Assembly (NCBI RefSeq): GCF_003815535.1
Contig: NZ_RPFZ01000001.1
Span: forward strand, 124,001-188,000
Reading direction: 5' to 3'
Source: Aurantiacibacter spongiae
Lineage (GTDB): Bacteria > Pseudomonadota > Alphaproteobacteria > Sphingomonadales > Sphingomonadaceae
DNA: 64,000 nucleotides
Numbering within the stretch: position 1 is the first letter of the stretch; each line of letters begins with the position of its first letter. A program made the position numbers and the translations under genes. Under the pieces are notes generated by a model that saw nothing but the letters and a program-made list of their open reading frames with translations, had not been told where the DNA came from and ran no database searches. Positions 1 to 64,000 of the stretch are shown in pieces.

Positions 1-346
1 GGGAACGCGCACCGCATCCATTTCCGGGGCCTGGGTCGCCCTGCGGCTCGCGGTGAACGGCCTGCTGGCGGACAGGAAGCTGAGCGAAGATCCCATCACC
101 GGGAAGGTCGCGGCGGTTTCCTGCGGCATCCATCGGGGCACCCCGGTACTCGATCTCGATTACGACGAGGATTCCGCCGCAGATGCCGATGCCAATTTCG
201 TGCTGATCGAGGGCGGACAGATCGCCGAGGTACAAGCCACCGCAGAAGGCGCGACCTACGATGAGGAAGGTCTGCTGCGTCTTCTGCGCCTCGCGCAGAT
301 GGGCTGCGGCGACATCTTCCGCGCGCAGGACGAGGCGACGCGGTGA
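1..346 (+). CDS. rph: ribonuclease PH, C-terminal part (5' end outside window)
   Basis: The window opens inside this gene; its frame begins at base 2 and about 114 codons remain. RNase PH is a phosphate-dependent 3'-5' exoribonuclease that trims tRNA 3' ends. The retained part shows the family's C-terminal core: GTRTASISGAWVAL at the very start, then VAAVSCGI and LDLDYDEDSAAD, and a final helix ending DIFRAQDEATR. Its stop overlaps the GTG start of rdgB (GTGA), so the pair is probably translated together. Composition matches the neighbours. Identification is firm; the true start cannot be seen. Confidence 0.95.
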   Translation, partial: GTRTASISGAWVALRLAVNGLLADRKLSEDPITGKVAAVSCGIHRGTPVLDLDYDEDSAADADANFVLIEGGQIAEVQATAEGATYDEEGLLRLLRLAQMGCGDIFRAQDEATR

Positions 347-984
347 GCGATCCCGCCGCGCGCAGGCTGAGTTCCGGCAAGCTGGTGATCGCCACCCACA
401 ATGCGGGCAAGTTGAAGGAGATTGCCGGGCTGCTGGAACCCTACGGGTTGGACTGCATCTCGGCGGGATCGCTCGGTCTGCCCGAACCGGCCGAAACGGG
501 CGAGACCTTCGTGGCGAACGCGCTCATCAAGGCGCGTGCGGCGGCGCAGGCTTCGGGTCTGCCGGCGCTGGCGGACGATAGCGGCCTTTCGGTAGCGGCG
601 CTCGGCGGGCGGCCGGGGGTATACACCGCCGATTGGGCGGAGCGGCAATGGTTCGAGGGGGAGCCGGGACGCGACTGGTACATGGCCATGGGCAAGGTCG
701 AGGGCTTGTTGCAGGCGCAGGGTCCCGAGACGCCGCGCGACTGCTGGTTCTCCTGCGTTCTCGCCATCGCCTGGCCCGACGGCGAAAGCGCGGTCTACGA
801 AGGCCGCGCCGACGGGACGCTGACCTGGCCGCCACGCGGCACGATGGGCTTCGGATACGATCCGGTCTTCGTGCCCCAGGGACACCATGAAACCTTCGCC
901 GAGCTGAGGCCGGCGGACAAACATGCCATCAGCCACCGCGCGGATGCCTTCGCCAGGCTCAAGGCCGAACAGTTCGGCGCCTGA
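343..984 (+). CDS. rdgB: non-canonical purine NTP pyrophosphatase, RdgB/HAM1 family
   Basis: This 213-residue house-cleaning enzyme hydrolyses dITP, dXTP and XTP to monophosphates plus pyrophosphate, keeping deaminated purines out of DNA and RNA. Visible family signatures are the nucleotide-binding ATHNAGKLKEI near residues 17-27, the ADDSGL motif with its catalytic aspartate near residue 75, GRPGVYTADWAE, and FGYDPVFVPQG near residues 170-180. The GTG start overlaps the rph stop by four bases and leaves no room for another start. Length is slightly above the usual 195-210. The following gene hemW begins 41 bases later on the same strand, so all three may be one transcript. Confidence 0.95.
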   Translation: MSDPAARRLSSGKLVIATHNAGKLKEIAGLLEPYGLDCISAGSLGLPEPAETGETFVANALIKARAAAQASGLPALADDSGLSVAALGGRPGVYTADWAERQWFEGEPGRDWYMAMGKVEGLLQAQGPETPRDCWFSCVLAIAWPDGESAVYEGRADGTLTWPPRGTMGFGYDPVFVPQGHHETFAELRPADKHAISHRADAFARLKAEQFGA

Positions 985-1025
985 ACGCCCTTGCGGGGCG
1001 CTGTCCTGCGTGAAACAAGCAGATC

Positions 1026-2177
1026 ATGGCTCGCGCGCTCTATATCCATTGGCCCTTCTGCCTTGCCAAATGCCCCTATTGCGACTTCAACTCGCATGTC
1101 CGGGAGCGGGTTGATGCGCAAATCTGGCGCCGCGCGTTGCTGGCCGATCTGCGGTACGAGGCTGCTTTCGCCGGTGGAGAGCGACTGGCCTCGATCTTCT
1201 TCGGCGGGGGAACGCCGTCGCTGATGCCGCCGTCGCTGGTGGCGGACCTGCTGGACGAGGCTGAACGTCTGTGGGGCTTTGCCGCCGGGATCGAGATCAC
1301 CCTGGAAGCCAACCCGTCGAGCGTGGAAACGGCGCGCTTTCGCGATCTCGCAAGCGCCGGGGTCAACCGGGTCTCGCTGGGAGTGCAGGCGCTCGACGAC
1401 ACGGCGCTGCGCTTTCTCGGACGCCTGCACGATGCAAAGGAGGCGCTGGCGGCATTGGCCGTGGCGCAGGCATCGTTCGACCGGGTCAGCTTCGATCTTA
1501 TCTACGCCCGCCCCGGGCAGGACGAGGCATCATGGCGCACCGAACTCGACAGGGCGCTGTCCTTCGGGACCGGTCATCTTTCGCTATACCAGTTGACCAT
1601 CGAGCCGGGCACGCGGTTCGCGACCGATGTCAGGCGGGGGGCGTTCGCCCCGCTTGACGATGACGCGGCGGCCGACCTGTTCGCCCTCACCCGCGACATG
1701 ACGGCCGACGCCGGTCTGCCCGCCTACGAAATCAGCAACCACGCTCGTCCGGGCGAGGAAAGCCGACACAATCTGACATACTGGAGATACGAGGATTACG
1801 CCGGCGTCGGCCCCGGCGCGCACGGGCGGCGCGGCGGCATGGCCACCGTGCGCCATCGCAAGCCGGAGAACTGGCTTGCGGCCATCGAACGGGGCGGATC
1901 GGGATTGCAGGAAGAGCGCCACTTGCCGGCGGCCGATCAGGCTTCCGAGGCGCTGTTGATGGGGTTGCGGCTGACCGAAGGGATCGATCTTCCCCGCCTG
2001 TCCGCGCGCTTCGGCTATCGCACCGGAACGCTGATCGACCCGGACGCGCTCACCCGTCTGACCGCTCTCGGACTGGTGTGGCAGCGGGGCGGTCGCATTG
2101 GTGTGGCGGATGCCGGAATGGCGGTTCTCGACGCCGTGCTGGCGGATCTGGTGGCAGACGAACTGGTCGCGGCGTGA
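1026..2177 (+). CDS. hemW: radical SAM heme chaperone HemW (HemN-like)
   Basis: A 383-residue radical-SAM protein. C12, C16 and C19 (sequence IHWPFCLAKCPYCDF) form the CxxxCxxC cluster site, followed by the SAM-binding FGGGTPSLM near residue 58. The length and the lack of the longer HemN N-terminus place it with HemW, a heme-binding chaperone of respiratory enzymes, rather than with true oxygen-independent coproporphyrinogen oxidase; that assignment is by family knowledge. It follows rdgB after 41 bases, and its TGA stop overlaps the GTG start of the xerC-like gene, indicating coupling. rph-rdgB-hemW is a common order in alphaproteobacteria. Confidence 0.92.
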   Translation: MARALYIHWPFCLAKCPYCDFNSHVRERVDAQIWRRALLADLRYEAAFAGGERLASIFFGGGTPSLMPPSLVADLLDEAERLWGFAAGIEITLEANPSSVETARFRDLASAGVNRVSLGVQALDDTALRFLGRLHDAKEALAALAVAQASFDRVSFDLIYARPGQDEASWRTELDRALSFGTGHLSLYQLTIEPGTRFATDVRRGAFAPLDDDAAADLFALTRDMTADAGLPAYEISNHARPGEESRHNLTYWRYEDYAGVGPGAHGRRGGMATVRHRKPENWLAAIERGGSGLQEERHLPAADQASEALLMGLRLTEGIDLPRLSARFGYRTGTLIDPDALTRLTALGLVWQRGGRIGVADAGMAVLDAVLADLVADELVAA

Positions 2178-3073
2178 ACCCGGGTGCCTCCCTGCTCGAG
2201 GAATGGAACGCGCATCTTGCGCGAAACCGGCGACGGTCGGTCCATACGGTGCGCGCTTACGTGGCAACGGCCGCTCGACTGACGGCCTGCCTGGCCTTGC
2301 CCGAGTGGAACGACGTGGCAGCCCTGACCACTCGCGACATTCGCGGACATCTTGCCGCGCGCCGGGCGGAGGGCCTCGTCAACGCCTCTGCCGCGCGCGA
2401 ATTGTCGGCAATCAAGGCCTTCGTTGCCTATGCCCGCGAAAAGGCCGGGGCCGAGCCCGGTACGGCGCCCCGGCTGCGCGGTCCGCGCATCAAGAAAGGC
2501 CTCCCCCGCCCCGTCACGCCGGACGAAGCCACGGGCCTGGTCGAACTGGTCGAGGACAACGCCGCACAGACCTGGATCGGCAAACGCGACGCGGCGATCC
2601 TGCTGCTGATGTACGGGGCCGGTCTTCGCGTAGCGGAAGCCCTGTCCCTCACGCCGGCCAACCTGCCGCTGGGCGACGTCCTGATAGTGACGGGTAAGGG
2701 CGCCAGGCAGCGCGCGGTGCCGATCCTGCCGAGGGTCCGCGAAGCGGTGGACGCCTATGTCCGGGCCTGCCCCTGGCCGCTCGACCCGGGGCACGCCCTG
2801 TTTCGCGGCGCCAAGGGCGGTCCGCTCGGGCAAGGTATGGTACAGAAGGCGACGGCCCGCGCCCGGCGCGCCCTCGGCCTGCCCGAAAGTGCGACGCCCC
2901 ACGCCCTGCGCCACAGTTTCGCGACGCACCTTCTGGGATCGGGCGCCGATTTGCGTTCGCTTCAGGAGCTGCTCGGCCATGCCAGCCTCGGCTCCACGCA
3001 GATCTACACGAAGGTCGATGCGGCGACGATGCTGAACGCATATCGCAATGCCCATCCGCGAGAGCATGACTAG
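2174..3073 (+). CDS. xerC: tyrosine recombinase XerC
   Basis: A 299-residue tyrosine recombinase. The catalytic set is complete: R152 (GAGLRVAEAL), K175 (VTGKGARQR), H243 and R246 (HALRHSFATHLL), H269 (LLGHAS) and the nucleophile Y278 (STQIYTK). An N-terminal SAM-like core-binding domain covers about residues 5-90. With XerD it resolves chromosome dimers at dif during division. The GTG at 2174 overlaps the hemW stop and matches where homologues begin; the longer frame upstream is a shadow of hemW. No attachment sites or phage genes are nearby, so it is a housekeeping recombinase rather than an integrase. XerC rather than XerD is likely but not certain. Confidence 0.88.
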   Translation: MNPGASLLEEWNAHLARNRRRSVHTVRAYVATAARLTACLALPEWNDVAALTTRDIRGHLAARRAEGLVNASAARELSAIKAFVAYAREKAGAEPGTAPRLRGPRIKKGLPRPVTPDEATGLVELVEDNAAQTWIGKRDAAILLLMYGAGLRVAEALSLTPANLPLGDVLIVTGKGARQRAVPILPRVREAVDAYVRACPWPLDPGHALFRGAKGGPLGQGMVQKATARARRALGLPESATPHALRHSFATHLLGSGADLRSLQELLGHASLGSTQIYTKVDAATMLNAYRNAHPREHD

Positions 3074-3081
3074 GCAGCAGG

Positions 3082-3717
3082 CTAGGCGTTCGTTTCCGGA
3101 CCGGCGTCCTCCGGACGATCGGCGCGCGGCGTCCAGGTAACGACGCGCCACAGATACCCGAGCAGACCGATCCCGATCAGGCCGAGAATGATCCAGGTCA
3201 GGATATGCTGCGAATCCTCCAGCCAGTGACCGAGCCACTGTCCGCCCTTGATGAGCAGGGCGTTCCACACCAGCGATCCGGCGAAGGTATATCCGAGGAA
3301 TTTCAGCTTCGGCATGTGCGACAGACCCGCCGGAAGCGATATGATCGTGCGCAGGAACGGAGAGAATCGCAGGAAGAACACCACCCAATGCCCATGACGC
3401 ACGAAGAAGGTCTGCGCCTTTTCGATATCCTGCCAATCGACCGTCAGCCATCGGCCCCACTTCCTGACGAAGGGGCTGAGCCGTTCATACCCCCATGCGT
3501 CACCGACCCAGTACCACACGTAATTGCCCGCGACCGTTCCCAAGGTGCCGATCAGCAGTAACGGCCAGAACGCCATCGTGCCCTTCGTCACCAGCAACCC
3601 ACCCACCCCCATGATGATTTCCGAGGGGATGGGAGGGATGATGTTTTCCAGCGCCATCAGGAGAAAGATGCCGAAATAGCCACCCTTTTCGATAAGATCG
3701 ACGATCAGCGAGTCCAT
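3082..3717 (-). CDS. DedA family inner-membrane protein
   Basis: A 211-residue DedA/SNARE-associated protein. The N-terminus has the family pattern GGYFGIFLLMALENIIPPIPSE (positions 12-33 contain the acidic E and the PP/PSE motif needed in DedA proteins), and the second conserved block FLRFSPFLRT lies near residue 115. Several hydrophobic segments are visible. DedA proteins are needed for membrane homeostasis, and some flip undecaprenyl phosphate or other lipid carriers; which applies here cannot be read from sequence. It converges on xerC with only eight bases between the stops. The start ATG at 3717 fits the family N-terminus. It has a basic-acidic C-terminal tail after the last membrane helix. 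Confidence 0.88.
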   Translation of the reverse strand: MDSLIVDLIEKGGYFGIFLLMALENIIPPIPSEIIMGVGGLLVTKGTMAFWPLLLIGTLGTVAGNYVWYWVGDAWGYERLSPFVRKWGRWLTVDWQDIEKAQTFFVRHGHWVVFFLRFSPFLRTIISLPAGLSHMPKLKFLGYTFAGSLVWNALLIKGGQWLGHWLEDSQHILTWIILGLIGIGLLGYLWRVVTWTPRADRPEDAGPETNA

Positions 3718-3747
3718 GTGAAGCCAACGGCCGGCGAGCCGGTTTGT

Positions 3748-4713
3748 TCAGGAACTCCGCTTCATTTCGGCGTGACGCCGCTCCAGCGCGTCCCAGATCA
3801 TTCCCGGCGTGTCGGTCCCGTTGAACCTGTCGATCGCAACGATGCCGGTCGGGCTGGTGACGTTGATCTCGGTCAGCCATTCGCCACCGATCACGTCGAT
3901 ACCGACGAAGGTCAGGCCACGGCGCCTGAGTTCTGGGCCCATCGCCTCGCAGATGGCCCGCTCGCGCATCGTCAGTTCGCTCGCCTCTGCGCTGCCGCCC
4001 TGGGCGAGGTTGGAGCGGAACTCGCCCGCCCCCGGCTTGCGGTTGATCGCGCCGGCCACCTCGCCATCCACCAGCACGATACGCTTGTCACCCTCGCTGA
4101 CGCTGGGAAGGAAGGGCTGAACCATGTGCGGCTCGGGCCAGGTCTGGTTGAAGACTTCCAGCAGCGCGGACAGATTTCCGCCATCTTCGTCGATCTTGAA
4201 AATGGCCTTGCCGCCGTTTCCGTGCAGCGGCTTGACCACGATGGCGCCATGCTTCGACTGGAAATCGCGCACGTCCTCGATCGTTCGCGCGATCAGCGTC
4301 GGCGGCATGAAGCGTGCGTAGTCGAGCACGAACATCTTCTCCGGCGCGTTGATGACTTCGCGCGGATCGTTGCTGACCAGCGTTTGCCCCTTCAGCCTGT
4401 CGAGCAGCAGGGCGGCACTGATGTAACCGAGGTCAAAGGGGGGATCCTGCCGCATCAGGACGATGTCGATATCCTCGCCCAGATCGACGCGGCGCAGATC
4501 GCCGGCGGTGAAATGATCGCCTTCCACCCGTCGCACCGTGACCGGACGAGCCCACGCGGTCAGGCGGCCGTCGCACCAGGCCAGCGTCTTCACGTCATAG
4601 TGGAAGACTTCATACCCTCGATCCTGCGCGGAAAGCATCAGGGCGAAACTGGAATCGCCAGCGATATTGATCGATGCGAGGGGGTCCATCTGGACGGCGA
4701 CTTTGCGTGACAT
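3748..4713 (-). CDS. gshB: glutathione synthase
   Basis: A 321-residue ATP-grasp enzyme that joins gamma-glutamylcysteine and glycine to make glutathione in the cytoplasm. It starts MSRKVAVQMDPLASI, the standard GshB N-terminus; the frame is open 15 codons further upstream but those residues do not look like the family. ATP-grasp signatures are KPLHGNGGKAIFKI near residues 150-165 and the metal-binding INVTSPTG near residue 285. It lies 30 bases upstream of dedA on the same strand and downstream of yraN, and could be cotranscribed with rsmI-yraN. In many alphaproteobacteria gshB also sits beside rsmI-yraN, which supports the assignment. Confidence 0.95.
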   Translation of the reverse strand: MSRKVAVQMDPLASINIAGDSSFALMLSAQDRGYEVFHYDVKTLAWCDGRLTAWARPVTVRRVEGDHFTAGDLRRVDLGEDIDIVLMRQDPPFDLGYISAALLLDRLKGQTLVSNDPREVINAPEKMFVLDYARFMPPTLIARTIEDVRDFQSKHGAIVVKPLHGNGGKAIFKIDEDGGNLSALLEVFNQTWPEPHMVQPFLPSVSEGDKRIVLVDGEVAGAINRKPGAGEFRSNLAQGGSAEASELTMRERAICEAMGPELRRRGLTFVGIDVIGGEWLTEINVTSPTGIVAIDRFNGTDTPGMIWDALERRHAEMKRSS

Positions 4714-4812
4714 GGCATCTGGCCTTGCGTTTGGGTGCCGGCCGACTTCGGTGGGCACGATTGGAATGGGCCGCCTAACCGTTCGCCATGCCCGAAGTCG
4801 AGAGGCGCCGGC

Positions 4813-5163
4813 TCACGGCATCCAGGCGTTGACGATGTGGCGAGGCGGTTCGCCGGGAGCAAGGAGGATGACATCGACGCGCATGTCCTCGCCCGCCGCC
4901 GCGTATTCATGGGCAACGGTTTCGGCGGCGGCGGCGACGCGCCGCAGGCGGTAGGAATCGATGGCGTGATCCAGATCGGCGGCCTTCCTGCGCCACTTCA
5001 CCTCGACGAAAGCGATCAGCCCGTCACGCCGGGCGATGAGATCGATTTCCCCTGCCCTGGTGCGGACGCGCTCAGCCAGGATCTGCCAGCCCTGCCCCGC
5101 CAGCCAGTCCGCTGCGATACCTTCCCCGCGGCGCCCCTGCGCTTCCGCCAGCTGCCGTTTCAC
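4813..5163 (-). CDS. yraN: YraN family (UPF0102) endonuclease-like protein
   Basis: A 116-residue protein with the Holliday-junction-resolvase-like fold seen in the YraN family. The catalytic pattern is visible as GEIDLIARRDGLIAFVEVK (residues 37-55: E, D, then ExK). Start is GTG at 5163, overlapping the rsmI stop (GTGA); the N-terminus QGRRGEGIAADWL fits homologues. The cellular role of the family is unproven; nuclease activity is an inference from the fold. It follows rsmI in the same orientation, the order typical of alphaproteobacteria, whereas in E. coli yraN follows lpoA on the other side of the divergent promoter. Confidence 0.88.
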   Translation of the reverse strand: MKRQLAEAQGRRGEGIAADWLAGQGWQILAERVRTRAGEIDLIARRDGLIAFVEVKWRRKAADLDHAIDSYRLRRVAAAAETVAHEYAAAGEDMRVDVILLAPGEPPRHIVNAWMP

Positions 5164-6017
5164 GAATTCTTCAACTCGAGCGCGCGCGCGTAGAGCGCCT
5201 TTCGATCCAGCCCGGTGGCTTTCGCCACCTGCGCCGCGGCCCGGGATGGCTTCTCGTCGGCAAGCCGTTCGCGCAGCATCGCATCGCCGTCCGCGGCGCT
5301 GGCCTCGACCGCGGGCGGCGGGCCTACCAGCAGCACGATCTCGCCCCTTGGCGGGTGAGCGCTGTAGTGATCGATCAGCTGGTCAGGCGAACCGGTGGGA
5401 CATTCCTCGTACAGCTTGGTCAGTTCGCGTGCCACCGCCACTTCCCGTGCGGGGAGTATGTCGCCGATCGCTTTCAGCGACCTTAGCAACCGAGGGGCGG
5501 TTTCGAAGAAGATGAGCGTCGAGCGAACCGATGCGAGCTCTTCCAGGACGTCTGCCCGCGCCTTGTCCTTGTTCGGCAGGAAACCGGCGAACAGGAACCT
5601 GTCGTTCGGCAGGCCCGACAGCGCCAGCGCGGTCAGCGGAGCGTTCGCACCGGGCAGGACGGTTACCGCGATGCCCGCCTGCCGCGCATCGCGAACCAGG
5701 CGATAGCCCGGATCGGACACCAGCGGCATGCCGGCGTCGCTGACGAGCGCCACCGCCCGCTCCTGCATGGAAGCCACGAGGCGGGCGCGGTCGTTTGGTG
5801 CGCTGTGATCGTCATAGCGCCAAAGCGGCTTCGAGATGCCGAGATGCCGGATCAGCTTTTGCGTCACCCGCGTATCCTCGCACGCGATACCATCGCAGCG
5901 CGCCAGAATATCCTTCGCGCGCAAGGTGATGTCGCCGAGATTGCCAATCGGCGTCGCAACTATATACAGTCCCGCAGAGAGATGGGACGCAGGCTCGCTG
6001 GCTTCGGTTTCGGTCAC
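5160..6017 (-). CDS. rsmI: 16S rRNA (cytidine(1402)-2'-O)-methyltransferase
   Basis: A 285-residue tetrapyrrole-methylase-fold enzyme that 2'-O-methylates C1402 of 16S rRNA in the decoding centre. The signature LYIVATPIGNLGDITLRA is at residues 17-34, followed by CEDTRVTQKL, the SDAGMPLVSDPGYRLV loop and VLPGANAPLTALALSG, all diagnostic. The start is taken as GTG at 6017, just ahead of the conserved N-terminus; the frame stays open upstream but overlaps the divergent lipoprotein gene and is a shadow. Only 39 bases separate it from the plus-strand lipoprotein start, so the two share a compact divergent promoter. Confidence 0.93.
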   Translation of the reverse strand: MTETEASEPASHLSAGLYIVATPIGNLGDITLRAKDILARCDGIACEDTRVTQKLIRHLGISKPLWRYDDHSAPNDRARLVASMQERAVALVSDAGMPLVSDPGYRLVRDARQAGIAVTVLPGANAPLTALALSGLPNDRFLFAGFLPNKDKARADVLEELASVRSTLIFFETAPRLLRSLKAIGDILPAREVAVARELTKLYEECPTGSPDQLIDHYSAHPPRGEIVLLVGPPPAVEASAADGDAMLRERLADEKPSRAAAQVAKATGLDRKALYARALELKNS

Positions 6018-6056
6018 GCCTGCCTGTCTGGACCACGATCGGCGGAGACGGCAAGC

Positions 6057-7214
6057 ATGTTCGGGAAATTCTGGCGCCTGTGCACGGCAGGCATGGCGGC
6101 AACGGTGCTTGCGGGTTGCGCGATCATCCCGGGCGGAGACGACTACCGACCCGACGCCGGCCCGGTGGTGCAGCAATCCGCGCCCCGGCAGGCGGGCCGC
6201 CTCCAGTCGAACGGTCAGCACCTCGTCGCAATTCTCGTACCGCTGTCGGGCGAGAACGGTGATGTCGGACAGTCCATTGCCAATGCCGCGAACATGGCGC
6301 TGCTCGATACGGGTGCCGAAAATCTGCGCCTCACCACCTACGACACCAGCGGCGGCGCCGGAGCGGCGGCATCGGCCGCAATTCGTGACGGAAACCGGCT
6401 GATTCTCGGACCCTTGAGGCGCGACAATGTCGGAGCGGTGCTGGCACAGGCTCGTCCGGCAGGGGTGCCGCTGATAACCTTTTCCAACGACACGACGGTG
6501 GCGCGCGACGACGTTTTCGTCATGGGTCATGTGCCCGAACAATCCGTGGCCCGCAGCGCCCGGTTCGCAATCGACCAGGGCGCGCAGAACTTCGCGGTCC
6601 TCGCTCCGCGCGGAGATTACGGCCAGAAGGCGCTGGTTTCGCTGGAAAACACCGTCAGGTCGAACGGTGGAAACGTGGTTGCGGTCGAACGATACGACAG
6701 GGGCAACACCTCCATCCTGAGCGCGGCGGACCGCCTGAATACGGCTGGCGGGTTCGACACCGTGCTGATTGCGGACGGCGCCGATCTTGCCGAACGCGCC
6801 GCTTCGCGCCTCAAGCGTGCCGGTCAGCGCCTTCCTTCCGTGATCGGCACCGAATTGTGGAGCGGCGAGGGTTCGCTGACCGAAGATGCCGCGCTGCGCG
6901 GCGCGTGGTTTTCTGCCGTGAGCGACGATCGCTGGCGCCAGTTCGCGGAGAGCTATCGGCAGCGCTATGACGCACGGCCCTACCGGATCGCCACGCTTGG
7001 CTACGACGCGGTTCTGCTGACCCTGCGCCTCGCGCGCGACTGGCAGGTCGGCGATGACCTCCCGACGCGGTTGCTGACCGCGCAAGACGGCTTTCTCGGT
7101 CTCGATGGCGCGATCCGGTTCATGCCCGACGGCGTGGGCGAACGCGCGATGGAGGTGCGGCAGGTGGGCAATGGCACGTTTACCGTGGTCGATCCCGCGC
7201 CGACGCAGTTCTGA
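6057..7214 (+). CDS. LpoA-like penicillin-binding-protein activator lipoprotein
   Basis: A 385-residue periplasmic-binding-protein-fold lipoprotein. The signal peptide ends in the lipobox LAGC (cysteine near residue 21), then a short linker leads to VAILVPLSGENGDVGQSI, the start of a leucine/isoleucine/valine-binding fold as in the C-terminal half of LpoA. LpoA stimulates penicillin-binding protein 1A from the outer membrane; that activity here is inferred. It lacks the N-terminal TPR half of E. coli LpoA, as usual for alphaproteobacterial members. Divergence from rsmI is the same synteny as lpoA/rsmI in gammaproteobacteria. The ATG at 6057 is the first codon of a clear signal peptide. Confidence 0.82.
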   Translation: MFGKFWRLCTAGMAATVLAGCAIIPGGDDYRPDAGPVVQQSAPRQAGRLQSNGQHLVAILVPLSGENGDVGQSIANAANMALLDTGAENLRLTTYDTSGGAGAAASAAIRDGNRLILGPLRRDNVGAVLAQARPAGVPLITFSNDTTVARDDVFVMGHVPEQSVARSARFAIDQGAQNFAVLAPRGDYGQKALVSLENTVRSNGGNVVAVERYDRGNTSILSAADRLNTAGGFDTVLIADGADLAERAASRLKRAGQRLPSVIGTELWSGEGSLTEDAALRGAWFSAVSDDRWRQFAESYRQRYDARPYRIATLGYDAVLLTLRLARDWQVGDDLPTRLLTAQDGFLGLDGAIRFMPDGVGERAMEVRQVGNGTFTVVDPAPTQF

Positions 7215-7276
7215 AAGCCGGATAACCGGGCATCGCCGCTTGTGAAGCTGGATTCGCGCGCCCTATATCCCGAGCC

Positions 7277-9256
7277 ATGAGCGACGATCTTTTCGAGAAT
7301 ACGCCGGCGAAGAGCAGCGGCGATTACGATTCCTCCTCGATCGAGGTGCTGGAGGGACTGGAACCGGTCCGCCGCCGACCGGGCATGTATATCGGCGGCA
7401 CCGACGACCGCGCGCTGCATCATCTGGCGGCGGAAGTACTCGACAATTCCATGGATGAAGCGGTCGCGGGCCATGCCAGTCGCATCGAGGTGATACTGGA
7501 GCCAGGCAACCGGCTGACGATCATCGACAACGGTCGCGGCATGCCGGTGGACGAGCATCCCAAGTTTCCGGGCAAGTCCACCCTCGAGGTCATACTGACA
7601 ACGCTGCACTCCGGCGGCAAGTTTTCCGGCAAGGCGTATGCCACCAGCGGCGGCCTGCATGGCGTGGGCGTGTCGGTCGTGAATGCCCTGTCCAGCCATA
7701 CGCGCGTCGAAGTCGCCCGGAACCGGGAGGTGTTCGCACAGGAGTTCTCGCGAGGGCAGCCCACCGGCGCGATCGCCAAGATCGGCGATACCCCCAATCG
7801 ACGTGGCACCAGCGTCACCTTCGTGCCCGATACGGAAATCTTCGGCGAGCGAGCCTTCAGGCCGGCCCGCCTGTTCAAGCTGGCCCGGTCCAAGGCATAC
7901 CTGTTCGCCGGGGTCGAAATCCGCTGGAAATGCGCTCCGGAACTCGCCGGTGACGACGTTCCCGAGGAAGCGGTGTTCCAGTTCCCGGGCGGTCTTTCGG
8001 ATCATCTCGCGGAACAGGTCGGAAGCCGCGAATGCGTGACGGCGGAGAATTTTACCGGGCGGCAGGATTTCCCGGAGGAGCAGGGACTGGTGGAATGGGC
8101 GGTTGCCTGGCCCCTGTGGTCCGACGGCTCGACCAGCTGGTACTGCAACACCGTGCCCACCCCCGATGGCGGCACGCACGAACAAGGGGTCCGCGCGGCC
8201 CTGACCAAGGGCTTGCGGGCTTTCGGCGATCTGACCGGGCAGAAGAAGGCCAAGGACATTACCGCCGACGACGTGATGACGGGTGCGGAAGTCATGCTCT
8301 CGGTATTCATCCGCGATCCGCAATTCCAGAGCCAGACCAAGGACCGGCTGACCAGTCCGGAGGCCGCGCGCCTGGTCGAGAATGCCGTGCGCGATCATTT
8401 CGACCACTTCCTGTCCGACAACATGGACCGGGGCCGCGCGCTGCTCGGTTCGGTCATGGAGCGGATGGACGAACGCCTGCGCCGCAAGCAGGAACGTGAA
8501 ATCAAGCGCAAGACGGCGACCAATGCCAAGAAGCTGCGGCTGCCCGGCAAGCTGACCGATTGCAGCGGCGAAGGTGACGGCGAGACCGAACTGTTCATCG
8601 TCGAGGGAGACAGCGCCGGGGGTAGCGCCAAACAGGCGCGCAACCGCAAGACCCAGGCGATCCTGCCCATTCGCGGCAAGATCCTCAACGTCGCGTCCGC
8701 CACCGCAGACAAGATACGCGCCAATTCCGAAATCGCCGACCTGATCCTCGCCATGGGATGCGGCACGCGGAAGGATTGCGATCCCGAGAACCTGCGCTAC
8801 GACCGCATCGTCATCATGACCGATGCAGACGTTGACGGCGCCCACATCGCCACCTTGCTGATGACGTTCTTCTTCCAGGAAATGCCCGACCTCGTTCGCG
8901 GCGGCCATCTCTATCTCGCGCAGCCGCCGCTCTATCGCCTCACCGCCGGAAAAGAGAGCCGCTACGCCCGTGACGACGAACATCGTGCCGAACTGGAAGC
9001 CACCGTGTTCAAGGGCAAGAAGGTCGAGGTCAGCCGGTTCAAGGGGCTTGGCGAAATGAACCCGCAGCAATTGCGCGAGACGACCATGAACCCCGACAGC
9101 CGAAGTCTGGTCCGCATCACCCTGCCCGAGCAGAACGAACAGCGTTTCGCGGTCAAGGAACTCGTCGACCAGTTGATGGGCAGGAACCCCGAACACCGGT
9201 TCAATTTCATCCAGAACCGCGCCGGCGAGCTCGACCGCGATCTGATCGACGCCTGA
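7277..9256 (+). CDS. parE: DNA topoisomerase IV subunit B
   Basis: A 659-residue type IIA topoisomerase ATPase subunit that decatenates daughter chromosomes together with ParC. Visible parts in order: the GHKL ATPase with EVLDNSMDEAVAGHA near residues 54-68 and the DNGRGMPVD loop; the transducer; and the TOPRIM segment with VEGDSAGGSAKQARNRKTQAILP near 440-460 and the DADVDGAHI metal site near 515. The extreme C-terminus matches ParE rather than GyrB, and no GyrB-type insertion is seen. It follows the lipoprotein gene after 62 bases with its own spacer; parC is not in the window. Confidence 0.95.
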   Translation: MSDDLFENTPAKSSGDYDSSSIEVLEGLEPVRRRPGMYIGGTDDRALHHLAAEVLDNSMDEAVAGHASRIEVILEPGNRLTIIDNGRGMPVDEHPKFPGKSTLEVILTTLHSGGKFSGKAYATSGGLHGVGVSVVNALSSHTRVEVARNREVFAQEFSRGQPTGAIAKIGDTPNRRGTSVTFVPDTEIFGERAFRPARLFKLARSKAYLFAGVEIRWKCAPELAGDDVPEEAVFQFPGGLSDHLAEQVGSRECVTAENFTGRQDFPEEQGLVEWAVAWPLWSDGSTSWYCNTVPTPDGGTHEQGVRAALTKGLRAFGDLTGQKKAKDITADDVMTGAEVMLSVFIRDPQFQSQTKDRLTSPEAARLVENAVRDHFDHFLSDNMDRGRALLGSVMERMDERLRRKQEREIKRKTATNAKKLRLPGKLTDCSGEGDGETELFIVEGDSAGGSAKQARNRKTQAILPIRGKILNVASATADKIRANSEIADLILAMGCGTRKDCDPENLRYDRIVIMTDADVDGAHIATLLMTFFFQEMPDLVRGGHLYLAQPPLYRLTAGKESRYARDDEHRAELEATVFKGKKVEVSRFKGLGEMNPQQLRETTMNPDSRSLVRITLPEQNEQRFAVKELVDQLMGRNPEHRFNFIQNRAGELDRDLIDA

Positions 9257-9316
9257 AGACTTGCCGAAGCCAACGCATGTGGCAAGATCGCGGGGAATGC
9301 TTCGGGGGACCAAATC

Positions 9317-10603
9317 ATGTCACGACGCCACGCCGCCGCCCTCTTTCTCGCCCTGCCTGCGCTCGCCTTTCCCGTGATCGCCAACGCGCAAACCGATGCG
9401 GCTATGCCCCGGCTCGACACGCGCGCGGCCGATATCGTAGCGGTCATGCGCGGGGAAAAGGCCATGGAAGAGGTCTTTTCCGACAGTTTCAACGCGCAGA
9501 TATCCGCCGATCAGATGCAGGCGATCACCGCGCAACTGGAGGCGCAGTTCGGCGGGCTGGAGGGCGTGGACGCCGTCGAACCGATGTCCGAGACGCTCGC
9601 CTCGATCCGCATCCGGATGGAACGCGGCATCGCCAGCGGCGGCTTCCGCATCGCTCCGGATCAAGATTACAAGGTCACCGAATTTCGCCTGACCGATACC
9701 GAGCCTCTCGATGACAGTCCGCAATCGCTGCTCGCAGACGTTGCCGCTCTCCCCGGGGCGGCGAGCGTTCTTGTCACGCGGCTCGGTTCCGACGAGCCGC
9801 TGCTGGCGCACAACGCTGACCGGCAATTCGCCATTGGCTCGGCCTTCAAGCTCTACGTGCTGTCCGCGCTTGCCCACTCGATCGCGGCGGGCGAGCGCTC
9901 CTGGGAGGACGTCGTGCCGCTCACCGCGCGTAGCTATCCGAGCGGGCAGTTGCAGAATTGGCCGGCCGGATCGCCGGTAACGCTGCATACGCTGGCGACG
10001 CTGATGATCTCGATCAGCGACAACACGGCAGCCGACCAGCTCATCCGGACCCTGGGACGCGAAGCGATTGCCGCCGAACTGCTGGCGTCGGTCCATTCCG
10101 ATCCTTCCCGGACACTCCCGTTCATGACCACGCGGGAGATGTTCGTGATGAAATCGGGCGACGAGGTTTCGACGGCGGACTATCCGGCGATGAGCGAGGC
10201 GGACAGAACGCGTGCGCTTGACAGTCTCGCATCCGTGGATCGGGACATGGTGGCCATTTCGGAAGCCTTTTCGGACGATCCCAATGCGATCGACGTCGAA
10301 TGGTTCGCCTCGGCCGAGGACATCGTCCGCATATTCGATCGCATCCGCGCCCTCGACGATGATACCGCTTTGAAAATTCTCGCGGTCAGCCCCTCCGTGT
10401 CGCCTTCGATAAAGGAGCGCTGGGACTATATCGGCTACAAAGGCGGGTCGGAGCCGGGCGTGCTCAACTTGAGCTGGCTTTTGCGCAATGACGCGGGCGA
10501 GTGGAGCGTCGTAACGATGAGCTGGAACGACCCCGGAGCGCCGGTCGACCAGCGGCAATTCGAACTCATCGCCCTTCGCGCGCTCGCACTGGCAGCAGAC
10601 TGA
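9317..10603 (+). CDS. secreted class A beta-lactamase-like serine hydrolase
   Basis: A 428-residue exported protein. The signal peptide ends after ANA near residue 24. Residues about 30-125 form a separate N-terminal domain resembling DUF3887/cystatin-like modules. The C-terminal part is a penicillin-recognising fold with all three active-site motifs: S175-A-F-K178 (SxxK), S234-D-N and K375-G-G. These proteins hydrolyse or transfer at peptidoglycan-like or ester substrates; true beta-lactamase activity is not implied, because the glutamate-containing omega-loop motif of class A enzymes is not evident. It lies 60 bases after parE and may be independent. Substrate is unknown. Confidence 0.82.
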   Translation: MSRRHAAALFLALPALAFPVIANAQTDAAMPRLDTRAADIVAVMRGEKAMEEVFSDSFNAQISADQMQAITAQLEAQFGGLEGVDAVEPMSETLASIRIRMERGIASGGFRIAPDQDYKVTEFRLTDTEPLDDSPQSLLADVAALPGAASVLVTRLGSDEPLLAHNADRQFAIGSAFKLYVLSALAHSIAAGERSWEDVVPLTARSYPSGQLQNWPAGSPVTLHTLATLMISISDNTAADQLIRTLGREAIAAELLASVHSDPSRTLPFMTTREMFVMKSGDEVSTADYPAMSEADRTRALDSLASVDRDMVAISEAFSDDPNAIDVEWFASAEDIVRIFDRIRALDDDTALKILAVSPSVSPSIKERWDYIGYKGGSEPGVLNLSWLLRNDAGEWSVVTMSWNDPGAPVDQRQFELIALRALALAAD

Positions 10604-10665
10604 ACCTCCGCCAGTTTGGGTTTTCGCTGTCGTGATGGTATGATCGGCACCTGAGGAGAGACGAG

Positions 10666-11034
10666 ATGAAAGCCGCACTGCCCGTTCTCGCCATAGTTCT
10701 GCTTGGGGCAATGCCCGCCCCCGGAAAGGAAAGCGATCAGCGCAGCCCCGGTGTTGACCGCGCGCCTGCGCAAACGCAGCGCTCGGCAGACGCCTGGGGG
10801 ACCGAACCACCCTTCGAGCAGGAGCGGCGCTGCCGCGACACCATACACACCGTTCAGCTGGAGCGTGGTCAGACCCCCACGTTCGACCGCCGACCGGCCG
10901 AACCCGACGAAGCCCTTCTCTACAAGGCCGTCGATCGCGACATCGACGGGTGCGACGTGCTGGTGATGGCCAATGGGGATATCCGTCCCGTCCCCCTGCC
11001 CCAGACCGGTCCTCTCAGGCAACCAGCTCAGTAA
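10666..11034 (+). CDS. small secreted protein of unknown function
   Basis: A 122-residue protein I do not recognise. It begins with a short hydrophobic stretch (AALPVLAIVLLGAMPAPG) that looks like a signal peptide, after an excellent Shine-Dalgarno (GAGGAGAG) six bases upstream. The mature part is polar, with two cysteines (RRCRDTI and DGCDVL) that could form a disulfide, and a proline-rich end. It sits between the serine hydrolase and the convergent NamZ-like gene, with which its 3' end overlaps by seven bases. No domain can be named. Confidence 0.7.
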   Translation: MKAALPVLAIVLLGAMPAPGKESDQRSPGVDRAPAQTQRSADAWGTEPPFEQERRCRDTIHTVQLERGQTPTFDRRPAEPDEALLYKAVDRDIDGCDVLVMANGDIRPVPLPQTGPLRQPAQ

Positions 11035-12227
11035 AGTAGCAGGTCGGCCACCTCCGCCCGCCAGCTGTCCTCGTCGCGTAATGCGCGCTGGTCGAGGTCG
11101 CCGGGTTGGGCCTCTTCGTCATCGACCCATTCACGCAGGGAAGAACCCCCATTTATGACGTCGATCGCCAGGCGATCGAACTCGTATTCGTAGGGAAAGT
11201 CGCGCCACAGCTCGTAATCCGGATGAAGCGCGCGAATGGCTTTGAAGGCGACCGCCTGAAGGCGCCAGGGGCGAAACCCTGCGTGATCGTAGAACGGCCC
11301 TTCGGCATGGATCATCAGCCCGCTGCACAGATCGCCCTGGTGTTTGTGGAAGGTGGGCGTGAACCAGCATTCGCGTAGGGCACAGCCGGCCATCCAGCCA
11401 GGCGCGATACGATGCATTTCGGTCAGCACCGCCTTCGCGTCGAGATCGGGCGCGCCGAACAGCACCTCCAGCGGGCGGGTCGTCCCGCGCCCCTCGCTCA
11501 GGGTCGCACCCTCCAGCATCACCGTTCCGGGATAGGCGCGCGCCATGTTGAGACTGGCGGCGTTAGGACTGGGATTGATCCATACACGGTCGCTCGGCCA
11601 GCCGAAACCGGGCGCGGCGTCGGGCTGCCAACCGTCCATTTCGATGACGCGGTAATCGACATCGAGGCCGAAATGGCGAATGAACCAGTGACCCATTTCG
11701 CCCAGTGTCAAGCCATGCCGCATGGGCATCGGGCCGGCACCCACGAAGCTTTCCTGTCCCGGTTCGAGCAATGTGCCCTCCACCGGGCGACCCGCCGGGT
11801 TCGGTCGGTCAAGCACCCAGACGCTCTTCTCGTGGCGCGCGGCTTCTTCGAGCAGATAGAGCAGCGTGGTGACGAAGGTGTATATGCGACATCCCAGATC
11901 CTGCAGATCGAACAGGAACACGTCCGCGCTCGACATCATCTGGCCGGTCGGTCGGCGCACCTCTCCGTACAGGCTGAAGACCGGGATGCCATACCGGGCA
12001 TCGGTCTCGTCCGCCGTCTCGACCATGTTGTCCTGCTTGTCGCCTTTCAGCCCATGTTGCGGGCCGAAGGCGCTGCTCACGTTCAGACCGGCCCCCGCGA
12101 GCGCGTCGAGCGAGTGCGTAAGGTCCGCCGTGACCGATGCAGGGTGCGCGATCAGCGCGACCCGGTTACCCTCGAGAGGTTTCCTGAGTTCCGGTTCCGC
12201 CAGCAGGCGGTCTATGCCAAATTTCAT
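11028..12227 (-). CDS. DUF1343/NamZ-like exo-beta-N-acetylmuramidase family protein
   Basis: A 399-residue DUF1343 protein. Members of this family include NamZ, which releases MurNAc from peptidoglycan fragments. Family marks: RVALIAHPASV near residue 20, the FGPQHGLKGDKQDNM loop near 54-68, VFLFDLQDLGCRIYTFVTTL near 102-121, VLDRPNPAGR, and the WINPSPN and ATLSEGRGTTRPLE motifs. No convincing signal peptide is present when started at the ATG at 12227, so export is unclear. The start overlaps the stop of the DOMON-like gene (ATGA), making the two a coupled pair. Peptidoglycan recycling is the inferred role. Confidence 0.85.
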   Translation of the reverse strand: MKFGIDRLLAEPELRKPLEGNRVALIAHPASVTADLTHSLDALAGAGLNVSSAFGPQHGLKGDKQDNMVETADETDARYGIPVFSLYGEVRRPTGQMMSSADVFLFDLQDLGCRIYTFVTTLLYLLEEAARHEKSVWVLDRPNPAGRPVEGTLLEPGQESFVGAGPMPMRHGLTLGEMGHWFIRHFGLDVDYRVIEMDGWQPDAAPGFGWPSDRVWINPSPNAASLNMARAYPGTVMLEGATLSEGRGTTRPLEVLFGAPDLDAKAVLTEMHRIAPGWMAGCALRECWFTPTFHKHQGDLCSGLMIHAEGPFYDHAGFRPWRLQAVAFKAIRALHPDYELWRDFPYEYEFDRLAIDVINGGSSLREWVDDEEAQPGDLDQRALRDEDSWRAEVADLLLY

Positions 12228-12766
12228 GCAGCCCGAAGTCGCCCAAGCGAGGCTGTGAAGCAAGCCGGATCGTGAAAATCGGGTTTCTCGCTGTTGTGGC
12301 ACAGCGACCAGTAGCTTTTTACCCCACCCTCTTCCTCGATCACGGCAGCAAGCCCGACTGCGAAGGGCGGCTCGGGCATCTGGCTGCGCGGGAGGGCGGC
12401 GTCGAAAATTGCCATGGCCTGCCCCATTCGCATCGCGCAGTCAGGTTCACGGGCGAAGTCGCGTTCGCTCATTCCCTCCCGCGGGGCGGTGAAGTCGTAG
12501 GCGGCCCAGCGTTCGGAAGGCGAAAGATTGAACTCGCTGTATCCGGTATCCCCCGGTTGCTGCACGAACATCTCGAAGCAGGTCGTCTCCCATAGATTAT
12601 CGGCGCGCCCGCGGCCGGCGAACCTGGGCACCACCAGCTTGCCTGGCCCGTCGATCCTCCAACGTACGCGCATCCAGCTGTCGGTGATGGATAGAATCTT
12701 GGCCTCCATGCTGCGCACGGCCACGGGCGGCGTGGCCGGATGGCAGACCAGTCGATGCGTTTGCAA
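12224..12766 (-). CDS. DOMON-like domain protein
   Basis: A 180-residue single-domain protein with a carbohydrate-binding-module-9/DOMON-like beta-sandwich pattern: [26 protein letters not shown], then [18 protein letters not shown]. This architecture is common in sphingomonads and has no established function; sugar or heme binding is known for the wider superfamily. Start is a TTG at 12766 preceded by a strong AGGAGGG five to six bases upstream, and no in-frame ATG suits the conserved N-terminus. Its stop overlaps the start of the NamZ-like gene. Divergent from tyrS. Confidence 0.8.
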
Positions 12767-12810
12767 TCGGCCCTCCTCATGCTAGCGCCCGGCCCCCGAT
12801 GGAGACCTCG

Positions 12811-14043
12811 ATGACGACTTGCGAATCCGATCTGCTGCGCGTGCTTCACGAGCGCGGCTATGTCCATCAGGTGACGGACGAGGCGGGGCTGGACGCCCTA
12901 GCCGCGCGGCAGGTTGTGCCAGGCTATATCGGTTTCGACCCGACCGCTCCCTCGCTCCACGTCGGCAGCCTCGTCCAGATCATGATGCTGCGCCGCCTTC
13001 AGCAAACCGGGCACAGGCCGATCGTGGTCATGGGTGGCGGGACCGGAATGATCGGCGATCCGTCCGGCAAGGACGAGAGCAGGCAGCTGATGACCGACCA
13101 GGTCATCGCGGACAACGTGGCCGGTATCCGCAAGGTGTTCGAGCGGTTGCTTGCCTTTGGCGACGGCCCCACCGACGCGGTCATGGTCAACAATGCGGAA
13201 TGGCTGGGGGACCTCGGCTATATCGAGCTTCTGCGCGACGTCGGCCCGCACTTCACGGTGAACCGGATGCTGACCTTCGATTCGGTCCGCACCCGTCTCG
13301 ATCGGGAACAGCCGCTGACGTTTCTCGAATTCAACTACATGATCCTGCAGGCTTACGACTTCCTGGAACTGGCGCGACGATACGAATGTCGGTTGCAAAT
13401 GGGTGGGAGCGATCAGTGGGGCAACATCGTCAACGGCATGGAGCTGGGCCGGCGCATGGAGGGACGCGACCTGTACGGGCTGACGACGCCGCTTCTGACC
13501 ACCGCCAGCGGTGCGAAAATGGGCAAGACGGCAGCGGGCGCGGTCTGGCTCAACGAGGAACAATTGCCGGCCTACGATTTCTGGCAGTTCTGGCGGAATA
13601 CCGATGACCGCGACGTGGGGCGCTTTCTCAGGCTTTTCACGGATCTGCCGCTGGACGAGATCGGCCGGCTGGAAGCGCTCGAAGGCAGCGAGATCAATGC
13701 CGCCAAGACCTTACTCGCAGACGAGGTGACGCGGCTCGTGCGTGGCGAGGAAGCCGCCGCATCGGCCCGCGCCACCGCGGAACAGACATTTGCCGGCGGC
13801 GGACGCGGCGAGGATCTGCCGGTCGCCGAAGTCCCGCCCGAAGGCCTGCGCGTCGGAGCCGCCCTTGTCGCACTCGGCTTCACCGCTTCCAACGGAGAGG
13901 CCAAGCGCAAGGTCGCGGAGGGTGCCGTGAAACTCGACGGCGCAAGCGTAGCCGATGCCGGCCATCTGGTCACATTATCCGCATCGCAGGAGATCCGGCT
14001 CAGCATGGGCAAGAAGAAGCACGGGATCCTCAGGGGCGCGTGA
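12811..14043 (+). CDS. tyrS: tyrosyl-tRNA synthetase
   Basis: A 410-residue class I aminoacyl-tRNA synthetase that charges tRNA-Tyr. The HIGH-type motif is HVGS at residues 50-53, the tyrosine pocket shows GGSDQWGN, and the KMSKS-type loop is KMGKT near residue 235. A C-terminal S4 RNA-binding domain occupies about residues 345-410 ([15 protein letters not shown]). The second ATG at 12811 is chosen because GGAG sits seven bases upstream and homologues start MTT; the ATG at 12799 lacks a ribosome site. Monocistronic by position. Confidence 0.95.
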
Positions 14044-14149
14044 TCGGACCGGTCGCGACCACGGTTCTGCATCGACTCGCTGTTTTACCAAAATTGCACC
14101 ATTTGTTGTCATTGCGGGCTCCGGATAATCAACGGGAGGTCGACAGGAC

Positions 14150-14488
14150 ATGGCAGGCGGTGCCCAGCTATCGGTAACGGACATGCGGCGGTCCTCGCGG
14201 CATCCGGTCGACTATTGCGTGATCGCCGAACATCTGCAGCGCGGCGACCTCAAGCTCGCCATCACCAACGTATCCGCTCACGGTTTCATGGTTTCCGGCG
14301 TCGAAGGACTGGCGCGGGGCGACAGGCTCATCATACGCCTTCCGGCCGTGGGCCGAATCGAAGCCTACTGCATCTGGACCACGGACGAGCGTGCCGGTTT
14401 CCAGTTCGAACGCATCATCCGTTTCGACGATTTCCAGGCGATGATAAAGGAAATGCAGCCAAACCCGGCGCTTCGCCGGCGAGGGTAA
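14150..14488 (+). CDS. PilZ domain protein
   Basis: A 112-residue single PilZ domain. The c-di-GMP-binding signature is present as RRSSRHPV (RxxxR, residues 13-20) and the second motif as NVSAHGFMV (D/NxSxxG, near residues 42-50). Single-domain PilZ proteins bind cyclic di-GMP and act on motility, exopolysaccharide or pili by contacting partners. GGGAGG lies about ten bases before the ATG. Neighbours do not reveal a target, although a Tad-type pilus cluster lies 30 kb away. Confidence 0.85.
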   Translation: MAGGAQLSVTDMRRSSRHPVDYCVIAEHLQRGDLKLAITNVSAHGFMVSGVEGLARGDRLIIRLPAVGRIEAYCIWTTDERAGFQFERIIRFDDFQAMIKEMQPNPALRRRG

Positions 14489-14556
14489 GCCTGGCTTCTG
14501 GCCGGTAAACACCAGCTGACTTGGCAAGCGCGAGCGGCCCTGCCAAGGCGCTGGGC

Positions 14557-15891
14557 GTGAGCAGCGGCCCGGAACACCAGCGCGCGGATGACGGAACATC
14601 CGCACAGCCTTCCAGCCCCCTGCGCATTCACAATTTCCGCGCCTATCTGGTCGCCCGGTTCACCATGATGGTCGGCCAGTACGCGATGATGCTCATCATC
14701 GGCTGGCAGACCTATACCCTCGCACGCCAGGGCGGAATGGACGAGTTCGGCGCATCCGGACGGCTTGCGCTGATCGGTCTGCTGCAATTCCTGCCACTTT
14801 TCGTGCTATCGCCCTTCTCCGGTCTCGTGGCCGACCGGTTCGACCGCAAGACCGTATCGCGCATGACGATCGGCCTGCAATTCGTTTGCGCCGCAACGCT
14901 TGCCTGGCTTACCTGGACCGACGCGATCGCACTGCGCTGGCTGTTCGTCGTCGCGATCCTGCTCGGCGTGGTACGGGCATTCAACGGGCCGGCCCTGTCG
15001 GCGCTGGCACCAAATCTCGTGCCCAAGGCGATCCTGCCCAACGCCATCGCACTATCCTCGATAGCGTGGCAGACCGGCATGATCGTCGGCCCGGCGATCG
15101 GTGGATACGCCTATGACGCCGAGCCTGCCCTGCCCTACGCCATCGCGGCGGCACTTTTCCTGTTCGGCATCCTCGCGATCACGACCATCGGCAAGGTACC
15201 GCGTTCGCCGATTACCGGAGCGCAACGGCCCATCGGTCAGGTCATTGACGGGTGGCGCTATGTCATTCACAACCGCATGGTTCTGGGCGCGATCACGCTG
15301 GACCTGATGGCGGTATTCCTGGCCGGCGCGACCGCGCTGTTTTCCCCTTTCGCCTACGACATCCTCGAAGTGGGCGAGACCGGGCTTGCCCAGCTGGCCG
15401 CCGCGCCGGCGGTGGGGGCCGCAGTCACCGCGATCTGGTTCAGCTTCCGTCCGCTCAAGACCAATGTCGGGCCGAAGATGCTGTGGGCCGTCGTGGCCTT
15501 CGGTGTGGCGACGGTGGTGTTCGGGTTCTCCCGCACAATGCCGCTTAGCCTCGCGGCGCTGTTCGTGGTCGGCGCGGCGGACATGTTCTCGGTCTATATT
15601 CGCCAGTCGCTGGTGCAATTGCATACGCCTGACGACAAGCGCGGCCGCGTTTCCTCCGCCAGCTTGCTCACGATCAGCGCCTCGAACGAAGGGGGAGACG
15701 CGTTTTCGGGCTTTCTCGCCAGCCTGCTGGGTCCGGCCACGGCAGTCATCGCGGGCGGTATCGGTGCCATTGTCACGGTAGGACTGTGGGCGCGGCTTTT
15801 CCCCGTTCTGCGTCATACCCGGACCTTCGACCCGCCTGCCGCATTGAGAGACGAGATACCGGAAGAAAAATTGCAGGAACAGGTTCCATGA
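14557..15891 (+). CDS. MFS transporter (enterobactin-exporter-like branch)
   Basis: A roughly 444-residue membrane transporter with many hydrophobic segments and the inter-helix signature [15 protein letters not shown] near residue 85, typical of the MFS-3/EntS-type exporters. The GTG at 14557 is preferred over an upstream TTG at 14521 because AAGG precedes it; both give a cytoplasmic N-terminal tail. Its TGA overlaps the ATG of cysK, so the two are coupled. Substrate is unknown; coupling to cysteine synthase makes a sulfur compound or amino acid one possibility, but this is only context. Confidence 0.82.
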
Positions 15892-16808
15892 AATTCGACA
15901 ACGTCCTCCAGTCCATTGGCAATACCCCGCATATCCGCCTGTCGCGGCTCTTCCCCGATCACGAGGTCTGGGTGAAGAGCGAGCGGGCCAATCCCGGCGG
16001 TTCCATCAAGGATCGCATTGCCCTCGCAATGGTCGAGGACGCAGAGAAGTCGGGCGACCTCAAGCCCGGCGGGACCATCATCGAACCGACCAGCGGCAAT
16101 ACCGGGATCGGTCTGGCGATGGTGGCTGCGGTCAAGGGCTACAAACTCGTCCTCGTCATGCCGGAAAGCATGAGCGTGGAGCGGCGCCGCCTGATGCTCG
16201 CATATGGTGCCAGTTTCGATCTCACCCCCAAGGAAGGCGGGATGAAGGGTGCCATCGAGAGGGCGAACGAACTGGTCGGCGAAACCCCCGGCGCCTGGAT
16301 GCCGCAGCAATTCGACAACCCGGCCAACTACATGGTTCACACGCGCACGACGGCCAAGGAAATCCTCGACGATTTCGCTGCCAGCCCGATCGACGTCATG
16401 ATCACGGGCGTGGGAACCGGCGGGCACATTACCGGTTGCGCGGAAGAATTGAAGAAGGTCTGGCCCGATCTGAAGGCCTACGCCGTCGAACCCGAAGCCT
16501 CACCTGTCATTTCCGGCGGTCAGCCCGGCCCCCACCCCATCCAGGGAATCGGAGCGGGATTCATTCCGGAAAACCTCCATACAAGGTCCATCGACGGCGC
16601 CATCAAGGTCGACGCCGAAAAAGCGAAGGATATGGCCCGGCGCTGCGCCGCGGAAGAAGGGCTCCTGGTCGGCATCAGCAGCGGCGCCACACTGGCCGCT
16701 ATCGACTCCAAACTGCCCGACCTCGAAGCCGGGAGCCGCGTGCTCGGTTTCAATTACGATACCGGCGAACGATATTTGTCGGTTCCCGATTTCCTGCCCG
16801 AAACCTGA
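15888..16808 (+). CDS. cysK: cysteine synthase A (O-acetylserine sulfhydrylase)
   Basis: A 306-residue PLP enzyme making cysteine from O-acetylserine and sulfide. K41 in GGSIKDR is the Schiff-base lysine; the substrate loop is TSGNTG, the phosphate-binding loop is GTGGH, and SSGAT carries the serine that contacts the pyridine nitrogen. Family length is 300-320, so it is complete. The ATG at 15888 overlaps the stop of the MFS gene; the longer frame upstream is not conserved. CysK versus CysM cannot be fully settled by eye, but the QFDNPAN motif favours CysK. Confidence 0.9.
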
Positions 16809-16820
16809 CCGCAAGGGCAA

Positions 16821-17198
16821 TCAGGCGTCGTCCATTCGCACGAGCTGTTCCCCTTCGAGCTGCCGGTAAAAGCAACTGCGCGCACCCGTATGGCACGCCG
16901 GTCCGGCGGGGCGAACCTTCAGGACCAGCGCGTCCTGATCGCAATCGACGAGGATCTGTTCGACATGAAGGACGTTGCCCGACGTCTCGCCCTTCTGCCA
17001 GAGTGTGCCGCGCGAGCGGGAATGGAAGTGGGCGAGCCCCGTCGCACGCGTGGCCGCCAGCGCCTCTGCATTCATGAAGGCCAGCATCAGGATCTCGCCA
17101 GTTTCGCAGTCCTGCGCAACGGCGCTCAACAAGCCGTTGCCATCGAACCTGGGAAGAAACGCAGTATCCTCTTCCTGCCGATTGTCATCGCAAGCGAT
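16821..17198 (-). CDS. hisI: phosphoribosyl-AMP cyclohydrolase
   Basis: Histidine biosynthesis step 3: opens the purine ring of phosphoribosyl-AMP. Metal-binding and catalytic signatures are clear: [28 protein letters not shown] and [15 protein letters not shown]. The first standard start in this frame is TTG at 17132, but that would remove a family-like N-terminus ([14 protein letters not shown]) that is open upstream. The most plausible start is an ATC at 17198-17196 with AAGGAA six bases before it, giving about 125 residues, close to the usual length. A CTG at 17234 is another candidate, and a sequencing frameshift is possible. Convergent with cysK across a 12-base gap. Confidence 0.85.
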
Positions 17199-17309
17199 TG
17201 TTCGTTCCTTCCCATACGCATGATTGGGTTTCAGTGCCGATACCCATTTGTTGCACGATAATCACAACCAGGTGTCAAAACCTTTCGTCCGGGCCGTTAA
17301 CACTTTTCA

Positions 17310-17518
17310 CCATAGGCGTTCGGTGGGAAAACCACCGGCGGGCGACGTGACTCGTCGCTCGCCGTTTCCGGTCAAGGAAATGGGGGGTCTCGGCACCCGG
17401 AACAATCCGGGGCCGTCACATGAGGGTTTGAAGCCACCGCGCTCACCGGGGGGTCGCGCGACCGCTTCAACGGTATCGTCACGCGGGCGCCCGGGATTTT
17501 CCCGGGCGCTTTGCGTTT
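17310..17518 (+). ncRNA. candidate structured small RNA ending in an intrinsic terminator
   Basis: This stretch has no plausible gene but contains a chain of perfect short hairpins read on the plus strand: arms at 17321-17326/17332-17337, 17342-17347/17353-17358, 17365-17369/17376-17380, 17396-17401/17406-17411 (ACAA loop) and 17430-17434/17464-17468, followed by a 10-bp terminator stem at 17487-17509. It is divergent from hisI. I cannot match it to tmRNA, SRP RNA, RNase P or 6S RNA by eye, and no clear promoter was found. Strand is inferred from the T residues after the last hairpin. Confidence 0.35.
17487..17518 (+). terminator. intrinsic terminator in the hisI-comF gap
   Basis: A perfect 10-bp inverted repeat (17487-17496 with 17500-17509, three-base loop) followed by TTTGCGTTT. 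The T residues lie on the plus strand only, so it would stop a plus-strand transcript; comF, whose stop is at 17528 on the minus strand, could also use the stem. Confidence 0.65.
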
Positions 17519-17527
17519 GGACAAGCC

Positions 17528-18277
17528 TCATTCGCCACCCGCCAGAACCCGTGAAAAGCATGCTATCACCACCTTGGCTGCGCCCCCGTCCTTGAGAGCG
17601 CGCACGCAGGCCGTGCTGGTCGCTCCGCTCGTCAGAACGTCGTCCACCACCAGAACCCTGGCTCCGCTCACGATCCCCGCACGCCGCGGATCGAGGGCGA
17701 TGGCGCCAGCTAGCACATCCGCCCGTCCTGCCCGGTCGAGGCCGCCCAGGCTCGGCGTCGCACGCAGACGCTTCAGGGCGTCCACGCAAAGCCGCGCCCC
17801 GGTTCGCCGGGCAATCTCCCTGGCGAGCAGCGCCGACTGGTTGTAGCCCCGGCGCCACAGCCGTGAGCGGTGGAGCGGCACGGGCACCGCGACCCAGTCT
17901 TCGTCGACCCCGGGCAATCGCGATACGATGAGCCTCGCGAGGACGGGGGCGAGCGCGATCCGGTTGCCATGCTTGAACGACAGCACCAGCTTGCGCGCCG
18001 TATCGTTGTAGAGCGTCGCCGCGGCGATACCGTCATGCTCGGGGCGCTGCATCCGGCACGTGCGGCAAACCGCGCCTTCCGGCGTTACTTCGTCATGGGA
18101 GGCGGGCATCTGGCACAGGGAACATGCCGGTTCGCCCGGAACTGCCAGCGAATTCCAGCACTCCAGGCACAGGCCCGTCTGTGCGCCAATGCCATCGCCA
18201 CAGACCGGGCACCGCGGCGGATAGACAAGGTCGACCAGCGGCGCGAGGGATTGCGACAGGGTGCGGGCGACCGTCAT
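17528..18277 (-). CDS. comF: ComF family phosphoribosyltransferase-like protein
   Basis: A 249-residue ComF protein. The N-terminus has two zinc-ribbon-like CxxC pairs (CPVCGDG and CLECW; CSLCQMP and CRTCRMQ), and the C-terminal domain has the PRPP-binding loop VLVVDDVLTSGAT near residues 212-224 and the family block VPVPLHRSRLWRRGYNQ. In transformable bacteria ComF helps bring single-stranded DNA into the cytoplasm; in non-transformable ones its role is unclear. The ATG at 18277 follows a very strong AAAGGGGG; an upstream open extension overlaps the divergent methyltransferase and is rejected. Confidence 0.88.
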   Translation of the reverse strand: MTVARTLSQSLAPLVDLVYPPRCPVCGDGIGAQTGLCLECWNSLAVPGEPACSLCQMPASHDEVTPEGAVCRTCRMQRPEHDGIAAATLYNDTARKLVLSFKHGNRIALAPVLARLIVSRLPGVDEDWVAVPVPLHRSRLWRRGYNQSALLAREIARRTGARLCVDALKRLRATPSLGGLDRAGRADVLAGAIALDPRRAGIVSGARVLVVDDVLTSGATSTACVRALKDGGAAKVVIACFSRVLAGGE

Positions 18278-18318
18278 CCCCCTTTGCTGCCCCGCCCCGC
18301 GTCTGTAGGCAAGCGCGC

Positions 18319-19089
18319 ATGGCAAGCCCCCCTCCCCGCATCTTTTCCGGAGCGCGTCGCCGCGCTCGCCGCCGGCGGGCGTTGGCGCTGCAACACTCGG
18401 TTGCCGAACCCGCCCGGTTCGTGCTCGATGACATGATCGAGGATGTCGGTGAACGGCTCGCTTTCCTGCGCCACGAACCGAACCGCTCGATGGTCGTGGG
18501 AGATTGGAGCGGTCAGCTTGCCGCCGGTCTGCCGGGCGAGGTTCTCGAACGGGACATCGCGGGGCCGGACGCCCTCGATTTCGAACACCCCTGGCCCGTC
18601 GGAGACTTCGATTGCGTCGTCGTGCTCGGCCTGCTGGACACGGTGAACGACTTGCCCGGTGCCCTCATTCACATTCGCGAGTCCCTCGCTCCGGACGGGC
18701 TCGCCATCGCCTGTTTCCCCGGTTCGGGCAGCCTGCCAGCCCTTCGTCACGCCATGCTGGCTGCCGAGCCGGACAGGCCGGCGGCACGGCTGCATCCGAT
18801 GGTGGACAGCCGCGCCGGCGCACAACTCCTGCAACGAGCCGGGTGGCGCGATCCGGTGGTCGATTCGCACGATCTCACCGTCCGCTATTCCAGCCTCGAT
18901 CGCCTGATCGGCGACCTTCGCGAGCAAGGTCTGGGCAACGTCCTCGCAGACCCGGCTCCACCGCTTGGCGAGGCAGCGATGCAGCGGGCGCGCGCGGCCT
19001 TTACCGATCTTGCCGACCCGCAGGGGCGCGTCAGCGAGACATTCTCGATACTCACCCTCAGCGGGCGACGCGCCAAACCCCGTTTCTAG
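18319..19089 (+). CDS. SAM-dependent methyltransferase (BioC/NDUFAF5-like)
   Basis: A 256-residue methyltransferase-like protein. A basic N-terminus (RIFSGARRRARRRRALALQ) is followed by a Rossmann-type region in which DCVVVLGLLDTVNDLPGAL corresponds to the post-II segment of class I methyltransferases, and later YSSLDRLIGDLREQGLGN as in the NDUFAF5/BioC group. The glycine-rich motif I is weak (MVVGDWSGQLAAGLPG). It may methylate or hydroxylate a respiratory or biotin-pathway target; this is by family only. It is divergent from comF (41 bases between starts) and its TAG stop shares the CTAG tetranucleotide with the ppdK stop. Confidence 0.75.
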   Translation: MASPPPRIFSGARRRARRRRALALQHSVAEPARFVLDDMIEDVGERLAFLRHEPNRSMVVGDWSGQLAAGLPGEVLERDIAGPDALDFEHPWPVGDFDCVVVLGLLDTVNDLPGALIHIRESLAPDGLAIACFPGSGSLPALRHAMLAAEPDRPAARLHPMVDSRAGAQLLQRAGWRDPVVDSHDLTVRYSSLDRLIGDLREQGLGNVLADPAPPLGEAAMQRARAAFTDLADPQGRVSETFSILTLSGRRAKPRF

Positions 19090-21755
19090 GACGCGCGAAG
19101 CGCCGCCTGTGCCGCCGCGAGACGGGCGATCGGCACGCGGTAGGGTGAGGCGCTGACGTAATCGAGGCCGGTCGTCTCGCAGAAGTCGATGCTGGCGGGA
19201 TCGCCGCCATGTTCTCCGCAAATGCCCAGCTTTATGTCCGCGCGCGTCGCCCGTCCGCGCTCGGCCGCAAGCCGCACCAGTTCGCCCACACCTTCGATAT
19301 CGAGGCTGACGAAGGGGTCGCGCTGATAGATGCCCTTCTCGACATAGGGGCCGAGGAACCGGCTCGCATCGTCCCTCGAAACGCCGAGAGCAGTCTGCGT
19401 CAGGTCATTCGTACCGAAGGAAAAGAACATCGCCTCCTTCGCGATCTTGCCCGCCATGAGCGCAGCGCGCGGCAGTTCGATCATCGTGCCGACCAGATAA
19501 TCGACGCTCGCGCCCCGCTCTTCGAACACGTCGGCCGCGACGCGCTCCACCAGCTTGCGGAGAATATCCAGTTCGCGGCGGGTGGCGACCAGCGGAATCA
19601 TGATTTCCGGGACGACGGGATCGCCACCCTCGCCCGTCACCTCGCAAGCGGCCTCGAAGATCGCCCGGGCCTGCATTTCGTAGATCTCGGGAAAGGTGAT
19701 CCCGAGACGGCATCCGCGATGGCCGAGCATCGGGTTGAATTCGTGCAGTTCGCCCGCGCGCCGCTTAAGATGCTCGACGCCGACAGAAAGATCGCTCGCA
19801 AGTTCCTGAAACTCTTCGTCACGCGAGGGCAGGAATTCGTGGAGCGGCGGGTCGAGCAGGCGGATCGTGCAGGGCAGGCCCGCCATCGTGCGGAAGATCT
19901 CGGCGAAATCGCTCCGCTGTTCGGGGAGCAACCGCTCGAGCGCGGCGCGGCGACCGCGCTCGTCGTCGGCGAGGATCATGGCGCGCATGGCGGAAATGCG
20001 CCCTGTGTCGAAGAACATGTGTTCGGTGCGGCACAGGCCGATGCCCTGCGCACCGAAACCGCGCGCAGTGCGACAATCCTCCGGCGTTTCGGCGTTGGTG
20101 CGCACCGCCATGCGGCGATAGCGGTCCGCCCAGTCCATCAGCGTGCCGAAATCGCCCGCGAGTTCCGGTTCGATCGTCGGCACTTCGCCCGCCATCACTT
20201 CTCCGGTGGCGCCGTCGAGGGTTATGACGTCGCCCTCCTTCAGTTCGCGCGAACCGATGCGCAACTTGCGGTCTGCCAGGTTGATGGACACGCTGGAGGC
20301 GCCCGACACGCACGGCCGCCCCATCCCCCGCGCCACCACGGCCGCATGGCTGGTCATGCCGCCGCGCGCGGTAAGGATGCCCCGCGCGGCGTGCATGCCG
20401 TGAATATCCTCGGGGCTGGTTTCCACCCGCACCAGGATGACCGCGTCGCCGCGATTGGCCCGCTGTTCGGCGGTATCGGCATCGAGCACGATGGCGCCCG
20501 AGGCCGCTCCGGGCGAGGCCGGCAGTCCCTTTGCCACCACGTCGCGCGGCGCATCGGGATCGAGCGCGGGGTGAAGCAACTGGTCGAGCGCCATCGGATC
20601 GATGCGAAGGACAGCGGCCTTTTCGTCGATCAGGCCTTCCTCGACCATGTCCACGGCCATCTTGAGCGCGGCCCTGGCGGTGCGCTTGCCCGTGCGGGTC
20701 TGCAGCATCCACAGCTTGCCTTCCTGCACCGTGAACTCGATGTCCTGCATGTCGCGGTAATGCCGCTCGAGCAGATCGAACACCCGTTCCAGTTCGGCAT
20801 AGGCTTCGGGCATCGCCTCTTCCATGCTGGGCAGTTTCGCGCCGGCGGCTTCGCGGCGTGCCCGCGTCAGATATTGCGGCGTGCGGATGCCGGCGACCAC
20901 GTCCTCCCCCTGCGCATTAACAAGCCATTCGCCGTAATAGGCTCGCTCGCCGGTGCTCGGGTCGCGGGTGAAGGCCACGCCCGTGGCGCTGGTATCGCCC
21001 ATGTTGCCGAAGACCATGGCCTGAACGTTGACCGCGGTGCCCCATTCGGCGGGAATGGCGTTCAGCCGGCGGTAGATCTTGGCGCGCTCGGAATCCCAGC
21101 TTTCGAACACGGCGGCGATCGCGCCCCACAGCTGCGCTTCGACATCCTGCGGGAAGGGTTCGCCGCGTTCGCGCCGCACGATCTGCTTGAATTCGTCGAC
21201 GATGGCGCGCCAGTCGTCGGCTTCCATCTCGGTGTCGGAGAAATAGCCCTTGTCTTCCTTGGCGATTTCCACCGCCTGCTCGAACGCGCCGTGGTCCAGG
21301 CCGAGGACGACGTCGGAATACATCTGGATGAAGCGGCGATAGCTGTCCCAGGCGAAGCGCGCATCGCCGCTGCTGGTGGCCAGGCCCTCCACCGTTTCGT
21401 CGTTCAGGCCGAGATTGAGCACGGTGTCCATCATGCCCGGCATGGACACCTGCGCGCCCGAGCGGACCGAGACGAGCAGCGGATCGGCCGGGTCGCCGAG
21501 CTTCTTGCCGACGCTGCGCTCGATATGGGCAACGGCCTCGGCGACGTCGGCGCGCAGCTTGTCGGAGAAATCCTCGCCCTCGTTCAGATAGCGCACCGAT
21601 TCCTCGGTGGTGATGGTGAAACCGGGCGGTACGGGCAGGCCGATGCCCGCCATCACCGCCAGGTTCGCGCCCTTTCCGCCGGTGACGGTCTTGTCCTTCT
21701 GGCGTTCGTCGTCATGCGGCGCGTCGCCGCCGAAGTGATAGACCGTCTGAATCAT
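19086..21755 (-). CDS. ppdK: pyruvate, phosphate dikinase
   Basis: An 889-residue enzyme interconverting pyruvate, ATP and phosphate with phosphoenolpyruvate, AMP and pyrophosphate. In order: the N-terminal ATP-grasp domain beginning GGKGANLAVMAGIGLPVPPG near residues 25-44; the swivelling phosphohistidine domain with GGMTSHAAVVARGMGRP (catalytic histidine near residue 460); and the C-terminal TIM barrel with GIGLCRTEHMFF and FGTNDLTQTALGVSRDDA. Start is ATG at 21755, with GGAAAG upstream. Sphingomonads often use it for gluconeogenic flux. It lies 131 bases downstream of glyS, with a 16-bp direct repeat in the gap. Confidence 0.95.
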   Translation of the reverse strand: MIQTVYHFGGDAPHDDERQKDKTVTGGKGANLAVMAGIGLPVPPGFTITTEESVRYLNEGEDFSDKLRADVAEAVAHIERSVGKKLGDPADPLLVSVRSGAQVSMPGMMDTVLNLGLNDETVEGLATSSGDARFAWDSYRRFIQMYSDVVLGLDHGAFEQAVEIAKEDKGYFSDTEMEADDWRAIVDEFKQIVRRERGEPFPQDVEAQLWGAIAAVFESWDSERAKIYRRLNAIPAEWGTAVNVQAMVFGNMGDTSATGVAFTRDPSTGERAYYGEWLVNAQGEDVVAGIRTPQYLTRARREAAGAKLPSMEEAMPEAYAELERVFDLLERHYRDMQDIEFTVQEGKLWMLQTRTGKRTARAALKMAVDMVEEGLIDEKAAVLRIDPMALDQLLHPALDPDAPRDVVAKGLPASPGAASGAIVLDADTAEQRANRGDAVILVRVETSPEDIHGMHAARGILTARGGMTSHAAVVARGMGRPCVSGASSVSINLADRKLRIGSRELKEGDVITLDGATGEVMAGEVPTIEPELAGDFGTLMDWADRYRRMAVRTNAETPEDCRTARGFGAQGIGLCRTEHMFFDTGRISAMRAMILADDERGRRAALERLLPEQRSDFAEIFRTMAGLPCTIRLLDPPLHEFLPSRDEEFQELASDLSVGVEHLKRRAGELHEFNPMLGHRGCRLGITFPEIYEMQARAIFEAACEVTGEGGDPVVPEIMIPLVATRRELDILRKLVERVAADVFEERGASVDYLVGTMIELPRAALMAGKIAKEAMFFSFGTNDLTQTALGVSRDDASRFLGPYVEKGIYQRDPFVSLDIEGVGELVRLAAERGRATRADIKLGICGEHGGDPASIDFCETTGLDYVSASPYRVPIARLAAAQAALRAS

Positions 21756-21785
21756 GCCTGCCGCTTTCCGGGCCTGCCAAGATGA

Positions 21786-21873
21786 CGAAGTTGACACCGC
21801 GTCACTCTCAACAGCCTCCCTTATCGTGTTGAGATTGATGGTTTTCTAGTCGCTTTGCGAAGTTGACACCGCG
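21786..21873. repeat. 16-bp direct repeat pair in the glyS-ppdK gap
   Basis: The 16-mer CGAAGTTGACACCGCG occurs exactly twice, at 21786-21801 and 21858-21873, 72 bases apart. Each copy contains TTGACA on the plus strand. Both lie upstream of ppdK, so they may be operator sites or remnants of a mobile repeat; no function can be assigned. Confidence 0.75.
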
Positions 21874-21886
21874 CCGGATCGTTTTT

Positions 21887-24336
21887 TCACCCCTCTATCC
21901 TGCCGAAATCCGCGACACGGTGCACCGCGTCGCGAAAACGGGCCAGCAGGGCAAGCCGCGCGCGCCGCTTGTCCTTGTCCTGCGCGTTGACCGTGACCTC
22001 CTCGAAAAAGTCGTCGATCGGCCCGCGAAGCGATGCGAGGGCGGCCATCGCGCCCTCGAAATCCTCGGCCTCGATCGCCGCCTCCGCCTTGGGTTCGGCA
22101 GTATCGAGCGCGTCGATCAGCGCCTTTTCGGCCGGTTCGGGCGTGTAGGAAAGACCGGTCCGGGCGTTGCGCTCCGCCATCTTGGCATCGATTACGGCCT
22201 TCAGGTCCGGATCGTCGACCAGCGCGAGCGGATCCTCCTCACCGGTTTCCGCTATTTCCGCTTCGAGCCCCTGCCAGTCTTCCTTCTTCAGGATGTTGGC
22301 GGCACGCTTGTAGGCGGCGAGCAGGTCGGCTCCTTCGGCGGTTTCGATATAGGTCTGCAATGCCTTCACCCTTGCCAGCAGGCGGACGAGATCGTCCTCC
22401 CCACCCAGAGCAAACACCGCATCGACAAGATCGTGCCGAACCCCCGCCTCGCGCTGCTGGACCTTGAGGCGGTCGACAGCAAAATTTAAAAGTTCACCCT
22501 CAACGTTTGCAGAGGTGGGTTTGATTATTCGCGCGGTTTCCTGCCGACCATGTGATAAGGCCACGATTTCACCGCCTATCGTCAAACGAAAATTCTTCGT
22601 GTCGGTGAACTCAAACTCAACCAACCGACGTTGCTTTAATAGCCACCGGAGTGTCGCCTGCGGCGTTTGATTGCCAGAAAACTTCGGTTCAACGAACGTA
22701 ATCCACTTTAACCATAGGAACGGTTTCACCGCCTCACGAGCGAGTGCGGAGAATGAGACCCTCAGTGAGTTATCTTTAATGAGTGAATTTATGCCAATAA
22801 CTGCTCGCCTCAAAGCGAACGGATCTTTCGATCCGGTTGGCTTATCTTCTATGAAGAAGAACCCTGCCAGCGTATCCAGCTTGTCCGCCAGACTCACCGC
22901 CACCGTCACCGGCGCGGTGGGTACCTCGTCATCCTGCCCGACCGGCTTGTAATGATCGCGGATGGCGTCGGCCACCTCATCGGGCAGTCCCTCGGCACGG
23001 GCGTAATAGCCGCCCATAAGTCCTTGTAATTCAGGAAATTCGCCTACCATCTCGGTGACGAGATCGGCCTTGGCGAGCCGTGCGGCCTGTTCGGCGAGAT
23101 CGGCCAGGGAAGCCCCTTCCCTCGAGGGAAGGGGTTGGGGATGGGTATTCGGCGTCTGCGAGGTGGTACCCCCCACCCCCGGCCCCTCCCCCTTGGGGAG
23201 GGAAGCGTCGGTGACGATCCCCTCCTCGACCAGCCACCGCGCCAGCCGGGCTACCCGCTCAACCTTGTCGGCGACGGTGCCGAGCTTCTCGTGAAAGGTG
23301 ATCCGCTCCAGCTTCCCGGCATGTTCCGACAGCGGCACCTTGCGGTCCTGCTCCCAGAAAAACCGCGCATCCGACAGCCGCGCGGCGAGCACCTTGCGGT
23401 TGCCGTCGACGATGGCCGCGCCGCCATCCTCCGCCTCGATATTGGCGGTGCAGACGAAGGCGTTGGCGAGCGTGCCGTCCTGTTCGCAGACGAAATATTT
23501 CTGGTTCACCCGCGCGGTGAGCTGGATGACTTCCGGCGGAACGTCGAGATAGTCCGCGTCGAAGCGGCCCAGCAGCGGCACCGGCCATTCGGTGAGGCCG
23601 GCATTCTCGGCAACCAGACCCTCATCCTCGACCAGAGCCAGCCCGGCCTCCCGCGCGACCTGCCGCGCCCCCGCCCGGACGAGGTCCGCGCGTTCCTCGT
23701 GATCGACGATGACCTGGCAGGCGCGCAGCTTCTCGGCGTAGTCCTCGGCGCTGCCGATGGTGATGTCGCCGCTATGGTGAAAGCGGTGGCCCAGCGTCAC
23801 CCAGCCGCTGGTGACGCCGTGCACCTCGCACTCCACCAGATCTTCGCCCAGCAGGGCGACGATGCCGGACAGCGGGCGAACCCAGCGCAGCGATTCGGTG
23901 GAGATGGAAGCGGCGCCCCAGCGCATCGACTTCGGCCACGCGAAATCGCGAATGATCGCGGGGACCGCCTCGGCAAGCACGGCGGCGGTGGCGCGGCCCG
24001 GAGTCCGGGTGACGGCGAAATACGTCTCGCGCCCCTTTACTTCGCGCACCTCCAGCTCTTCACGGGCGAGGCCGGCCTTGCGGGCGAATCCGTCGACGGC
24101 CTGATCGGGTGCGCCGACGGGCGGGCCTTTCAGTTCCTCGCTGACGGCTTCGGTCGAACCGGGAAGATCGCGCACGATCAGGACGAGGCGGCGCGGGGTG
24201 GACCAGACGGTGATCTCGCCCGGCGCGATGCCCGCCGCGTCCATTTCGCGCCGGAACAGCTTTTCCAGCTCGGCGCGCGCACCGGGCTGCATCCGCGCGG
24301 GGATTTCCTCGGATCGCAGTTCGAGCAGGAAGTCGC

Positions 24337-24340
<4 letters not shown>
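21887..24340 (-). CDS. glyS: glycyl-tRNA synthetase beta subunit (with two internal insertions)
   Basis: The tRNA-binding beta chain of the bacterial alpha2-beta2 glycyl-tRNA synthetase. It has 817 residues, about 130 longer than E. coli GlyS. Family blocks: [15 protein letters not shown] at the N-terminus, [23 protein letters not shown] near 349-363, [17 protein letters not shown] near 424-440, KDPFALRRA near 505-513 and a C-terminal anticodon-binding part ending [18 protein letters not shown]. Residues about 380-410 are encoded by a palindromic repeat element, and residues about 515-617 by an AT-rich block unlike its surroundings. GTG start at 24340 overlaps the glyQ stop. The frame is intact, so it is probably functional. 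Confidence 0.95.
22490..22798 (-). other. AT-rich in-frame block inside glyS
   Basis: Between the conserved KDPFALRRA and the resumed family-like [21 protein letters not shown] there are about 100 codons where E. coli GlyS has about 30. Hand counting gives about 47 % GC over 22561-22860, against the low to mid sixties in most of the window. The peptide is rich in aromatic and basic residues (for example [14 protein letters not shown]). It looks like an insertion or a segment replaced by recombination. The effect on the enzyme is unknown. Confidence 0.6.
23113..23202. repeat. palindromic repeat element inserted in glyS and translated
   Basis: About 90 bases bounded by two GC-rich palindromes: a perfect 22-bp palindrome centred on CTCGAG (23113-23134) and a hairpin with 8-bp arms (23184-23191/23195-23202). 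The interior is G-rich then C-rich (GGTTGGGGATGGG ... ACCCCCCACCCCC). It adds about 93 bases, a multiple of three, and is read through as a Gly/Pro/Ser/Thr-rich peptide in GlyS. It resembles the dispersed intergenic repeats of sphingomonads and, in behaviour, Rickettsia palindromic elements. No second copy was found in this window. Confidence 0.75.
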
Positions 24341-25236
<896 letters not shown>

Positions 25237-25345
25237 GAGGGGCGCGCAATGGCCGATGGCCCGTGCAGCGTCAATGGCGCGGGATGGCACGGCGGACCCA
25301 GAACGACTTGACAGCAGGGCGCGGCCCTGCGCCATTCTGCCGCGC

Positions 25346-26329
25346 ATGACAGGGTATGTCCGTCCGGCGCTCGCCGCCGCCGCCGCGCTCGCCGGCCTGC
25401 TGTTGCAGGCCGTCCCCTCCTTCGCCCGGGACAATGCGGGTGAGGCGGTGGACGCGTATGCCTTCACCCAGGATTACGAGCCGGCACCGGCGCTGTGGGA
25501 ATTGTCCGACGAGGACACGACCATCTACATGTTCGGCACGATCCACATGCTGCCGGAAGGGTTCCGCTGGCGCAATCCGCAACTCGACGCGATCATCGAC
25601 ACCGCCGACGCGCTGGTGCTGGAAACGTCCGATGCGGACAGCGTGGAGGACTTCGCCGCGATGGGCGAGAAGTTCGCCACCATCATGGCCGCGCGCACGC
25701 CCACTTCCGAACGACTCTCGCCCGAAGCGCGCGGGAAATGGCGGCAACTGGCGGCGCGCACGGGCATGCCTTTCGATTACATCGATTCGATGCCCCTGAT
25801 GCTGGTATTGATGGATTTCGGCCTCGGCAGGACGCAACCCAACCCCTCGAGCTACGAGAACGGGGTGGAAACGGTGCTCGAGCGCGAATTTCTCGAAAGC
25901 GAACGGCCGGTCGGGTCGATCGAGGATTCCGGTCATGTCCTCTACGGCCTGATGCGGATCGACGACGCGGAGGCGGTGGCCGATCTCGACCGGGCGCTGC
26001 GCAGGTGGTCGGGCAAGCGTGTCGACTCGCTCTATGGAGACGATGCGGACGATGCCGGGGGCGATGGCTACTGGCAGATGGAGCATGACTGGGCACGCGG
26101 CCGGGTCGGCGAGGACTTCGATCTGGGTTTCGGGAGCGGCAAGATCGCGGCGGCGTTTCACGACGTGCTGCTGAACCGGCGCAATACGCGCTGGGCGGCA
26201 TGGCTGGAAAACCGACTCGAGCAACCGGGCACGATCCTGCTTGCGGTCGGGGCGGGCCATTTCGAAGGGTCCGATTCGCTTCTCGAGAAGCTGCGCGAAC
26301 GCGGTTTGCGGGCGCGCCGGATAAATTAG
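25346..26329 (+). CDS. TraB/GumN family protein 1 (exported)
   Basis: A 327-residue GumN/TraB (TIKI-like) protein with a signal peptide ending near FARDN. Family marks: [24 protein letters not shown], which contains the GxxH motif (GTIH, near residue 62), and the C-terminal second motif [20 protein letters not shown]. The superfamily includes metal-dependent proteases (animal TIKI) and bacterial proteins of unknown role; the two conserved histidine motifs are proposed metal ligands. It is the first of three paralogues within 5 kb. An Asp-rich stretch ([11 protein letters not shown]) lies near residue 233. Divergent from glyQ. Confidence 0.82.
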
Positions 26330-26406
26330 TTTCACTGCGAAGCCGCTGATATTGCCCGGTTTTCGGGGCGAAAAGTCATGTCTTTGTGACTTCTTGTCAG
26401 GTGTTG

Positions 26407-26435
26407 TTGACATGGTCAGCAAATCCGGACATAAG
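26407..26435 (+). promoter_or_regulatory. sigma-70-type promoter of the urcA gene
   Basis: A perfect -35 hexamer TTGACA (26407-26412), a 17-base spacer and CATAAG (26430-26435, four of six matches to TATAAT). Transcription would begin near 26442, leaving about a 60-base leader before the ATG at 26501. The octamer ACATAAGG recurs about 20 bases downstream and may be a regulator site. Confidence 0.5.
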
Positions 26436-26500
26436 GTAAGGGCAACCTGACATAAGGGAAGGTTGATTGGACAAAACGACCGGACTACAGGATACGAACC

Positions 26501-26830
26501 ATGCGCAGACTTTCCATTGCCCTCGCCGCCGCTTCCATCGTGCTCGCTGGCCCCGCCCTCGCGGGCCCGGCGACCGACGCCGTCACCATCGACGTGCGGA
26601 CCAGCGACCTCGATCTTACCGACAGTGCCGATCAGGCCCGGCTGGATCGCCGTATCGATACCGCCATCGATCAGGCGTGCCGGACGGGTGGCCGCGATCT
26701 TTCCAGTCGCCGCGCCGAATCCGCATGCCGCGCGGCGTTGAAGGACGCGGCAACGCCGGGTGTCGAACTCGCCATCACCCGGGCCAACACCCGTCATTTC
26801 GCGACGCTCGACCTGGATCCGGGCGCCTGA
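26501..26830 (+). CDS. UrcA family protein (exported)
   Basis: A 109-residue exported protein. The signal peptide (LSIALAAASIVLAGPALA) is followed by the UrcA pattern: TIDVRTSDLDLTDSADQARLDRRIDTAIDQACR with the conserved cysteine, then a second cysteine in AESACRAALKDA. UrcA proteins are abundant in sphingomonads and caulobacters, often in several copies; function is unknown. A good promoter lies 66 bases upstream. The gene ends about 100 bases before the small membrane protein downstream, so it may head that operon. Confidence 0.8.
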   Translation: MRRLSIALAAASIVLAGPALAGPATDAVTIDVRTSDLDLTDSADQARLDRRIDTAIDQACRTGGRDLSSRRAESACRAALKDAATPGVELAITRANTRHFATLDLDPGA

Positions 26831-26927
26831 TTGGCGCGCGATCCATGCGAGACAGGGGTCGGCCACCCATCCAGCCCGGCCGGCCCCGCCCCGCCCTATC
26901 GAATCCACAAGAAGGAACGATCTTTCG

Positions 26928-27317
26928 ATGACTCCGCAGAAACGCGCCAGGTTGTATCTCAGGGCAGCAGTCATGGGGTTCGCCGGAACGGTTCTCTCGA
27001 TCGCCGGCGAAATCTGGCCGCTCCCCGACTTCGTACGCGGATTGGCCGTTGGCATCCTGCTGGTCAGCCTGCTCCTGCTGCTCATACGCAGGTTTCGCGA
27101 CGAGTTCATCGAACAGCTCTGGAATGCGGGCGCTTCGCTCGCCTTCGTGGCGGTCGTCTTCGTCTATCTGTTCGCTCCCTTCGCCGAGGGGGTCGTGGAC
27201 GGCATTTCGGTGGCGGCCCCGCGCCAGGATTTTCTCGCATCCAGCTGGGTCGGTTCGATCGCGCTGCTGGCATTTTTCATCGGCTTTCATATCAAGTGGC
27301 TGCGCGCCAGCCTCTGA
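26928..27317 (+). CDS. small membrane protein, about four helices
   Basis: A 129-residue hydrophobic protein I do not recognise. Four likely transmembrane segments are visible (about residues 13-31, 36-54, 66-86 and 104-124), with a short basic N-terminus. GAAGGAA lies about nine bases before the ATG, which is better than any start in the longer open frame upstream. It is followed after 24 bases by another membrane protein and then a tiny XRE regulator, so it belongs to a membrane-protein/regulator module. Confidence 0.7.
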   Translation: MTPQKRARLYLRAAVMGFAGTVLSIAGEIWPLPDFVRGLAVGILLVSLLLLLIRRFRDEFIEQLWNAGASLAFVAVVFVYLFAPFAEGVVDGISVAAPRQDFLASSWVGSIALLAFFIGFHIKWLRASL

Positions 27318-27341
27318 TCGCCCGGTTCAAGGAAACCCGTC

Positions 27342-27785
27342 ATGGCACTGCATCCCGACAGCTGGCGTTTCGAGAACGCCCGCACGCGCCACCGAGAGCG
27401 GCTTTACTGGCTTACCCTGCTCACGGGGCTCGCGAATGTCGGCGTGCTCGCCCTTTACCTGGCGGACGCGGTGGACAGTATCATCGTGGGCTACATGGTC
27501 GGGGGGATGGCCGGGTCTTTGCTAGCCGCGGGCATACGCGGTCGTTCCGATGGATATTATCAGCAACTGGCCGGGGTCGGGATGCGCTGGACGATGGTCG
27601 TCCTCGGCATTCTGGTCCTCTCCCTGTGGCTCGCAGACACGGGGATAGCGGCGCGATCCACGCCCGTGCTGCCCGTCCTTGCCGGCGATGCCTATCTCGG
27701 GACGCTGATCCTCGCGCTGGCATATCACGCCGGGTACGCCGTGGCTTTCCTGCGTGACCGCCTGACCGCGCGGTCGGGCGGATGA
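27342..27785 (+). CDS. small membrane protein next to XRE regulator
   Basis: A 147-residue membrane protein with four likely helices (about 24-42, 48-66, 81-99, 118-137) and a charged, soluble N-terminus (RFENARTRHRERL). This size and topology are common for membrane proteins cotranscribed with a roughly 65-residue XRE repressor in proteobacteria, though I cannot name a family with certainty. Its stop overlaps the ATG of the XRE gene (ATGA), so the two are coupled, suggesting that they act together, for example with the membrane protein sensing and the XRE protein responding. Confidence 0.72.
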   Translation: MALHPDSWRFENARTRHRERLYWLTLLTGLANVGVLALYLADAVDSIIVGYMVGGMAGSLLAAGIRGRSDGYYQQLAGVGMRWTMVVLGILVLSLWLADTGIAARSTPVLPVLAGDAYLGTLILALAYHAGYAVAFLRDRLTARSGG

Positions 27786-27979
27786 AGAACCGCCTCAAAG
27801 TCCTGCGCGCCGAACGCGACTGGAGCCAGGCGGAGCTTGCCGGCAATCTCGACGTGTCGCGCCAGGCGGTGAACGCCATCGAGACCGGCAAGCACGATCC
27901 GTCGCTGCCGCTCGCCTTTCGCATCGCCCGCCTGTTCGACATGCCCATCGAGGAGATTTTCGATGACGAAGCCGAATGA
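27782..27979 (+). CDS. XRE-family minimal helix-turn-helix regulator
   Basis: A 65-residue protein that is almost entirely one HTH domain: KNRLKVLRAERDWSQAELAG, then VSRQAVNAIETGKHDPSLPLAFRIARLF, and a C-terminal acidic tail (FDDEAE). It belongs to the YozG-like single-domain XRE repressors usually found beside small membrane proteins. It overlaps both neighbours (ATGA upstream; 17 bases with the downstream membrane gene), so all three are likely made from one message. Probably autoregulatory; the operator is not identified. Confidence 0.85.
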   Translation: MKNRLKVLRAERDWSQAELAGNLDVSRQAVNAIETGKHDPSLPLAFRIARLFDMPIEEIFDDEAE

Positions 27980-28391
27980 ACCGGCCCTGAGCGGAGAGGA
28001 ACGCTTCAGGCGCAAGCGCCGCCGATTCTGGGGCTTCTACGTCGCAAGCGTGCTCGCCTCGATGGCGGTCGCCGGAGGTCTGGGTCTTGCCGCCGGACTG
28101 TTCGAGAACGGCGATCTGCCCGGTGGGGCGGTAATCGCCATCTGGATCGCGGCGGTCCTTGGCTTCGCGTGGTTTTCCTGGTGGTGGTTTCGCCGCATCG
28201 ACGAGGTCGACCTGCTCGACAATCTGTGGGCCAGCACCATCGCCTTCTACGCCTATGTCATCGCCTTCGGATCGTGGACGATCCTTGGCGACACGCAGCT
28301 CGTCCCGCCGGTCGATCACGGGCTGATCGCGCTGTTCTCGGTCGGCGTGCTCGTCCTTGCATACCTGGCCCGCAAGCTGGGCCTTCGCTGA
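27963..28391 (+). CDS. small membrane protein following XRE regulator
   Basis: A 142-residue membrane protein with about four hydrophobic segments (near 24-45, 55-73, 85-103 and 115-134) and a basic N-terminus (RFRRKRRRFWGFY). It starts inside the XRE gene, 17 bases before its stop. No family could be named. Composition matches neighbours. Forty-one bases separate it from the next GumN gene. Confidence 0.7.
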   Translation: MTKPNEPALSGEERFRRKRRRFWGFYVASVLASMAVAGGLGLAAGLFENGDLPGGAVIAIWIAAVLGFAWFSWWWFRRIDEVDLLDNLWASTIAFYAYVIAFGSWTILGDTQLVPPVDHGLIALFSVGVLVLAYLARKLGLR

Positions 28392-28432
28392 AATCTGGCG
28401 TATCTGTCATTTCGAACGGGAGTTTTTAGACC

Positions 28433-29431
28433 ATGACCATCAAGACCCTTTCCCCCGCCGCCTCCGGTATTACGCTCGCTCTCGCGCTCGCTCTCGCGCT
28501 CGCTTTCGCGCCGGTCGCGGCGCTCGCGCAGGATGACGCAATTGACCATTCGCAGATGGACCATTCGCAAATGGACCATTCGCAGATGGACCATTCGCAG
28601 ATAGCGCAGAGCACGGTCGAAGCCGCCCTGCCGACCGAGGGCACTCCGGCGCTCTGGCGCCTGTCGGACGAGGATACGACCATCTACCTGTTCGGCACGA
28701 TCCATATTCTGCCCGAAAACGTGAACTGGTTCGACGACCGGCTCGCGACCGCGTTCGATGCCTCCGACGAACTGGTGTTCGAGATCGACATGGATGAGGC
28801 GCAGGCCGCCGGTCCGGCGATGATGCAGCGCGGGATGCTGGAGAACGGGCAGACCGTGCGTTCGCTGATGACCGAGGAAAACCGCGCCGAATACGAGGCC
28901 GCCCTCGCCGATCTGGGCGTTCCCGCGGCCGCCCTCGACCAGTTCGAGCCGTGGATGGTATCGCTCAACCTCTCCATGCTGCCGCTGCTGAAGGCGGGCT
29001 ACCAGCCCGATCAGGGTGTCGAGATGGTGCTGCGCGGCCGGGCCGATGGCAAGGAGCGCGCCGCGCTGGAGACTGTGGATCAGCAGATCGACCTGTTCGA
29101 CACGCTGCCGATGGACAAGCAGCTCGTCTATCTCGACGACGCGGTCGAAGCCGTGCCCGGCATGGTCGATTCGATCGAGAAAATGAAGGTCGAATGGCTC
29201 GAAGGCGATGCCGACGGTCTCGCCGAACTGATGAACGAGGACATGGACGATCCCGAAATCTACGATCTGCTGCTGACCAACCGCAACGCCAACTGGGTCG
29301 ACTGGATCGAGCACCGGCTGGAGGAACCCGGCACGGTGTTCATCGCCGTGGGCGCGGGCCATCTCGCCGGACGCGGCAGCGTGCAGTCGCAGCTGGAAGA
29401 ACGCGGCCATACGGTGTCGCGCGTTCAGTGA
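28433..29431 (+). CDS. TraB/GumN family protein 2 with Met/His repeat
   Basis: A 332-residue exported GumN/TraB protein. The signal peptide hydrophobic core is a tandem LALA repeat; the mature N-terminus carries four DHSQM-type pentapeptides (residues about 38-57), like the Met/His repeats of copper-binding CopA/PcoA proteins. The GumN domain follows: [24 protein letters not shown] with the GTIH motif, and the C-terminal VGAGHLAGRGSVQSQLEERG. It has more Asp/Glu than its paralogues. Its TGA overlaps the GTG of the third paralogue. Metal binding is an inference from the repeat and from TIKI-type metal dependence. Confidence 0.85.
   Translation: MTIKTLSPAASGITLALALALALAFAPVAALAQDDAIDHSQMDHSQMDHSQMDHSQIAQSTVEAALPTEGTPALWRLSDEDTTIYLFGTIHILPENVNWFDDRLATAFDASDELVFEIDMDEAQAAGPAMMQRGMLENGQTVRSLMTEENRAEYEAALADLGVPAAALDQFEPWMVSLNLSMLPLLKAGYQPDQGVEMVLRGRADGKERAALETVDQQIDLFDTLPMDKQLVYLDDAVEAVPGMVDSIEKMKVEWLEGDADGLAELMNEDMDDPEIYDLLLTNRNANWVDWIEHRLEEPGTVFIAVGAGHLAGRGSVQSQLEERGHTVSRVQ
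28475..28510 (+). repeat. 3 x 12-bp tandem repeat in the signal peptide
   Basis: Units CTCGCTCTCGCG at 28475-28486 and 28487-28498, and a one-base variant at 28499-28510, encoding LALA-LALA-LAFA. Gain or loss of a unit by slippage would keep the frame and change the length of the hydrophobic core. Confidence 0.9.
28544..28603 (+). repeat. 4 x 15-bp tandem repeat encoding DHSQM
   Basis: Four consecutive 15-base units (28544-28558, 28559-28573, 28574-28588, 28589-28603) differ at one or two positions and encode DHSQM three times and DHSQI once. The protein repeat resembles methionine/histidine copper-binding motifs. Confidence 0.92.
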
Positions 29432-30306
29432 CCCGGGCGAGGGCGCTTGCGATCCTCCTGACCATCACGGGGGCGCTGTGGCTTTCTGGCTGCGGCGCCC
29501 CCGCCCCATCCGCGCGCGACTGGCCCGCCCCTTCCCCGGCGCTGTGGGAAGTGAACGGCCCCGGCGGGGCGAAGGGCTGGCTGTTCGGCACCGTTCACGC
29601 CCTTCCCGACGCAGTAGCCTGGCGCACGCCCCTGCTGGAAGACAGGCTCGCCCGGGCCGGCCCGCTGGTGGTGGAGATCGCCGATCTCGACGATCCGGCG
29701 GGGCGGGCGCTGTTTCACGAGATGGCCTTCAGCGCGGGCCAGCCCCCGCTCACCTCGCGCGTCGATGCCGCGCATCGCCCGGCCCTGAAACGCCTCATGC
29801 AGCAAAACGATGCGAAGGACGGTGACTTTGCCGGGGTGGAAAGCTGGGGCGCGGCGCTGTTGCTGGGCAGCTGCGTTCGAACCGGCGATCCCGCCAACGG
29901 AGTCGACCGCGCGCTGATCGCCGGGGCGGACGAGGTGATCGGCCTGGAAAGCTTCGCCGGGCAATATGCGATCTTCGATGCTTTGCCTGCCAAGGCCCAG
30001 TCGGACCTGCTGCTCGCCGTCGCGACGGAGGCCGAGGCGGCCGACCCCGACGGTGCCGTGCGCGACTGGCTGACCGGTAACGAAGCCGCGCTCGACCGGC
30101 GCCTGAATGCCGGCGTGCTGGCCTTTCCCGACCTGCGCCGCGCGCTGCTCGAACGCCGCAACAAGGCCTGGACCGCGCGCATTGCCGACCTGGTCAACGA
30201 CGGTCGCCGTCCGTTCGTCGCCGTCGGCGCGGGGCACCTGGTGGGCGATACGGGCCTGCCCGTGCTCCTTCGCGAACGCGGCTTTACCGTCCGCCGCATC
30301 CAGTAG
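29428..30306 (+). CDS. TraB/GumN family lipoprotein 3
   Basis: A 292-residue GumN/TraB protein. GTG start overlaps the previous stop; the signal sequence ends in the lipobox LSGC (cysteine near residue 20), so it is probably a lipoprotein. Domain marks: [25 protein letters not shown] with GTVH, and C-terminal [20 protein letters not shown]. The DEDT found in paralogues 1 and 2 is replaced by PGGA, so it is the most diverged of the three. Coupled translation with paralogue 2 suggests that they work together. Confidence 0.8.
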
Positions 30307-30428
30307 CCCCCGCCGCAGCCTTGCCAAGCGCAGCGATTGCCCCTAATGGCGCCCCCTTCCCCCCGCATGGATCATCCCTGGAGGCGTGCGGCGGGACGAC
30401 AAACTACGCAATCGAAAGGCATGACGAA

Positions 30429-31133
30429 ATGAGCGACGCTCTGACCCTGCCGGCCGAGACGCGCGAACGGGCTGGCAAGGGAGCCTCCCGTGCACTGCGT
30501 CGCGAGGGCCGGATTCCCGCCGTGATCTACGGCAACAAGGAAGACCCCACTCCCATCCACGTGGAAGAGAAGGAGCTGGTGAAGCAACTCGACACCGGTC
30601 ACTTCATGAACTCCATCGTGATGGTCGAGATCGACGGCAAGCAGACCCGCACCCTGCCCAAGGACGTGGCGCTGCACCCGGTCACCGATCGCCCGATCCA
30701 CGTCGATTTCCTGCGTCTCGCGAAGAACGCCAAGATCGACGTCGAGATTCCGGTCGTGTTCGTCAATCAGGAAGCCAGCCCCGGCCTCAAGAAAGGCGGC
30801 GTGCTCAATGTCGTGCGGCACGAGCTGGAACTGGTCTGCGAAGCGGACAAGATTCCCTCCGAGATCGAACTGGACGTGACCGGGCTGGACGTGGGCGATT
30901 CGATCCACATCAGCGCCGTGTCCCTGCCCGCAGGTTCGGAAAGCGCGATTACCGATCGCGACTTCACCATCGCGACCATCGTCGCCCCGTCCGCGCTCAA
31001 GCGCGCCGAGGGTGAAGGCGAGGAAGGCGAGGAAGGCCAGACCGGCGAGGGCATGGAGCCTGGCGAAACGGCCGCGACCGAGCAGGGTCCGGACGACGAC
31101 GCTGCCGAGGAGCAGGAAGAGAAGAGCGAATGA
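30429..31133 (+). CDS. rplY: 50S ribosomal protein L25 (Ctc-type)
   Basis: A 234-residue L25 with an added C-terminal TL5 domain, as in the general-stress protein Ctc. It binds 5S rRNA. The N-terminal domain shows [17 protein letters not shown] near residues 19-35; the second domain extends to about residue 190, followed by an acidic Glu/Gly-rich tail ([14 protein letters not shown]...). The ATG at 30429 is chosen from the conserved N-terminus. The stop overlaps the start of the secreted-protein gene downstream; pth follows, an order common across bacteria (rplY-pth-ychF). Confidence 0.95.
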
Positions 31134-31576
31134 TGCGCCTGCGCGCGCTGATATTCGCAAATGTCGCGGGACTGGGGCTGGCCATCGCGCCGGCCCCGGC
31201 CCTCGCGCAGCAGCAGGCGCAACCCCGCTCTGCCGTGCTGCCGAGCAATCCGCAGGACTTCCAGTGCTTCGCGCTGATGCAGCAGCGCCGTGCCGCCTAC
31301 ATCGCCAATCCGCAGGCCGCGCCGGCCAACCGCGCCGAACTGATCAACAATCTGACGATCATTTCCGCCTTCTATGCCGGGCGCCTGACTCACTACCCCG
31401 CCGCCGACGCCGCAGCCCAATTCGCGTCCGCCCGATCTGAACTGGCCGCCGCCACCCCGCAGCAGCGCGACGCATTCGCCGGCGTGTGCACGCAATTCTA
31501 TCTTACCGTCATGGATGCCCTCATCAATCCGGACGGTCAGCCGCAGCGGGGCCAGCAGTCGCAGCAGCCGCGCTGA
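31130..31576 (+). CDS. small exported protein between rplY and pth
   Basis: A 148-residue protein with a signal peptide ending AQQQ after LAQ (near residue 27), no recognised domain, and a Gln/Pro-rich C-terminus ([12 protein letters not shown]). Two cysteines (FQCFAL, GVCTQF) may form a disulfide. The ATG overlaps the rplY stop and is followed directly by a second ATG. It lies 12 bases before pth, so the three are one operon. Function unknown. Confidence 0.7.
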
Positions 31577-31588
31577 GAAAGGCGGTCG

Positions 31589-32158
31589 ATGCAGCTCTGG
31601 GTGGGTCTCGGAAATCCCGGTCCGCGCTATGCGATGCACCGGCACAATGTCGGGTTCATGGCACTCGACGTCATCGCCGACATGCACGGCTTCGGTACCG
31701 TGCAGACCAAGTTTCAAGGCTGGTTCCAGGAAGGCCGCATCGGCAGCGACAGGATCGCGCTGCTGAAGCCCGCCACCTTCATGAACGAAAGCGGCCGCAG
31801 CGTCGGCGAGGCGATGCGCTTCTACAAGATCGGTCCGGACGCGCTGACCGTCTTCCATGACGAACTCGATCTGGCTCCGTTCAAGGTAAAGGTGAAGCAG
31901 GGCGGCGGCCATGCCGGGCATAACGGTCTGCGCTCCATCGACAGCCATTGCGGCCCGGACTTCCGGCGCGTACGCATCGGAATCGGTCATCCGGGCAGCA
32001 AGGACCGCGTGAACGGGCACGTTCTCGGCAATTACGCCAGGACGGAGCAGGACGATCTCGCGCAGATGCTCGGCGCGGTGGCAGCCGAGGCAGACCGACT
32101 GGCCGAGCACGACGATGCCCGCTTCATGAGCGACGTCGCGCTGCGCATGCAGGACTGA
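31589..32158 (+). CDS. pth: peptidyl-tRNA hydrolase
   Basis: A 189-residue enzyme that frees tRNA from prematurely released peptidyl-tRNA. LWVGLGNPGPRYAMHRHNVGF at residues 3-23 carries catalytic H19; other marks are KPATFMNESGRSV, the catalytic aspartate in FHDELDL, and GGGHAGHNGLRSI. Length is normal. GAAAGGCGG lies upstream of the ATG. It ends the rplY operon; its usual partner ychF is 1.7 kb further on, separated here by a PEP-CTERM gene and a TPR gene. Confidence 0.95.
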   Translation: MQLWVGLGNPGPRYAMHRHNVGFMALDVIADMHGFGTVQTKFQGWFQEGRIGSDRIALLKPATFMNESGRSVGEAMRFYKIGPDALTVFHDELDLAPFKVKVKQGGGHAGHNGLRSIDSHCGPDFRRVRIGIGHPGSKDRVNGHVLGNYARTEQDDLAQMLGAVAAEADRLAEHDDARFMSDVALRMQD

Positions 32159-32242
32159 CGCGGGAAACAGGTGTCGGGTTTCCTGACAGCACGAGGCGAT
32201 CCGCAGCGTCGTTAACCATCGCACCGCGCGCGATCCGGCGAC

Positions 32243-32258
32243 TGGCACGTGGGTTGCA
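32243..32258 (+). promoter_or_regulatory. sigma-54 (RpoN) -24/-12 promoter of the PEP-CTERM gene
   Basis: TGGCACG (32243-32249), four bases, then TTGCA (32254-32258) matches the RpoN consensus TGGCACG-N4-TTGCW at every fixed position, with the GG and GC pairs ten bases apart as required. Start of transcription would be near 32269, 30 bases before the ATG. A dyad TGTC...GACA at 32172-32188 lies about 55 bases further upstream and might bind an activator. Confidence 0.75.
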
Positions 32259-32265
32259 TCCCCTC

Positions 32266-32297
32266 GCGATAACCAAATCGCTGCAGGGGGTTATCGC
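32266..32297 (+). promoter_or_regulatory. inverted repeat around the ribosome-binding site
   Basis: GCGATAAC (32266-32273) is repeated inverted as GTTATCGC (32290-32297), directly before the ATG at 32299, with the Shine-Dalgarno AGGGGG at 32285-32290 in the loop and stem base. It could limit translation or serve as an operator. The predicted start near 32269 would leave only part of the left arm in the RNA. Confidence 0.4.
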
Positions 32298-32298
32298 C

Positions 32299-32637
32299 AT
32301 GAAGACCAGGTCCGCCGCCATCGCCATCTCGTTCGTCGCCCTGTCTCTGGCAGCGCCGGCCCATGCCACCTGGGGATGGGGATGGGGCTCGGGCGGCTGG
32401 GGCCACACGCATTACAGCGGTTGCGGGCATACCGGCTCTTCGACCTCGACCGGATCGACCAGCAGCACCTCTGGCGGATCGACCACCGGCAGCTCCACCA
32501 GCTCCACGAGTTCGACGACAACGGGCGGATCGACCGGCGGAACGCAGGTGCCCGAGCCTGGCGGGCTGGGCCTGATGGCGGCGGCCCTTCTCGGCCTCGG
32601 CCTGGCGCGCCGCCGCCGGCAGCAATTGACCGCCTGA
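32299..32637 (+). CDS. PEP-CTERM sorting-signal protein
   Basis: A 112-residue exported protein. A signal peptide ending in AHA is followed by a short Trp/Gly-rich piece (TWGWGWGSGGWGHTHYSG), a low-complexity Ser/Thr/Gly linker of about 45 residues, and the C-terminal signal VPEPGGLGLMAAALLGLGLARRRR. This last tripartite motif (PEP, hydrophobic helix, basic tail) is the substrate tag of exosortase. Such proteins are anchored to or exported through the envelope and are tied to exopolysaccharide production and aggregation. No exosortase lies in the window. A sigma-54 promoter precedes it. Confidence 0.9.
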   Translation: MKTRSAAIAISFVALSLAAPAHATWGWGWGSGGWGHTHYSGCGHTGSSTSTGSTSSTSGGSTTGSSTSSTSSTTTGGSTGGTQVPEPGGLGLMAAALLGLGLARRRRQQLTA

Positions 32638-32646
32638 AGGTTTCCG

Positions 32647-33756
32647 TCAGCGCGCCGCCAGCCGGGCGGCGAGGCGCCTGATCGCCTCGGGCGCGTCGGC
32701 ACGCACCGCCAGCGGCGCCACGACCTCCCGCGCCTGCGCGGCCTGCCCTGTCTCGATCAGCACCTCCGCATAGATGCGCGCGATCAGCGGGTTGTCGGGA
32801 TGCTGGCGCCAGACCGGCACGATCTGGGCGCGGGCCTGCTCGGGCTGGCCCGCTTCGAGCAGCGCCTTGGCGTAGAGCGCGCGCGAATCGGGATGATCGG
32901 CGATCAGGTTTTCGTTGCGCTGAAACAGCGTTCGCACCCCCGCCCAGTCGCCGGCTTCGGCCTTCAGCCGCGCGGCCAGAAACAGGAATTCGGCGTCGCG
33001 CGGATAGGCCTCCGCCCCCCGCAGAACGAGCGGGCGGAGCAGATCCATCCGCCCCAGCGCGCCCAGTTCGGCGATCGCGCCGAGCAGCGCGGGCCGATCA
33101 AGAGGGGCAATGTCGAGGATCGCCAGAAAGGCGCGCGAGGCCAGGTCATGCTCTCCATCCAGCTGCGCGAGGCGGCCGGTCACGTAAAGCGTCTCGATCC
33201 GGTCCGGCGCTTCGGCCTGCGCCCGGCGCACCGCCGGTCGCGCCCCGTCCGCATCGCCGCGGGCGAGATACCAGGAGGCTTCCGCCGCGTGGAGACGCGA
33301 CCGGTCCCCCCAGGCCTGCCGGCCTTGTGCGAAGGCAATCCGGGCCGCTGCCTCCTCGCCCTGCATGTCCGCCGCCAGCGCGCGAAGACGCCAGCTGTCC
33401 GCGCTGTCCTGACCGCGCAGCAGCCGCTCGGTTGCGGCGGTATCGCCAGTCTGAAGGTGCCCTTCGGCGGCGAGCAGCGCCGCGTCGTCCGGACGCTCGC
33501 CGGTCCTGTCGAGGCGCCCCAGCGTCGCCAGCGCCGCCTCGCCCCGCCCCATCGCGATCTGCGCCCGGGCAAGCAGGGCGAGAGCCGGGACGTTGCGGGC
33601 ATCATCTCCCAGCGCAGCCTGCGCCTGCTGTCCGGCGGTTATGTAATCCTGTTTCGCGTAGGCATCCTGCGCTGCGGCCAGGTGATTGTCCTGCGCCGCC
33701 GAACAGGCGGCCAGGGCGGCGGCGAAGGCGACGGACCACAGGGTGCGGGCAGGCAT
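32647..33756 (-). CDS. TPR-repeat lipoprotein
   Basis: A 369-residue protein of tandem helical repeats. The start MPARTLWSVAFAAALAACSAA gives a lipoprotein signal with LAAC (cysteine near residue 18). Repeats of the tetratricopeptide type run through the rest (for example NVPALALLARAQIAMGRGEAALATL and ALYAKALLEAGQPEQARAQI). It may be an assembly scaffold in the envelope; related proteins (PrsT) accompany PEP-CTERM systems, but this link is weak here. It converges on the PEP-CTERM gene with nine bases between stops. Confidence 0.72.
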   Translation of the reverse strand: MPARTLWSVAFAAALAACSAAQDNHLAAAQDAYAKQDYITAGQQAQAALGDDARNVPALALLARAQIAMGRGEAALATLGRLDRTGERPDDAALLAAEGHLQTGDTAATERLLRGQDSADSWRLRALAADMQGEEAAARIAFAQGRQAWGDRSRLHAAEASWYLARGDADGARPAVRRAQAEAPDRIETLYVTGRLAQLDGEHDLASRAFLAILDIAPLDRPALLGAIAELGALGRMDLLRPLVLRGAEAYPRDAEFLFLAARLKAEAGDWAGVRTLFQRNENLIADHPDSRALYAKALLEAGQPEQARAQIVPVWRQHPDNPLIARIYAEVLIETGQAAQAREVVAPLAVRADAPEAIRRLAARLAAR

Positions 33757-33873
33757 GCCCTGCTTCTGGCACGAAAGCGCAAACATTCGATGAAACGCGC
33801 GGTGCTTCCCCTCCCCGGCCATCGCGGCTAAGGCGCGGCACGACAGTTCAAACGCATCCAGAAGGTATCAAGC

Positions 33874-34974
33874 ATGGGATTCCGCTGCGGGATCGTGGGC
33901 TTGCCCAATGTCGGCAAGTCGACCCTTTTCAACGCCCTTACCGAAACGCAGGCCGCGCAGGCTGCCAACTATCCGTTCTGCACGATCGAGCCGAATGTCG
34001 GCCAGGTCGCCGTGCCCGACGAACGGCTGGAGAAGATCGCCGGTATCGCCGGCAGCGCGAAGGTCGTCCACACGCAGCTTTCGTTCGTCGACATCGCCGG
34101 TCTGGTAAAGGGCGCGAGCGCGGGCGAGGGTCTTGGCAACCAGTTCCTCGGCAATATCCGCGAGGTCGACGCCATCGTTCACGTCCTGCGTTGTTTCGAG
34201 GACGACGATATCCAGCATGTCTCCAACACCGTCGACCCGATCGCCGATGCCGAGGTGGTGGAGACCGAACTGATGCTCGCCGATCTGGAAAGCCTGGAAA
34301 AGCGCGTTCCCAATGCGCAGAAGCGCGCGACGGGCGGGGACAAGGAAGCGAAGATCATGGCCAGCGTGCTCGGCCAGGCGCTGGACCTGCTGCGCGACGG
34401 CAAGCCCGCCCGCCTGACCGAACCGCAGGATGACGAGGAAGCGCGCATCTTCGCACAGGCACAGCTGCTGACCGCCAAGCCTGTCCTGTACGTCTGCAAC
34501 GTCGGCGAGGACGAGGCGGCGAGCGGCAATGCCATGAGCGAGAAGGTCTTTGCCAAAGCCGATGCAGAGGGGGCGGAGGCGGTGGTCGTGTCCGCCGCGA
34601 TCGAAGCCGAACTGGTCGGCATGGAGCCGGAGGAGCGGCGCGAGTATCTTAGCGAGCTGGGTCTGGAGGAAACCGGCCTGGCCCGGGTCATCCGCGCCGG
34701 ATACCAGCTGCTCGGGCTCAAGACATTCTTCACCGCCGGCCCCAAGGAAGCGCGCGCCTGGACCTGCCCGCAGGACGCCAGGGCCCCGCAGGCGGCGGGC
34801 GAAATCCATACCGATTTCGAAAAGGGTTTCATCCGCGCCGAGACCATCGCCTTCGATGATTACGTCGAACTGGGGGGCGAGAGCGCCGCGCGCGAAGCGG
34901 GAAAATTGCGGCAGGAAGGCAAGGACTATCTGGTGAAGGATGGCGACGTCATGCTGTTCAAGTTCAATGTCTAG
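33874..34974 (+). CDS. ychF: redox-regulated ATPase YchF (Obg family)
   Basis: A 366-residue Obg-family protein that binds ATP in preference to GTP. G1 is GIVGLPNVGKSTLFNALT near residues 6-22, G3 is DIAGLVKGAS near 71-80, and the G4 is altered as usual for YchF (YVCNVGED near residue 206). The C-terminal TGS domain begins FFTAGPKEARAW and ends VKDGDVMLFKFNV, a family hallmark. Complete. Its TAG stop shares the four bases CTAG with the stop of the converging DUF2167 gene. Confidence 0.96.
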   Translation: MGFRCGIVGLPNVGKSTLFNALTETQAAQAANYPFCTIEPNVGQVAVPDERLEKIAGIAGSAKVVHTQLSFVDIAGLVKGASAGEGLGNQFLGNIREVDAIVHVLRCFEDDDIQHVSNTVDPIADAEVVETELMLADLESLEKRVPNAQKRATGGDKEAKIMASVLGQALDLLRDGKPARLTEPQDDEEARIFAQAQLLTAKPVLYVCNVGEDEAASGNAMSEKVFAKADAEGAEAVVVSAAIEAELVGMEPEERREYLSELGLEETGLARVIRAGYQLLGLKTFFTAGPKEARAWTCPQDARAPQAAGEIHTDFEKGFIRAETIAFDDYVELGGESAAREAGKLRQEGKDYLVKDGDVMLFKFNV

Positions 34975-35876
34975 GTCTGCCCCGCGACCCTCCGCCGGCC
35001 GATCAGGCGGCGGAGCGGTCCGAAGAACAGTCCGGCCAAGATGAGTGCCGCGACGATCAGCGGCTTGGCGACCTTCACCAGCAAGGCAAATGCGCCAGCG
35101 TTCTTGGCCACGGCCAGCCCCGCCCCGCCCGCGACGAGACCGGCGATGCCGTATCCGGCGGCCACGTCCGTCGCGCTGTCGTAATCGGCATAGCGGTAGC
35201 CCGGATCGAAAGCGGCGCGACCAGCGAGCGCGTCGGCCGCCTCGCGTATCTCGGCAAGGCGGGGCATCGCTGACACGACGTTCAGGCTGAGCACGCCCCG
35301 CCGCCCGAGCGCGCGGATCTCGTAGTTCAGCGTGTTGACGTCGGCATCGTCGAAATCGAGTTCGCGCGCCCAGACGACCGAGTGATCGACGCTGTCGTAA
35401 CGCGGCTGCGCCACCCACCCGACGATCTCGACCCCCGCATTGCCCGCGGCGCGGCGGCGGGCGTTGAGGTCGGCGCTGGTCTGACGCATGGCATCGAGCA
35501 CCGCCTCGGGATCGACCTCTCGCGCATCGGCGTTGGACACCCATCCACTCTGCTCGAACGTAACCACGGCGCCCCAGCTGTCCGACAGCGGAGTGGTACC
35601 GGCGGGCATCACCAGCCCGAGTGCGCTATTCGCCTCGTCCGGGTGATTGCCCCACAGACCGATCAGGATCGACCGCGCATCCTGCGGACCGTAGAAGATG
35701 TAGTCCTCGCCCAGGTCGAGCGAAGCGTGAGCCTGCGTAATCGCGATCCCCCCGCTGCGCGGATCGAGCCTTTCGAGCAGGCGTGCGACCTCGGGCGGGG
35801 GCTCGACCGGCCGCGCGGATGCGGGCGACCCGGTGGCAGACAGCATGGCCAAGCAGAAGGTCACGAAGGCGCGCAT
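34971..35876 (-). CDS. DUF2167 membrane protein
   Basis: A 301-residue DUF2167 protein with a signal peptide (AFVTFCLAMLSATGSPASA), a large periplasmic part carrying the family marks (WGAVVTFEQSGWVSNADAREVD, VEIVGWVAQPRYD and a GRRGVLSLNVV strand), and two hydrophobic C-terminal segments ending in basic residues. Function is unknown. The ATG at 35876 is chosen over upstream starts because it heads the signal peptide. Confidence 0.8.
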   Translation of the reverse strand: MRAFVTFCLAMLSATGSPASARPVEPPPEVARLLERLDPRSGGIAITQAHASLDLGEDYIFYGPQDARSILIGLWGNHPDEANSALGLVMPAGTTPLSDSWGAVVTFEQSGWVSNADAREVDPEAVLDAMRQTSADLNARRRAAGNAGVEIVGWVAQPRYDSVDHSVVWARELDFDDADVNTLNYEIRALGRRGVLSLNVVSAMPRLAEIREAADALAGRAAFDPGYRYADYDSATDVAAGYGIAGLVAGGAGLAVAKNAGAFALLVKVAKPLIVAALILAGLFFGPLRRLIGRRRVAGQT

Positions 35877-36002
35877 CGGTCTCCCATTCTCGAAAAAGGC
35901 GCAAGACCTGCTAGCACGCCGGTCGTTACCGCCGCGCAAATGAAAGCGGCGCGGAAAGCCGATGCCCCCCGCGCCGCCCGTTCGCCTTGGGAATGTCTTG
36001 CC

Positions 36003-37307
36003 TCAGCCGGCCTGCTGCGCGGCGTAGATGGCCCACAGCCGAGCGATCGGCTCGCGCTGACCATCGACCTGACCAAAGGTCGTCTGCGCCGCGGCATAGT
36101 CGCCCTGCATGGTCTGGGCGATGCCGAGGCGGGTACGGGCAGTATCGGCGTCCGCACCCTTCTCGATCGCCAGCTGGTACATCTCGGCGGCCCGCGCGTA
36201 GTCATCGAGCGAATAGAGCACGTCGCCCGCGTTCATCGCATCGAGCGAATCGCCAGAACGGGCCTGCGCGATCGTCGTGTCGATCTCGCGCCGGTCGAGG
36301 GGCGCACGCTCGTCGACGATGGGCTTGACCTCGGTGTAATAGCTGTCGGTCGCGCTGAACTGGCCGTTCTGGAGGCCGAGCGCGAGGATGTCCCCGACCT
36401 CGTTCGCCATGATGCGCGGATCGAGATCCTCGATGAAACGGATCATGGTGGTCCGTTCGTCGAGCACGCCGGCGGCCTGCATCAGGCGATACAGATCGAC
36501 TCTCTGATCTTCCGGAAATTCGGTCAGCGCATTGACGACCTGGATGGCGTTCTTCCAGTTCTGCTCCGTCGGGTGGGTCTTGAGCAGCAGATCCGAAACG
36601 TCGACTGCCTGCGGCGCGAGTTCGCTGTCATAGGTGGTCTGCAACGCACGCAGGAGCCAGCGTTCGGGCACCGGCTGACCGGCGTCCAGCCGGCGCTGCG
36701 CCGCCTGGACGGTATAGTCCACGGCCGCGGTGGGATTGTCCTCGGCCACGTAGGACTGGATGATGATGTATTCCGGATCGTTACCCGGATCATTGTCATT
36801 GTCCGTGTAATTGGCCGCCATCGCCGCCTCCACGGCAGAACGCGCCGCGGCGTAATCACCCGCGTTGTAGGCAAGCTGGCCGACGAAGAAATTGAAGCGG
36901 GCGAGTTCGCTGGCCGGAACCGTGTTGGTCGCCAGCATCATTTCCAGCCCGCGGCGCTGGAGGGCGGGATCGTTCAGCTTGTTGCCGATCGACAGGATGA
37001 GATTGCCGGCCGCGTAGCGATCGTCGGGCGACTGGGCGGCAGCCTCGACCGATCCGATCTGCGCCCGCGCGCCTTCGGGATTGGCGGCCTCGCCTTCCAG
37101 CATGGCGGCGACGGGCTGGTAGACCTCGACGAAGGCGGGCGTGAATTCGCGCTGCCGTTCCTCTTGCTGCTGGTCCTGGGCCTGGGCAGGCGCGCTCAGC
37201 GCGAGCGATCCCAGCGCAGCGCCGCCCGCCAGCGCCGCGGCCATCGCCAGCCGGGCGACGGGACCGCGAACGGAATGGCGGCGAGTGGGATGGTTAGCGC
37301 GGTTCAT
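36003..37307 (-). CDS. exported TPR-like protein
   Basis: A 434-residue secreted helical-repeat protein. The signal peptide ends in APAQAQ (near residue 43); the mature protein is acidic with repeat-like helices (FNFFVGQLAYNAGDYAAARSAVEAAM, DVLYSLDDYARAAEMYQLAIEKGADADTARTRLGIAQTM). AGGAGAG sits nine bases before the ATG at 37307. It is divergent from gyrA across 277 bases. I know such proteins in erythrobacters only as hypothetical; a structural or assembly role is a guess. Confidence 0.68.
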   Translation of the reverse strand: MNRANHPTRRHSVRGPVARLAMAAALAGGAALGSLALSAPAQAQDQQQEERQREFTPAFVEVYQPVAAMLEGEAANPEGARAQIGSVEAAAQSPDDRYAAGNLILSIGNKLNDPALQRRGLEMMLATNTVPASELARFNFFVGQLAYNAGDYAAARSAVEAAMAANYTDNDNDPGNDPEYIIIQSYVAEDNPTAAVDYTVQAAQRRLDAGQPVPERWLLRALQTTYDSELAPQAVDVSDLLLKTHPTEQNWKNAIQVVNALTEFPEDQRVDLYRLMQAAGVLDERTTMIRFIEDLDPRIMANEVGDILALGLQNGQFSATDSYYTEVKPIVDERAPLDRREIDTTIAQARSGDSLDAMNAGDVLYSLDDYARAAEMYQLAIEKGADADTARTRLGIAQTMQGDYAAAQTTFGQVDGQREPIARLWAIYAAQQAG

Positions 37308-37584
37308 TGAAATTCTCTCCTGATATTACCTGTTTCGGGCAACTGAGTGCGCCCGGACATGCGGGCGGCGCCAATCGCATGAACGCCGCAGAATGCAAAT
37401 CTCTCCTACAAATCGGGCGCTGAATGCCGTTTTAACGGAATCGGCCCCGCCGCCGCCCGGCGGTGGCCCTGACATGTGGAAAAAACCGCGAATTGCGGCG
37501 CTTCGGCGGGTGGCAAACTGGCACTTTGACCGCCCCTTCCCTAGATTGCCGGGTATCAGGAACAGCGATGGATAACGCGTCCCC

Positions 37585-40380
37585 GTGAGCGACGACACAG
37601 ACACCCTTACCCCCCCGGCCGCGCCCGGCGAGTTCGACCGGATCGACATCGTCGAGGAAATGAAGACCAGCTATCTCGATTACGCGATGAGCGTGATCGT
37701 GAGCCGCGCGCTGCCCGACGTGCGCGACGGATTGAAGCCGGTCCATCGCCGCATCCTGTTCGCCGCGAACGAGGGCGGCTACGTCGCCGGGCGCCCCTAC
37801 CGCAAATCCGCGCTCGTGGTGGGTGACGTGATGGGTAAGTATCACCCCCACGGCGACAGCGCGATCTACGATGCGCTCGCGCGCATGGTGCAGCCGTGGT
37901 CCATGCGCGTCCCGCTGGTCGATGGCCAGGGCAATTTCGGCAGCATGGATCCCGATCCCCCGGCGGCCATGCGCTATACCGAAAGCCGCCTGGCGCGGGT
38001 TGCGAATTCGCTGCTCGACGATCTCGACAAGGACACGGTCGACTTCGTCGACAATTACGACGGATCGCGGCAGGAACCCTCGGTCCTCCCGGCGCGCTTC
38101 CCGAACCTGCTGGTCAACGGGGCCGGCGGTATCGCCGTGGGCATGGCGACCAACATTCCGCCGCACAATCTGGGCGAGGTGATCGACGCCTGCTTCGCCT
38201 ACATGGACGACCCGGGCGTGACGGCGGAGCAGCTGCACGAGATCGTGCCGGGGCCCGACTTTCCGACCGCCCCGCTCATCCTGGGACAGTCGGGCGCGAA
38301 GGCCGCCTACACCACTGGGCGCGGGTCCATCCTGATGCGCAGCCGGCACGAGATCGAGCGCGGCAAGGGCGACCGGGAGAGCATCGTGCTCACCTCCATC
38401 CCCTACCAGGTGGGAAAGGCCGGCCTGGTCGAGAAGATAGCCGATGCCGCCAAGGAACGGCGGATCGAGGGCATTTCGGACATCCGCGACGAATCGAGCC
38501 GCGCCGGCGTGCGCGTGGTGATCGACCTGAAGCGCGACGCCACGGCCGAAGTCGTGCTCAACCAGCTGTGGCGGCACACGCCCGCGCAATCGAGCTTCCC
38601 CGCCAACATGCTCGCCATTCGCGGCGGCCGGCCCGAGACGCTGGACCTGCGCGACTTCATCTCCAGCTTCATCGCGTTTCGCGAACAGGTCATCACCCGG
38701 CGCACCAAGTACGAACTGAACAAGGCGCGCGACCGGGCGCATGTATTGCTGGGCCTCGTCGTTGCCGTATCCAACCTGGACGAGGTCGTGGCGATGATCC
38801 GCGGTTCGTCCAATCCCGCCATCGCGCGCGAGAAGCTGATGGCGAAGGAATGGCCCATCGGCGACATCGCCCAGTACATCCGCCTGGTCGAAGCGATCGA
38901 GCCGACGGCGGACGAGGAAAGCGGCACCTACCAATTGAGCGAACGGCAGGTGAAGGCCATTCTCGACCTGCGCCTTCACCGTCTTACCGCGCTGGGCCGC
39001 GACGAGATCGGCGGCGAGCTGGAAGAGCTGGCCGAACGCATCCAGTACTACCTCTCGATTCTCGCCGACCGGGCGAAGCTCTACGGCGTCATGCGCGACG
39101 AATTGCAGGAGGTGCGCGATCAGTTCGCCACGCCGCGCCTGTCCGAGATCGCGCCGGCGTGGGACGGGCTGGAGGACGAGGATCTGATCGAGCGCGACGA
39201 CATGGTCGTGACGGTCACGCTCGATGGCTACATCAAGCGCACCCCGCTCTCCACCTTCCGCGCCCAGAACCGCGGCGGCAAGGGGCGTGCCGGCATGAGC
39301 ACGAAGGACGAGGATGCGGTGTCGAACATGTTCGTCACCAGCACGCACAATCCCGTGCTGTTCTTCTCCACCGCGGGCAAGGTCTACCGCCTGAAAGTCT
39401 GGAGGCTTCCCGAGGGTGCGGCGAACACGCGCGGGCGACCGATCGTGAACCTGCTGCCCTCGCTCGAGAAGGACGAGAGCATTGCCGCCGTACTGCCCTT
39501 GCCGGAAGACGAGGCGGCATGGGGTTCGCTCAACGTCGTCTTCGCGACCGCGCTCGGCAATGTGCGACGAAATTCGATGGATGCGTTCACCAACATTCCC
39601 TCCAACGGCAAGTTCGCCATGCGCTTCGACGAGGACAGCAAGGATCGCCTGATCGGCGTGAAGCTGCTGGAATCGGGCGACGACGTGCTGCTCGCCACCC
39701 GCATGGGCAAGGCCATCCGCTTCGCTGGCGAGGACGTGCGCGAATTCGTCAGCCGCACGTCTACCGGCGTGCGCGGAATGAAGTTCAAGGAGGCGGGCGA
39801 CGAGGTCGTGTCACTGTCGATCCTGAAGGGCGGTAGCGCCACCCCCGACGAGCGCGACGCCTATCTACGCGTCGCCCCCTGGAAGGCGGACGACGACGCG
39901 GTTCCGCTGTCGGACGATCACCGGGCGATGGCCGAAGAGGAAGAGTTCATTCTCACGGTCTGCGCCAATGGCTACGGCAAGCTGTCGAGCGCCTACGAAT
40001 ATCGCAGAGCCGGGCGCGGCGGCATGGGCATAACCAATATCGACAACATCGCCCGCAACGGACCCGTCGTGGCCAGCTTCACGGCGACCAAGGCTGACCA
40101 GCTCATGCTCGTCACCGATCAGGCCAAGCTCATTCGCATCGGTCTCGATTCGTTGCGGGTCATCGGTCGCGGCAGCGCCGGCGTGCGTCTCTTCAACGTC
40201 GGCAGGAACGAGCATGTCGTCTCGGTCGTGCGCATCGACGAGGACGAGACGCCGGAGAACGAGGCGGAGGAAGCCGTCGCCGAGGAAATGGCCGCGCGGC
40301 GCGGCGGAGACGATGTCACGAGCCCGGACACCACCGCCCACTCGGACGGCAATATCGAAGGCGAGCCGGACTCCGGTTAA
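37585..40380 (+). CDS. gyrA: DNA gyrase subunit A
   Basis: A 931-residue gyrase A chain, which breaks and rejoins DNA to introduce negative supercoils with GyrB. Catalytic tyrosine is Y131 (AAMRYTES). The quinolone-resistance region reads [18 protein letters not shown], with S92 and D96 at the positions of E. coli S83 and D87, that is, wild type. The C-terminal beta-pinwheel holds the GyrA box as QNRGGKG near residue 560, distinguishing it from ParC. An acidic tail ([16 protein letters not shown]) follows. GTG start at 37585; the nearby ATG at 37568 is out of frame. Confidence 0.95.
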
Positions 40381-40500
40381 GGCTACTCGCCCGCAATACG
40401 CTCGCAATCGCCCGCATTGCGTTCGTCCGAAGTCGGACGGCCGGGCGGGCGTCCCTCTCCGGCGCGGGGTTCGGATCGTTCGCTCCGCCCGCGCCTGACC

Positions 40501-41196
40501 TCAGTGAGCCGTCTCCCTTCCTCCTTGCACGACGCGCAGTTCTGGATCGCGCTTGCGCAGCGTCGTTATCACCCCGATGCAGATCAGGAACTGCCCGAGA
40601 TAATAGATCGGCCAGACCAGATATTGCGGAACGTCGCTGCCCGAAAGCGGGCCCATTTCGGCGAACAGCAGCATGTCCGACAGCAGGAACAGCATCGCCC
40701 CCGCCCCCACCCGGTAGCGCGGGAAGCTGCTCGCCCATGCGCCCGATGCCATCGCGCCAAGGGCCAGCGCATAGAATGCGGTCGGCAACGCCATCGTGCG
40801 GTCGTAGGGGAAGAAATAGGCGATGGCAGGCGTCAGGATCAGCGTCAGACCCACGACCCAGCTTTGCGTCTTTGTCAGTGCGGGGCGACGGTTTCTGAGG
40901 AACACGCCGAGCGCCAGCACGTGAAAGGCGAAGAACAGCAAGGCGCCGATCGTCCGGTCGAACATGATGCCCATGTCCCCCAGCGCCGCCGCGGCCATCG
41001 CCCAGGCGAGCAGATGCGCGTCGGGGCTGGAATGGCGCATGTAGGCGTAAACCGCCAGCAATCCGACCGCGCTGCCCTTCAGCGGGATGAGCCACAGTTC
41101 GGGGACGTCGCTCGCCCGCAGGTAGTAGAAGGCCAGCGCCGCCGCGACGCTGAGCAGCAGGAAGGGGCGTTTCTGAGCGAGTGCGCGCTTGGGCAT
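40501..41196 (-). CDS. lysoplasmalogenase-like YhhN family membrane protein
   Basis: A 231-residue protein with about eight hydrophobic segments and the YhhN/TMEM86 patterns: LWLIPLKGSAVGLLAVYA, AAALGDMGIMFD (the conserved aspartate) and AGAMLFLLSDMLLF. Eukaryotic members cleave the vinyl ether of lysoplasmalogen; the bacterial substrate is not known. Start ATG at 41196 is 66 bases from the divergent trmFO start. Converges on gyrA, from which it is separated by 120 bases holding only a small hairpin (40426-40439). Confidence 0.8.
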   Translation of the reverse strand: MPKRALAQKRPFLLLSVAAALAFYYLRASDVPELWLIPLKGSAVGLLAVYAYMRHSSPDAHLLAWAMAAAALGDMGIMFDRTIGALLFFAFHVLALGVFLRNRRPALTKTQSWVVGLTLILTPAIAYFFPYDRTMALPTAFYALALGAMASGAWASSFPRYRVGAGAMLFLLSDMLLFAEMGPLSGSDVPQYLVWPIYYLGQFLICIGVITTLRKRDPELRVVQGGRETAH

Positions 41197-41262
41197 GGTA
41201 CGGGCGCCTAACGCGGCATGCAGGTTTGCGCCAGCGGCTTTGCGGGCCTATCTGCGCGAACG

Positions 41263-42630
41263 ATGACCCATGACGTTCACATCATCGGCGGCGGACTCGC
41301 TGGCAGCGAGGCCGCCTGGCAACTGGCGTTGCGGGGCGTCAGCGTGCGCCTGTCCGAAATGCGCGGCGGCGGCGGATCGACCCCGGCTCACCAGACCGAT
41401 GGGCTTGCCGAACTGGTCTGCTCCAATTCCTTCCGCAGCGACGACGACACGAGGAACGCCGTCGGCCTGCTGCATCACGAGATGCGGCGGCTCGATAGTC
41501 TGGTGATGCGGGCGGGCGAACGGGCACGTGTGCCCGCCGGAAGCGCGATGGCGGTGGATCGCGACGTCTTCAGCGAGGAGGTGCAGCGCACGCTGGACGA
41601 GCACCCCCGCGTCACCGTTGTGCGCGAAGTGGTGGAGACGCTGCCCGAAGCCGGCCTCACCATCGTTGCCACCGGCCCGCTGACCGCCGCCCGGCTGGCC
41701 GAGAGCATCGTCGGCGCTACGGGCGCGGACCGGCTCGCCTTCTTCGATGCCATCGCCCCCATCGTTCACCGCGAGAGCATCGACATGGACGTGTGCTGGA
41801 TCCAGTCGCGCTGGAACAAGCGGACCAAGGCATCGAACGACGGCGGCGATTACATCAATTGCCCGATGATCAAGGAGCAGTACGAGGCCTTCGTCCAGGG
41901 ACTGCTCGACGCCGAAAAGGGCGAGTTCAAGGAGTGGGAGGCCGGAACCCCCTATTTCGATGGCTGCATGCCGATCGAGGTGATGGCGGAGCGCGGGGTG
42001 GAGACGTTGCGCTACGGTCCCATGAAGGGGGTGGGCCTCGACAATCCGCACGATCGTACGCCGGAGCATCCGCAGGGGCGCTGGCCCTACGCCGTCGTGC
42101 AACTGCGACAGGACAATGCGCTCGGCACGCTGTGGAACATGGTCGGCTTCCAGACCAAGATGAAATGGGGTGCGCAGAAGGAACTGTTCCGCACCATCCC
42201 GGGGCTGGAAAAGGCGGAGTTCGCGCGTCTGGGCGGCATGCACCGCAATACGTTCATCAACTCGCCCTTGCTTCTGGACCGGCAGCTGCGCCTGAAATCG
42301 GCGCCGCATATCCGCTTCGCCGGGCAGATTACCGGGTGCGAGGGTTATGTCGAAAGCAGTGCCGTAGGGTTGATGGCCGGCATCATGACGGCAACCGAGC
42401 TGACGGGCGAAAGCTGGACGCCGCCGCCCGCGACGAGTGCGATGGGAGCGCTGCTGTCGCACATCACCGGCGATGCGGAGGCAACCCACTTTCAGCCGAT
42501 GAACGTCAATTTCGGACTGTTCCCGCCGATGCACGAGGTGAAGAAGAAGCAGCGCAAGGAGGCTTATACCTCGCGCGCCAAGACCGATTTCGGCGAGTGG
42601 TTAACGCAGATCGAGCGCGTGCCCGCCTAG
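41263..42630 (+). CDS. trmFO: folate-dependent tRNA (uracil-5-)-methyltransferase
   Basis: A 455-residue FAD/folate enzyme that makes 5-methyluridine 54 of tRNA with methylenetetrahydrofolate as carbon source. The Rossmann FAD site is [17 protein letters not shown] at residues 4-20, followed by SNSFRSDD and, late in the protein, the [19 protein letters not shown] block. The ATG at 41263 starts the conserved N-terminus; an extended frame from 41218 is not conserved. TrmFO replaces SAM-dependent TrmA in many alphaproteobacteria. Confidence 0.94.
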
Positions 42631-42634
42631 ACTT

Positions 42635-43099
42635 TCAGCAGCGGCAGCTCGGCGTGCTGCGCGGTTTGGGCGCGCTGGTCGCGAATTCGGCGGCCGTCAG
42701 TTCGCGATTGCCGTCCGCGTCCATCTCGTCGAAACGGTCCGCCGTAGTGACGGCCCACTCCTCGAAGGTGAGGAGGTTGTTGCCATCCACGTCCAGCCGG
42801 CGGAAGCCATCCGTGCGGGTGGAGAGCATCTCGTTCCGGGTGATCTTCAGGTCGCGGTTGCGGTCGTAGCGGAAGAAGCGGCGCTGTTCGCGCGTCAGTT
42901 CGCTCGCTTCGGGCGGCGCGGGGCCGTGCAGATCGCCGACATCGGCGCTGGACAAGGCATCGGGATCGTCTGGCGCGGCGATATCGACTTCCGGCGGAGG
43001 CGCGCCGCGCTCCACCTCGGCGCGGCCCTGCCACCAGAACATTCCCACCGCCACGAGCACCAGCGCGCCGAACGCGCCCAGAATCACCTTGTTCATCAT
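42635..43099 (-). CDS. membrane-anchored EF-hand protein
   Basis: A 154-residue protein with one N-terminal hydrophobic anchor (residues 5-22), an acidic/Pro linker and three canonical 12-residue EF-hand loops: D79-E90, D103-E114 and D127-E138, with Asp/Asn at positions 1, 3, 5 and Glu at 12. It should bind calcium in the periplasm. Signal cleavage versus anchoring cannot be decided. It converges with trmFO with four bases between stops. Role unknown. Confidence 0.82.
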   Translation of the reverse strand: MMNKVILGAFGALVLVAVGMFWWQGRAEVERGAPPPEVDIAAPDDPDALSSADVGDLHGPAPPEASELTREQRRFFRYDRNRDLKITRNEMLSTRTDGFRRLDVDGNNLLTFEEWAVTTADRFDEMDADGNRELTAAEFATSAPKPRSTPSCRC

Positions 43100-43123
43100 C
43101 GCGCCCCCCTAACCGCCTGACGC

Positions 43124-43780
43124 TTAGCGCCCGGTAAGCCCGCTTCGCAAGGCAACCGTCATCGCGCCGGGTCCGTCGAGCAATTCCTTGCTGCTCCGGG
43201 CAACGGCGCGGAGCGACAAGGCGCGCAGCACCGCGAGGGGGCGAAGGGGGCGGTCGAGACGCGGCGTGGCGGCCCGCCCGGCTTCAAGCATTCCCTCGAC
43301 CTGCCGGCGCTCGGCACCTGGCGGCAGGTTCAGCGCGAGATCGGCCAGAGCGTGGATTGCGGCAGACCTCTCGACGAGGGGCGCATCGATCCGGCTTCCC
43401 ACGCCTTCGGCAAGGGCCGCCCAGGCTCCGGCATGGCCCGCTGCATAGGAATCTGCCTCTTCCCGCCCAAGCGATTCCGCCAGCAGTATCTCCCAGCCAT
43501 CGACCAGGGCTTCCAGCCGCTTCGTGTCGCCCCGCCAGCGGGCCAGCGCGGCCAGCAGAGGTTCGCCCGCTGGCCAGTCCTCGGGGGATTGCCGGAAGCG
43601 GTCGCGCCACCACGCCAGCTTCATCTGCGCGATCACGGGCTCGCTCGCCTGGCGCAGCACACCGCCAAGACGCTGGTTGAGCGCGAGAAGCGCGAGGATA
43701 TCGCCGGCCGCCCGGCACGGGGCGTAGGACAGGGCCAGCCGGTGAGCGAGCGGCAACGTGTCGAGAAGATCGTCGTCCAT
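43124..43780 (-). CDS. squalene/phytoene-synthase-like protein (NDUFAF6-type)
   Basis: A 218-residue protein of the trans-isoprenyl diphosphate synthase fold. It shows LALSYAPCRAAGDILALLALNQRLGGVLRQASEPVIAQMKLAWWRDR in segments matching NDUFAF6-like proteins, but the two DxxxD metal motifs of true squalene or phytoene synthases are not evident, so it is probably a non-catalytic assembly-factor-like member. The ATG at 43780 is favoured; a TTG at 43816 is possible. 24 bases downstream of its stop is the EF-hand gene on the same strand. Confidence 0.68.
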   Translation of the reverse strand: MDDDLLDTLPLAHRLALSYAPCRAAGDILALLALNQRLGGVLRQASEPVIAQMKLAWWRDRFRQSPEDWPAGEPLLAALARWRGDTKRLEALVDGWEILLAESLGREEADSYAAGHAGAWAALAEGVGSRIDAPLVERSAAIHALADLALNLPPGAERRQVEGMLEAGRAATPRLDRPLRPLAVLRALSLRAVARSSKELLDGPGAMTVALRSGLTGR

Positions 43781-44108
43781 CGCGACCGGCATCGGTATCG
43801 CACACAGCCGCGTCAAGCCTCGCGCCGCTGTTCCTTCGAGCGAATATTACCGAATTAACCAGTAATCTTGGCGATTTCTCCACGCCCGTTCGGGCAGGAT
43901 GCACGGCGAGCGGGCGCTGACGATTCGTTCGTGGAAGGAAGGGCAATGCCAGACCTGCCGTTTGACCGCCCCATGCACCGCATCCGACCCGCCCCACGCC
44001 TCGCAGACGATGGGTAGCGAAGTGTTAACCGTGCTTCTTCACACGGTGGTTACCAACCGATGAGTATTTCCGACTGACAAATCTCAACTTTGCGCAAGGT
44101 TCCGCCCC
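43781..44108. other. intergenic region upstream of the Tad-like cluster
   Basis: About 330 bases with no long gene. It separates the minus-strand squalene/phytoene-synthase-like gene from the plus-strand Tad genes, so it must hold both promoters. It contains one 23-codon open frame with a strong Shine-Dalgarno (listed separately) and an imperfect dyad (ACCGTG ... CACGGT) near 44027-44046. No convincing -35/-10 pair was found. Confidence 0.5.
43946..44017 (+). CDS. possible 23-residue small protein
   Basis: ATG at 43946 preceded by GGAAGGAAGG at six to fifteen bases, an unusually strong ribosome site, and followed by 23 codons to TAG. The peptide is basic and proline-rich (MPDLPFDRPMHRIRPAPRLA) with no known motif. 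It could be a leader peptide for the Tad-like genes 91 bases downstream, or chance. Confidence 0.22.
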   Translation: MPDLPFDRPMHRIRPAPRLADDG

Positions 44109-45704
44109 ATGATCAGGAAAATCGCTCGCAAACTCGCCGGATTGTGCCGCTGCAACAGCGGCAACGCGACCATGCTCGTGGCGCTGGGTATGCCGGTGCT
44201 GATCGGCGGTGCCGGGCTCGGCGTCGACTTGACGCAGTGGTACATGTGGAAGCGCGAACTGCAATTCGCGGTAGATCAGGCCGCCGTGGCCGGGGCCTGG
44301 GCCCGTGCCGAGGAGGAAACCGAGGGCGACTACATCACCCGCGCGCAGCAGGAATTCGCCGCCAATCTTTCCGTCACCGGCGACGAGACGACCATCCCGG
44401 ACGTTCGGCTCGCCAATTTCGCCGCCGGCACGGACAATTCGGTCGCGGTATCGGCCAGCTGGGGCAAGCGCCTGCCCTTCTCCAGCATCCTGACCGACCA
44501 GAGCGCGTCGATCTATGCCTATGCCCAGGCGAGCTTCGAAGAGGGTCGCACCTTCACTAGCTGCCTTATCGCGACGGATGATGACGATTACGGCGCCGTT
44601 ACCATCGGGGGCAGTTCCATACTGACAGCAAGCTGCGGCATTGCCGCGCTATCGACAAACGCTACCGCCGTCGCGGTCAACGGGAACCCGACCGTTGATG
44701 CCGGCTGGATTCTCGCAGCCGGCGGTATCGATCAGTGGCTGAAAGATAACACCGACGACATCATCCTCGAATACATGTCCGGCCTTGTCGATCCATACAA
44801 GGAATTAACGCCCCCGGATCCGGCGAATTCTAGGGTCAACCGTACCTATAGCTGCGCTCAGCAGGCTGCCACGAGAAAGGCGGACGTGTCTGTCCGGACC
44901 GTGGTGTCCTATTCATATTACGTCGGACAGAATAAAAACAACAATACCGCGTGGAACAATCTTGCGGCGAAGCAGAATAGTGATTCGACGACCGTGACGC
45001 GCGATCAGCTCGTCTCCCAGAATACGAATTCGGGGACTACGACGGATGGACCGAACGAAGAGTGGACCGCTATTGGTGGTTCGAAAAAGGATACCAAGTG
45101 GGAAAAGAAGACAACGACGACGACCACGACGATATCCAATGTTCGAAATGAAGGCGGGCAAACGGCGGGCAACGTTGTTCCGGGAACCTACTCCGGTATT
45201 CATGTGAAATGCGCGACGACGTTTCAGCCAGGCGTCTACGTGATCGACGGCGGAACCGTGAAGATAACGGGACAGCATGAAGTCACGGGATCGAGCGTCA
45301 TGTTCGTTCTCAAAAATGGGGCGAGCATCGATATTTCCGGCGGCGCGAACATCAACCTCACCGCAATCCAGGCATCAGACCTCATCGCCGACGGCATACC
45401 TGCTGACGAAGCGAATCGGTTGGCTGGCCTTATGATTTTCGAAGATCCGCAGGGCGACGGTGCGGGCCAGAACGGTAACAAAATCAATGGTAATTCGAAC
45501 ACGATCCTGAACGGTACGATCTACCTCCCGAAAAGCGGCGTGGATTTTCGCGGAACTGCCGGGGTTACAAGCCAGTGCCTGATGATCGCGGCAGCCACCA
45601 TCACCATTGGCGGCAATGCGAACATGAGCACTTTCTGTCCGGCGAATTCGGCAGAGGATACGACAGTCCTGACGACCGCCGCCAAGGTGAGGCTCGTGGC
45701 ATGA
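44109..45704 (+). CDS. TadG-like Flp pilus-assembly protein, large
   Basis: A 531-residue protein. A short basic N-terminus and one hydrophobic segment (residues about 22-42, GNATMLVALGMPVLIGGAGLGVDL) give the TadE/TadG pattern, with the following long helix of pilin-like pseudopilins. The middle (residues about 235-350) is polar and low-complexity with a run of seven threonines; the C-terminal part (PGVYVIDGGTVKITG, GASIDISGGANINLTA) suggests a beta-helix. It is the first gene of six, and its stop overlaps the next ATG. Role: secreted or anchored minor pilus component, inferred. Confidence 0.78.
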   Translation: MIRKIARKLAGLCRCNSGNATMLVALGMPVLIGGAGLGVDLTQWYMWKRELQFAVDQAAVAGAWARAEEETEGDYITRAQQEFAANLSVTGDETTIPDVRLANFAAGTDNSVAVSASWGKRLPFSSILTDQSASIYAYAQASFEEGRTFTSCLIATDDDDYGAVTIGGSSILTASCGIAALSTNATAVAVNGNPTVDAGWILAAGGIDQWLKDNTDDIILEYMSGLVDPYKELTPPDPANSRVNRTYSCAQQAATRKADVSVRTVVSYSYYVGQNKNNNTAWNNLAAKQNSDSTTVTRDQLVSQNTNSGTTTDGPNEEWTAIGGSKKDTKWEKKTTTTTTTISNVRNEGGQTAGNVVPGTYSGIHVKCATTFQPGVYVIDGGTVKITGQHEVTGSSVMFVLKNGASIDISGGANINLTAIQASDLIADGIPADEANRLAGLMIFEDPQGDGAGQNGNKINGNSNTILNGTIYLPKSGVDFRGTAGVTSQCLMIAAATITIGGNANMSTFCPANSAEDTTVLTTAAKVRLVA

Positions 45705-46216
45705 TGCGCTGGCTCGCCCGCACGGTCCGCCCGACCGCCCTTGACGCCGACGAGCGCGGATCGATGGCGATCGAGACGGCCATCGTCGCCCCCGTGCTGC
45801 TGTGCATGGCACTGGGCGGGTTCGAAGTCAGCTCGATGGTCGCGCGTCAGACCGAATTGCAGAGCGCAGCGGCCGAGGCCGCAGCGGTAGTGCGCGCCGT
45901 CTCTCCCGAGACGGCTGCGGAACGGCGAACCGTCCGCAACATCGTCGCCACCTCCATCTGCGGCAACGACACACCCGACACGTCCGGCGATGCAGCGACC
46001 TGCGGGGCGAGCAACCAGACCAGCGTGACCGTCACGCCTCTTGTCCGCTGCGGCACGGCGACAAGCTATGTCGCGAGCGGCACGGATTGCGGCGCGCAAG
46101 CGACCTACAAGTTCATCCGAGTCGATCTGGCCGACCGCTACGATCCGATCTGGACGAAGTGGGGCATAACCAACGGGTTCAACTACAACATGAGCCGGAC
46201 GGTGCAGGTGGGATGA
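45701..46216 (+). CDS. TadE-family pilus-assembly protein 1
   Basis: A 171-residue TadE-like protein: DERGSMAIETAIVAPVLLCMALGGFEVSSMVARQ near residues 17-50 is the conserved G-x(3)-E-hydrophobic signature. The rest is exported with four cysteines (CGNDTPD, ATCGASN, VRCGTA, TDCGAQ), probably two disulfides. Overlaps its upstream neighbour by four bases and its downstream neighbour by four bases (ATGA in both cases). Minor pilin role inferred. Confidence 0.8.
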   Translation: MMRWLARTVRPTALDADERGSMAIETAIVAPVLLCMALGGFEVSSMVARQTELQSAAAEAAAVVRAVSPETAAERRTVRNIVATSICGNDTPDTSGDAATCGASNQTSVTVTPLVRCGTATSYVASGTDCGAQATYKFIRVDLADRYDPIWTKWGITNGFNYNMSRTVQVG

Positions 46217-46668
46217 GGGCCATGCGCGACTTGAAAACTCTCGCCCGCGACGATGCCGGATCGACCATCGTCGAGTTCGCTTTGATCGGGCCGGCCTTCC
46301 TCATCATGATGCTGGGCGTTCTCCAGATCGGGATCGCGCTGCAGAACTACAACGCGCTGCGCAACGTGTCGGCGGACACCGCGCGCTACGCCATGGTGCA
46401 GCACCAGACGGGCAACACCATCAACAACAACCAGATCCGCACCTATGCGATCAACCATTCGACCGGCGCGCCCTATCTGCTCAGTTCGACGCAGCTGAAT
46501 GCGGTGGTCGACGAACCGCTTGTCCGGCGCGTGGCCGATGCGCGCGAACTGAATCTCACGATGAGCTACCAGATCGACAGCCTGCTGGGCTTCGCCGGCA
46601 TCGATGGACCTTTCATCACCTATTCGCGGCCCATCTTCCTGCTCGACAACACCCTGCCGGCAACCTGA
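46213..46668 (+). CDS. TadE-family pilus-assembly protein 2
   Basis: A 151-residue TadE protein. The signature DDAGSTIVEFALIGPAFLIMMLGVLQIGIALQ is at residues about 13-44 with the conserved glutamate in VEFAL. The C-terminal part is polar and without cysteines. It starts in the stop of the preceding gene and ends 92 bases before the VWA-domain TadG gene. The ATG at 46213 is preferred; an ATG three codons later is also possible. Confidence 0.85.
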   Translation: MRAMRDLKTLARDDAGSTIVEFALIGPAFLIMMLGVLQIGIALQNYNALRNVSADTARYAMVQHQTGNTINNNQIRTYAINHSTGAPYLLSSTQLNAVVDEPLVRRVADARELNLTMSYQIDSLLGFAGIDGPFITYSRPIFLLDNTLPAT

Positions 46669-46760
46669 TAGCGGCAGCGTGCAAGCGCTTGATGGGGAAG
46701 TGAAAAAAATTAACCGCGTTCGTTTGCGAAGGTCGAACGACGAGCATGTAGAGCGGCGCA

Positions 46761-48725
46761 ATGGCCGTGTTCCCGCCCCTCCCAACCGCGCCGCGTTCGG
46801 ACCTGCTGCGTCGTCTCGCACGCAACGAGGCGGGCAACGTCATCGCCATCATCGCCGCGAGCATCTTTCCGCTGCTGGCACTGATCGGCGGCGGGATCGA
46901 CATGGGCCGCGGCTATCTGTCGCAGAGCCGGTTGCAGCAGGCCTGCGACGCCGGCGTTCTGGCGGCGCGCAAGCGCTTGGGAACCCAGGTCGCCGCCGGA
47001 GCCGAGATTACCCAGGACGTGGCCGATACCGGCCAGCGTTTCTTCAACATCAACTTCGGCGAAGGCGATTACGGCACACGCAACCGCGCCTTCCAGATGA
47101 CGCTGGAGAGCGATTTCTCCATTTCGGGTGAAGCAAGCGTGGACGTGCCGACCACGATCATGGCCGTGTTCGGTTTCACCGAGATGGATGTTTCGGTCGA
47201 CTGCACCGCGCAGATCAACATGGCGAACACCGACATCATGATGGTGCTCGACACTACCGGGTCGATGGCGGAAACCAATTCCGGCGATACCTTATCCAAG
47301 ATCGAGGCGCTGCGCTCCACCGTCAGCAGCTTCTACGATCAGATGGCCGCAGCCGCCCGGGGAACCAGCCGCATCCGCTATGGCTTCGTGCCCTACTCCA
47401 CCAACGTGAATGTCGGGCATCTTCTGGCCGACGACTGGGTGGTGGACGATTGGGATTACCAGTCGCGTAGAAGCATCGTTACAGGGACGAAGAAGGGCAC
47501 GCGCACCTACAACCGCAACTGGACGACGATCAGCGGCAGTGCGGGCAGCGAGACGGTGATAAGCACCTATCCGGCCACCTATCACGAGGCCCAGCCCGGT
47601 ACGCAGGTGGTCGACGACAACGAAAACGTCACGACCGTCGGCGCAAGCGGCGCATACTGGAGCTGCGACACCGCCGCTCCGGCCGGAAACGTCTCGACGA
47701 CATCCGAGATGCTCTCCAGCGAAGAGAACAATTTCGAAGGGCCGCCGCGCGGAAAGCAGACCGTCGAACTGTGGCAACGGGTACAGGACGGCACGGGCTA
47801 CCGCGTAACCCGCTCCGGCGAGACCTGCCAGGTCCGGCAACGCGTCTATGACCGGTTCACCCAGCAATACGAACGCGTCACCGAACCGACCGAAAACGAC
47901 ATCACCAAGTGGCAATACCGCCAGCTGACCTACGACGTCAGCGACTGGCGCAGCAGCGGTAATGGCTGCATCGAGGAGCGCGCGACCTACCCCATCGACG
48001 ATTTCGACAACGTCGATCTGTCTCGCGCGCTGGACCTCGATATCGATCTGGTGCCGACGTCTGACGACGATACGCGCTGGCGCCCGTCAATGCCGCAATA
48101 TCTCTACGCCCGGTCGATGAAATACGACAATACCGGCAGCTTCACGCCGGCATCGGTCACCACCAACGACAATTACATCGCCCCCGCCGTGCTCGGATTG
48201 GCCCAGTGCCCGAGCCCAGCCATGCGGTTGTCCGAAATCACGTCGGGTCAGCTCGACACGTTTCTTTCGGGGCTGACCGCATCGGGATCGACCTACCACG
48301 ATATCGGCATGATCTGGGGCGGCCGACTGCTCTCGCCAACCGGTCTGTTCGCGGCGGACAACCGCGACGTCAGCGCCGCGCAGCCGACCAATCGGCACAT
48401 GATCTTCCTGACCGATGGCGAAACCGCTCCGCTCGATCTGGCCTACGCGTCCTACGGGCTCGAACCGCTCGACCGTCGCCGCTGGTCGCCATCGTCGGCG
48501 CTTTCGCTGGTCCAGACGGTGGAAAATCGCTTTTCCTTCGCCTGCGAGGAGGTGAAGAAGAAGAACATCACCGTCTGGGTCATCAGCTTTGGCACGGCGC
48601 CCAACGCGATCATGCAGACCTGCGCCGGCCCGGATCACTATTTCGTCGCGGACGACGCGGCCGAGCTGGAAAGCGTGTTCACCGCCATCGCCAACCGCAT
48701 GGCCGAATTGCGGGTCACACGATGA
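46761..48725 (+). CDS. TadG-like protein with von Willebrand factor A domain
   Basis: A 654-residue protein. N-terminal TadG motif with a hydrophobic segment (AGNVIAIIAASIFPLLALIGGGIDMGRG, residues 24-51); then a VWA domain whose MIDAS motif is D164-T-T-G-S-M169 (DxTGSM); and a long exported region with interspersed aromatic and acidic residues, ending with a VWA-like strand set (NRHMIFLTDGETAP, FACEEVKKKNITVWVISFG). TadG proteins are part of the tight-adherence secretion locus; this one may bind metal-dependent ligands. It overlaps the next TadE gene (ATGA). Confidence 0.85.
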   Translation: MAVFPPLPTAPRSDLLRRLARNEAGNVIAIIAASIFPLLALIGGGIDMGRGYLSQSRLQQACDAGVLAARKRLGTQVAAGAEITQDVADTGQRFFNINFGEGDYGTRNRAFQMTLESDFSISGEASVDVPTTIMAVFGFTEMDVSVDCTAQINMANTDIMMVLDTTGSMAETNSGDTLSKIEALRSTVSSFYDQMAAAARGTSRIRYGFVPYSTNVNVGHLLADDWVVDDWDYQSRRSIVTGTKKGTRTYNRNWTTISGSAGSETVISTYPATYHEAQPGTQVVDDNENVTTVGASGAYWSCDTAAPAGNVSTTSEMLSSEENNFEGPPRGKQTVELWQRVQDGTGYRVTRSGETCQVRQRVYDRFTQQYERVTEPTENDITKWQYRQLTYDVSDWRSSGNGCIEERATYPIDDFDNVDLSRALDLDIDLVPTSDDDTRWRPSMPQYLYARSMKYDNTGSFTPASVTTNDNYIAPAVLGLAQCPSPAMRLSEITSGQLDTFLSGLTASGSTYHDIGMIWGGRLLSPTGLFAADNRDVSAAQPTNRHMIFLTDGETAPLDLAYASYGLEPLDRRRWSPSSALSLVQTVENRFSFACEEVKKKNITVWVISFGTAPNAIMQTCAGPDHYFVADDAAELESVFTAIANRMAELRVTR

Positions 48726-49312
48726 AGGGCGGCATTCGCAAGCTCGCGGCCGACGAAACCGGCGTCACCGTGGTCGAATTCGCGCTGATCGCACCGGTTC
48801 TGGCGCTGACGCTGATGGGCCTGTTCGATTTTTCCTACAACATCTATGCCGAGACGATGATCGAGGGTGCGGTGCAGAAGGCGGCGCGCGATTCCACCAT
48901 CGAAACCTATGCCAATTCGCCTGCGGACCTGGACGGTCACGTCGAGCATGCGGTGCAGCAGATCGTCCCGCGATCCGATGTCGTCTTCAGCCGCAGCGCC
49001 TATACCGACTATGCCGATATCGGACGCGCGGAGGAGTTCACCGACTCCAATGACGACGGCATCTGCAACGATGGCGAGCCGTTCGTCGATGCGAACGGCA
49101 ACAATGCGTGGGATACGGACCGCGGAACAAGCACCACGGGCGGCGCGAAGGACGCCGTGCTGTACGAAGTCACCGCCACCTACGACCGCATGTTTCCGCT
49201 CGCCGGCCTGCTGGGGTTCGACAACGAGGTATCGGTTTACGCCCGCACTGTCCTGCGTAACCAGCCCTACGACGAACAGGCGGCGCGCCGCAGCGTCGGG
49301 AATTGCCCGTGA
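48722..49312 (+). CDS. TadE-family protein 3 with calcium-loop-like insert
   Basis: A 196-residue TadE protein. The signature ADETGVTVVEFALIAPVLALTLMGLFDFSYNIYAE is at residues about 9-43. Residues about 106-130 hold Asp/Asn-rich repeats (DSNDDGICNDGEPFVD, then ANGNNAWDTD), like thrombospondin type 3 or EF-type calcium loops. The function is a minor pilin, inferred. It overlaps its neighbours by ATGA upstream and GTGA downstream. Confidence 0.82.
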   Translation: MKGGIRKLAADETGVTVVEFALIAPVLALTLMGLFDFSYNIYAETMIEGAVQKAARDSTIETYANSPADLDGHVEHAVQQIVPRSDVVFSRSAYTDYADIGRAEEFTDSNDDGICNDGEPFVDANGNNAWDTDRGTSTTGGAKDAVLYEVTATYDRMFPLAGLLGFDNEVSVYARTVLRNQPYDEQAARRSVGNCP

Positions 49313-50016
49313 ACCGGGTTTTCGCCCCGATTCGCGCAGGTTTCGTCCGGCTCATGCGCGACCGCGCGGCGGTGGCGATGACGGAGTTCGCGCTCACCCT
49401 GCCCTTCCTTCTCGGCCTCGGTCTGATGGGCATGGAAACCGCCAACCGGGCGCTGATCCAGATGCAGATCTCGCAGCTTGCCGTCCACGTGGCCGACAAT
49501 GCCTCGCGGATCGGTGACCGATCGATCCTCGAGGATACGAAGATCTACGAGCGGCAGATCAACGATCTGTTCTACGGCGCGGAGATCCAGGCAGGCTCGG
49601 GGCTGGGCCTCTACGAACACGGTCGCGTGATCCTCTCCAGCCTGGAGGTGGTGCCGGACACGGAGGACCAGCAGTATATCCATTGGCAGCGTTGTCTGGG
49701 ATCGAAGCGCCACACCAGTTCCTATGGCGAGGAAGGGGACGGACTTACCGGCACCGACTTTCCCGGCATGGGCCCCGCGGGAGAGGAAGTGCTCGCCTTT
49801 CCGCGCGAGGCGGTGATGTTCGTCGAGGTGGTTTACGACTACCAGCCCATCATCGGCGCGCCGTTCACCTATGATGAGGATACGGTGAGCGCGATCGCCA
49901 GCTTCACGGTGCGCGACGCGCGCGACCTTTCCCGCATATATCAGCGCGATCCGGGCGACCCCGATCCGGTCGCCAGTTGCGATACCTATGGCGGCTCGCC
50001 CTACTCCACCCTCTGA
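49309..50016 (+). CDS. TadE-like protein 4
   Basis: A 235-residue protein with the TadE pattern RAAVAMTEFALTLPFLLGLGLMGMETANRAL (residues about 20-50). GTG start at 49309 overlaps the previous stop; a TTG at 49303 is less likely. The remainder is exported, with two cysteines (QRCLGS and ASCDTY). It is the last of the run and converges with pdhB after nine bases. No further tad genes (ATPase, platform, secretin or prepilin peptidase) are in the window. Confidence 0.78.
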   Translation: MNRVFAPIRAGFVRLMRDRAAVAMTEFALTLPFLLGLGLMGMETANRALIQMQISQLAVHVADNASRIGDRSILEDTKIYERQINDLFYGAEIQAGSGLGLYEHGRVILSSLEVVPDTEDQQYIHWQRCLGSKRHTSSYGEEGDGLTGTDFPGMGPAGEEVLAFPREAVMFVEVVYDYQPIIGAPFTYDEDTVSAIASFTVRDARDLSRIYQRDPGDPDPVASCDTYGGSPYSTL

Positions 50017-50025
50017 AAGCCAGGC

Positions 50026-51414
50026 TCAGTCGACGTAGCAGACCCGCTTGCAGGCGGCGACCACCCGGGCGGAGTCGACGAGCGCCAGCTTTTCCAGATT
50101 GGCGGCATAGGGCAGCGGCACGTCCTCGTTGCAGACCCGCAGCACCGGTGCGTCGAGATGGTCGAAGCCTTCGTCCATGCAGACGGCGACCACCTCCGAA
50201 GCGATCGAGCAGGTCGGCCAGCCTTCCTCGGCAATTACCAGCCGGTTGGTCTTGGCCAGGCTATCGAGGATCGTGGCGGTATCGAGGGGGCGCAGCGTGC
50301 GCAGGTCGATGACCTCCGCCTCGATCCCCTCGCCAGCCAGCTCCTCCGCCGCCTCTAGCGCAACGCCGACGGCGATGGAATAGGAAACGATGGTGACATC
50401 GCTTCCCTCGCGCACGACCCGGGCCTTGCCGATGGGCAGGACATGGTCGTCAAGCTGGGCGATTTCGAAGGAGCGGCCGTAGACCAGCTCGTTTTCAAGA
50501 AACACGACCGGGTCTTCGGATCGGATCGCTGCCTTGAGCAGACCCTTGGCATCGGAGGCATCGTAGGGTGCGATGACGATGAGACCGGGCACGCTGGCGT
50601 ACCACGGGCCATAATTCTGGCTGTGCTGCGCGCCCACGCGGCTCGCCGCACCGTTGGGGCCGCGAAACACCACCGGACAACGCATCTGACCGCCGCTCAT
50701 GTAATTGGTCTTGGCCGCGGAATTGATGATGTGGTCGATCGCCTGCATGGCGAAATTGAACGTCATGAACTCGACCACGGGGCGAAGGCCGCCCATGGCC
50801 GCGCCCGCCCCGATGCCGGCGAACCCGTATTCGGTGATGGGCGTGTCGATGACCCGCTTCGGACCGAACTCGTCGAGCAGCCCCTGCGTCACCTTGTAGG
50901 CGCCCTGGTATTCGGCCACTTCCTCGCCCATCACGAAGACGCGGTCGTCCAGCCGCATTTCCTCCGCCATCGCGTCGCGCAGCGCCTCGCGCACCGTGAT
51001 CTTGACCATGTTGGTGCCGGGGGGAATTTCGGGATCGTCCTGCCGCGGGGCGGGGCTGGCCTTCGTGACCTCGGCCTCGCTCGGCTCGCGGCCGACGTCC
51101 TTGCCCTCGCCTTCCACGTCATCGACAGCCTCCCCCGCGGGCGTGGGCGCCTCGATGTCGGAAGCGTCCTCCCCCTCGCCTGCCAGCACGGCGATGACGG
51201 TGCCGACCTTTACGTTTTCCGTACCTTCCTCGACCACGATCTTGCCGACCGTGCCCTCGTCAATACATTCGAACTCCATCGTCGCCTTGTCGGTCTCGAT
51301 CTCGGCCAGAACGTCGCCGGACGAAACCTGGTCGCCTTCCTTCACCAGCCACTTGGCGAGCGTGCCTTCCTCCATGGTCGGGGACAGCGCGGGCATTTTC
51401 AGTTCGATCGCCAT
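50026..51414 (-). CDS. pdhB: pyruvate dehydrogenase E1 component beta subunit with lipoyl domain
   Basis: A 462-residue E1-beta fused to an N-terminal lipoyl domain, as in many alphaproteobacteria. [22 protein letters not shown] starts the lipoyl domain; the lipoylated lysine is K43 in ETDKATME. After an acidic/Pro linker (residues about 85-135), the transketolase-like E1-beta follows ([21 protein letters not shown]). It makes acetyl-CoA from pyruvate with PdhA and E2/E3. ATG at 51414 has AGGAG eight bases upstream. One small gene separates it from pdhA on the same strand. Confidence 0.95.
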
Positions 51415-51415
51415 T

Positions 51416-51763
51416 TCAGGCTCCTGTCTGCTGATGCTGGACGAGTTTCCAGCCATCGTCGGCACCGCGATAGGTGCTGGTGCACAATACGTCATGGTTC
51501 GCCGCGCCCTCGCGACTCGCGCAGGCACGGTAGGCGAGAACGGCTACGGTCTTCCCGGGGCGTGCCAGTTTTCGGTCGAGCATCTCGAGCGACGCCCAGC
51601 GCGGCGCGGCGCGCATTCCGGCAAGGGCGAAGTCACGGTCGAGTATCCCGGCCTGGCCGAACACCATCAGGCATTCGTCTGCCACACTATCCTCGCATTC
51701 GTCGACCGGAGCGGTCCAAAGGCGCTTTTCCATGTCCCAAAGCGCCTCATCGGTAATCGCCAT
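51416..51763 (-). CDS. SnoaL-like/DUF4440 protein between pdhA and pdhB
   Basis: A 115-residue protein with the NTF2-like SnoaL/DUF4440 pattern ([69 protein letters not shown]). It is cytoplasmic and without a signal peptide. Its ATG overlaps the pdhA stop by one base (TGATG), and its stop is one base from the pdhB start, so it is embedded in the pdh operon. Function unknown; a role linked to the complex is suggested by position only. Confidence 0.8.
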
Positions 51764-52896
51764 CAATACTGCTCCACGAGAACGTCCGTGTAGAGCTCGC
51801 CGGCATCGGGTTCGGGACTGCTCTCTGCGAAATCGGCAGCGTCGGAAACGGTGGAGCGGATCGCCTTGTCGATCTCCTTGAGCCTGTCCTCGCCAACGCC
51901 CGCGCCTGCAAGATCCTTCTTCACCCGCTCGATCGGATCGTGGTGGTCCCGCTGTTCCTGCACCTCCTCGCGCGTGCGATACTTGGCCGGATCGGACATC
52001 GAGTGACCGCGATAGCGGTAGGTATTGCATTCCATGAGAACCGGACCGTTTCCTTCGCGCACATGGGCGAAGGCGATCTCCGCGGCCTGGCGCACTTCCA
52101 GCACGTCCATGCCGTTCACGTCCATGCCCGGTATGCGGAAGGCCGTGCCGCGGCGGTAGAACTCGGTCTCGGCGCTGGACCTGCGGACCGCGGTCCCCAT
52201 CGCGTACTGGTTGTTTTCCACCACGAACACGATCGGCAATTTCCACAGCGCCGCCATGTTCATCGTCTCGTACACCTGGCCCTGGTTCGCGGCCCCGTCA
52301 CCGAAATAGGCCAGGCAAAGGCCCCCATCGTCACGATATTGATGCGCCAGCGCCAGTCCACCGCCCAGGGAAACCTGTGCCCCCACGATGCCATGCCCCC
52401 CGTAAAAGCTGTGTTCGGTGCTGAACATGTGCATCGAGCCGCCCTTGCCCTTCGAAATGCCGGCGGCGCGGCCCGTCAGTTCGGCCATGATGGACTTGGG
52501 ATCGATACCGTAGGCGAGCATGTGCCCGTGATCGCGATAACCGGTGATGACGGAATCACGGTCGTTGTCGAGCGCCGACTGCAAGCCGATGGCGACCGCT
52601 TCCTGGCCGATATAGAGGTGGCAGAAGCCCCCGATCAGGCCGAGGCCGTATAGCTGTCCGGCCTTTTCCTCGAACCTTCGAATAAGAAGCATCTGTTCGT
52701 AGAAATGCAGCAGCTGATCCTCGCTCGCCTCGAAACGCTTCCGCTTCTCGAGCTGTTCCTGCAGGCTGCGCAGAGCGAAATCGTCCGAATTGTCGCCCTG
52801 CGCCGCGATCGGGGCATCTGCCGGAACGGCTTTCCGTTTCGCCGGGGCACGTTTCGATTTGGCAGACGATCCTGCGGGCGTGGAGGCCTTGGCCAT
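51763..52896 (-). CDS. pdhA: pyruvate dehydrogenase E1 component alpha subunit
   Basis: A 377-residue thiamine-diphosphate enzyme subunit; with PdhB it decarboxylates pyruvate. An Ala/Lys-rich N-terminal arm of about 35 residues precedes the core. The ThDP/Mg motif runs from [12 protein letters not shown] to NNQYAMGT; other marks are GGKGGS-type [12 protein letters not shown] and the phosphorylation-loop region [15 protein letters not shown]. The ATG at 52896 has AGAGAGGAG-type purines upstream. Confidence 0.95.
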
Positions 52897-53044
52897 GTCA
52901 GCTCCTCTCTGTTCGCGCGAGCAAGTCTGCGCGAATGGCGTTTGTCGGGCAACGCCTATAGGAGGACTTTCGTTGCACGCGCAACGTCAGGCCGCGACGA
53001 TTAACCGCAATGGTATGTTTAAAGGGCCACTTGAACCGCGCCGG

Positions 53045-53359
53045 TCAGTCGAGCTGGTCCATCTCGACGACGTATTCGTCCGGATGGGCGACGCCGAGAC
53101 TGCCGCGCACCAACTCGTCCGCCAGATCGGGATCCACATTGTCGGGATCGAGCCGCTCGACCCGGTTGGCGAGCGTGTCGCGCCGTTCGCTGAGCGCCGC
53201 GATGCGCGCCTGGTGCTGTTCCAGTTTCGCGGCGTTCTCCCCCCAGGCGAGAACCCCCGACGGCCCGACGAATGCCATCGCGCCGATGAACAGCAGAACG
53301 CTCAGCGCACCGGCGTTGACGATGCGCTCTCGAACCAGTCGTTTGCGATGTGTGTTCAT
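53045..53359 (-). CDS. FtsB/DivIC-like septum-formation protein
   Basis: A 104-residue protein: basic N-terminus, one transmembrane helix (about residues 15-34) and a periplasmic coiled coil ([28 protein letters not shown]), then the [19 protein letters not shown] tail found in FtsB/DivIC proteins. FtsB recruits FtsL and FtsQ in the divisome. ATG at 53359 is chosen; a GTG at 53395 would add a non-conserved extension. It lies upstream of pdhA on the same strand, an arrangement (ftsB-pdhA) frequent in alphaproteobacteria. Confidence 0.85.
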
Positions 53360-53500
53360 TCGATCGATCCCGGTAGTCTCGCCGACTTGAATCACGGCGC
53401 AGCGACGGCTTCAACCGTTATAACGGGAACCCGCCCCCGTGGCGAGACGTCGCGTTACCGGACCTTGCGAAATACGATGAAAAAGGTTACAAGTGAAACC

Positions 53501-54610
53501 ATGACTGACCTCTTCGAAAACCCCATCGGCCTCGACGGCTTCGAGTTCGTTGAATTTTGCGCGCCTGAGAAGGGCATGATCGAACCGGTGTTCAAGGCGA
53601 TGGGATTTGCGCATGTTGCCGATCACCGGTCGAAGGACGTCCAGCTCTGGCGACAGGGGCAGATCAACCTCATCGCCAATTACGAACCGCGCAGCGCCGC
53701 CTGGTACTTCGCGCGCGAGCACGGTCCTTCGGCGTGCGGCATGGGTTTTCGCGTCAAGGACGCGGCCAAGGCCTATAAGGAACTGCTCGATCGCGGGGCG
53801 GAGCCGGTGGCCAACGCACCCGGGCCGATGGAACTTTCCATTCCTGCCATCCGCGGCATCGGTGGTGCCATCGTCTATCTCATCGACCGCTACGAGGATG
53901 AGAACGGCGACGGTCTGTCCGTCTACGATATCGATTTCGAATATCGCGACGGGGTCGATCGGCATCCCGAGGGGGCCGGTTTCGACCGGATCGATCACCT
54001 GACGCACAATGTCTATAACGGGCGCATGGCCTACTGGGCCGACTATTACGAAACGCTCTTCAACTTCCGCGAGATACGCTTCTTCGACATCAAGGGCGAG
54101 TATACGGGCCTCACGAGCAAGGCGCTGACCGCACCCGATGGGAAAATTCGCATTCCGCTCAACGAGGAAGGCGAAGGCGGAAAGGGACAGATCGAGGAGT
54201 TCCTCAAGGAATTCAACGGCGAGGGCATTCAGCATATCGCGCTGATCTGCGACGATCTCGTCAAAGCGTGGGATCGCCTCAAGGAATTCGGCGTGCCCTT
54301 CATGACGGCCCCGCCCGAAACCTACTACGAGATGCTTCCCGAGCGCCTTCCCGATCACGGCGAACCGGTGGAAGAGCTCAAGGCGCGCGGTATCCTGCTC
54401 GACGGAACGACCGAAGGCGGACAGCCTCGCCTGCTGTTGCAGATCTTCGCCGAAGCACAGGTCGGACCGGTGTTCTTCGAATTCATTCAGCGAAAGGGTG
54501 ACGAAGGTTTCGGAGAGGGCAATTTCAAGGCGCTGTTCGAGAGCATGGAGCGCGACCAGATCAATCGCGGCACGCTGCGCGTCGAGGACGCCAAGACGGT
54601 CGAAGCCTGA
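53501..54610 (+). CDS. hppD: 4-hydroxyphenylpyruvate dioxygenase
   Basis: A 369-residue non-heme iron enzyme that turns 4-hydroxyphenylpyruvate into homogentisate in tyrosine breakdown. Iron ligands are H166 (in IDHLTHNV), H245 (GIQHIAL) and E327 (FFEFIQR). Two vicinal-oxygen-chelate halves are evident. Start at 53501 (MTDLFENP) matches homologues; an ATG at 53477 in frame is possible but has no ribosome site. Monocistronic by position. Also provides the precursor of pyomelanin if homogentisate accumulates. Confidence 0.95.
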
Positions 54611-54671
54611 CAGCCCTTCCCCGGCCGCCACGGCACGGTCGCAAGCGGTCCGCTATTTAGAGGTATGGCAG

Positions 54672-54748
54672 TGGTGCGCCCGACAGGATTCGAACCTGTG
54701 GCCCCCGGATTAGGAATCCGATGCTCTATCCTGCTGAGCTACGGGCGC
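54672..54748 (-). tRNA. tRNA-Arg (anticodon CCT)
   Basis: A complete cloverleaf on the minus strand, 77 nt including the encoded CCA. Acceptor stem GCGCCCG/CGGGCGC, D-stem GCTC/GAGC, anticodon stem TCGGA/TCCGG with loop TTCCTAA so the anticodon is CCT (reads AGG), and T-arm ACAGG-TTCGAAT-CCTGT. Discriminator base is A. Confidence 0.97.
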
Positions 54749-54757
54749 GTGCGGATC

Positions 54758-54786
54758 GCTATATGGAACCGCCCGGCGGCTGGCAA
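54758..54786 (-). promoter_or_regulatory. promoter of tRNA-Arg(CCT)
   Basis: On the minus strand: TTGCCA (54786-54781, five of six matches to TTGACA), a 17-base spacer, and TATAGC (54763-54758, four of six). Start of transcription would be near 54751, just ahead of the tRNA 5' end at 54748. Confidence 0.6.
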
Positions 54787-54791
54787 TCGCA

Positions 54792-55286
54792 TCAGTTGAG
54801 GTCGTCCGGCGGCGCGACCGGAAGCGGCAGCGGCGCGACGGACACGCCCTCGTCGAGAAGATCCTGCGCTTCTTCCAGACTGGCCTGCCCATGAATGGGG
54901 CGATGCTCCCGCTCTCCGTAATGCATGGCCCGCGACTGTTCGGCAAATTGCGTTCCGACCCAGGTGCTGTTCTCGAGCGCCTTCTTCTGCGCCTCTGCCA
55001 GTTTCTCGATCGCCCGGGCGACCTGCGGCGGCATCGGACCATTCGCGATATCTCTCGGCTTTTCGTCGTCCTGTACGCGATCCGCTTCGGTCTTGTTCCG
55101 CACGGCCGCCTTCTGATTGGCTTTCCTGCCCACGGCCGGAGCCATCGGCGCCTTGGCTACGCTCTGCGAACCGCATTGCGGACACACAACAAGGCCCGTG
55201 TCGCTCTGCGTTGCAAAATCCCCGGATGAACGGAACCAGCCTTCGAACCGATGGCCGGCCTCGCAGGCGAGATCGTAGACTATCAT
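54792..55286 (-). CDS. DUF1178 family protein
   Basis: A 164-residue DUF1178 protein: MIVYDLACEAGHRFEGWFRSSGDFATQSDTGLV at the N-terminus, then a zinc-ribbon-like CPQCGSQSVAKAPMAPAV with one CxxC plus an upstream cysteine, and the family's PPQVARAIEKL...TWVGTQFAEQSRAMHYGE block. Function unknown. It is the last of three coupled genes grxC-nitrilase-DUF1178; the start overlaps the nitrilase stop (ATGA). Confidence 0.88.
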   Translation of the reverse strand: MIVYDLACEAGHRFEGWFRSSGDFATQSDTGLVVCPQCGSQSVAKAPMAPAVGRKANQKAAVRNKTEADRVQDDEKPRDIANGPMPPQVARAIEKLAEAQKKALENSTWVGTQFAEQSRAMHYGEREHRPIHGQASLEEAQDLLDEGVSVAPLPLPVAPPDDLN

Positions 55287-56119
55287 GCCGGAAACGTAGG
55301 CGTACCGCGGCGATTGGCAAGGCTGGGCACCTGCCGCCGGGCGCGCAGGATCGCATCCGGATCGATCTCGGCGAAACCCAGGCCGGTTTCCTCGCCCCCC
55401 ATGTCGAGGATGATCTCACCCCACGGATCGACGACCATGGAATGGCCGAAGGTCGCGCGCCCGTCCTCGTGCTCGCCGGCTTGCGCAGCCGAAACGACGT
55501 AGCAGCTCGATTCGATCGCACGGGCCCGTTGCAGGACATGCCAGTGGTCACGCCCGGTCGGCCGCGTAAAGGCGGACGGGATAGCAATCATGTCGCATTC
55601 CCGGCGGCCCAGCGCGTCGTAAAGGGCCGGGAAGCGTACGTCGTAGCAGATGGAAAGACCCAGCCGTCCCGCCGGCGTTTCCGCGGTCACGACCCGCTCC
55701 CCCGGCTGGTAGGCGCTCGCTTCCGACCATCGCTCGCCATTGTCCAGCGCGGCTTCGAACATGTGTATCTTGTCATAACGGGCGACAACCTGGCCTTGAT
55801 CGTCGATCACGAAGGTGCGGTTGGCCCAGCGTTGCCCCTCGCCCTTCACGGCGAGTGAGCCGAGCACGATCCAGATCCCTGCGTCGCGCGCCGTGTGCCG
55901 AACGGTGGAAAGAACATGGTTCCGCTCCTCCGCCACGACGTTGCCAGCAGCTCGCCTGCGATCCTGGTCCAGCAGGCCGCACATCTCCGGCGTGAACAGG
56001 ATGGCGGCGCCTTTGTCGGCAGCACGTCTCGCGCCATCGACGATGACAGTCGCGTTGGCATCGGGATCGATGCCGGAATTCATCTGCAAGAGGGCGATCC
56101 TGGTGACTGAACCCTTCAC
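55283..56119 (-). CDS. carbon-nitrogen hydrolase (Nit family)
   Basis: A 278-residue nitrilase-superfamily amidase with catalytic triad E45 (FTPEMC), K117 (YDKIHMF) and C158 (SICYDVRFP). It is closest in pattern to Nit1/NitFhit-type enzymes that hydrolyse deaminated glutathione or omega-amides, which would fit its operon with glutaredoxin. GTG start at 56119 overlaps the grxC stop. The product is a cytoplasmic hydrolase; the exact substrate is inferred from context only. Confidence 0.88.
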   Translation of the reverse strand: MKGSVTRIALLQMNSGIDPDANATVIVDGARRAADKGAAILFTPEMCGLLDQDRRRAAGNVVAEERNHVLSTVRHTARDAGIWIVLGSLAVKGEGQRWANRTFVIDDQGQVVARYDKIHMFEAALDNGERWSEASAYQPGERVVTAETPAGRLGLSICYDVRFPALYDALGRRECDMIAIPSAFTRPTGRDHWHVLQRARAIESSCYVVSAAQAGEHEDGRATFGHSMVVDPWGEIILDMGGEETGLGFAEIDPDAILRARRQVPSLANRRGTPTFPA

Positions 56120-56379
56120 GTATTCAGCAGCGCGTCCAGCTTGCCCGCGCGCTCCAGGGCGGCAAGATCGTCCGATCCTCCGATTGCCTTATCATCGATG
56201 AAGATCTGGGGAACGGTCCTCGCACCGGGCTTGCGCTGCATCATTTCCTCGCGCTTCTCGCCGCCCATCGTGATGTCGTATTCGGTGTAATCGACCCCCT
56301 TCGAATCGAGCAATGCCTTCGCGCGGTGGCAAAAGCCGCAATACATCTTCGTATAGATTTCGACCTTGGGGTGGCTCAC
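56116..56379 (-). CDS. grxC: glutaredoxin 3
   Basis: An 87-residue dithiol glutaredoxin with active site C14-G-F-C17, the TVPQIFIDDKAIGG block (cis-proline and GSH-binding) and a family-typical C-terminal helix. GTG start at 56379 is preceded by GAGGAA. First of the three-gene grxC-nitrilase-DUF1178 run. Reduces disulfides using glutathione; gshB is also in the window. Confidence 0.92.
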   Translation of the reverse strand: MSHPKVEIYTKMYCGFCHRAKALLDSKGVDYTEYDITMGGEKREEMMQRKPGARTVPQIFIDDKAIGGSDDLAALERAGKLDALLNT

Positions 56380-56476
56380 TCTGGGTTCCTCGTCCGGCTT
56401 GCGGAAGATCTTGATCTGCCGCGCCTCGTTCCTATCTTTCCTTCGCGGGTGCCGGTTGCGGGCCCGCATGATGTTC

Positions 56477-56497
56477 AAATTGCTCAAAAGAGGATTT
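56477..56497 (+). promoter_or_regulatory. ROSE-like RNA thermometer hairpin of hsp20
   Basis: The sequence folds AAATTGCTC-AAAA-GAGGATTT with the Shine-Dalgarno GAGG in the right arm. The pairing is C-G, U-A, C-G, then G opposite G, U-A, U opposite U, A-U, which matches the internal loop of ROSE-type thermometers (UUGCU opposite AGGA) that open on heating. The hsp20 ATG is at 56505. Inferred by eye, not folded. Confidence 0.6.
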
Positions 56498-56504
56498 GTT
56501 TCAA

Positions 56505-56987
56505 ATGAACCGTTTTGATTTTTCCCCCTATCGCCGTTCCACCGTCGGGTTCGATCGTCTGTTCGACCTGCTGGAGAACAACGCCCGCGGACAGTCGGGC
56601 GACAATTACCCACCCTTCAACATCGAACGGCGCGACGAGGATGCCTATCTCATCACGATCGCGGTTGCCGGCTTCCGCGCCGAGGATCTCGACATCACCG
56701 CTCAGCAGAACCTGCTCGTCGTGCAGGGACGCAAGAGGGACGAGGAAGCCAATGGCGAGATGCTGCACGTCGGAATCGCGAATCGCGGGTTCGAGCGGCG
56801 CTTCGAACTGGCTGACTTCGTGCGCGTCGCCAATGCCGACCTCCACGACGGGTTGCTTGCCATAGATCTGGTGCGTGAGGTGCCGGAGGCGATGAAGCCG
56901 AAAAAGGTCGCTATCAACGGCAAGAAGCTCGAAGTGGTCGAAAACAGGCCCGATACCGACCAGGACGAGCGCGCCGACGCGGCATGA
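56505..56987 (+). CDS. small heat-shock protein Hsp20 (IbpA-type)
   Basis: A 160-residue alpha-crystallin-domain protein: N-terminal MNRFDFSPYRRSTVGFDRLFDLL, the crystallin domain (residues about 40-130: FNIERRDEDAYLITIAVAGFRAEDLDITAQQNLLVVQG, then FERRFELADFVRVANADLHDGLLAIDL), and a C-terminal tail with EAMKPKKVAI. Acts as an ATP-independent holdase. The ATG at 56505 follows the ROSE-like hairpin; the upstream ATG at 56496 lies in the hairpin arm and is less likely. Followed by a strong hairpin at 57021-57050. Confidence 0.93.
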   Translation: MNRFDFSPYRRSTVGFDRLFDLLENNARGQSGDNYPPFNIERRDEDAYLITIAVAGFRAEDLDITAQQNLLVVQGRKRDEEANGEMLHVGIANRGFERRFELADFVRVANADLHDGLLAIDLVREVPEAMKPKKVAINGKKLEVVENRPDTDQDERADAA

Positions 56988-57020
56988 TCCCGCGGCAACG
57001 CGCATTGCGGTAAACACGTT

Positions 57021-57050
57021 GGGGGCGAGGCTCGCAAGAGCCCCGCCCCC
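57021..57050 (+). terminator. hairpin after hsp20, probable terminator
   Basis: Perfectly matched long GC stem: GGGGGCG with a single bulge then GGCTC paired to GAGCC and CGCCCCC, GCAA loop. No T-run follows, so it may rely on Rho or serve as a bidirectional boundary. Confidence 0.45.
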
Positions 57051-57322
57051 TCGACGCATGTAGCGCCGACCGGCCCGTGGAATCGACTGTCCGGGTCGCA
57101 ATAGACAACCGGATTCACAGGCTAGCCCGCAACTGCCCGATGCAACGCCGCGAGGCGTAACCATGGCATCGAACGGTAATCCTCGTTTTCTGGACAATCC
57201 ACGCATACTGCGCGAAGTTAACATTTGTCGCTGTATGTCCGCTACAGCGCCGGACGGTGCGCCTGCAAGAAAATTCGGGCCGGGCTGGCCGAAACTCGCC
57301 TTTTGTTACGAATATCCCGTAC
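57051..57322. other. intergenic region between hsp20 and pyrG
   Basis: With the hairpin before it, the hsp20-pyrG gap (56988-57322) is about 335 bases. I see no coding frame with family likeness, no tRNA and no clear promoter. It is moderately less GC-rich near 57180-57240. The pyrG stop is at 57323 on the minus strand, so no promoter is expected for it here. Confidence 0.5.
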
Positions 57323-58960
57323 TCAGACGAGGCGGGATTGCCGCAGGGCCGCGGCTACGAAACCGGCGAAAAGCGGATGGGGTTCGAACGGGCGGCTCTT
57401 CAGTTCGGGGTGGAACTGCACGCCGACGAACCACGGATGGTCCGGCCGCTCGACGATCTCCGGCAATAGTCCATCGGGGCTCATTCCCGAAAAGAGCAGA
57501 CCGCCAGCTTCCAGGGCCTCGATATAGGCGGCGTTCACCTCGTAGCGGTGCCGGTGGCGTTCGGAGATGGTATCCTGCTCGCCGTAGAGGTTCCACACCC
57601 TGCTGCCTTCGGCCAGATTCGCCTCGTAGGCACCAAGCCGCATCGTCCCGCCCAGATCGCCGTCGGCGGAACGCTTCTGCAGCCCCTCCTCGCTCATCCA
57701 TTCGGTGATGATGCCGACCACGGGTTCGTCCGTGTCGCCGAATTCCGTCGACGACGCGGTCGCCACCCCTTGCGAGCGCGCGCCCTCGATGCAGGCCATC
57801 TGCATTCCGAGACATATCCCGAGGAACGGAACCTTGCGTTCGCGAGCGAATCGAACGGACGCAATCTTTCCCTCGCTGCCCCGGTCGCCGAAGCCGCCCG
57901 GCACGAGAATGGCGTGAAGCGGTTCGAGCTGCGCGGCGATGTCGGCATCCTCACCTTCGAACACTTCGGCATCGATCCAGCGAATGTGCACCTTGGCGCG
58001 GTTGGCCATGCCGCCATGAACGAGCGCTTCGTTGAGCGATTTGTAGGCATCGGGCAGGCCGACATACTTCCCGACCACACCGATGGTCACTTCGCCCTCG
58101 GGATGCTCGTAGCGATCGAGCACGTCGTCCCACCGGCTCATGTCCGGAAGATTGGACGTGCCCAGCATTCCGAAATGGCGCAGCACCTCGCTATCCAGTC
58201 CCTCGCGGTGGTATTGCTGCGGCACGGCGTAGATGCTGCTCGCGTCGAGAGCGGGAATGACCGCCTCGCGCCGGACATTGCAGAACAGCGCGATCTTGCG
58301 CCGCTCGCTTTCGGGCAGCGGGTGTTCGCAGCGGCACAAAAGGACGTTGGGCTGCACGCCAAGGCTCGTCAGTTCGCGCACCGAATGCTGCGTCGGCTTG
58401 GTCTTCAGTTCTCCCGCAGCGGAAATGTAGGGGACCAGCGTGACGTGGACGAGACAGGTGCGGTCCGGTTCGAGTTCGTTCCTGAGTTGCCGGATCGCCT
58501 CGATGAAGGGCAGGCTCTCGATATCGCCGACCGTGCCGCCGATCTCGCACAGGATGAAATCGTGGTCGCCCTGGTCGGCGAGCGCGAAATTCTTGATGGC
58601 GTCGGTAACGTGCGGAATGACCTGGACGGTCGCACCCAGATAATCGCCGCGCCGTTCTTTTGCGATGATGTCCTGATAGACCCGGCCCGAGGTGATGTTG
58701 TCGTTCTGATGGGCCGAAACGCCGGTGAAGCGCTCGTAATGGCCCAGATCGAGGTCAGTTTCCGCCCCGTCGTCCGTCACATAGACCTCGCCATGCTGAT
58801 ACGGACTCATGGTGCCGGGGTCGACGTTCAGATAGGGATCGAACTTGCGGATGCGGACCTTGTAGCCCCGCGCCTGCAACAGAGCGGCGAGCGATGCCGC
58901 CATGAGACCCTTGCCGAGCGAGGAAACCACGCCGCCGGTGATGAAAATATACCGCGCCAT
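57323..58960 (-). CDS. pyrG: CTP synthase
   Basis: A 545-residue enzyme converting UTP to CTP with ATP and glutamine. N-terminal synthase domain: [16 protein letters not shown] at residues 3-18, then [22 protein letters not shown]-terminal class I glutamine amidotransferase: [16 protein letters not shown] with nucleophile cysteine near residue 376, and the catalytic histidine/glutamate in [15 protein letters not shown] near 518. ATG at 58960; downstream of secG on the same strand. Confidence 0.96.
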
Positions 58961-59075
58961 GGGAGTCGGGCCTTAAGGTGCATCGTTGATTCGGCGCAAG
59001 CGCTGTCGGCAGGTTTTCACCCCGCCCCGCCTCGCCGACCTGTGGAAAATCTCGCGTCGCGACGCGGGGGATCGC

Positions 59076-59483
59076 CTAGTCGGCGACGCCAGACAGCGGA
59101 TCCTCGGCGTTTTCCTGCGCTGCCTCCGCCGCCGGATCGACCGGCGGCTCGCCATCGAGACCCTGGTCCGCCGGGAACAGCGGATCGGACTGCCCGGCGG
59201 GTGCCGTGGTGGACCGGTCGAGCGTGTCATCGAATTCGCGCGTGCCCGTCACGTCGACCGCGAGCGCGGCGAGCACGATCGACAAGCCGACGAACAGGAC
59301 CGCCGACCACTTCGTCGCGCGGGTGAGGAAATCGGCCGCGCCTCGCGCGGACATCAACCCGCCGGGGCCACCACCGCCACCGATGCCAAGACCCCCGCCT
59401 TCGGATCGCTGCATCAGCACGAGAATGACGAGCGTGGCGGCGATGATCGCCTGGATCACGGTGAGGAACAGAAAAAGCGTCAT
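59076..59483 (-). CDS. secG: preprotein translocase subunit SecG
   Basis: A 135-residue SecG. Two membrane helices (about 3-22 and 58-76) flank the typical Gly-rich loop (GGLGIGGGGGPGGLMSARG) and RATKWSA. The long acidic/Pro C-terminal tail (residues about 90-135) is an alphaproteobacterial feature. It works with SecYE in the Sec channel. tpiA is 94 bases upstream on the same strand, the conserved tpiA-secG-pyrG order. Confidence 0.93.
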   Translation of the reverse strand: MTLFLFLTVIQAIIAATLVILVLMQRSEGGGLGIGGGGGPGGLMSARGAADFLTRATKWSAVLFVGLSIVLAALAVDVTGTREFDDTLDRSTTAPAGQSDPLFPADQGLDGEPPVDPAAEAAQENAEDPLSGVAD

Positions 59484-59577
59484 GGGTCTGGCGTAACGAT
59501 CTTTACCGATTGGGAATTACGAGGCGCGATGTAGTCGCGTGAGCGCATCATCACAAGGGCGCCGCACGAGGATAGTC

Positions 59578-60336
59578 TCAGTCCTTTTCCGCGTCCGCGG
59601 CGGCAACGATGATGCCCAGGAAACTTTCTGCTGTCAGGCTCGCTCCGCCGACCAGCGCGCCGCCGACTTCCTCGCTGCTCAACAGTTCCGCCGCGTTTTC
59701 GGGATTTACCGAACCGCCGTAGAGGATGCGGACGCTGCTTCCCGTCTCGCCGTGGATCGCCACAAGCTGTTCGCGGATGAAACCATGCATCGCCCCCACA
59801 TCGTCCGGGGTCGGGGTCTTGCCCGATCCTATCGCCCAGACCGGTTCGTAGGCGATGGTCAGTTTCTCGGCCACCCCTTCCCCGGTCGGAAGCGATCCGT
59901 GCAGCTGGGCCCGGACCACGTCCTCCGCCTGTCCTGCGTCGCGCTCGGACTGGGTTTCACCGACACAGACGATGGCGGTCATTCCGGCGTCGAGCACCGC
60001 TTGCGCCTTGCGCTTGACGAGCGCGTCGGTTTCACCGTGGTTGGTACGACGCTCCGAGTGACCGACGATCGTGAAACCCGCGCCTGCGTCCTTCGCCATC
60101 GCAGCGGAGATATCGCCGGTATGCGCGCCCCCGTCGGCGGGGTGGACGTCCTGCGCGCCCACGCCGATCAGTTCGGCTTCCTTGCGGGTCGCGTGAATCA
60201 GGGTGAACGGCGGAGCAAGGGCGACTTCTACCTTGAGCAGGCGTTCGGCGGCACGATCGATCGCGCGCGCTTCCGAGAGCATCGCGCGCGTTCCGTGCAT
60301 CTTCCAGTTACCGACGATGTAGGGTCGCGTAGACAT
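59578..60336 (-). CDS. tpiA: triosephosphate isomerase
   Basis: A 252-residue (beta/alpha)8 enzyme interconverting dihydroxyacetone phosphate and glyceraldehyde 3-phosphate. Catalytic residues: K12 in GNWKMHG, H93 in IVGHSERR and E164 in AYEPVWAIGSG. Phosphate loop ILYGGSV and GGASL are present. ATG at 60336. First gene of tpiA-secG-pyrG; divergent from ppiD over 266 bases. Confidence 0.96.
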   Translation of the reverse strand: MSTRPYIVGNWKMHGTRAMLSEARAIDRAAERLLKVEVALAPPFTLIHATRKEAELIGVGAQDVHPADGGAHTGDISAAMAKDAGAGFTIVGHSERRTNHGETDALVKRKAQAVLDAGMTAIVCVGETQSERDAGQAEDVVRAQLHGSLPTGEGVAEKLTIAYEPVWAIGSGKTPTPDDVGAMHGFIREQLVAIHGETGSSVRILYGGSVNPENAAELLSSEEVGGALVGGASLTAESFLGIIVAAADAEKD

Positions 60337-60602
60337 TGCGGTTCATCAATTCCCGAATTCGAGGACCAGCGGGCCCGGCGCGCGACAACGCGCTCGGCGG
60401 CGAGCCGGCGAAGCAAAAGTGATCAGCCCGCTAATCGGCAGCGCCGGTAATGTCAAAGCGGCTTTTCGTTTGTGCACCACGGCGATGAGAGCCTGTTGCG
60501 GCCCGGTCGCATGCGGGATAAAGCGCCACCCCAGTCAACCGGAGCGCGTGTCGCGCCTCCGTCACGAACGACCGCCCTGCCGCAGGAAACCCGCGTTTCG
60601 CC

Positions 60603-62531
60603 ATGATCACTTTCTTCCGCAAGTTCTTCCAGTCGAAGGTCGGCATTGCGCTGACGCTGGTGTTTCTCGCCATCATCGCGCTCGCTTTTGCCAGCATGGA
60701 CGTGGCCAATACCGGCATGTTCGGGGGCGTAGCCGGGGGAGACCGGGTAGCAGTGGTCGGCGATCGCCGCATCTCGACCTCCGACCTGACCGAAAACGTG
60801 AACAGCGCAGTCCGGCAGGCGCGCGGGCAAAATCCGCAGCTGACGACGGAACAGTTCGTCGAGGCGGGTGGCCTGCAGGACGTGCTCGATCAGATCATCA
60901 ATCGCGCGGCCATCGCCGAGTTCGCCAACCGGCTCGGCCTGCGCGCGGGAGATCGTCTGGTGGACAGCGAGATCATGGGCCTGCCCGCGTTCCAGGGCCC
61001 CGGGGGCAGTTTCAGCGAAGATGCGTTTCGCGGTGCGTTGCGTCAGCAGGGCTTGAGCGAAAGCACGGTGCGCGAGGATCTGCGCATGGGTCTCTACGCT
61101 CGCCAGCTCCTCATTCCGATGTCCTACGGCGCCACCATGCCAGACAGCATCGCGCGTCGGTACGCCGGCTTCATCAATGAAACGCGGGTGGGCCGCGCCG
61201 TGGCCCTTCCGGCTCTGCTGTTCGCTCCGGATGGAGAGCCGAGCGACGACCAGCTGACCGCTTATTACGACAACAACCGCGCCCGCTACCGTCGACCGGA
61301 ACGACGTACCATTCGCTACGCCAGCTTCGGTCCCGACGCGGTCGGCGATCTGCCGGCGATAACCGAGCAGCAGATCGCCAATCGCTACCGCCGAGACGCC
61401 GAGCTGTATGCCGCGCGCGAACAACGCAGCTTCACCCAACTCGTCGTTCCCACCCAGGCAGCCGCGCAGGCCGTCATCGACGAGGTCAGGGGCGGTGTTT
61501 CGCTGGAATCGTCGGCGCAGGCCAAGGGTCTCGCCACGGCCTCGATCGAGGATCAGGAGCGACAGGCCTACGCCTCGCAGGCTTCGCAGGCCGTTGCGCA
61601 GGCCGCGTTCGAGGCGGACGAGGGCGCGCTCGTCGGTCCGGTGCGCGGCAGCCTGGGCTGGTACGTGCTCCGGGTTGACGACGTGCAGCAAATCGCCGGA
61701 CGCTCGCTTGCTCAAGTGAGCGGAGAGATACGCGAGTCCCTGACGGCCGAGCAGCGCCGCGCGGCGCTGAACGATCTTACCGAACGATTGGAGGACGAAC
61801 TCGCCGACGGACGCAGCCTGTCCGAAGTCGCTCGCGAACTGGGCGTCGATATCGAGAACACGCGCCCGCTCACCGCGCAGGGTCAGGTCTACGGCACGAC
61901 CGAAAGCGCTCCAGACGAACTGGCGCGGGTAATCCCGTCGGCCTTCGAGATGAATGAAGGCGATCCGCAGCTCGCCGAGATCGTGCCGGGTCAGCGGTTC
62001 CTCGTGTTCGATGTGGGCGACATCACGCCAAGCGCGGTCGCACCGCTCGCTGAAATCCGCGACCTCGCCGTTGCACAATGGCGGCGCGACCGGGGAATGG
62101 CCGCGGCGGGAGAGGCCGCTGCCCGCATTCTTCAACGGATGAAGAACGGGCAGACGATGGCGCAAGCCGTCGCGGCGGAAGACGTGCGCATCCCCCCGCC
62201 CCAGAACCTTAGCCTCGATCGCGAGCAATTGGCGCAGCAGCAGGTTCTCACGCGCGCCGACATCCTGTTCTTCAACATGGCCGAAGGCAGCGCAAAGCGG
62301 GTCAAACTCGACCGGACGCCTGCATGGTTCGTGGTCGAACTGGACGAGATCCGGCCGGGTGAACCCGCCGATCAGCAGCAGCTGGCCGGCTTCGCGCAGC
62401 AGCTCTCCGGCGCTGCGGGCAACGAGTATATCCAGCAATTCGTCGCCGCCGCGCGCAACGGTCTCGATGTCGAGACCAACCAGGCCGCCATCGATGCCGT
62501 GCGCGCGCAGCTGACCAATCGCGGCCAGTAG
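60603..62531 (+). CDS. ppiD: PpiD-type peptidyl-prolyl isomerase (SurA N-terminal domain)
   Basis: A 642-residue membrane-anchored chaperone/isomerase. A short N-terminal cytoplasmic piece and one helix (residues about 13-33) are followed by a SurA-like domain (VAVVGDRRISTSDLTENVNSAVRQ...) and a long periplasmic region containing one or two parvulin-like segments (FTQLVVPTQAAAQAVIDEV, GALVGPVRGSLGWYVLRVD). It helps outer-membrane and secreted proteins leave SecYEG; catalytic activity of the parvulin part cannot be judged. Its stop lies one base before the proposed start of trpE. Confidence 0.9.
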   Translation: MITFFRKFFQSKVGIALTLVFLAIIALAFASMDVANTGMFGGVAGGDRVAVVGDRRISTSDLTENVNSAVRQARGQNPQLTTEQFVEAGGLQDVLDQIINRAAIAEFANRLGLRAGDRLVDSEIMGLPAFQGPGGSFSEDAFRGALRQQGLSESTVREDLRMGLYARQLLIPMSYGATMPDSIARRYAGFINETRVGRAVALPALLFAPDGEPSDDQLTAYYDNNRARYRRPERRTIRYASFGPDAVGDLPAITEQQIANRYRRDAELYAAREQRSFTQLVVPTQAAAQAVIDEVRGGVSLESSAQAKGLATASIEDQERQAYASQASQAVAQAAFEADEGALVGPVRGSLGWYVLRVDDVQQIAGRSLAQVSGEIRESLTAEQRRAALNDLTERLEDELADGRSLSEVARELGVDIENTRPLTAQGQVYGTTESAPDELARVIPSAFEMNEGDPQLAEIVPGQRFLVFDVGDITPSAVAPLAEIRDLAVAQWRRDRGMAAAGEAAARILQRMKNGQTMAQAVAAEDVRIPPPQNLSLDREQLAQQQVLTRADILFFNMAEGSAKRVKLDRTPAWFVVELDEIRPGEPADQQQLAGFAQQLSGAAGNEYIQQFVAAARNGLDVETNQAAIDAVRAQLTNRGQ

Positions 62532-62532
62532 G

Positions 62533-64000
62533 ATCGCGGCCCTGCCCGCTTCGCTCTCCAATGCCGAGGCGGCGCGCGACGCGCTCGCTGCAGATCGCAA
62601 TGCGCTGGTCTGGCGACAGGTGGTAGCGGATACCGAAACCCCCGTGGGCGCCGGGCTCAAGCTGATCGAGCCCGGACGCGGCGATTTTCTGCTCGAATCG
62701 GTGGAAGGGGGCGAGGTACGCGGGCGCTACAGCCTGCTCGGCCTCGATCCCGACCTGATCTTCCGGGGAACCGGAACGCGTGCGGAGATCAATCGCGACT
62801 GGCGGCGGGAACGAACGGCCTTTTCGGTATTGCCCGGCGACACCATGGCGCAACTGCGCGAGCTGGTGCGGGCATGCCGGATCGACATCCCGGACGAACT
62901 GCCCCCCGCCCTCGCCTGCCTGGTCGGATATTTCGGCTACGAGACCATCGGCCTCGTCGAGAAGCTACCCCGCGCCCCCGAAAGCGACCTGGCCGTGCCC
63001 GACATGCTGTTCGCCCGCCCCGCGCTGGTGCTGGTGTTCGACAACCTGACCGATGCCTTGTGGCTCGTCGCCCCGTTATACACCGATAGCGCGGGCGATC
63101 CGGACGCAGCTGTCGCGGGCGCGGGCGAACGGATCGACGAAGCGCTGCGGACTCTTGGCGGGCGCCTGCCCGAACCCCCGCGTATGTCCGCTCCGCAAGA
63201 TCCCCTGCTCGAACCGGTCATGGACGAAGCGGAATACGAACGCATGGTCCTTGCAGCCAAGGACTACATCGTGGCCGGAGACATCTTCCAGGTCGTGCTG
63301 GCCCAGAGATTTACCTGTCCGTTCCCACTGCCGCCGATGGCACTTTATCGCGCGTTACGAAGGGTAAACCCTTCTCCCTTCCTCTACTTTCTCGATCTGC
63401 CAGGGTTCGCCGTCGTGGGTTCGAGCCCCGAGATTCTCGTGCGCGTGCGCGATGGTGAGGTGACTATCCGCCCCATTGCCGGCACCCGCCCCCGCGGTCG
63501 CAACGATGCCGAAGATCGCCTGAACGAGGCGAACCTTCTGGCTGATCCCAAGGAATGCGCCGAGCATCTGATGCTGCTCGATCTGGGTCGCAACGATGTC
63601 GGACGGATGGCGAAGGCGGATAGCGTCCGCGTGACCGACAGCTTCACGATCGAACGCTACAGCCACGTCATGCACATCGTCAGCAACGTGGTCGGCGAAC
63701 TCGCGCCGGACCGCGACGCCCTCAATGCGTTGTTCGCGGGTTTTCCCGCCGGCACGGTGTCCGGCGCGCCGAAGATCCGCGCCTGCCAGATCATCGCCGA
63801 GCTGGAACCAGAAACGCGCGGTGCTTACGCCGGGGGCGTCGGCTACTTTGCACCCGACGGATCGGTCGACAGCTGCATCGTACTGCGCACCGCGGTGGTG
63901 AAGGACGGCTTGATGCACGTTCAGGCCGGGGCCGGGATCGTCGCCGATTCCGACCCGGCGAGCGAAGCCGCCGAATGCCGACACAAGGCGAGCGCGCTGA
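62533..64000 (+). CDS. trpE: anthranilate synthase component I, 3' end outside window
   Basis: About 489 codons are present. TrpE makes anthranilate from chorismate. Family marks: LLESVEGGEVRGRYSLLG, an N-terminal Trp-feedback segment (LLES), GTRPRGR, LLDLGRNDVGRM (Mg and chorismate site), FAGFPAGTVSGAPK, and GGVGYF. Family-like residues begin directly after the ppiD stop (AALPASLSNAEAARDAL), but no in-frame ATG, GTG or TTG exists before GTG at 62620. The likely start is the ATC at 62533 or CTG at 62542. The frame continues past base 64000. Confidence 0.9.
   Translation, partial: MAALPASLSNAEAARDALAADRNALVWRQVVADTETPVGAGLKLIEPGRGDFLLESVEGGEVRGRYSLLGLDPDLIFRGTGTRAEINRDWRRERTAFSVLPGDTMAQLRELVRACRIDIPDELPPALACLVGYFGYETIGLVEKLPRAPESDLAVPDMLFARPALVLVFDNLTDALWLVAPLYTDSAGDPDAAVAGAGERIDEALRTLGGRLPEPPRMSAPQDPLLEPVMDEAEYERMVLAAKDYIVAGDIFQVVLAQRFTCPFPLPPMALYRALRRVNPSPFLYFLDLPGFAVVGSSPEILVRVRDGEVTIRPIAGTRPRGRNDAEDRLNEANLLADPKECAEHLMLLDLGRNDVGRMAKADSVRVTDSFTIERYSHVMHIVSNVVGELAPDRDALNALFAGFPAGTVSGAPKIRACQIIAELEPETRGAYAGGVGYFAPDGSVDSCIVLRTAVVKDGLMHVQAGAGIVADSDPASEAAECRHKASAL

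Follow-up and report, generated by a model that had tools for sequence, protein, structure and literature searches.

The question raised by this locus is what switches on a short PEP-CTERM gene that stands singly between pth and a convergent TPR gene, behind an upstream region of only 140 nt. The window, that is the whole stretch analysed, is a 64,000-nt part (C1:124001-188000) of a 2.86-Mb genome (G000). The features that bear on the question are the following.

31589-32158, plus strand: presumed pth (peptidyl-tRNA hydrolase), upstream neighbour of the PEP-CTERM gene
32172-32188, plus strand: predicted PrsR activator site (Haft 'motif 1'), TGTCGGGTTTCCTGACA, 17 bp, based on spacing, relatives and shuffles
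32211-32219, plus strand: GTTAACCAT box, candidate CtrA half-site, with 25 nt between its TTAACC and the TGG of the core
32243-32258, plus strand: putative sigma-54 (-24/-12) promoter core, TGGCACGTGGGTTGCA, an exact match in a genome with RpoN
32269-32275, plus strand: predicted transcription start with the element ATAACCA, +1 at about 32269 as counted from the -12 C
32299-32637, plus strand: PEP-CTERM gene, 112 aa, from the open reading frame and TIGR02595/PF07589 profile matches
32647-33822, minus strand: TPR gene, convergent to the PEP-CTERM gene, 391 aa when counted from its first ATG, probably a distant PrsT relative
33874-34974, plus strand: presumed ychF, downstream neighbour

The names pth and ychF follow the sequence-only reading. 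The 112-aa protein consists of a signal-like N-terminus (MKTRSAAIAISFVALSLAAPAHA, judged by eye to resemble a signal peptide), a Trp/Gly/His/Cys-containing head, a Ser/Thr/Gly linker, VPEP, a hydrophobic stretch and an RRRR tail. The sequence-only reading of a short PEP-CTERM protein with such a linker was borne out, as the linker comprised 38 residues that were exclusively Ser, Thr and Gly (15, 14 and 9, respectively) and the C-terminal PEP-CTERM domain scored above the cut-offs of both TIGR02595 (24.2 bits, cut-off 16) and PF07589 (23.6 bits, curated cut-off 20.7). The flocculation PepA model NF033554 had the best E-value for this protein, yet its score of 35.7 bits was far below the cut-off of 80. 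The TPR protein, in which a lipobox-like LAAC was seen by eye, scored 60.8 bits against the PrsT model TIGR02917, far under the cut-off of 312.2, and would be a short and distant PrsT relative.

The PEP-CTERM gene had been described as lying in an isolated location, which proved to be a misreading. The loci of 29 relatives (L065-L093) were compared, and in 21 the PEP-CTERM match has pth, the TPR gene or ychF at a distance of about 1.5 kb or less, pth in 15 and a TPR homologue in 14. An isolated insertion was ruled out because the place of the gene, with the same neighbours, recurs among relatives.

The sigma-54 consensus is TGGCACG-N4-TTGCW. The sequence TGGCACG-N4-TTGCA at 32243-32258 matches this consensus in full and is located 40 bases (32259-32298) ahead of the ATG at 32299, as had been noted from the letters. 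Counted alone, the -24/-12 element was at chance level in the window (1 match with at most one mismatch vs 1.33 expected) and in the whole genome, where four exact TGGCACNNNNNTTGCW sites were found and the reversed pattern also gave four. Such counts speak for a chance match at a gene under an ordinary sigma-70-type promoter, a reading that we hold to be extremely improbable since the position, spacing and activator site are conserved at homologous genes across many genera, and since a wrong-spacing control of the composite pattern described below was found at 1 place vs 50. A chance occurrence was rejected on account of this conserved context. The other three exact cores of the genome were located before the gene of an 83-aa membrane protein (C1:847119), before a PII-type gene (C1:1327409) and upstream of pspA (C1:2295270).

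Haft et al. 2006 (PMC1569441) predicted a 17-nt motif ending in TTTACA together with a sigma-54 motif before proteobacterial PEP-CTERM genes. The spacer between the two motifs averages 62.8 nt there with a range of 32-92 nt, a few of the predicted sites stand before other genes, and the phylogenetic profile of the two-motif element equals that of PrsR, PrsK and PrsT. The activator site at 32172-32188 reads TGTCGG-N5-CTGACA, which is an imperfect inverted repeat (TGTC-N9-GACA), and is separated from the core by 54 nt, inside the published range. Compared over the 3' end, the site (CTGACA) is two letters off the published TTTACA. The clade form of the site was [TC]GTCGG-N5-[CT]TTACA / TTGACA. 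A pattern of activator site plus core, which was devised after viewing the relatives, matched once in the window and never in 100 shuffles. The site and core fit the arrangement predicted in the text of PMC1569441.

The genome encodes the proteins that such a promoter would call for. Profile searches identified PrsR (TIGR02915, C1:278831-280165, 669 bits, cut-off 502.6), PrsK (TIGR02916, 498 bits, cut-off 300) and, adjoining prsK and prsR, the EpsB2 sugar transferase (TIGR03013, 490 bits, above cut-off), as well as RpoN (PF04552, 216.8 bits, cut-off 22.8). XrtA (TIGR03109, 327.3 bits vs cut-off 208) was the sole exosortase above its cut-off and is encoded at the start of the contig (L024), surrounded by XrtA-type EPS genes. 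The XrtA, PrsK/PrsR and RpoN that the sequence-only reading had wanted sought in the genome were thus all found above their cut-offs, and its refutation by a genome without activator or exosortase fails. Control of the EPS genes by the same promoter was considered, and a scan of L024 gave no high-scoring site ahead of any of its EPS genes.

We propose that the PEP-CTERM gene is an XrtA/PEP-CTERM cargo gene switched on by sigma-54 polymerase via PrsR, and put the probability of this reading at about 0.87. Phosphorylated PrsR, the partner of PrsK, would bind the 17-bp site at 32172-32188 and contact an RpoN-polymerase held closed at 32243-32258, the RpoN requirement and the start site being predictions from the promoter. 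After secretion XrtA would presumably process the PEP-CTERM protein at VPEP, and the product would reach the EPS layer at the cell surface. The core, the activator site and the system proteins together support, at the level of sequence, the earlier proposal that the gene belongs to a PrsK/PrsR/RpoN-type regulon. Points against it are the chance-level count of the core taken singly, the deviating CTGACA end of the site and the score of the TPR protein below the PrsT cut-off.

The sigma-54 core could instead be real but driven by another enhancer-binding protein, for example one acting in nitrogen or envelope stress. Counting PrsR itself, the genome has five proteins that match the PrsR model over its sigma-54 activator region, and the others are presumably NtrC/NtrX-like, PspF-like and one further activator at 2574045. 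Two of the other exact cores stand at genes of this kind. The core at C1:1327409-1327424 (L003:1501-1516) precedes a PII-type gene (L003 1114-1452, minus strand, identified by reading), and that at C1:2295270-2295285 (L004:1501-1516) is located upstream of pspA (TIGR02977, 269.4 bits, cut-off 242.95), divergent from an activator named PspF-like by its position, which is an ordinary phage-shock arrangement. Neither promoter has the site-plus-core pattern or the TTAACC composite; the composite was absent at the PII-type gene, whose promoter is typical of nitrogen control. Both elements are present at the PEP-CTERM gene and at the gene of the 83-aa protein, and the site agrees with the PrsR motif in the passages of PMC1569441 in length (17 nt), spacer and most of the 3' end. 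Control by another activator is accordingly judged improbable, and PrsR is retained as the predicted activator.

A scattered regulon under one activator had been suggested from the window, and the scatter is borne out in the genome, where one predicted member lies at 156 kb and the other at 847 kb, with xrtA at 11 kb and prsKR at 279 kb. Two genes of the genome exceeded the PF07589 cut-off, and the expectation that PEP-CTERM genes would have the -24/-12 element held for the 112-aa gene, the only one with a PrsR/sigma-54-type promoter, and did not hold for the other (C1:1988745), upstream of which a sigma-54 site was not found; this counts against the regulon reading. The second gene (L033:8690-9862, about C1:1987689-1988861) has VPAPG, a 390-aa frame and a long Ser/Thr/Asn/Gln linker. 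About 80 nt upstream of the first start of this frame there is a TTAACCA on the opposite strand.

Relatives of the 112-aa protein were found in 53 of 149 family genomes and 30 loci (L064-L093, own locus included) were examined. These were picked by the protein alone; the PEP frame was present in 28, and that of L079 is evidently wrong. The activator site and core occurred together by rule in 15 of the 30 loci, and in 18 by reading when L066, L074 and L081 are added. In the rule-positive loci the spacer was 53-54 nt in 13 and 65-66 nt in two (L077 and L086). No site-plus-core pair, by rule or by reading, stood before the gene in the remaining 12 of the 30 loci, which counts against the PrsR/sigma-54 reading. 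These 12 include L069, from a genome lacking PrsR, and L085 and L090, which have a site plus core elsewhere in the locus; L090 comes from the PrsR-negative genome G070.

A composite pattern, TTAACC-N23-26-TGGC-N7-TTGCW, was scanned in the 149 family genomes and occurred at 50 places in 39 of them, compared with 2 places for the reversed pattern, 1 for the control with wrong spacing (N8 in the core) and 6 for the reversed version of that control. The own genome had two places only. By rule, 20 of the 50 places precede PEP-CTERM genes and 26 precede small-protein genes (46 in all); L166 and L173 join these classes by reading (48 of 50) while L120 and L156 are unrelated. The gene met most often at these composites was that of a small two-helix protein. 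The two classes differ in the activator spacer by about one helical turn: for the PEP-CTERM composites it was 53-54 nt in 14 and 42 and 44 nt once each, with no rule-site in four, and for the small-protein composites 42-44 nt in 24, with no rule-site in two.

PrsR was detected at E <= 1e-130 in 127 of the 149 genomes, 126 of them above the cut-off. The composite was present in 38 of the 127 vs 1 of the 22 others (two-sided p 0.016, kinship ignored). Two results stand against the PrsR/sigma-54 reading here, namely the sole PrsR-negative genome with a composite (G070, an assembly in 200 contigs) and the 89 PrsR-positive genomes in which the strict composite was not found. The latter do not prove absence because the strict pattern misses variants.

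The predicted second regulon member in the own genome is the gene of an 83-aa two-helix membrane protein (L031:9162-9413, C1:847161-847412), located between astB (NF009789, 458 bits, cut-off 452) and the tmRNA gene (ssrA). Its promoter has a TTAACC box and an exact sigma-54 core, which the activator site CGTCGGGTGGCTTTACA precedes by 43 nt, so that both promoters of the own genome combine the site-plus-core pattern with the composite. At least 497 relatives of the small protein were found in genome_contigs and the best 80 were sampled, all from Sphingomonadaceae/Erythrobacteraceae genera or less finely placed MAGs. An astB-like homologue was present in 54 of these best 80 loci and the tmRNA in 71. 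The protein is mostly about 77-90 aa long, and the residues invariant in both alignments include L8, F9, K12, E16, A17, R31, G32, P40, G41 and D64. Searches of Pfam and NCBIfam with the small protein returned no match. An AlphaFold2 model was a two-helix hairpin (H14-38 and H42-77, mean pLDDT 84), and of its two hydropathy maxima the first is weak, at 1.4, and the other reaches 1.9.

Within 250 nt before the small gene, 54 of the best 80 loci had both site and core, three the site only, two the core only and 21 neither. The Fisher value for the association of site and core (4.6e-14, kinship uncorrected) is descriptive, since these loci share ancestry and were themselves the source of the site pattern. 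The activator site occurred in 57 of the 80 vs a mean of 0.08 in shuffled upstream regions, and in loci with site and core the spacer was 42-44 nt in 53 of 54 and 54 nt in one. Because this promoter is shared with PEP-CTERM genes, a role of the small protein in the exosortase pathway is suggested. In the 50 genomes compared, which hold 50 of the best 80 loci, PrsR exceeded its cut-off in 24 of the 25 whose small gene has a strong core and in 22 of the 25 where such a core is missing. PrsR loss as the cause of missing small-gene promoters was therefore unsupported, and the promoter is evidently lost for other reasons, which also counts against the PrsR/sigma-54 reading.

A third element lies between activator site and core. 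The sequence TTAACCAT occurs exactly at 32212-32219, and in the family most promoters of this type have a box resembling it, which precedes the -24 element by 24-25 nt. In the best 80 small-gene loci TTAACC occurred in 46 upstream regions vs 2.66 in shuffles, with a gap to the core of 25 nt in 32 loci, 24 nt in six and 37 nt in one. At least six of the eight TTAACCAT letters were present at a gap of 24 or 25 nt in 48 of 56 core-bearing small-protein loci, against a background of 1.4% of positions. The GTTAACCAT box, whose position between the activator site and the core hardly varies, probably adds a second input.

Alternatively, the TTAACCAT box could be part of the PrsR recognition unit or an RNA-polymerase contact and not the site of a separate regulator, a reading with a substantial chance of being right although it falls somewhat short of even odds. 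In its favour, box and core keep an almost constant distance of 24-25 nt where the activator site shifts by about 11 nt between the gene classes, and TTAACC mostly accompanies the site and core (40 of 46 loci). The exact TTAACC is nevertheless missing in 14 of the 54 loci with site and core, which on reading resolved into seven with a one-letter variant in place, four with a shifted TTTACCAT and three with nothing. Six loci keep TTAACC without core or site, though these resemble decayed promoters, and the passages of PMC1569441 describe two motifs only, with a variable spacer.

If a separate regulator does read GTTAACCAT, CtrA would be the best candidate. Passages of PMC6180460 give TTAACCAT as the ungapped CtrA motif and describe half-sites over the -10 region as repressive. 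The alphaproteobacterial half-site promoters treated there resemble the present one in TTAACCAT and in TTAA/AACC near the predicted start, and differ in that their CtrA sites lie at -35/-10 whereas the candidate sites here flank a sigma-54 core. In 291 kb of own sequence, 14.5% of it non-gene, TTAACCA stood outside predicted genes in five of seven cases (one-sided p 0.001), but two of these five belong to the PEP-CTERM and small-protein promoters, on whose account the stretches around them had been selected. With the letters rearranged, three 7-mers were outside predicted genes in 0 of 10, 1 of 9 and 3 of 8 cases. The non-gene bias fits, but does not establish, a promoter-bound regulator such as CtrA. 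CtrA was not recognised by eye among five receiver-domain loci (L013-L017).

Promoters of this type in the family often show TTAA or AACC at the predicted start, about 10 nt past the core. Of the 20 PEP-CTERM composite sites, 11 have AACC at a distance of 10-13 nt from the core, and of the 26 small-protein composite sites, 19 have TTAA at a distance of 9-11 nt. Among the 56 core-bearing small-gene loci, which were chosen by protein, TTAA lay 9-11 nt past the core in 26 and no TTAA followed in 24. A perfect 9-bp inverted repeat (GCGATAACC / GGTTATCGC, 32266-32274/32289-32297) reaches from the predicted start to within one base of the ATG. A special hairpin of the mRNA leader at 32266-32297 was rejected, as folding was not unusual (z 0.07) and the repeat was not seen by eye in those leaders of relatives that were read.

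These elements allow a two-input gate to be imagined, in which PrsK/PrsR pass an EPS or envelope signal through sigma-54 while CtrA, bound at GTTAACCAT and the start element, limits expression to a single stage of the cell cycle or a single type of cell, and in which the protein of about 80 aa is a part of the exosortase pathway or of its feedback on PrsK. Taken as a whole this scheme is speculative and rather doubtful. Were the extra box indeed read by CtrA, the sorting of surface proteins would be linked to the cell cycle.

Control of PEP-CTERM genes by RpoN with PrsK/PrsR in floc-forming bacteria had been called known. For Aquincola tertiaricarbonis RN12 the passages of PMC9850573 support the RpoN part of this, as RpoN dependence of pepA is experimental, while control by PrsK-PrsR is called probable only. 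A prsK insertion abolished flocs there, plasmid-borne prsK or prsK-prsR failed to restore them, and the authors in 2023 still ask for experiments on the mechanism. The present locus is like Aquincola pepA in having an RpoN-type PEP-CTERM gene beside a TPR gene (prsT there) and an epsB2-prsK-prsR cluster in the genome. It differs in the weak score of its protein against the floc PepA model (35.7 bits, with the cut-off at 80) and in the TPR gene, which is convergent and short.

Compared with the element described in the passages of PMC1569441, the likeness lies in the 17-nt motif, an in-range spacer (54 nt), the -24/-12 sequence, the presence of PrsK and PrsR in the genome and the solitary position of the gene between pth and a convergent neighbour. 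The differences are the extra TTAACCAT box and start-site element, spacers that cluster near 43, 54 and, in two cases, 65 nt, and the activator site TGTCGG-N5-CTGACA within an upstream region of just 140 nt. The 80-aa membrane protein predicted here as a target goes unmentioned in the same passages. A PEP-CTERM gene under a predicted PrsR/sigma-54 promoter is of a known kind and, on the sequences, well supported. As far as the literature was searched, the apparent clade-level promoter variant with its third box, the spacer phasing and the putative second regulon member are new; neither the TTAACC box nor the small protein as a target appeared in titles and abstract openings of the open-licence literature on PEP-CTERM, exosortase, PrsK/PrsR and CtrA. 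The site, its phasing on the helix near 43, 54 and 65 nt, and the third element are sharp enough for tests by a few base changes. The conserved small membrane protein, whose gene has the common promoter, is a specific candidate for a component of the exosortase system that has so far escaped notice.

Elsewhere in the window, the open reading frames at 25202-26329, 28433-29431 and 28951-30306 have a common PALW-x-FGT-[IV]-H-x-LP ... VGAGHL pattern. These frames (25202-30306), presumably TraB/GumN-like, are apparently tandem copies. A short repeat at 28433-28700, within an open reading frame, encodes DHSQMDHSQMDHSQMDHSQ close to the N-terminus.
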